A DNA stretch of 24,256 nt, taken from assembly GCA_024278215.1 (NCBI GenBank), contig JAJRTR010000108.1:1-24256 (forward strand). The letters run 5' to 3'. Source of the stretch: a bacterium (GTDB lineage: Bacteria > UBP15 > UBA6099 > JAJRTR01). Each line of letters starts with the position of its first letter. The first letter of the stretch is position 1. A model generated the notes under the pieces. That model saw only the letters and a program-made list of their open reading frames with translations, did no database searches and had not been told where the DNA came from. Shown here in pieces: positions 1-24,256 of the stretch. The position numbers were made by a program, and so were the translations under genes.

Positions 1-11
1 CTATTGTCCAT

Positions 12-117
12 AGCTGCGTTGTCGGCACAAAATCGTCCTCGACGTACTCTACAAGTACGCCTGCGAGGATTTTACACCTCCGCCTTGCTCCGAACAATTT
101 AGCTCGACCTCGCTACG
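12..117. repeat. Imperfect inverted repeat at left edge, possible dispersed element
   Basis: A hairpin core is visible: cgtact at 43-48 pairs with agtacg at 54-59 around a 5-base loop. Farther out, aaaatc plus cctcg on the left (29-41) is matched by cgagg plus atttt on the right (64-73), with a few unpaired bases. The outer flanks (about 12-28 and 75-117) are only loosely complementary. No open frame or ribosome binding site goes with it. The shape resembles short dispersed palindromic elements of bacterial intergenic DNA, but only one copy is in this window, so its repeat status is an inference. Confidence 0.4.
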
Positions 118-442
118 AACATAATTTTGCAATTGGCTCTACAGATGTCGCCTTTTAAGACTCTTTCTCAATTATACGTCCCTGTATTGTGCAGTCAAGT
201 TTTTGTTGTGCCTGCCAGTCAAAATACATTACCCTTCACATTTTCATTCCCGGCCAGGACCCGGAATCCGGGAAACCCTAGCTACAGTTCTACCGGCACT
301 GATGCTCGTGCCCAGACAAAAGCGGTTTGAGCACGGCACACATGCTTTATCTCAACCCCGGAGTAAATCCGAGGTATTCTTTTCGAGTAAACGCCCCCCG
401 GCTTTGTCGGTGGATTTCACGAATTAAATTTTCAATTTCTAC
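118..442. other. Intergenic stretch with no recognised gene
   Basis: The stretch carries only short overlapping frames (the longest about 74 codons) without ribosome binding sites or recognisable protein sequence. A small GC-rich inverted repeat (ttcccgg near 246, ccgggaa near 268) and a 5-bp cgtgc/gcacg pairing near 307-334 are visible. I compared it by eye with cobalamin, TPP and cyclic-di-GMP riboswitch consensus motifs and saw no match. It may hold upstream regulatory DNA or the end of the repeat at the left edge. Confidence 0.4.
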
Positions 443-471
443 TTGACGTTTTCTGACCGAACGGTTAGTAT
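443..471 (+). promoter_or_regulatory. Sigma-70-type promoter of the TetR/GRE operon
   Basis: TTGACG at 443-448 is followed by a 17-base spacer and TAGTAT at 466-471. Both hexamers are close to the sigma-70 consensus and the spacing is ideal. It points at the TetR gene 67 bases downstream. A palindrome at 453-468 fills the spacer and touches the -10 box, which is the expected place for a repressor site. Confidence 0.65.
453..468. promoter_or_regulatory. TetR-type operator O1
   Basis: The 16-bp sequence ctgaccgaacggttag is an inverted repeat with one mismatched pair (arms ctgaccg and cggttag around aa). It sits between the -35 and -10 boxes, so a bound repressor would block RNA polymerase. GACCG/CGGTC half-sites are common in operators of TetR-family regulators. 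It shares size and 5-prime half with a second palindrome 32 bases downstream. Confidence 0.65.
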
Positions 472-484
472 TATTTCAGAAAGA

Positions 485-500
485 CTGACCGGATGGTCAG
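485..500. promoter_or_regulatory. TetR-type operator O2
   Basis: The 16-bp sequence ctgaccggatggtcag has perfect 6-bp arms (ctgacc/ggtcag) around ggat. It matches the upstream palindrome in 12 of 16 positions and lies exactly 32 bases from it, about three helical turns, so two repressor dimers would bind the same DNA face. It lies just downstream of the expected transcription start. Confidence 0.65.
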
Positions 501-537
501 AGCGACAGCGTATACATGTAACGGATGTGTCGAATAA

Positions 538-1203
538 ATGATTGGTAATACAAAAACAAAGACAGTAATAAGTAAAAACAAACCGAACGGCTTCGGTAAA
601 AGCGCTGAGACACGTGATCGTATTCTCAATGCCGCTGAAGAACTTTTTATTGAAGGCGGCTTCGACGGTGTCAGTATAAGTGATGTTGCGAAAAAAGCGA
701 ATTGCTCGAAGGCTCTCATTTTTTTTCATTTTCACAACAAGCGTGAACTTTTTGGCAGTGTTTTAGACAGATACTACTCGGCGCAGGCCGGTGTTCTGAT
801 GGCGGCAGTCGACGAGGGCGGCAATGTGCGCGACAGGATACACGCAGGCATCGGCGCTTATATGGATTTCATCGAGTCGAGGCCGGGATACCCGAGGCTG
901 ATACTGGGTGAAATATGCTCGAACTCGTCAAATCTGGACAGAATCGTCCAGCACATGACGCCGCTGTATACATGGGGCCGCACGGTTTTCGGAGACATCC
1001 TGCCGGATGAAGGTCCGCTGTCGCACCGCCAGTTTTTCATCAGCGTGTTCGGTATCATTATCAACTACTTTACTTATGCGCCCGTCATCGAAAAGTTGTG
1101 GGATCAGGAAATAATGAAGAAGGATGCTCTTTCGGAGCGAAGAGAGCATGTGCATACGGTAATCGACAGGATAATTGATGAATTTATAGCGGTTGGCATG
1201 TAA
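538..1203 (+). CDS. TetR/AcrR-family transcriptional regulator
   Basis: The 221-residue product has the standard TetR layout. An N-terminal helix-turn-helix (about residues 24-70) starts with ETRDRILNAAEELF, passes through a GFDGVSISDVAKKANCSK recognition region and ends in FHNKRELF. The C-terminal two thirds is a variable, helical ligand-binding and dimer domain whose ligand cannot be read from sequence. The ATG at 538 has only a weak ribosome binding site, and the first 20 residues are a basic tail before the DNA-binding domain. Two matched 16-bp palindromes lie over and just after its promoter, so autorepression is likely. The next gene starts 26 bases after the stop codon, so it probably also controls the GRE, decarboxylase-like and dehydrogenase-like genes. 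Family assignment is firm; the role in this operon is inferred from position. Confidence 0.93.
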   Translation: MIGNTKTKTVISKNKPNGFGKSAETRDRILNAAEELFIEGGFDGVSISDVAKKANCSKALIFFHFHNKRELFGSVLDRYYSAQAGVLMAAVDEGGNVRDRIHAGIGAYMDFIESRPGYPRLILGEICSNSSNLDRIVQHMTPLYTWGRTVFGDILPDEGPLSHRQFFISVFGIIINYFTYAPVIEKLWDQEIMKKDALSERREHVHTVIDRIIDEFIAVGM

Positions 1204-1229
1204 GTGTGCGGCTCGCGGAGGTGTTCGCC

Positions 1230-3824
1230 ATGAAGGCGGCTGAAAAGACCGAACAGCAAATCAGCGACAGGATACTGCGCCTGCGCGGCAAGTATCGCGA
1301 GGAGACGCCGGAACTCTCCGTCGAGCGAGCGAAGTTTTACACTGAAAGTTGGCGTGCGACACAACACAAAGGGTATTCCAGCGTGAGGCGCGTGGCGCTT
1401 GCCATGAAAAATGTGTATGAGAATATGCACCATTACGTCGATCCTGACGACCGGATAGCAGGCTACTGGACAGAGTTTTTCCTAGGCATGCCCATCGACA
1501 TCGAGAGGGGTGTTTTCAACAGGGTGCTCGAGTCTGAACTCGACAGGAAGGACATGATAGGCTTCCGCATCAGGTCAGTTGCCGGAACGGTGTCATACCT
1601 GATAAAAAAACGTGCGCTGATGGACTTTGTGCAGAACGTGAAAATGACAAGAAAGATGGGACCCCAGCCGATGGACCTCGGCTTCGACACGATGTCGGAG
1701 CGAAAAATCAATAAGTACATTATTTCGTCTTCAAATAAAAGGATTCTTAAAAAGGAACTTATCCCCTATTGGCGCGGCAGGAGCGTCGTCGACAGAGTTG
1801 AAAGAAAAGTGCTTGGTTCCGACTTGCTGAGCGGAGACATGAAGGATTTCAACAAAGGCATCCCCGCGAACACATCGCGCCAGACTTTTATGCTCACGCC
1901 ATGCGCCACTATCGCTTCATACCAGGCGCATGTAATACTCGATTTCGAGAAAATAATTAACACCGGCCTGACGGCAATGAAAGCAGAAGTCGAAGAAAGA
2001 TTGAAGACCGCCGGCCAACTGTCCGGCGAACAGAAAGATTTCCTCGAATCCATGATTATTTCGCTTGACGGTGTGATGATATTCGCCCGGCGACTCGCTG
2101 ATGAAATCGAGTCGGAACTCGACAGGGAAACAACGCCGGAACGCAAGGTGGAACTCGGCCGTATGCTCGAGATATGCCGCAGGGTTCCGCTCGGACCTGC
2201 TACAGGTTTCAGGGAAGCCGTGCAATCCGCATGGACGGTTAAAACCGCAGTCGAACTCGCACATCCGGTAAATCTGCATTGCCTCGGACGCATGGACCGG
2301 ATTTTTTATCCATATTATGAGAAGGATATCGCCGAGGGGCACATCACGCGCGACGAAGTGCGCGATCTCCTGTCGGAACTCCTGCTGAAAATGATGTCGC
2401 AGAACATCAGGCCGGAATCGAATATCCTCAGTAATTTCTATCACCGCTATCTCGGTTCGGCACCGGTGACGATCGGCGGAATAACGCCGGACGGCGACGA
2501 CGGCACAAATGACCTGACATATCTTTTTATCGAAGCGGCGGACGAATCGAGGGCTATAACAAATGTGTCCGTTCGTGTGCATAAAGACACGTCCGACAAA
2601 CTGTACATTGCAGTGGCTGCGGCGCTTCGCAACGGGAGTTCCAACCTGTCGCTTTTCAATGATGACGTGAACATAGAGGCGATGAAGCGGAGGGGATTCG
2701 ACGAGCGCGACGCACGCGACTACGCGATCATGGGTTGTGTCGAGATGCTGTGCCCCGGCAAAACCGGCGGCATGAGCGCCTGCGCGCTGCTTCTCAGCAG
2801 GCTGCTCGACATCACTATGCGTAACGGCGATTCGCAGACACTTCTTGGCAGGATCGACGGCGTCGGACTGCGCACAGGAGACCCGGACACTTTCAAAACA
2901 TTCGACGAATTCCTCGATGCTCTGATCGCGCAGGCCGCACACCAGATAGAGCTGATTGCGGGCGCTTCAGACATGAAGGATGAACTATACGCGAAATATC
3001 TGCCCGCGCCGCTTATCTCCGCGTTTATTGAAGGTTGTCTCGATAACGCAACCGATGTCACGGCGGGCGGGGCCGTATACGACCTTTCCGGCGTGTCGTT
3101 CATCAACAGTATCGCGAATCTTGTCGACTCGGTGTATGTAATTAAGAAACTTATATTCGACGAAAAAGCGATCACTTTTAAAAAATTCATAAAAGCGCTG
3201 GACAGCAACTTCGAGGGCCACGGGAACCTTCTCGCCAGGATCAAGTCGATAGAAGGCAAATGGGGCAATGGCTGCGAGGAGGTCGACCAACTCGCAGCCT
3301 GTATCTCGAAGCGGCTTTTCGATGAAACATACAAATACACTTCATTCCGTGGCGGTCCCTATGTGCCGTACATGATCAGCATGATAACGCACACTATCGA
3401 CGGCCGGGTATCCATCGCGTCGCCCGACGGACGCAGGGCCGCCATGCCCTACGCCGCAAGTTGCAATCCATACAATGTCGAAAAGAGCGGCGTCACCGGC
3501 GCGATGAAATCTGTCGCGGCTATCGACTTCCGGGATGTACTCGGGTGCGCCGTCAATTTCAAATTTCACCCCGGCGCCGTCGGCGGAAACCCCGATACTC
3601 AGCAAAAATGGATTTCCCTTATCAGAACTTACTTTGGCATGGGCGGACAGCAGATTCAGCCCACAGTTGCATCCGCCGAAATGCTGCGAGACGCGCAGGT
3701 CAACCCGTCCGAGTATCGCGATCTAATAGTGAAGGTCGGTGGATACAGTACCTATTTCGTCGATCTCGGCAATGAGATTCAGGAAGAGATAATTGCTCGC
3801 ACCGAACACAATTTCGTAGATTAA
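1230..3824 (+). CDS. Glycyl radical enzyme, pyruvate formate-lyase/dehydratase-like, substrate unknown
   Basis: The 864-residue protein is a full-length member of the PFL-like GRE family. The catalytic loop reads MGCVEMLCPGKTGG, giving thiyl Cys503 and a CxE glutamate at 505, as in diol/choline/glycerol-type eliminases and hydroxyphenylacetate decarboxylase. The C-terminus carries the radical loop VKVGGYSTYFVDL with the radical Gly at 838, then the family ending IIARTEH. Lys replaces the usual Arg in RVxGYS. The frame is open from a GTG at 1206, but GGAGG at 1217-1221 sits 8 bases before ATG 1230, so I use that start. It lies between the TetR gene and a decarboxylase-family gene (37-base gap). 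A radical-SAM activase is required by this family, but none is in the window. It could be a C-O, C-N or C-S lyase or an arylacetate-type decarboxylase; sequence alone does not decide. Confidence 0.9.
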   Translation: MKAAEKTEQQISDRILRLRGKYREETPELSVERAKFYTESWRATQHKGYSSVRRVALAMKNVYENMHHYVDPDDRIAGYWTEFFLGMPIDIERGVFNRVLESELDRKDMIGFRIRSVAGTVSYLIKKRALMDFVQNVKMTRKMGPQPMDLGFDTMSERKINKYIISSSNKRILKKELIPYWRGRSVVDRVERKVLGSDLLSGDMKDFNKGIPANTSRQTFMLTPCATIASYQAHVILDFEKIINTGLTAMKAEVEERLKTAGQLSGEQKDFLESMIISLDGVMIFARRLADEIESELDRETTPERKVELGRMLEICRRVPLGPATGFREAVQSAWTVKTAVELAHPVNLHCLGRMDRIFYPYYEKDIAEGHITRDEVRDLLSELLLKMMSQNIRPESNILSNFYHRYLGSAPVTIGGITPDGDDGTNDLTYLFIEAADESRAITNVSVRVHKDTSDKLYIAVAAALRNGSSNLSLFNDDVNIEAMKRRGFDERDARDYAIMGCVEMLCPGKTGGMSACALLLSRLLDITMRNGDSQTLLGRIDGVGLRTGDPDTFKTFDEFLDALIAQAAHQIELIAGASDMKDELYAKYLPAPLISAFIEGCLDNATDVTAGGAVYDLSGVSFINSIANLVDSVYVIKKLIFDEKAITFKKFIKALDSNFEGHGNLLARIKSIEGKWGNGCEEVDQLAACISKRLFDETYKYTSFRGGPYVPYMISMITHTIDGRVSIASPDGRRAAMPYAASCNPYNVEKSGVTGAMKSVAAIDFRDVLGCAVNFKFHPGAVGGNPDTQQKWISLIRTYFGMGGQQIQPTVASAEMLRDAQVNPSEYRDLIVKVGGYSTYFVDLGNEIQEEIIARTEHNFVD

Positions 3825-3861
3825 TTGCGGATAGAAACACTAATCATACAGGGAGGATTAT

Positions 3862-4632
3862 ATGGGTTTTGTAAGAACAAAAGAGGAGATCGAAAACTAT
3901 TACAAGTTTGCGGTGAGGCGATTCCCCGATTCAAAAATGATAGGAATGATGTATGAGACAGAGCCGGAGATTATCGAGCGACTGCTGCCGCCGCCGCTCG
4001 AACCCGCGGAGGAGACGTGGGCGCTGAGTTATGTCAGTATATTCCCGGATACGAATCTCGGACCCGGCTATCGCGAGAGCGCGCTTTTCATTCGGTGCAG
4101 CTACAAAGGCGAAGTCGGCAACTACTGCCTTTCGATGCCGCTCGACGGAAACGACGACCGGATATTCAACGGACGCGAGATATACGGCTTCCCAAAGAAG
4201 GTAGCGTCTATCAGCCTGTCCCGGAAAGGCAATATCGCCGAGGGATACGTCGAACGCCGTGGAGTGCGTTTCGCTACGCTTAAGGCCGAGCTGATGACGA
4301 AAATGGACGAGCCGCCTCTGAAAACCGGTCCCAGTATGTTGTTCAAGTTCCAGCCGCGCGCCGACCTGAAGCCGGGATTCGAGGGGCCGGTTCTGCTGGT
4401 CAGGCAGAGGACGGAAATCAATTATAAATCATTCGAAATGGGCGCGGGGGAAATAACATTCGAAGTTTCTCCACACGACCCGTGGCACGAAGTCAAATGC
4501 GTTCGTGTGATCGGCGCATATTACTTCACCGGCGATACTATAATGCACCCCGGCGAAGTGCTCACCGAAGTCGACGCAGACGCTTTCCTCCCATATTCAT
4601 TCTCGCGAACAGACTGGGGGTTTGAAAAATGA
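3862..4632 (+). CDS. Acetoacetate decarboxylase-family protein
   Basis: The 256-residue protein matches the acetoacetate decarboxylase (ADC) superfamily in length and core motif. The segment GREIYGFPKK (residues 104-113) corresponds to the ADC segment holding the Schiff-base lysine and its neighbour, so Lys112 is the likely catalytic residue and Lys113 its pKa-lowering partner. A family-like YRES at 70-73 and the GNYCLSMPLD strand precede it. True ADC converts acetoacetate to acetone and CO2 in the cytoplasm; other superfamily members do aldolase or dehydratase chemistry with the same lysine. A strong GGGAGG lies 5 bases before the ATG. Its end overlaps the next start codon by 4 bases (ATGA), so the two proteins are translationally coupled and probably act in one pathway. 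Substrate unknown; a beta-keto acid would be the default expectation. Confidence 0.85.
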   Translation: MGFVRTKEEIENYYKFAVRRFPDSKMIGMMYETEPEIIERLLPPPLEPAEETWALSYVSIFPDTNLGPGYRESALFIRCSYKGEVGNYCLSMPLDGNDDRIFNGREIYGFPKKVASISLSRKGNIAEGYVERRGVRFATLKAELMTKMDEPPLKTGPSMLFKFQPRADLKPGFEGPVLLVRQRTEINYKSFEMGAGEITFEVSPHDPWHEVKCVRVIGAYYFTGDTIMHPGEVLTEVDADAFLPYSFSRTDWGFEK

Positions 4633-5828
4633 TCGATTTCTCTCCGTCGAAAGATCAGACGGAAATACAGAAACTCGCGCGGCGGTTCGCAAAGGAAGTT
4701 ATCCGGCCCGCCGAGATCGAACTCGATAAAATGGCGGACCCCGACGAAGCCTTTGCAAGCGACACGTTTAAAAATGTTATGAAACAGGCCTATGAACTGG
4801 GTTTCCACAAGATGGGGATCCGCGAAGAATTCGGCGGGCTGGGGCTCGACCCCTCGACAACCGGGCTCGTGTGGGAAGAGCTCGCGGTCGGCGGTGTCGG
4901 CATCACCGCCACATTGCTCGCCGCGCCCGTCGCCGTGCTCTTCATCAGCATTCTTGCCGCCGACAGGCAGGATATGGTCGACAAATACGTCATTCCCTAC
5001 TGCGAGGACGACTGCGCCGAGCACATCACCGCGTGGGGCAGTTCCGAAGGCAACATCGGCTCCGACGGCAGCAATTATACAGACAAGAATGTCAGGCACG
5101 AAACGAGGGCCGTGAAAAAAGACGGACACTGGATTATAAACGGCGCGAAATCAAGTTTCGTAAGCAACGGCGGTATAGCCGACCTCTTTCTGCTGTTTGC
5201 GAATGTCGAGCCGGATAAAGGAATCTGCGGTTCCGGCATTTTCCTTGTTCCGCTCGGTGATGGCGTCACACGCGGAAAGGCGATGGACAAGGTCGGAATG
5301 CGCGCGCTGAACCAGGCCGACCTTTCGTTCGACGATGTGAAAATCCCCGAGGATTACATGATATCGCCTCCCGGCGACAACTACCCGATAATGCACAATG
5401 CAATAAAAACAGTCGGCAACATTGGTGTCGGCTACCTTGCCGTCGGTCTCATGCGCGCCGCCTACGTAGAAGCGCTCCAGTATTCGAAGGAGCGTGTGCA
5501 GTTCGGAAAACCGATCAAAGAACATCAGGCGATAATGTTCAAGCTCTTCGAGACATTCCAGGCTATCGAAGCATCGCGCGCACTGCTGTGGAAAGCGTCG
5601 TGGACACTCGCGAAACAGTTTATGGGCGACCTCAAGCTGTCGGCCGCCGCTCGCGTTTTCGCAACCAACAATGCGATGAAGCACACCGTCGAGATGATAC
5701 AGGTGCTTGGCGGATACGGGATTTCCAGGGAATACACAATCGAGAAATACATGCGCGACGCGAAACTTCTCCAGATCATGGACGCAACAAACGAGATCAT
5801 GACCATAAAAGGCGCAGCACTGATGTAG
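4629..5828 (+). CDS. Acyl-CoA dehydrogenase-family flavoprotein with Asp at the catalytic-base position
   Basis: The 399-residue protein has the complete acyl-CoA dehydrogenase fold: an N-terminal helical domain, the middle beta domain (SSEGNIGSDGSNY, 138-150; WIINGAKSSFVSNGG, 168-182), and the C-terminal FAD-binding helices (SKERVQFGKPIKEHQ, 286-300; GGYGISREYTIEKYMRDAK, 361-379). In medium-chain-type enzymes the following stretch reads QIYEGT, with Glu as the base that removes the alpha proton. Here it reads QIMDAT, so Asp385 replaces that Glu. Nitroalkane oxidase, a member of this superfamily, also uses Asp there. The start overlaps the ADC-like stop codon. An electron-transfer flavoprotein partner would be expected, but none is nearby. 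No CoA ligase or transferase lies in the operon, so a CoA-ester substrate is not assured. Confidence 0.88.
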   Translation: MIDFSPSKDQTEIQKLARRFAKEVIRPAEIELDKMADPDEAFASDTFKNVMKQAYELGFHKMGIREEFGGLGLDPSTTGLVWEELAVGGVGITATLLAAPVAVLFISILAADRQDMVDKYVIPYCEDDCAEHITAWGSSEGNIGSDGSNYTDKNVRHETRAVKKDGHWIINGAKSSFVSNGGIADLFLLFANVEPDKGICGSGIFLVPLGDGVTRGKAMDKVGMRALNQADLSFDDVKIPEDYMISPPGDNYPIMHNAIKTVGNIGVGYLAVGLMRAAYVEALQYSKERVQFGKPIKEHQAIMFKLFETFQAIEASRALLWKASWTLAKQFMGDLKLSAAARVFATNNAMKHTVEMIQVLGGYGISREYTIEKYMRDAKLLQIMDATNEIMTIKGAALM

Positions 5829-5867
5829 AGCACAGCCTTTTTATTTCCTTATTTCGGATATGTCGGT

Positions 5868-5887
5868 ATTTACTGAATTCTGTAAAT
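5868..5887. repeat. 20-bp near-perfect palindrome between convergent genes
   Basis: The sequence is atttac-t-gaattc-t-gtaaat: two 6-bp arms flank a palindromic gaattc core, and the only mismatch is the single T-T pair. It lies in the 80-base gap between the end of the GRE operon and the end of queE. It is AT-rich and lacks a clean T-run, so it is a weak terminator candidate; a protein-binding site or chance is also possible. Confidence 0.35.
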
Positions 5888-5908
5888 TATGGAGTTGTTT
5901 ATAATGCC

Positions 5909-6550
5909 TTATCTGCCCTGGACATCCGAGCCCCATATTATTTTATGCAATTGAATATGCAGTCTGGCCATGAGCCTGTCTTCGAGCATCCATTTGCTCA
6001 ATTCCCTCGGGTCCAGCACACCCATAACAGGCGACATAAGCACTGAACATATCATGTCGAGTTCGTATTCGTCAATCACGTCTACAGCCCATCTGTAATC
6101 GTCGTAGTCCATCATTACGAATTTGACATTGTCCTGCTCGGATATGAAATCGAGGTTGCCGAATATCATCTTTTCGTGCTCGCCGCTTCCGGGGCATTTC
6201 AGGTCCATTACCGTCACCACATCGCCCGGCACTTTGCTGATATCGACGCTCCCGCTTGTCTCGACAAGCACGATATGCCCCAGGTCCATAAGGCGGTTTA
6301 TCAGGTCGAACACATCTTCCTGCAACAGCGGCTCGCCCCCGGTGATCAGCACCGGCGCCACTTCGTACTTTCTCGTGCTTCTGACGATCTGTTCGACAGA
6401 CATTTCTATTCCGTTGTCGTAGGCGTAGTCCGTATCGCAATATGTGCATCGGAGGTTGCAGCCGGTGAGCCTTATGATCGTGCATGGCATGCCTGCGTAA
6501 GTGCTTTCGCCAAGTATGCTGCAAAATATCTCATTGATGCGTATCGGCAT
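5909..6550 (-). CDS. queE: 7-carboxy-7-deazaguanine synthase QueE
   Basis: The 213-residue radical-SAM enzyme rearranges 6-carboxytetrahydropterin to 7-carboxy-7-deazaguanine, the ring-contraction step of queuosine and 7-deazaguanine biosynthesis. The cluster motif CNLRCTYCDTDYAY puts Cys31, Cys35 and Cys38 in a CxxxCxxC pattern followed by DT, a QueE hallmark. VLITGGEPLLQ (67-77) is the SAM-binding GGEP motif, and the C-terminus HIQLHKIIWG is typical of QueE. The frame extends to a TTG at 6601, but ATG 6550 is preceded by GGAG at 6562-6565 and gives the normal N-terminus (INEIFCSILGEST). It is last in a minus-strand run that also contains queA. It is the only radical-SAM gene in the window, but its motifs do not support a role as a GRE activase. 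Confidence 0.93.
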   Translation of the reverse strand: MPIRINEIFCSILGESTYAGMPCTIIRLTGCNLRCTYCDTDYAYDNGIEMSVEQIVRSTRKYEVAPVLITGGEPLLQEDVFDLINRLMDLGHIVLVETSGSVDISKVPGDVVTVMDLKCPGSGEHEKMIFGNLDFISEQDNVKFVMMDYDDYRWAVDVIDEYELDMICSVLMSPVMGVLDPRELSKWMLEDRLMARLHIQLHKIIWGSDVQGR

Positions 6551-6597
6551 AATAATTATTTCTCCGGATAATACGTCCGAGGACACTCCCTGCCGGC

Positions 6598-7944
6598 TCA
6601 ACCCTGCAGTTGTTGCGGCTTTACCGGCAATTTCAGATTTATCAGCGTATAATTCTGTATACTTTTGCTATATAGCAATGTGCTATTATCCTTTATCCTG
6701 CATTCGACGTTACCGTCGTCGCCGAGTGTCAGAGAAATCTTATAATCCCATTCGCCGTCGTATATTCTCACCGGTTTTCCCGTCCACTCCTGAGGCAGAC
6801 ATGGATGGAGCACATATCTGTCGCGGAATTTCAGGAATCCCGCGACCTGCTCGATCAGCATAAGCGCCGCGACAATTCTCGCTATCATGAATTTCGTCGT
6901 TTTCTCGAGTCCCGCTGTATACAGTGCCGCAGACAGCGCATAGCCGGCTCCCTCTTCATAATATCCATACTTTCTGAGTCCATCGGCAACAAGTCTGAAA
7001 AGCGGCGCGACGGACGGCTCGCTTCTCAACAATGTTATCCGGTCGGACACAGCGGGCAACCATTGCATCATTCTCTCCGCCTGCTCTTTTGTCGGTATCT
7101 CCGCCGCCATCGGCAGAAAACCTGACATCGCCATATCCCTCACAACCGTCTCTCCGACAAGGTCATAATAAAAACCGCTGTCTTCGTCCCACATGCTTTC
7201 GTGAATCAATTCGCCGAGCGCACGTGAAGATTCCATGAACTTTTCCGCCGCGTTGTTGTGGCCGAATTTATATGCAAGTTTCGACATTATCTGCATTCTA
7301 CAGGTGTTGAGACTGTTGAACGCAACCGAACGCACTGAGTCCTTCACACCCGACAGGCCGGGATGCGACCGCCTTAATTCGAGTGTCGCCGGATCGCCTG
7401 AAAACTCTGCCGCGGATGTGTGGACATACATTCCTTCGACACTTTTCCTGTGAATGGTCTGCCAGTCGGCGAACTTATTCATGCAATCGAACAGGGTGTC
7501 GCTGTCTCGCAGCTTTCCCAGCATGGCAAGCCGCCATATTGCATTAAAAAGGTATGGACCCGCGCAATAGCCTGTTGTTCGTAACGGACGTATCAAATCA
7601 GGTATTGCGCCCTCGTCCAGTTGATTCTCGAAAAAAAGTGCGGTAAGGTCGTTTTCGATACCGGAATCGTAAAACGAAATAAATTCCGACGCCAGAGCCG
7701 ATTCGGTCGCAGCCGCGACCGGTTCTCCTGTTCCGGACTTCAACCAACGCCTTCTTAGCTTCATCCCGAACGGCATCGAAAGCGATGCTTCTATTTCTCC
7801 TGTCAGCTCTTTCATCATGAGATTCATTTTTTCGTCTGGAACCCTCATGTCGAACTCGCCGGGTGTCAGCCATCTCGAACCAAGGTACCTTCTCACACGG
7901 TTCAACGCTTTCAATGATGTATTAAAAAATATATCGTCCATCAT
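6598..7944 (-). CDS. Six-hairpin glycosidase-like protein
   Basis: The 448-residue cytoplasmic protein has no signal peptide or membrane segment. It looks like the (alpha/alpha)6-barrel group that includes trehalase, GH63 and related glucosidases. MWDEDSGFYYDL (251-262) matches the family motif in which a loaded helix is followed by GFYYD. SGFLPMAAEIPTKEQAERM (274-292) matches the usual 'P(L)..G..T.EQAE' repeat. The end PCLPQEWTGKPVRI (381-394) resembles the C-terminal beta segment of GH94/GH65-type enzymes. I cannot place the catalytic acid and base with certainty, and the family and sugar substrate are unknown. It starts 115 bases after queA and ends 47 bases before queE, so it is probably co-transcribed with the queuosine genes although no functional link is obvious. 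Start ATG 7944 has a modest GGA-rich site. Confidence 0.6.
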   Translation of the reverse strand: MMDDIFFNTSLKALNRVRRYLGSRWLTPGEFDMRVPDEKMNLMMKELTGEIEASLSMPFGMKLRRRWLKSGTGEPVAAATESALASEFISFYDSGIENDLTALFFENQLDEGAIPDLIRPLRTTGYCAGPYLFNAIWRLAMLGKLRDSDTLFDCMNKFADWQTIHRKSVEGMYVHTSAAEFSGDPATLELRRSHPGLSGVKDSVRSVAFNSLNTCRMQIMSKLAYKFGHNNAAEKFMESSRALGELIHESMWDEDSGFYYDLVGETVVRDMAMSGFLPMAAEIPTKEQAERMMQWLPAVSDRITLLRSEPSVAPLFRLVADGLRKYGYYEEGAGYALSAALYTAGLEKTTKFMIARIVAALMLIEQVAGFLKFRDRYVLHPCLPQEWTGKPVRIYDGEWDYKISLTLGDDGNVECRIKDNSTLLYSKSIQNYTLINLKLPVKPQQLQG

Positions 7945-8059
7945 TCCAGTTCCATCCGTTTATGTTGTTGAGCCACTTTCGAGCCGCCGGCTCCTGTTCA
8001 ATATCTTAATACCTCGCACAATAAAAGGAAACAATTCGAAATTATCCACAAACTCGATT

Positions 8060-9112
8060 TCAATATATCAGCATCGCGTCGCCGAAACTGTAAAAACGGT
8101 ATTTCAGGTCGATAGCTTTTCTGTACGATTCAAGGATGAATTCGCGGCCCGCGAAAGCGCTAACAAGCGCCAGCAGAGTCGAGCGCGGGAGATGAAAATT
8201 TGTAATAAGCGCATCGACGATTTTAAATTGCTCGCGTCTGTAGATAAAGATATCCGTAGGGCCGCTTCGTCCCGTGGGCGACTCGATCCACTCGATTTTC
8301 GGGCGACCCGCCGCCCAGCTCTCCAGACTGCGAACCGCTGTTGTTCCCACGGCGATTATCCTTCCGCCCGCCGCGGCGGTTTCACATATTATTTCGGCAG
8401 TTCTGTCGGGTACATTGAAATATTCAGTGTGCATCCTGTGTTCTTCGAGCGTTTCCGTGTCGACAGGCCTGAATGTGTCTATACCGATGTGAAGCGTAAC
8501 CGCCGCGAAATCTACGCCCATCGACTTCACGCTGCCTATCAGGTCCTTCGTGAAGTGCAGCCCCGCCGTTGGTGCGGCGGTCGAGCCGGTGTTTTTCGCA
8601 TATACGGTCTGGTAGCGTTCGGGATCGTCGATGCTTTTCTTTATATATGGCGGCAAGGGTGTCGCGCCGTACTTTTCGAGGAAAGATATTACAGCTCCTT
8701 CCGGAACCTCCACGATACATATACCTCGCTCGCGTTTCTCACGCACGATACAGAACGGCGACTTCATTGATTCGTGGAAAAGCTCCGTACCTTCCTTCAA
8801 TCTTTTACCGGGCCTCGCGAGCGCTTTCCACATGCAGGGTTTCGTGTTATCTTCATTCAGGAATAAAAGCTCGATTTTCGCGCCCGTGCTCTTATGAACG
8901 AAAAGACGCGCCGGAAAAACTTTCGATTCATTAACCACAAGCAGATCGCCCGCGCGAAGGTATTCCGGCAGATCATAAAAATGCCTGTCGGCTATGGCCC
9001 GGCCTCTTCTGTCGAGCGCGAGAAGTCTCGAAGCCTTCCTGTCCGCAAGAGGTTCCTGCGCGATATATTCCCCGGGAAGATCGTAATCGTAGAGACTCGT
9101 TTCATGTGCCAA
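8060..9112 (-). CDS. queA: S-adenosylmethionine:tRNA ribosyltransferase-isomerase QueA
   Basis: The 350-residue protein transfers the ribosyl part of SAM to 7-aminomethyl-7-deazaguanine in tRNA, forming epoxyqueuosine. The N-terminus LYDYDLPGEYIAQEP, the segment LLVVNESKVFPARL, the histidine-containing TAGLHF region, HIGIDTFRPV and the C-terminus SFGDAMLIY are all QueA signatures, and length is normal. The start codon is TTG at 9112: no ATG or GTG lies between it and the conserved N-terminus, and AGGAG stands about 10 bases upstream inside the end of the preceding gene. Only 6 bases separate it from the DUF2905-type gene upstream. It works downstream of QueE in the same pathway. Neither queC, queD nor queF is in the window. 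Confidence 0.96.
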   Translation of the reverse strand: MAHETSLYDYDLPGEYIAQEPLADRKASRLLALDRRGRAIADRHFYDLPEYLRAGDLLVVNESKVFPARLFVHKSTGAKIELLFLNEDNTKPCMWKALARPGKRLKEGTELFHESMKSPFCIVREKRERGICIVEVPEGAVISFLEKYGATPLPPYIKKSIDDPERYQTVYAKNTGSTAAPTAGLHFTKDLIGSVKSMGVDFAAVTLHIGIDTFRPVDTETLEEHRMHTEYFNVPDRTAEIICETAAAGGRIIAVGTTAVRSLESWAAGRPKIEWIESPTGRSGPTDIFIYRREQFKIVDALITNFHLPRSTLLALVSAFAGREFILESYRKAIDLKYRFYSFGDAMLIY

Positions 9113-9118
9113 TTGCGG

Positions 9119-9334
9119 TTATCTCCTGAAGAAAATATTAAGAATGATCGAAAGGATGATACTGATGACAATACATGTGACTATCGGAAAGAAAAATGAA
9201 GTGTTGCCGCGTCTGATATAAATGTCGCCGGGCAGTCTCCAATGGTGCGATAACCTGCCGCCGAACGCAAGGAACGCACCCAGCAGGGCAATCGCCGCCC
9301 CGGCGAACATCAGCATTTTCCCTGTCGACACCAT
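9119..9334 (-). CDS. Small DUF2905-type membrane protein
   Basis: The 71-residue protein has two hydrophobic segments (about residues 7-24 and 47-69) separated by a short basic loop containing RLPGDIYIRRGNTSFFFPI. That loop, with LPGD followed by a phenylalanine-rich FFFP entry into the second helix, is the signature of the DUF2905 family of small bacterial membrane proteins, whose function is unknown. The frame continues upstream to a TTG at 9379, but that start has no ribosome binding site and gives an atypical tail; ATG 9334 (GGGGG just upstream, at rather short spacing) gives the usual family length. It lies 56 bases after the hexapeptide gene and 6 bases before queA, in one apparent transcript. 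Confidence 0.82.
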   Translation of the reverse strand: MVSTGKMLMFAGAAIALLGAFLAFGGRLSHHWRLPGDIYIRRGNTSFFFPIVTCIVISIILSIILNIFFRR

Positions 9335-9390
9335 ATCCCCCGTATGAAACCGTCCAATCTTATCGTTGCTGTACAGCAATCGTATTATGA

Positions 9391-9906
9391 TCAGTAGCCG
9401 CCTGCCCGGTATTCTTTCGCTCGTTCGATGTAGTGAAGCGCAATTGCGCTGTTGACCGCGACCTCTTCGTCTGTGACTTCCCTGATAAGGCGCGCCGGCG
9501 TGCCGAGCAGAAACGATCTCGCCGGAAACTTTTTGCCGGGTGTCACAACACTACCGGCAGCGATTATGCTGCCCTCTCCGATTTCCGCGCCGTCAAGTAT
9601 CGTCGAGCCCATGCCCACGACACAGTTGTCGGCAACAGAACATCCGTGAATAATAACATTATGTCCCACTACGACATTATTGCCTAAGACGCAGGGGAAA
9701 CCGGTCGAAACGTGCACGACACTACCGTCCTGGATATTAGTGCCGTCGCCGATCTTAACTTGCTCCATGTCGCCCCGCACTATCGCGTTAAACCAGATGC
9801 TTGACCCGGCGCCTATTTCCACATCGCCTATCACCACCGCGCCCTTTGCTATATATGCCGTCTCGTGTATCGACGGTTCTTTATCCCTGTAGCTGCCTGT
9901 TATCAT
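9391..9906 (-). CDS. Gamma-carbonic-anhydrase-like hexapeptide-repeat protein (YrdA/PaaY type)
   Basis: The 171-residue protein is a left-handed beta-helix built from hexapeptide repeats (for example VVIGDVEIGAGSSIWF, VKIGDGTNIQDGSVVH). Three histidines at 65 (VVHVS), 82 and 87 (VGHNVIIHG) correspond to the metal ligands of gamma carbonic anhydrases, so zinc or iron binding as a trimer is expected. The short helical C-terminus (LHYIERAKEYRAG) is typical of the YrdA/PaaY subgroup. Many members show weak or no carbonic anhydrase activity, so catalysis is uncertain. ATG 9906 follows GGAG with a 7-base spacer. It is probably the first gene of a run continuing through DUF2905, queA, the glycosidase-like gene and queE. 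Confidence 0.88.
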   Translation of the reverse strand: MITGSYRDKEPSIHETAYIAKGAVVIGDVEIGAGSSIWFNAIVRGDMEQVKIGDGTNIQDGSVVHVSTGFPCVLGNNVVVGHNVIIHGCSVADNCVVGMGSTILDGAEIGEGSIIAAGSVVTPGKKFPARSFLLGTPARLIREVTDEEVAVNSAIALHYIERAKEYRAGGY

Positions 9907-10002
9907 AAAATCGCTCCATTACATATAAATATCGACATCGGAAAGTTTATGGCAAAAGAGGCGAAAATCAATAGAAACACATCAAAAACATCAAAGTTGT
10001 CT

Positions 10003-10860
10003 CTATAGTGTAATCACCTGGAAGCTGAAAGTATCTTTGCCGACATTACCGATAATGTAGTGATGATAATTATTTTTCGTATTGGTGTTGAGCCTGCCGC
10101 CCGCGCCGCCCGAGACGATGTATTTTATGCCGTCGACCTCATAGGAACCGTAGTGGTGCTCGTGACCTGTCATGACGGCGGTTACGCCCGCCTTTTCGAT
10201 CAATTCGCGGAAACGCTCCGAGCCGCCCTTGAGAGGAGTGATGTATAATTTGTTAACATAGCCGACGGGCCTGTGCATGATAATGAACTTCTGGAGGTCA
10301 GTCTTCAACGCGTTTTCGAGAAATCCGAGTTGAGCATCTTTCAAATCGAAGTTCGCGTTATTGAGAAAAATAAAACGTGCCGGTCCCGCGTCGAAATAGA
10401 AAAAAGTGTTGCCGAAAAACTTTTTCCACTGTCTCTGGTCTGAATAATCTGAAAAAGACGTGTCGTGATTTCCTATTGCCGATATGACCGGCACCCTGAA
10501 TTTTCTCAGGACTTTTTTCAATGTCGTGTAATAATTCGGCAGTCCCATCTGCACCAGGTCACCGCCCAGCAACACGAAATCAGGTTTCCTGCTGTTCGCC
10601 TGCCTGACTATCTTTTTCACTATCCCCCTGTCGTCGAACGGAATGTGAAGGTCCGCGCAGAAGAAAAACTCGATATTGCCGTCCACGGGAATATCCCGTA
10701 TCCTGCTGATATTTATTTCGTTCCATAAAGGTTTCCGGCCGTTTACGTTTTCCGCCGCGACACCCTTATCCGCAACTATAAGCAAAGCTGAAAAAAGAAA
10801 CAGCAATACGAAAAGAGATAAACGCACCTTATTTGTGATGTTCTTTTTCGTGTTCCGCAT
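10003..10860 (-). CDS. Sec-exported calcineurin-like metallophosphoesterase
   Basis: The 285-residue protein has a Sec signal sequence or membrane anchor (basic KKNITNKVR, then a hydrophobic stretch about 14-30). All five metallophosphoesterase blocks follow: FCADLHI (Asp70, His72), LGGDLVQ (Asp101), IGNHD (Asn131, His132), IIMHRP (His196) and TGHEHH (His233, His235). It should be an active two-metal hydrolase in the periplasm acting on a phosphomono- or diester; substrate unknown. ATG 10860 follows AGGTGA at good spacing. It lies 63 bases downstream of a second, Tat-exported enzyme of the same family that is much longer, so the pair are not simple recent duplicates. They may act on related substrates. 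Confidence 0.87.
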   Translation of the reverse strand: MRNTKKNITNKVRLSLFVLLFLFSALLIVADKGVAAENVNGRKPLWNEINISRIRDIPVDGNIEFFFCADLHIPFDDRGIVKKIVRQANSRKPDFVLLGGDLVQMGLPNYYTTLKKVLRKFRVPVISAIGNHDTSFSDYSDQRQWKKFFGNTFFYFDAGPARFIFLNNANFDLKDAQLGFLENALKTDLQKFIIMHRPVGYVNKLYITPLKGGSERFRELIEKAGVTAVMTGHEHHYGSYEVDGIKYIVSGGAGGRLNTNTKNNYHHYIIGNVGKDTFSFQVITL

Positions 10861-10923
10861 GAGTCGTCACCTGTGATTCTTTATGATTTTATCGCCGGAC
10901 AGGAAGATGCCGTATCAGGCATT

Positions 10924-12309
10924 TCATCCCACCGACACAACTATCTCAGCTTCCGCGTGATGCCTGCCGTAAGACGCCCCGATCCGCGAACGGCCCGGCG
11001 CATCCGATGTGAAAATGTTTTTCCCTGTTATTCGACCGTGGCCTCCCAAGACCTGTATTTCCGGTACAATCGCATACAATTTATTGTTGCCCGTGGCATT
11101 AACGATCAGCGGCACATCCGCCCCGGCAGGCACTTCCCCGGGAGCCTCGCAGAAGCTGATGCTTTTTACGTCGGAATCGTGGAAATACGGATAAACGACA
11201 TATTCCCTGATCCCCTTCGAGTCGATAAAAATATGGGCGACATTTACATCCCTGTCATCCGTATGAGACGCTCTCGACCCGCCGCCGCCGCCCAGCCTGA
11301 GATGAACGATCCCGTCGCGTTCCTCACGGTTATGGCTGTGGAGATGCCCGAAAAGTATGTAGTCGACCCCGGATTTTTTAAATAGTGAAATCATCTCGTC
11401 GACCTCCTCCCCGCGCTCGGCGGGCGTAGTCGACTGCATATACATTTCATCGAGCATACTGCGGTTTCCATACACGGGGAAATGGAAGAAAACGAACCTG
11501 TGCCGTGCCTGCTCGCCCAGCCGCTCCCGCAGCCATTTCCACTGCGCGTCACGTTTCCCGCCCGTCATGTTCAATGTCGCGTTATTGTATTTTTGCGCGT
11601 TGTCCAGAAAAAGAAACTGATTGCCGTCATACTCGAATGAATAGAAAAGAGAACCAAGATGTTTCTTGTACAGCTTCGTGGAAAGGTAACTGTCGTGATT
11701 TCCGATAGTAGTAAACAGCGGCGTGTCGAGCAGCAATTCCTTCGAGCGGTACACCGCCCACTGCGCGGGTTCGTCAACGTCGATAATGTCGCCCGCGTCA
11801 ACCGCGAATGTCGGTCGCCTGAGATTAACCTGTTCGAGCACTTTCGAGAAATGGCCTTCAGCCTCCACGTCGCCGAGATGTGTGTCGCTGAAAGCGGCGA
11901 AATTCAACGTCTCCCATTTTTCGAGCTTAAATCTCGATTCAGCCTTCGCGAATTTTGTGCCGGTAAAATCAAGTGCCATCGCTACCGAAGAATCGTTTCT
12001 CGCAACAACGTCTATCTGATCGCTAGCGATTTCCAACCTGTTGCCGTGAACATTTACGAGATCAATATGCAGTTTCTTAACGAGCGGTCCGGCTGCTTTT
12101 ATCCGGAAAGCAGGCTGGAGACAAAGCGCCCTTATCTGCAATCTGTCGGGCTCGACCTCCCTTGCGAAGCCGCCCCTGACTGAAACCCGGTAGCCTGATG
12201 CCGAAGTCAGAGCGGCAGCATTCGTGCCGAAAGCAATCGCAGGCAAAACAGCCGCGCCCGCGCCTGCCCGCGCCATCAGTCCGATCATTTCGCGCCTGCT
12301 GATTCTCAC
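10924..12309 (-). CDS. Tat-exported metallophosphoesterase with accessory beta domains
   Basis: The 461-residue protein begins with SRREMIG followed by a moderately hydrophobic Ala/Gly-rich stretch, a twin-arginine export signal. Tat export means it folds, probably with metal, before crossing the membrane. After an N-terminal region of about 100 residues, the catalytic domain shows FSDTHLGD (Asp142, His144), DAGDIID (Asp174), IGNHDS (Asn204, His205), FFHFP (His276) and FGHLHSHN (His322, His324). The last 80 or so residues look like a beta-sandwich domain. The start is GTG at 12309: it keeps the twin-arginine motif, and AAGGAG stands 12 bases upstream, a somewhat long spacing. It precedes the smaller Sec-exported paralogue. 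Substrate unknown; a purple-acid-phosphatase-like or phosphodiesterase role is possible. Confidence 0.86.
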   Translation of the reverse strand: MRISRREMIGLMARAGAGAAVLPAIAFGTNAAALTSASGYRVSVRGGFAREVEPDRLQIRALCLQPAFRIKAAGPLVKKLHIDLVNVHGNRLEIASDQIDVVARNDSSVAMALDFTGTKFAKAESRFKLEKWETLNFAAFSDTHLGDVEAEGHFSKVLEQVNLRRPTFAVDAGDIIDVDEPAQWAVYRSKELLLDTPLFTTIGNHDSYLSTKLYKKHLGSLFYSFEYDGNQFLFLDNAQKYNNATLNMTGGKRDAQWKWLRERLGEQARHRFVFFHFPVYGNRSMLDEMYMQSTTPAERGEEVDEMISLFKKSGVDYILFGHLHSHNREERDGIVHLRLGGGGGSRASHTDDRDVNVAHIFIDSKGIREYVVYPYFHDSDVKSISFCEAPGEVPAGADVPLIVNATGNNKLYAIVPEIQVLGGHGRITGKNIFTSDAPGRSRIGASYGRHHAEAEIVVSVG

Positions 12310-12456
12310 GTCTTATCAAAACTCCTTCGAGCATGATTTCCCAATTCGCTCTTTCACATATGCTTTTGTAACCACGCATATTACAATATCATACGGGACA
12401 TGTAATTGTAAGGAATGACTGTGATCTCGTCAGTTCTATTTGAGATTGAAAAAACT

Positions 12457-14745
12457 TCACCCCTTTTTGTCCAGTATGCTTCTGACGGTTTTCAGCAGAT
12501 TCTCCATCTCGAAAGGCTTCTGTATGAATTCGACATTATTGTTTTTCAGCAACTCCTCGGCCTCGCCCTCCACGCTGTAGCCTGACGCCAGCAGCACGCG
12601 CATATCAGGATCAAGTTTTCTGATTATCTCAAAAACTTCCTTGCCGCTTATCCCGGGCATCACCATATCCAGCACCACAAGCGCTATCTCTTCAGAGTGT
12701 TTTTCGAATACATCCGGAGCTTCCATACCGTTTTCAACAGTAAACACACTGTAACCGGCGGCTTTGAGAATTCTGCCCGTAAGACTCAAGACCAATTCGT
12801 CGTCATCAACGACAAGTATTGTTTCTTTTCCGCCTTCTGCCTCATGATACTTCTTCACCTCTATTGTTTCGGGCGTCTCATCACTAACAGGAAGATAAAT
12901 AAGGAAATCCGTACCCTCTCCCGGCGCACTGCGAACATCTATAAAACCGTCATGATTCGCGATTATCCCCCTTGCCACAGACAGACCAAGTCCTGTTCCC
13001 TTCCCTATGTCTTTGGTTGTAAAAAACGGGTCGAATATGTTACGAAGTGTTTCTTCATCAATCCCGGTCCCGCTGTCACTGACCTTGATCAAACATAAAC
13101 CCTCATCAGGAGCTCTTGCGCCTGTGATACTCGGAATGTCTGCTGCACGAACTCGCATGCACGTTATCCGGATCGTCCCACCTGCCGTCATGGCGTCGCA
13201 CGCATTCTGACATATATTTATCAGCGCCTGAATAACCTGATTCTTATCGACTTTTACAAAAAGGCCCGGTTCAATTTTCGTTGTGATTCTTGTAGTTTTC
13301 ACCATGCTGCGTTCCATTATCCGAGAAACATTTTCGACAATATCATCGACACGAACCGGTTTCACATTAAGCCTGTCTTTGCGTGAAAAATAGAGAAGTT
13401 TCATTGTAAGGTCTCTTGCGCGCTCGGAAGAATCCAGTATATCGTCGAGCATCATTTCAGCTTCTCCGCGGGGCACCTGTTTTCTGCGAAGCATGGAGGC
13501 GTTTCCCTTGATCACCGTTAGTATATTGTTGAAATCGTGGGCAATGCCGCCCGCCAACAGGCCGATAGATTCCATCTTTTGAGACTGAAAAAGCTGTTGC
13601 TGCATGGCTTCTTTTTCTCTCTCAGCCCTTTTTGCGTCACGTATCATATTCTCAAAATCTTCAACAAGACTCTCAATCTCCTTAATATTTGTCCGTATAT
13701 GGCCACCTGTTTTGTGCTCCTCGTGAGCAGTCCGGCGCACAACAGAAGCAAGTTTACCAAGCGGACTTGCCACAAGATACGACGCAAACCCCGCAAGCAC
13801 AAGTGAAAAAACAATAAATACTCCGATCAGCCACGCCATAACCCGCTCTGATTTTCTGCCGATTTTCAAAAAACCCTTATTCGAGTATCCAACCCTGAGA
13901 ATACCGATCTTCTTATCTCCCCTCATCAGCGGCATAGCAATATCATACACAGACCGTCCCACCATATCTGTTGTCAACTGGATAAGCAACGGCCGTCTTT
14001 TCTTCACCTGAAGCGCGGTTTTCACCACAGGATCATCCAGTTTCTGCCCTTCTTCGCCCTGAACAAGTTCTCCTTTCCTGTTTTTATAACTATTAACAAA
14101 AACAACACCATTATTGTCCAGCCATTGCACATACTTTATCTTTTTGCTGTTTGCGCACATGTTGACTGCCGTGATCCGTGCGGATTCCATATTCTTCGAG
14201 TTTATTTTTTTGTTTATGTCACTTATCAAAGCTCTGGAATAATCTTTCAGCGATGTTTCCTCCAGCATTTTCGTGACATTAGAATACTCGAAGCCTATTA
14301 TAAGGTCTGCTATCGTCAGTTTTTCAGGCACAACAAATCCGAAACCGCCGCCGAGTGATATTTCGCTCTTTTTGTACTTCGTATTTTTGGGCAAAACCAG
14401 ATCACTGAAAATTTCCCCCTCATGGTCGTCATTGATGTCGTAAAATACTTTTCCACTCTCGCGATCGACTATCAGCGCTACATTGACTATTACTTCGTAT
14501 CCAAAGAGGTCTGTCATTATTCGATCAACCTCTTCATAATCTTTTATCATAAGGGGCGCTCCGAGTCTCGACACAGCGCTTGCCCTGAGCATGTTTATCT
14601 TGTGCATCATCTGGCGTTTCCACATGGTATCGGCATGATACGCATACAGGTAATATGTCATCACTCCGCAAAACAATAGAGCAATGAGTATTATGCCTGT
14701 CATGAAATAAAAAAGTGGGATAGTATTGGTTCTGATTTTTTTCAT
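12457..14745 (-). CDS. Membrane hybrid histidine kinase with C-terminal receiver
   Basis: The 762-residue sensor has TM1 at about 12-34, an extracytoplasmic sensor region of about 265 residues, TM2 at about 303-325, a HAMP-like linker and a short coiled coil (370-390). The kinase core follows: the H-box GGIAHDFNNIL with phospho-acceptor His403, N-box NICQNACDAM, G1 DSGTGID, F-box FDPFFTTK and G2 GKGTGLGLS. A C-terminal receiver domain (642-760) has the acidic pair at Asp647-648, phospho-acceptor Asp693 (VLDMVMPG), Ser721 and Lys743 (QKPFE). No output domain is present, so the signal must pass to another protein. Its ATG directly follows the stop codon of the upstream PhnD-like gene (TAAATG) with no strong ribosome binding site of its own, so translation is probably coupled and the binding protein is its likely ligand-sensing partner. 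Confidence 0.94.
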   Translation of the reverse strand: MKKIRTNTIPLFYFMTGIILIALLFCGVMTYYLYAYHADTMWKRQMMHKINMLRASAVSRLGAPLMIKDYEEVDRIMTDLFGYEVIVNVALIVDRESGKVFYDINDDHEGEIFSDLVLPKNTKYKKSEISLGGGFGFVVPEKLTIADLIIGFEYSNVTKMLEETSLKDYSRALISDINKKINSKNMESARITAVNMCANSKKIKYVQWLDNNGVVFVNSYKNRKGELVQGEEGQKLDDPVVKTALQVKKRRPLLIQLTTDMVGRSVYDIAMPLMRGDKKIGILRVGYSNKGFLKIGRKSERVMAWLIGVFIVFSLVLAGFASYLVASPLGKLASVVRRTAHEEHKTGGHIRTNIKEIESLVEDFENMIRDAKRAEREKEAMQQQLFQSQKMESIGLLAGGIAHDFNNILTVIKGNASMLRRKQVPRGEAEMMLDDILDSSERARDLTMKLLYFSRKDRLNVKPVRVDDIVENVSRIMERSMVKTTRITTKIEPGLFVKVDKNQVIQALINICQNACDAMTAGGTIRITCMRVRAADIPSITGARAPDEGLCLIKVSDSGTGIDEETLRNIFDPFFTTKDIGKGTGLGLSVARGIIANHDGFIDVRSAPGEGTDFLIYLPVSDETPETIEVKKYHEAEGGKETILVVDDDELVLSLTGRILKAAGYSVFTVENGMEAPDVFEKHSEEIALVVLDMVMPGISGKEVFEIIRKLDPDMRVLLASGYSVEGEAEELLKNNNVEFIQKPFEMENLLKTVRSILDKKG

Positions 14746-15678
14746 TTATTGTTCTTTTTCATTGCGTTTCTTCAACTTATAGTACTCCGACAACCTCCCT
14801 TCCTTCTCAGCTTCAGTGAAGAATTCGACATCCTGCTGATAATACTCCGGCAATACCTCGACAAACTTCATCTTCTGTGACCTGATAACACCTGTATATG
14901 ATTTAAGATCATTGCCTTTTTGAATCTCATCAAGGATTTCAAACATACGGGCGGCTGTTTCAGGCGAATAATCTTTCGATGCTAGCAAGGGGAGAAAATG
15001 ATACGGCTTTCCGCAGGCTATCCGCCTCAGTCCTTTAACAATTCCGGGATTGTTCCTTTTCAGAAACACGTATATCTGCTTCGTAACGAAAACGGCATCC
15101 GTCTCGCCGACCGAAAAAAGGTACATAGCACCAAGACCGGCACCGCTGATCTCTATTTTGCTGAAAAAATCAGCTGGGTTCTCTCCTGTCAGTTCCCATA
15201 TTATACTGTAGCCGTAAGAGGAATCGTATATGCTGAGAGATTTCCCCCTGAGGTCGGAAACCGAATTCACTTCCCTGTCACGTGTGAAAACACATGCCTG
15301 GTTTATGCTGATACCCAGCACTTCGTAAGAAATGATCGGCGTATAACCGTAATCCCTTATTAATACTGAAAGCTGCGCTCTGTTTCCGACAAGCGCGTAT
15401 CTCTCTCCCGGCAAACCGGCATCTTTGAAAAATTCCGCCTGTGTTCTGTAATTCTCATGTACCGCGTCCACGCCAAGTTCATCCTTAATAAAGTCAAAAA
15501 GCACCTTGAAAAAGAAGTTGTACTGGGCGTCCGTTTCGGTACCCCAGCCGAAAAGTGTTGAAAATATCACCTGTTTATTGTCGCCGTTGTCCACTCTGCC
15601 GCCATCGACCGCCCCGGCTTGCACAACAGTACATATAAGAAATAAGGTCACAACAATTGCCCTGTCCATAGTTGTCAT
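14746..15678 (-). CDS. PhnD-like periplasmic substrate-binding protein, probable kinase partner
   Basis: The 310-residue protein has a Sec signal peptide (cleavage probably after AGA, residue 23) and the PhnD/phosphate-phosphonate-type type-2 binding fold. Visible traits are VIFSTLFGWGTETDAQY at the mature start, YEVLGISINQACVFTRD, SVSDLRGKSLSIYDSSYGYS and the AVFVTKQIY segment. No ABC permease or ATPase gene is near. Instead it is joined stop-to-start to a hybrid histidine kinase. Binding proteins of this class act as sensor modules in kinases such as the tetrathionate sensor TtrS, so it probably loads the kinase with ligand; the ligand is unknown. GAGGTG lies 7 bases before ATG 15678. A promoter candidate stands at 15771-15799. 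Confidence 0.82.
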   Translation of the reverse strand: MTTMDRAIVVTLFLICTVVQAGAVDGGRVDNGDNKQVIFSTLFGWGTETDAQYNFFFKVLFDFIKDELGVDAVHENYRTQAEFFKDAGLPGERYALVGNRAQLSVLIRDYGYTPIISYEVLGISINQACVFTRDREVNSVSDLRGKSLSIYDSSYGYSIIWELTGENPADFFSKIEISGAGLGAMYLFSVGETDAVFVTKQIYVFLKRNNPGIVKGLRRIACGKPYHFLPLLASKDYSPETAARMFEILDEIQKGNDLKSYTGVIRSQKMKFVEVLPEYYQQDVEFFTEAEKEGRLSEYYKLKKRNEKEQ

Positions 15679-15941
15679 ATCGATTCACCTCATCAAGTGC
15701 TTAGCGGCCCCGTAATGATTTTAAAGCAATTATATGAATACTACTTATATTTATGGATATTCTCTATATTATTCTAATCTATGAAAAGCTGAATAGCAAA
15801 TACAATATATTTATATTTTGCAAAAGTGCGTTGTGGTAAGACCGGTGCTGTGCGGTTAAAGTGTTATCTGCTTTGTGCATGAGATAAACGTGTCCCCTGA
15901 GCAACGATTTAATGCACTATCTGGTTTTCAGGGGTGAGCAT
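15679..15941. other. Intergenic region between sensory operons
   Basis: This is the larger part of a 319-base gap with no gene. It separates the terminator of the chemoreceptor operon from the start of the PhnD-like/kinase operon. It is AT-rich between about 15720 and 15830 and contains the minus-strand promoter candidate at 15771-15799. The remainder (15830-15940) is of ordinary composition and shows no structure I can name. Confidence 0.5.
15771..15799 (-). promoter_or_regulatory. Promoter candidate of the PhnD-like/kinase operon
   Basis: Read on the minus strand, TTGCTA (15799-15794) is followed by a 17-base spacer and TAGAAT (15776-15771). The -10 box matches 5 of 6 consensus positions and the -35 box 4 of 6. 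Transcription would begin near 15764 and leave a leader of about 85 bases before ATG 15678. AT-rich DNA yields such matches by chance, so confidence is moderate. Confidence 0.5.
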
Positions 15942-15968
15942 AAAAAAAGGGAGAATCTCTTCTCCCTT
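15942..15968 (-). terminator. Intrinsic terminator after the chemoreceptor gene
   Basis: On the minus strand a perfect 9-bp stem (aagggagaa at 15968-15960 with ttctccctt at 15955-15947) closes a 4-base gaga loop and runs directly into a stretch of T (complement of the A-run 15942-15948). It lies 30 bases after the chemoreceptor stop codon, which ends the cheW/binding-protein/chemoreceptor transcript and insulates the PhnD-like/kinase unit. Confidence 0.88.
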
Positions 15969-15997
15969 ATTATTCATGAATGCGAAAACTGCATATA

Positions 15998-18031
15998 TCA
16001 GAAATCTTTAAAGTCTCCATCTTCGAGCGGCAGAATATCTTCAGGAGTTATTGACTTCTGCGAAACACCTCTACCGTCCTTTATCTGTTTTCCGGCAGTC
16101 CTGTTATCGGATTTCGCACTGTCTGCTTTTGCAAAATGCAATCTGCCTGTTCTTCGACTTTCGACACCCGAATCTTCAAGTTCACAGATACTTCCCTGGC
16201 CGATCATTGCAGCGGCACCGGTTTTATTTTTCTTTTTACCGCCACCGGCGCCTCCCACCATATCCACTAGTCCGTCAACCATATGGTTAAGAACCTCAGC
16301 CTGTGAATTCAACTGATTAGCGGCAGAAGCTGATTCCTCGGCAATGCCTGTGTTCTGCTGTGTGATCTGGTCCATCTGGCCTATCGCGATATTAACCTGA
16401 TCGATGCCCTGCGCCTGTTCCTTGCTCGCAGCGGCGATCTCGGCGATCAGCCCTGTTACCTTCCCTGAACTATCAAGGATATTTACAAAAGAATTCGCCA
16501 GTTCGTCGGCGATCTTCGAACCTTCGCCGGTGTTGCTCACTGATTCATCAATAAGAGCTGCTGTGTTTTTCGCAGCTTCGGCTGAACGCTGCGCAAGATT
16601 TCTGACTTCTTCCGCGACTACTGCAAAGCCCTTGCCCGCTTCTCCCGCCCGCGCCGCTTCGACCGCCGCGTTCAATGCGAGCAAATTGGTCTGGAATGCA
16701 ATCTCGTCGATTGTCTTGATGATCTTGGCTGTCTGGTTTGAAGAATCTATTATCTTCTGCATCGACCTGAGCATATTTTGAATCTTATCGTTGCCGTCGT
16801 CGGCCGCGGCACGCGCTTCTTTCGCAAGAATATTCGCCTGCTCCGCGTTGTCGGCATTCTGTCTTGTCATGGAGGCCATTTCCTCGAGTGAGGAAGATGT
16901 CTCCTCCAGCGAAGCGGCCTGCTGCCCCGACCCCTGTGCAAGGGCGTCGCTGGAGGATGTCAATTGTTCCGAGGCGCTTGCTATCTGTCTTGCGCCGCTG
17001 GTCAGCCCTTCGATTATTCTCTGAAGCGGCCTGGTGATGTTCAGGGACATAAACCAGAACACAAGCAGCAGAATAACCGTACCGGCAACTGCCGTAATGA
17101 TGCTGAACATCCGCATCGAATTGACTTTAGCAAATATGTCTTTTTCGGGCACGAAAGACACAAGCCGCAACCCGGTATCGGAAGATGCGCCATCCCCTAA
17201 ATAGCTCGACGGCGGCGCTATCACATCTTTTGTGACATATTGACGTCCTGATTCAAAATCGAATTTCTTAACGCTTTCAGTGCTCGAACCGGAAAGCCAT
17301 TTTGCGAATTCCGTATCAGAATCAATCGTTGTGCCTATCAGAGCCGTGTCGGAATGGGCCAGTATCTCACCTGTCGACGGATCGATAATTGCTACCTGCG
17401 CGCCTGTGAAACCGTTTTTTATCTGCACGTCCGCAGTCCCGGCGGTTTTGTCCTGAATAGCGGTCCAGTCCATCAGCGCGAAGACATAACCGTTCCGGAC
17501 ACCCGAAGTATCTTTGCACGGATAGACGAACATATAAGTCTTCTTGAATCCTTTGTCACTGCTCGAAACAAGAGAACTTTCCACAAGAACTGCTGAAATA
17601 TTGCCACCAGCCCCCAGTTTTTTCACCCCGGCCTGTTTCCCTTCCAGCTCGCTTGCTCCACCACCCTGAAAATCTTTGCTTACCGCACTCTTGAGTATCT
17701 TTCCGTCACTGTCCGTTACGGCGAGTACCACAAAATCTGAATCTTCAGACAGTTTCTCTACAAGAAGCGTTTCCAGTTCTGCGATCGTATCGAACTCTAT
17801 CGCCATTCCATAGACATCTTCACTTACCCATTTCTGGAAAGACTCAGCTCTCGCTTTGATAAAGTTGTTGAGGTTCCTTGTGTCATAATCGACTACAAGT
17901 TTGCTCATTCGATCACTGCTTTCAAGTGAATAATTCTTTTGAGAAATATAGGAAACAATAGCTATCAGAAGCATCGGAATAAGCGCCGGCACTATAATGC
18001 TATTGATTTTACCTTTAATGCCTAACTTCAT
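15998..18031 (-). CDS. Methyl-accepting chemotaxis protein with Cache-type periplasmic domain
   Basis: The 677-residue receptor has TM1 at about 10-30, a periplasmic domain of about 275 residues, TM2 at about 308-330, HAMP (to about 385) and a long signalling hairpin. The conserved tip [22 protein letters not shown] spans 443-464. [15 protein letters not shown] (214-228) is typical of the membrane-proximal lobe of a double Cache domain, which usually binds small acids, amino acids or amines directly. After the signalling domain comes a flexible tail of about 80 residues ending in DFKDF, which fits the general aromatic-x-x-aromatic pattern of C-terminal CheR-binding pentapeptides. AAGGGG stands 6 bases before ATG 18031. 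It lies 45 bases after a binding-protein gene and in the same unit as cheW. Its ligand is unknown. Confidence 0.95.
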
Positions 18032-18076
18032 AAATATCCCCTTTCAAATGCCTATCGACCAGCAAAATATCCGCGG

Positions 18077-19333
18077 TTACTGGAGCTGCGTGGGAACGCC
18101 CGCCGCTTTTCTTGCCGCTTCCCATTCGCTTTTTGTGATAAACGCATCGTCACCGGGCATACTGTCGATAATCTCAAAGTAATCAAGCTTATATTTGTCT
18201 TTTAAGACCTCGACTTCGGGTTTGCATTTTACCGCATAGACTGTCTGCACAGACTGGTGATCGAACTTGCGCCAGTACTGTTCGTCCTTCAGTGATGTGT
18301 AGTGATGACCCTCCAGCGCGGCGATGACCGCCTCCGTGTCGAACGAGCCCGCTCTTTCGACCGCGGCTTTGTATTCCTTGAGTATCGTATATGCCGACGC
18401 GCCCGAGGTGCTGGGATACCTTTTGAATTTCGCGGCAAACTTCTCGACAAACTTTTTGCCGCTCTCATAGTTGTATTTATATGGAACCTGCCACGACCAC
18501 GGTAATGCGCCGACTACGCCCGCCATGACTTTCGCTCCGCCGCTTTCCGCCATGCCCAGTGTCAGGTTCGGTACTACAATCTGCATCTTGTCTTTAAGCC
18601 CCATCGCCGTAGCCTGCCGTACTGCATTCGCCATGTCTTCTCCGAACAGAACCAGCACGAGCACATCGGGATTCACCATCTTTGCGAACGAAAGCGCCTT
18701 CTTGAAATCGGCATCGGTCGCGCCGGGGAAAGGCGTCAGCGTTCCTTTATGGACACTGGTGTCTTCCGTGTTTGTGAATTTCCTGAATGAAGACTCTGTA
18801 GTGTAACCCCACGTATAATCGGCTGTTATATAGAGAAATTTCTTGCCCGCGAAGTGCGAATTCATATATCCGGCGAGTACTTTTGCTCCCGCCCAGGCGT
18901 CGTAGCATTCCCTGAACATGTGCCTGTTGCCTTTCGAGCCTGTCGTTGCTGTCGAATATGTCAATGTGCCGAAAAACAATTTGTCTTTTTGCGCCGCAAC
19001 CTTGCCGGCCGCTATGGCAACTCCGCTGGAGGAACCGCCGAATACCATCTTTACGCCATCCTTGTCGATCAGATCAGTGACATTCTCTGTCGTCACGGAT
19101 ACTGTCGATTTCGAGTCTTTCTTTACTATTTCGATTTTGCTGCCCAGGATGCCTCCGTCCGCGTTTATCTCTTCTACGGCGAGTTGTGCGGCACGAAGCT
19201 GGTCGAGCCCCTGCACGGAGTAGGGGCCCGTTTCCGGATAATTCAGACCGATCTTCACAGTGTCGGCCGATGCTGCAACCACTGCCATAATTACGAATGC
19301 GATTACTAATAGAGCTATACTAATTCTCTTCAT
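18077..19333 (-). CDS. Branched-chain-amino-acid-type ABC substrate-binding protein
   Basis: The 418-residue protein has a clean Sec signal peptide (hydrophobic 5-19, cleavage probably after ASA, residue 23) and the type-1 periplasmic-binding fold of the Leu/Ile/Val/urea group (Peripl_BP_6). Visible traits are VKIGLNYPETGPYSVQGLDQ, AVEEINADGGILGSKIEI, FGGSSSGVAIAAG and the YPSTSGASAYTILKEYKAAVE segment near the end. No permease or ATPase genes adjoin. It is flanked by cheW and a chemoreceptor with gaps of 132 and 45 bases, so it may present a ligand to the receptor, as the E. coli maltose- and ribose-binding proteins do, or the transporter may be encoded elsewhere. AAGGAGG lies 8 bases before ATG 19333. 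Ligand unknown. Confidence 0.9.
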   Translation of the reverse strand: MKRISIALLVIAFVIMAVVAASADTVKIGLNYPETGPYSVQGLDQLRAAQLAVEEINADGGILGSKIEIVKKDSKSTVSVTTENVTDLIDKDGVKMVFGGSSSGVAIAAGKVAAQKDKLFFGTLTYSTATTGSKGNRHMFRECYDAWAGAKVLAGYMNSHFAGKKFLYITADYTWGYTTESSFRKFTNTEDTSVHKGTLTPFPGATDADFKKALSFAKMVNPDVLVLVLFGEDMANAVRQATAMGLKDKMQIVVPNLTLGMAESGGAKVMAGVVGALPWSWQVPYKYNYESGKKFVEKFAAKFKRYPSTSGASAYTILKEYKAAVERAGSFDTEAVIAALEGHHYTSLKDEQYWRKFDHQSVQTVYAVKCKPEVEVLKDKYKLDYFEIIDSMPGDDAFITKSEWEAARKAAGVPTQLQ

Positions 19334-19465
19334 GAAAAATGCCTCCTTGTTGTTGTGTCGCGATGATTCGTTTTATATTGAAAGCTCGAAAGCGTTTGTA
19401 ATGATTATTTGCCGGGTAAAGATACTTTCGTCATCTTTGGTATCCGACATGACCGCACACCATTA

Positions 19466-19957
19466 TCAATCACCTGTTGTTGCGATTGTCTTCAGCTCTT
19501 CCCCGGTAAGAACTTTCCTGATATCGAGTATCATTATTACTTTTTCTTTCGTCTTGCCTATCCCTTTTATGAATTCCGTGTTAACGGAAACACCGAACTG
19601 CGGCGTCTCTTCGATCATGTCGTCATTTATGTCCATTACTTCAGACACCCGGTCTACTATTATCCCCATCAGCATGTCGGTCAGGTCTACAACGATAATA
19701 CACGTTTCCTTAGTGGCCTCAATTTCATCAAGTCCGAACTTCAAGCGCAGGTCGATCACAGGAATCACCTTGCCGCGCAGATTGATGACCCCCTTGACGA
19801 ATTCAGGCATTCGTGGAACCGAAGTTATCTCAAGCAGTCCCATGATCTCCCTGACCGTCAGTATCTCCAGACCGTAGTCCTCATCACCCAGCGCAAAAGT
19901 GAGATACTTGTTCAATTTCATTATTTCTGATGAAACAGTGCTCTGGTCTGTACTCAT
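19466..19957 (-). CDS. cheW: Chemotaxis coupling protein CheW
   Basis: The 163-residue single-domain CheW couples chemoreceptors to the kinase CheA in the cytoplasm. Family traits are YLTFALGDEDYGLEI, REIMGLLEITSVPRMPEFVKGVINLRGKVIPVIDLR and the closing VIMILDIRKVL. Length is close to the family norm and there is no added receiver or kinase domain. The frame also has an ATG at 19978, but AGAGG 8 bases before ATG 19957 favours the shorter form. It is the first gene of the unit cheW, binding protein, chemoreceptor. No cheA, cheB, cheR or cheY is in the window, so it must join a chemotaxis core encoded elsewhere. Confidence 0.94.
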   Translation of the reverse strand: MSTDQSTVSSEIMKLNKYLTFALGDEDYGLEILTVREIMGLLEITSVPRMPEFVKGVINLRGKVIPVIDLRLKFGLDEIEATKETCIIVVDLTDMLMGIIVDRVSEVMDINDDMIEETPQFGVSVNTEFIKGIGKTKEKVIMILDIRKVLTGEELKTIATTGD

Positions 19958-20212
19958 GAATATTGCCTCTTTCATCAATTTTTCCGATCAACATCCTGAT
20001 TCCTTATACAATTTGACTATCTGTATCAAATAATATGCCGTCTTTTCAAATAGTCGGTTTTTTTTACAAATTCCTGATTTTCAATATATTTATTTTAAAT
20101 TGTTACCTGATCACATTTCATCAAAGACTGCTTTTTTGTATGCCTGCATATACATATTATTTCAATATCATACATTTTTAGTTCCCTTTATCGCTATTAA
20201 TCCAGTTGTTCG

Positions 20213-20301
20213 GTTGCCACGCCTCATCCGTGATGCACGCACGGATGAGGTGATCTCCCGCGTGGACAAATGATATGTTATCTTCCACTCCTCCCCGTGG
20301 A
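20213..20301. repeat. GC-rich hairpin island: dispersed-repeat remnant or structured RNA
   Basis: A perfect 10-bp hairpin (cctcatccgt 20222-20231, acggatgagg 20241-20250, 9-base loop) sits inside an outer ccacg/cgtgg pairing (20217-20221 with 20261-20265). A second stem, tccac/gtgga, lies at 20284-20288 and 20297-20301. Composition is far more GC-rich than the surroundings. No T-run follows on either strand, so it is not a plain terminator. It is reminiscent of MITE-like intergenic repeats, or it may be a small structured RNA. Only one copy is in this window. Confidence 0.45.
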
Positions 20302-20577
20302 GAATCCACAGCATGAACTATCCGGGCATCTAAAAACAAATTTACCAAGCAATGATATTATTGTAATATAATGACATATCACCCGTTTTATTAATATTTA
20401 CATTTGTTAAAGTTCTTAATTATTACCCAATAATCCTAAGTCTTCGAATATCATTATGATTCTTGATGTAAGGCAAATCCAGAGATGGTCCTTTAAATGA
20501 CTTATTAGCAATACGTCATTATTTTCCACTTATAAACGATCATCATGTTTATCTGTATTACGCAGGTGAATGACATG

Positions 20578-20606
20578 ATTATTAGCCTGATAAATGGAAT
20601 TGTCAA
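20578..20606 (-). promoter_or_regulatory. Minus-strand promoter candidate in the AT-rich region
   Basis: On the minus strand a perfect TTGACA (20606-20601) is followed by a 17-base spacer and AATAAT (20583-20578). It points toward the GC-rich hairpin island about 270 bases on and cheW about 620 bases on. It could drive the chemotaxis unit through a long leader or a separate small RNA. AT-rich background makes a chance match possible. Confidence 0.45.
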
Positions 20607-20648
20607 TACGTTTTTTCAATAAAATTCATATTATCTTTTTCATCCTGC

Positions 20649-20673
20649 ACTATTTGTCAACATTACAAATAGT
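20649..20673. repeat. 9-bp perfect inverted repeat
   Basis: The arms actatttgt (20649-20657) and acaaatagt (20665-20673) pair perfectly around a 7-base spacer. It lies 74 bases after the GRE stop codon, and a second minus-strand TTGACA lies inside it. There is no GC-rich stem or following T-run typical of a terminator, so a regulator site is as likely. Confidence 0.4.
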
Positions 20674-20746
20674 AATACTTAAAAACAACCCTACTATATT
20701 GTAATATAATATTTATTAATGAAGACTTGAGTTGATATTTGATTAA

Positions 20747-23146
20747 TTAAAAGGAAGTTGACATATTATCGAGTCGCGGGATGATATCCCTGCATAGAAT
20801 GTCTGGGGAAAGATGGCGCGCATCGCCGTATTGTCCGTGAATCCTGACAAGTACCGGCTCCGGGTAGTTTTCAGGATGTTCCATTACGTCAAAAAGCGTG
20901 TCTGCGGAGAATACGTTGAAATAAGCGTACATGAGTGTCGGTTTCACAGGTTCCACGAAGCCGAAAACGGCAGAGATCACATCTGTGAGGTAATCGGCCT
21001 TTTCCTCGATCGTTTTTCCATTCAGCGGATCGGGATTGATGCTTAGAGCGACTGCGCTGCCGCCCGACATCACGGCGTAATTAAGTTTCGACTGGCTTGC
21101 GATACGCGACAGCAGCCCTTTTCTGCCTGCTCCGACAACCGGGTCGAGTCCGTAGTTCAGGGCTTCGCGTGCCTTCCTGCCGTCGGGTGTGGCACCTGTC
21201 CACCAGCCGTAAAGAAGATTAGTGCTTGGAGTGCTCCAGTCCGCGCAGAAATTGTTGCCGAGCGGATTTGTGAGTTTGTTGACCAGCGTGCTCACACGCT
21301 CCTGAAGTTCGACAACTTCCGTATCCGCCGCCACATCATTATTTCCATATTTCGGCGCGACACGTCGAACGATGTCGCGGATTTCATTACGGTTCTCATA
21401 ATTCACAGCAACAGCTTCCAATAAATCCGTGACCGACACTCCGAACAACCGTTCGACATCCTTTTCGAGAAAGGCAAGGGCAGAGAAAGAGTCGGCGACA
21501 TTGGCAAGACCGTGTATCAGGCAGCCGGAGGCGTTATACTTCGTGCCCTGTTCGTCGGTCGAACGCATGTCGACGCCGGTCTCCCGCGCGCCCATGAATG
21601 CAGATTTGAAAGGCACGGGAAGCAGGGAAAGCGCTTCTGTGCATCCATTGGCAGCCTCGCGCATACGGCATAGATAATAGTCGAGATATTTATAGAACCT
21701 GTCTTTCAATCTATGAAGCGAGTCGACATGAGAATGGCCGATGCCGAGTTCGGCAGGCGGCGGGCCGATCTGCTTTCCGGTTATCGTTGACATGCCGCCG
21801 GTGATTGCGAGTTCGAGAACCTTCGCGAGATTCAGCCAGCTATTTGTCGTATTTGCGTTTTCCATGCCCATCACAAGCGGTTCCTGGCAGCCTGCGATAC
21901 CATACAGCGGCATATCCTTTTTTTCGATTCCTTTCGTTTCCATCGCGCTGAATATGACGGGATCACTGAAAAACGACGGCGTGCTATGTCCGAAATCGAA
22001 CATGAATTCGGCGATTTTCCTGTAGAATTGTATCGGTGTCGCAGGGTGTATTTTCACAGAAAGGTTTGGCTGCGAATAATTCGACTGCGCGAATGCGTCC
22101 ATGATTACATAAGACATATCACACGTCATGTCGCCGCTGTCGCGGTCCATGCCTCCGACCATGATATTCTGGGATATTGCCCAGTTGCGGTCGCCTGTGC
22201 AGAAGAACGCCAGCAGGTGGCGGACAAGCTGCACCGCCAGGTCATAGTCCAGCTTATCTTTGTCGTAGTAGGGCTGTAGAATCCTGTCGAGGTTGCCGAC
22301 AGAAAACGCGAAAGGATTCGGGCCCTGCTCGAGGTTCATCACCTGCCACAGGATAATATAGGACTGTATCGCTTCGTAGAGATTTCCGGCGGGCCGCGCG
22401 GGTACCTTTGTGCATGTGTCGGCGATCAGTAGAAGTTCCGCCCTTCTTTCCGCGCTCTTCTCATCCGCGGCCAGCCCGCCGGCCAGAGTGCTGTAGCGGC
22501 GCGCGAGCACAACGGCGCAACCAAGCGCGGTTTTCATCGCTTCGTAATAATCGCCATGCTTATTATCCTGTTCCTGTCGTGCGCTGATCTCCTCTATAAG
22601 GCATTCGATGCCGCGCTTCATCGCGTCGCGAAAATCAGGTATCGTGTGCCCCGTGACCCGCTCGACGAAAAAAACGGCTTCCGCCGTGTCGCCGCCCGCC
22701 GCATCGTAAACTGCACTGATTTTTTTCGCGAACGGCTGCGCAGCCCAGAAGTCGCGCACCCTGTCGATTCTGTCCTGTGTTATTGTTGCGCCGTCAGGTT
22801 TAATATCATTGTATACAGCATCTTCGTCGCAGTAGCCTTCGAAATTTTCGACTTTGAAACCGGGATTTATCAGTGCATAGCTGCAAGCGAAAGCGTCGTC
22901 TTCCGTGCCGGCGAAAACCTCGCCGGCCCTGATGCTCAAGGGAAGTTTTTCGACGACATCCTCGAGCAGGAGCGCCTGTGTCGTCGCGGGCGAATACTTT
23001 CCGTCGATCTCCTCGAGCCGGTTCATCATGATCTCGCGCGACAGGAACCAGCCGTCGAGACGCGACGTTTTCCTGTTCTGTTCCTGAATCACGTCGATGT
23101 ACTTGTCGAGCCGCACCGTGTCGAGAGTATCATTGAAAGCGGGCAT
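20747..23146 (-). CDS. Divergent glycyl radical enzyme with atypical radical loop
   Basis: The 799-residue protein is a PFL-like GRE only distantly similar to the one at 1230. Family landmarks are NPFAFSVGNLDRILQPYY (277-294), the active loop YGIAGCQEPLVMG with thiyl Cys420 and a CxE glutamate at 422, and WWTGATPDGRKAREALNYG (648-666). The C-terminal loop reads VLVRIHGQYGDARHLS; aligned to the consensus RVxGYSA, Arg768 and Gly771 are kept but the following Tyr-Ser-Ala is replaced by Gln-Tyr-Gly-Asp-Ala. Gly771 is 28 residues from the end, the normal distance for the radical glycine. The frame runs up to a TTG at 23194, but GGAGG 7 bases before ATG 23146 decides the start. It follows trxB by 72 bases. 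No activase is nearby. CxE suggests an eliminase; substrate unknown. Confidence 0.88.
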   Translation of the reverse strand: MPAFNDTLDTVRLDKYIDVIQEQNRKTSRLDGWFLSREIMMNRLEEIDGKYSPATTQALLLEDVVEKLPLSIRAGEVFAGTEDDAFACSYALINPGFKVENFEGYCDEDAVYNDIKPDGATITQDRIDRVRDFWAAQPFAKKISAVYDAAGGDTAEAVFFVERVTGHTIPDFRDAMKRGIECLIEEISARQEQDNKHGDYYEAMKTALGCAVVLARRYSTLAGGLAADEKSAERRAELLLIADTCTKVPARPAGNLYEAIQSYIILWQVMNLEQGPNPFAFSVGNLDRILQPYYDKDKLDYDLAVQLVRHLLAFFCTGDRNWAISQNIMVGGMDRDSGDMTCDMSYVIMDAFAQSNYSQPNLSVKIHPATPIQFYRKIAEFMFDFGHSTPSFFSDPVIFSAMETKGIEKKDMPLYGIAGCQEPLVMGMENANTTNSWLNLAKVLELAITGGMSTITGKQIGPPPAELGIGHSHVDSLHRLKDRFYKYLDYYLCRMREAANGCTEALSLLPVPFKSAFMGARETGVDMRSTDEQGTKYNASGCLIHGLANVADSFSALAFLEKDVERLFGVSVTDLLEAVAVNYENRNEIRDIVRRVAPKYGNNDVAADTEVVELQERVSTLVNKLTNPLGNNFCADWSTPSTNLLYGWWTGATPDGRKAREALNYGLDPVVGAGRKGLLSRIASQSKLNYAVMSGGSAVALSINPDPLNGKTIEEKADYLTDVISAVFGFVEPVKPTLMYAYFNVFSADTLFDVMEHPENYPEPVLVRIHGQYGDARHLSPDILCRDIIPRLDNMSTSF

Positions 23147-23218
23147 AAAGCAACCTCCGCCGAACATCAGTTTATTATCCCGCATAATTTGCAATTGGCT
23201 CGCGGGTAATACTTATAC

Positions 23219-24166
23219 TCAACCTACTCTTGGCGGTTTTTTGTGCATGGCGACATCCATGTTGAGAGCGGCGACAATGCCGTCTGATACAGCAGTTCCG
23301 ATCTGCCTGTACATAGGCCTGCGGACATCCCCGATAGCGTATATGCCGCAAACTGAAGTTTCCATATTTTCATTTGTTACGATGAAGCCCTGCGCGTCGA
23401 GTTCGACAAGGTCTTTGACGAATTCCGTTATCGGCACGATGCCTACATAGAAGAATACGCCTTCGCAGTCGATCACTTTCTTCTCGTCTGTTTTCGTGTT
23501 TCGAATACGGATACCCTCGACTTTTTCATCGCCGAGAACATTTTCGATCTGCGAGTTCCATGCGATCTCGATATTTTCCCTTGCCGTCATGACATCCTGT
23601 GCCACCTGCGAAGCGCGCAGTTCGTCGCGCCGATGCACGAGAACAACTTTATCCACGATATTGCTCAGATAAGTGGCTTCCTCGACCGCCGCGTCGCCGC
23701 CGCCTATCACCGCGACGGTTTTCCCTTTGAAAAAATTGCCGTCGCAGATCGCGCAATAGGACACGCCGCGCCCGTTGAGTCTTTTTTCTCCTTCGAGCCC
23801 GAGCGATCTCGGCTGTGCGCCTGTGGCTATGACGACCATGCTGCTTTTGAGGACCTCGCCGCTGTCCGTGTGCACATTGAAAAAACAATCTTCGCCGCGA
23901 TCTTCTATCTTCGCTACATTTCCATAAGCCTGTTCGGCACCGAACCGCTGAGCATGTTTCAACATCCTTTCGGTTAATTCCTGACCCGAAATCCCCTCAG
24001 GAAAACCCGGGTAATTGTCGACCCACTCGGTCATGGCCATCTGTCCGCCGGGCATTCCGCGATCGAGCGTCAGCACCGAGAATCCGGCCCTTGTGGCGTA
24101 CATGGCGCATGAGAGCGCGCCCGGGCCGGAGCCTACTATTATCAGATCATACTCTTTTTTTTCCAT
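23219..24166 (-). CDS. trxB: Thioredoxin reductase
   Basis: The 315-residue FAD/NADPH flavoprotein reduces thioredoxin-type disulfides in the cytoplasm. The FAD-binding GSGPG is at 12-16, the redox-active CAIC is at Cys138-Cys141 followed by Asp142, the NADPH-binding GGGDAA is at 155-160 with VHRRDELRAS (177-186) as the NADP-type arginine patch, and the second FAD motif YAIGDVR is at 276-282. Length matches low-molecular-weight TrxB. The frame continues upstream to a TTG at 24223, but ATG 24166, preceded by GGGAGG, gives the normal N-terminus. No thioredoxin gene lies beside it in the window. The second GRE gene follows 72 bases later and may be co-transcribed. Confidence 0.95.
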   Translation of the reverse strand: MEKKEYDLIIVGSGPGALSCAMYATRAGFSVLTLDRGMPGGQMAMTEWVDNYPGFPEGISGQELTERMLKHAQRFGAEQAYGNVAKIEDRGEDCFFNVHTDSGEVLKSSMVVIATGAQPRSLGLEGEKRLNGRGVSYCAICDGNFFKGKTVAVIGGGDAAVEEATYLSNIVDKVVLVHRRDELRASQVAQDVMTARENIEIAWNSQIENVLGDEKVEGIRIRNTKTDEKKVIDCEGVFFYVGIVPITEFVKDLVELDAQGFIVTNENMETSVCGIYAIGDVRRPMYRQIGTAVSDGIVAALNMDVAMHKKPPRVG

Positions 24167-24256
24167 CTTCTTCGTTCCCTCCCGTGTTTCGTATTCTCCA
24201 TCAAACTCGATCTTACCCGTCAACTCCCGTCAAATTCACTTTACTATCGTTTTTTC

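Follow-up and report, generated by a model that had tools for sequence, protein, structure and literature searches.

Positions 1,230 to 5,828 of the window (the whole 24,256-nt stretch of DNA analyzed here) encode the core of an uncharacterized, widely scattered anaerobic catabolic module: an oxygen-sensitive glycyl radical enzyme (GRE), an acetoacetate decarboxylase (ADC)-like protein, and an acyl-CoA dehydrogenase (ACAD)-like flavoprotein. The module very probably represents an anaerobic degradation route so far undescribed. The best explanation of the data as a whole, to which we assign a probability of roughly 0.45, is a TetR-controlled anaerobic module in which 1,2-elimination by the GRE would be followed by SDR, ADC, and ACAD steps. 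An earlier note on this DNA had proposed an uncharacterized catabolic operon belonging to no characterized pathway; recurrence of the genes together in many genomes and the placement of the GRE outside all named families support that proposal.

The four genes of the locus are genuine, intact, and full length, and all lie on the + strand. A TetR/AcrR-family repressor of 221 amino acids (positions 538 to 1203; TetR_N, E = 1.3e-15) is followed by the GRE (positions 1230 to 3824; PFL-like and Gly_radical domains), a 256-amino-acid ADC-superfamily protein with a predicted Schiff-base Lys112 (positions 3862 to 4632; Pfam ADC, E = 1.5e-50), and a 399-amino-acid ACAD-superfamily flavoprotein whose catalytic-base position is occupied by Asp385 (positions 4629 to 5828; Pfam ACAD N, M, and C-terminal domains). 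These coordinates and domains bear out the earlier description of three enzymes behind one TetR regulator, the last two with a 4-base ATGA overlap (positions 4629 to 4632). The GRE open reading frame opens at a GTG at position 1206 and stops at 3824, but the ATG at 1230 is the likelier start because GGAGG lies just 5′ of it. The 24,256-nt window showed no CoA ligase or transferase, as reported previously. The trio described in the note is present and co-occurs; however, the full set is larger, comprising a five-enzyme module plus an activase.

As judged from sequence and fold comparisons, the GRE is a distinct, eliminase-like family marked by a VKVGGYS loop. It carries the PFL-like domain, Gly_radical domain, G-Y-S loop (Gly846, ORF numbering), and catalytic Cys of the superfamily, the last within a GCVE motif (Cys511/Glu513). 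Scores against the NCBIfam equivalogs CutC, HypD, HpsG/HpfG, PflD, IAD, and HPAD ranged from 224 to 442 bits, reaching none of the cut-offs of 1000 to 1150; the PFL2/dehydratase subfamily scored highest (483 bits), followed by HpsG (442 bits), with IAD at 287 and HPAD at 224. Profile scores were 430 to 493 bits with CutC, propanediol and glycerol dehydratases, HypD, HpsG, and IseG, versus 240 to 367 bits with decarboxylases and 251 to 261 bits with X-succinate synthases, and the best fold matches were glycerol and propanediol dehydratases. The CxE eliminase/decarboxylase site recognized in the note is present as GCVE, but CxE cannot tell the two classes apart, whereas the profile and fold scores favor an eliminase. 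Identity with a known equivalog was ruled out by the NCBIfam cut-offs together with the tree; the GRE joined no named family and did not cluster tightly with a known enzyme whose pathway already includes these partners. The tree, built rapidly and carrying SH-aLRT values as its sole support measure, was used only for the family clade and its split into clade A and sister clade B, its far rows (L028, L034, TdcE, and window GRE2) being long branches. An ADC gene lies beside the GRE in 18 of 27 clade A loci, compared to 0 of 29 in clade B. The neighbors in clade B are sugar-type genes (FGGY kinase, DeoC-like aldolase, Fe-ADH, and GPH symporter), in keeping with polyol-type elimination.

With the B12-independent glycerol/1,2-propanediol dehydratases, CutC, and HypD, the GRE shares a common fold (TM of ~0.80 to 0.83 on the query, 24 to 28% identity), the GCVE thiyl Cys/Glu, and a separate radical-SAM activase; a His aligned with His164 of glycerol dehydratase is also present. 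Unlike these eliminases, it has VKVGGYS in place of R-V-x-G-Y-S as its radical loop, a second conserved Cys of its own in GCVExxCPGKT, and no microcompartment genes among its recurrent neighbors. His281, Ser282, and Asp447 are the diol-binding residues of glycerol dehydratase, and the GRE lacks all three, with Asn356, Leu357, and Ala525 in the corresponding columns of a profile alignment. Given this loss of substrate residues, the GRE may act on a substrate unlike that of any known GRE.

A neighborhood survey of GRE homologs revealed co-occurrence with ADC and ACAD genes in many genomes, contrary to what would be expected had the note's grouping been wrong, and recurrence in several phyla rules out a chance neighborhood. 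Genes for an ADC, an ACAD, an SDR, and an HpnA-like NAD-epimerase accompany the same GRE in UBP15 relatives, Syntrophomonadaceae, Myxococcota, and Actinomycetota, often together with a GRE activase gene. Linkage of the GRE, epimerase, SDR, ADC, and ACAD genes is full in UBP15, Syntrophomonadaceae L083, the Myxococcota-side loci L079 and L119/L122, and Actinomycetota L107 and L118, and partial in L076 and L080 (contig ends). Both GRE and ADC were detected in 7/7 UBP15-phylum genomes, adjacent wherever contigs permit, and a module-type ADC in 14 of the 17 genomes in the sample that encode a clade A GRE (1 of the 14 interrupted by a contig end). Co-occurrence was counted by tblastn because ORF calling in GC-rich loci (L076 and L118) missed ADC and ACAD genes under antisense ORFs. 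The bacterial ADC and ACAD genes adjoin wherever both stretches are complete. This pair is not strictly tied to clade A: in two genomes (G050 and G059) that encode it, the only GRE is clade B-like and is encoded at another site, and the pair can therefore serve without a clade A GRE. Asgard archaea have a reduced form of the module: Loki- and Helarchaeia retain GRE and ADC, with a GlcD-like flavoprotein and a CCG Fe-S protein in place of the ACAD. In Lokiarchaeia the ACAD is absent, and no module-type epimerase or SDR was found near their GRE or ADC; from this pattern, these three proteins are not essential to the core.

The ADC-like protein keeps the Schiff-base lysine pair (FPKK) pointed out in the note, as Lys112/Lys113, with Glu72; these correspond to Lys115/Lys116 and Glu76 of acetoacetate decarboxylase, and the second Lys is kept in 12 of 13 module ADCs (alignment A4). 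All three features, and a common fold (TM of ~0.7 to 0.77), are shared with the ADC superfamily (ADC, MppR, Streptomyces aldolase-dehydratase, and Swit_4259). Arg29 and Glu61 are functional residues of the Clostridium acetobutylicum enzyme. Their equivalents, in contrast, are gone: Ser24 and Ser56 align with them (reference chain 3bh2), and module members have neither Arg nor Glu in these columns. The protein did not reach the NCBIfam ADC cut-off (69 versus 150 bits). The flavoprotein has the N, M, and C-terminal domains of acyl-CoA dehydrogenases (AcrC, cyclohexane-1-carbonyl-CoA dehydrogenase, and relatives), with AcrC the best profile (210 bits versus a cut-off of 640). Its altered base, already suspected, was confirmed: MDAT stands in place of the YEGT of known ACADs, so that Asp385 replaces the catalytic Glu, and this Asp is invariant in nine module ACADs (M-D-A/G-T). 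The bacterial module also differs from acyl-CoA dehydrogenase systems in having no CoA-activating gene.

Upstream of tetR, a sigma-70-like pattern (TTGACG-17-TAGTAT; positions 443 to 471, + strand) is a candidate promoter for the tetR-GRE-ADC-ACAD transcript, although such a pattern is weak evidence by itself (3 matches found versus 5.3 expected in shuffles). The predicted TetR-type operator sequence is TGACCGWWCGGTYA. One predicted copy, CTGACCGAACGGTTAG (positions 453 to 468, exact motif match), lies within the −35/−10 spacer, and the other, CTGACCGGATGGTCAG, at positions 485 to 500 (exact match at 487 to 500). Paired copies ~30 bp apart also occur in L050, L083, L047, and L066, and a hexamer-operator layout resembling that of the window is readable in L050 and L083. 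TetR orthologs (49 to 55%) occupy the same position in UBP15 relatives and Syntrophomonadaceae. A predicted palindromic operator pair 5′ of tetR that is kept in relatives is the sequence arrangement of a TetR autorepressor. Only three sites in the 4.55-Mb assembly match the motif with 0 mismatches: both window copies and a third at a TetR/epimerase-SDR locus on contig C38. Because all three exact copies fall at these two loci, the loci look like a single regulon, likely split between them.

Contig C38 of the same genome carries the HpnA-like NAD-epimerase and SDR pair. The module proteins match the profiles of HpnA/SdmB-like NAD-epimerases (HpnA, 233 bits) and PRK06181-like SDRs (PRK06181, 211 bits), yet both remain below equivalog cut-offs; in some Myxococcota, Planctomycetota, and Hydrogenedentota the two are fused to each other. 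The likely GRE activase is an orphan gene on contig C107 that groups with activases of this GRE family (support 95/98), and the genome encodes a single GRE of the family. The earlier note had argued that either activation genes lie elsewhere or one member performs non-standard chemistry. Genes do lie elsewhere, namely, the activase, epimerase, and SDR, with the epimerase-SDR pair sharing the operator; however, the bacterial clusters showed no conserved CoA ligase, and non-thioester chemistry is therefore possible.

The gene set, its co-inheritance, the shared operator, and the conserved motifs are observations, to which we add inferred reaction types and their order in the pathway. The tetR-GRE-ADC-ACAD genes would form the main locus, its own TetR repressing the module until a substrate or intermediate turns on expression. 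The radical-SAM activase from C107 would install the glycyl radical on the GRE, which would then convert a free, non-thioester hydroxylated compound to a carbonyl by radical 1,2-elimination of water or another leaving group beside a hydroxyl-bearing carbon. The epimerase and SDR from C38 would interconvert alcohol and ketone groups, and Lys112 of the ADC-like enzyme may form a Schiff base with the keto acid so produced, followed by C-C cleavage (decarboxylation or retro-aldol). The ACAD-like flavoprotein would catalyze α,β-desaturation or its reverse. No neighbor gene of the module points to a substrate. More tentatively, and with some doubt on our part, the pathway, spread over several bacterial phyla and reduced in Asgard archaea, could be self-contained and CoA-free, starting with a GRE whose substrate class is not known for any other GRE and continuing with an ADC-fold lyase that has a new specificity and an ACAD-fold enzyme acting on a non-thioester.

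Other substrates and reactions were weighed against radical 1,2-elimination. The GRE could be a lyase that cleaves the C-S or C-X bond of an organosulfonate or similar anion, with a TauE/SafE protein exporting sulfite or another product: TauE/SafE genes are located no more than a few kb from the module in Syntrophomonadaceae L083, Actinomycetota L107 and L118, and Desulfobacterales L157, a homolog is found in deltaproteobacterium L164, and HpsG ranks second among the NCBIfam profiles (442 bits). Every family score is nevertheless far under its cut-off, TauE/SafE permeases transport various anions, and no TauE match was found in the window or the examined UBP15 stretches, which makes this reading unlikely. 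Likewise improbable is an O-methylated polyol or aromatic substrate, with a corrinoid URO-D-type methyltransferase removing the methyl group and the GRE acting on the demethylated product or cleaving an ether. A conserved methyltransferase (URO-D plus N-terminal CGDB-like domain, 59 to 100% identity) does occur in 8 of 29 genomes searched; with a corrinoid protein it adjoins the GRE in Lokiarchaeia (L070, L077, L112, and L115) and Actinomycetota L118, and it lies directly 3′ of the module in Syntrophomonadaceae L083. It is, however, missing from the source genome and from five of six UBP15 relatives, and aromatic pathway genes are not alongside.

The GCxE motif is common to the arylacetate/4-hydroxyphenylacetate decarboxylase group, and its presence in the GRE, together with CoA-ligase-like proteins near some archaeal ADC loci, would fit a decarboxylase in a module degrading an aromatic acid. 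This seems quite unlikely, since these enzymes give the lowest scores among CxE-type GREs (IAD, 287, and HPAD, 224, versus 483 bits for PFL2/dehydratase; 240 to 367 bits in the profile comparison) and no recurrent aromatic-acid genes adjoin the bacterial modules. Least probable is a fumarate-adding enzyme like alkyl- or benzylsuccinate synthase. An ACAD beside the GRE is reminiscent of benzylsuccinyl-CoA dehydrogenase, and the GRE is present in Loki- and Helarchaeia; Asgard archaea have been proposed to degrade hydrocarbons by fumarate addition (PMC8163825). Against this, X-succinate synthases score about half as high as eliminases (251 to 261 bits) and are also lower by fold, the glutamate of GCVE is retained, BssA/MasD are not the closest kin of the GRE, and no genes for small accessory subunits recur beside it among the ORFs of at least 100 amino acids listed.

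In the parts of the literature covered by our search, no published description of a GRE, ADC, and ACAD gene cluster was found; one review names GRE, ADC, and SDR once each. GREs have repeatedly been the entry to formerly unknown anaerobic metabolism, including that of choline, hydroxyproline, isethionate, and sulfopropanediol. That one family of GREs keeps fixed partners across UBP15, Myxococcota, Actinomycetota, Bacillota, and Asgard archaea points to a carbon source of sediment and digester anaerobes that is missing from pathway maps, and the six defined proteins and the operator provide a handle for identifying it.

The window genome comprises 4.55 Mb in 207 contigs, one of which, C81 (24,256 bp), makes up the entire window. 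On its forward strand, genes for a TetR regulator (538-1203), a glycyl radical enzyme (GRE; open reading frame 1206-3824, likely start ATG at 1230 with GGAGG ahead of it), an acetoacetate-decarboxylase-like protein (ADC; 3862-4632, GGAGG upstream) and an acyl-CoA-dehydrogenase-like protein (ACAD; 4629-5828) are tightly packed; beyond them lies a queE-like gene in convergent orientation (5909-6601, reverse strand). All four genes claimed in an earlier note were confirmed, as was the GRE-ADC-ACAD cluster that it described as a three-enzyme operon; the trio proved too small, since the loci of relatives indicate that an NAD-epimerase, an SDR and a GRE activase also belong. Two genes beyond the queE-like gene, on the same strand, lies a gene for a protein judged by eye to be QueA-like (8060-9112). 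The stretch just upstream of the TetR promoter (1-440) is a contig end without a clear gene, where relatives have a divergent epimerase-SDR pair.

The UBP15 phylum search covered six genomes besides the window genome. In four relatives (loci L046-L049), SDR and NAD-epimerase genes diverge from TetR-GRE-ADC-ACAD, with the SDR of L049 falling past the contig end, and in genome G002 (L051) a GRE activase gene directly follows the ACAD gene. The window genome carries its epimerase orthologue (62%) on a 4.8-kb contig, C38, with a divergent second TetR (51%) and, behind the epimerase, an SDR (59%). The two loci are tied together by a predicted operator common to both contigs: the pattern GACCGRWYGGTYAG had exactly three perfect matches genome-wide (window 455-468 and 487-500; C38 2601-2614), and eight one-mismatch matches versus eight for the reversed control. 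Similar paired palindromes occupy the same intergenic region in L047, L050 and the Syntrophomonadaceae locus L083. The first predicted operator in the window falls within the spacer of a predicted TTGACG-17-TAGTAT promoter, a position that would suit a repressor.

Four GREs and four GRE activases are encoded in the window genome. Because each of the two GREs on other contigs has its own neighboring activase (C141 and C151), the orphan activases on C107 and C64 remain for the two window GREs. The C107 activase groups with those of the module GRE family (support 95/98), the C64 activase does not, and no second GRE of this family is present in the genome; by elimination and phylogeny, the C107 activase was assigned as the putative activation partner of the module GRE. 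The second window GRE (20747-23194, reverse strand, 815 aa), at no more than 29% to the other GREs compared, probably uses the C64 orphan. Its radical loop is odd (VRIHGQYGDARHLS versus RVxGYSxxF), and its thiyl Cys lies within AGCQEP.

Scanning the GRE alignment over named genome contigs yielded 57 loci, which formed one clade (support 98) with two main groups in a tree of 76 GREs; that clade was separate from CutC, HypD, Pdu-type, YbiW and TdcE references. Clade A (26 rows, support 95) contains the window GRE and every GRE with an ADC neighbor. Its sister, clade B (31 rows, support 83), is adjoined by an activase and sometimes by a second GRE, and several of its loci have FGGY kinase, Fe-ADH, DeoC-like aldolase or GPH symporter genes. 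Several clade B loci are tandem GRE pairs sharing one activase, some with sugar-type genes; this clade, with a GCVD motif, is also uncharacterized (L084, L085, L086, L081, L082, L053-L056). ADC was found in the fetched flank of 18/27 clade A loci versus 0/29 for clade B plus two Spirochaetota outliers (Fisher P = 2e-8, uncorrected for kinship; locus lists compiled by hand from neighborhood data and the GRE tree). Counted by genome rather than by locus, a module-type ADC was present in 14 of the 17 genomes with a clade A GRE that were sampled.

Bacterial ADC and ACAD genes are neighbors wherever both are complete. Complete five-enzyme sets occur in UBP15, Syntrophomonadaceae (L083), the deltaproteobacterial L079 (placed in Myxococcota) and, over two contigs of one Myxococcota-side genome, L119/L122, as well as Actinomycetota (L107 and L118); the module stretches of L076 and L080 are cut off by contig ends. 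In Planctomycetota L078 and Hydrogenedentota L116, the GRE is accompanied by an epimerase-SDR fusion, the ADC-ACAD pair of the latter genome lying at a separate place (L155). This fusion, one protein of about 600 aa, was found in Myxococcota-side, Hydrogenedentota and Planctomycetota genomes (L079, 12540-14348; L116, 12561-14363; L078, 12558-14417; L122, 1482-3287). In Loki/Helarchaeia, GRE and ADC accompany two proteins arranged like the glycolate/lactate oxidase subunits GlcD/GlcF, namely a FAD_binding_4 flavoprotein and a CCG/Fe-S protein; a module-type ACAD was sought there and none was found. Elsewhere, family GREs of both clades together were rare, occurring in 7/395 genomes in the phylum of the Desulfobacterales record and in 23/227 of the Asgard phylum. 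From this patchy distribution, we infer spread by horizontal transfer. Because genomes G050 and G059 have the ADC-ACAD pair with clade B-like GREs, located elsewhere, as their sole family GREs, the pair may be a submodule able to draw substrate from another source.

The GRE carries Cys511, Glu513 (Asp in L078 and in clade B) and Gly846, with the signatures VKVGGYS family-wide and GCVExxCPGKT in clade A. His242 aligns with glycerol dehydratase His164, and Asn356, Leu357 and Ala525 stand at the columns of its His281, Ser282 and Asp447. Profile scores were highest (430-493 bits) for CutC, diol and glycerol dehydratases, HypD, HpsG and IseG, and lower for arylacetate decarboxylases (240-367) and X-succinate synthases (251-261); Foldseek on the GRE model (pLDDT 85, pTM 0.89) agreed in outline. 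The ADC-like model has the ADC-superfamily fold, with residues 103-110, just before the lysine pair, poorly modeled. Lys112 and Glu72 are invariant and Lys113 is kept in all except L079; equivalents of Arg29 and Glu61 were absent from the alignment of module members. Its structural matches include MppR and a Streptomyces aldolase-dehydratase, in which the same fold also performs non-decarboxylating Schiff-base chemistry. In the ACAD, an invariant Asp385 replaces the usual Glu.

What the analysis shows is the gene content, co-inheritance, the shared predicted operator and the conserved catalytic residues. Judging by kinship and fold, the GRE would catalyze an elimination; by family chemistry, the epimerase and SDR would carry out oxidation/reduction, the ADC would cleave a C-C bond and the ACAD would desaturate. 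The clues about the substrate disagree. An organic anion is suggested by TauE/SafE permeases close to the module (L083, L107, L118, L157, L164) and by an MFS carrier (L157), whereas GPH symporters (L083, L165) and the sugar genes that surround clade B speak for a polyol or a sugar acid. Lokiarchaeia and L118 have a corrinoid methyltransferase system near the GRE, and the methyltransferase is also present in L083, which suggests that some organisms encounter the substrate in methylated form. In Asgard archaea (L070, 12575-14077) and Actinomycetota (L118, 8322-9857), a methyltransferase whose URO-D domain is fused to an N-terminal CGDB/HMG-CoA_red_N-like domain adjoins a corrinoid protein and a clade A GRE. 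The locus in the window genome itself showed none of these transporter, sugar-gene or methyltransferase clues.

None of the five enzymes tested (epimerase and SDR as the L107 copies) reached an NCBIfam equivalog cutoff, and the enzyme combination was undescribed in a full-text search of the open literature, outside which most subscription papers and preprints fall. We file the locus as a GRE-initiated catabolic module of an uncharacterized GRE family.
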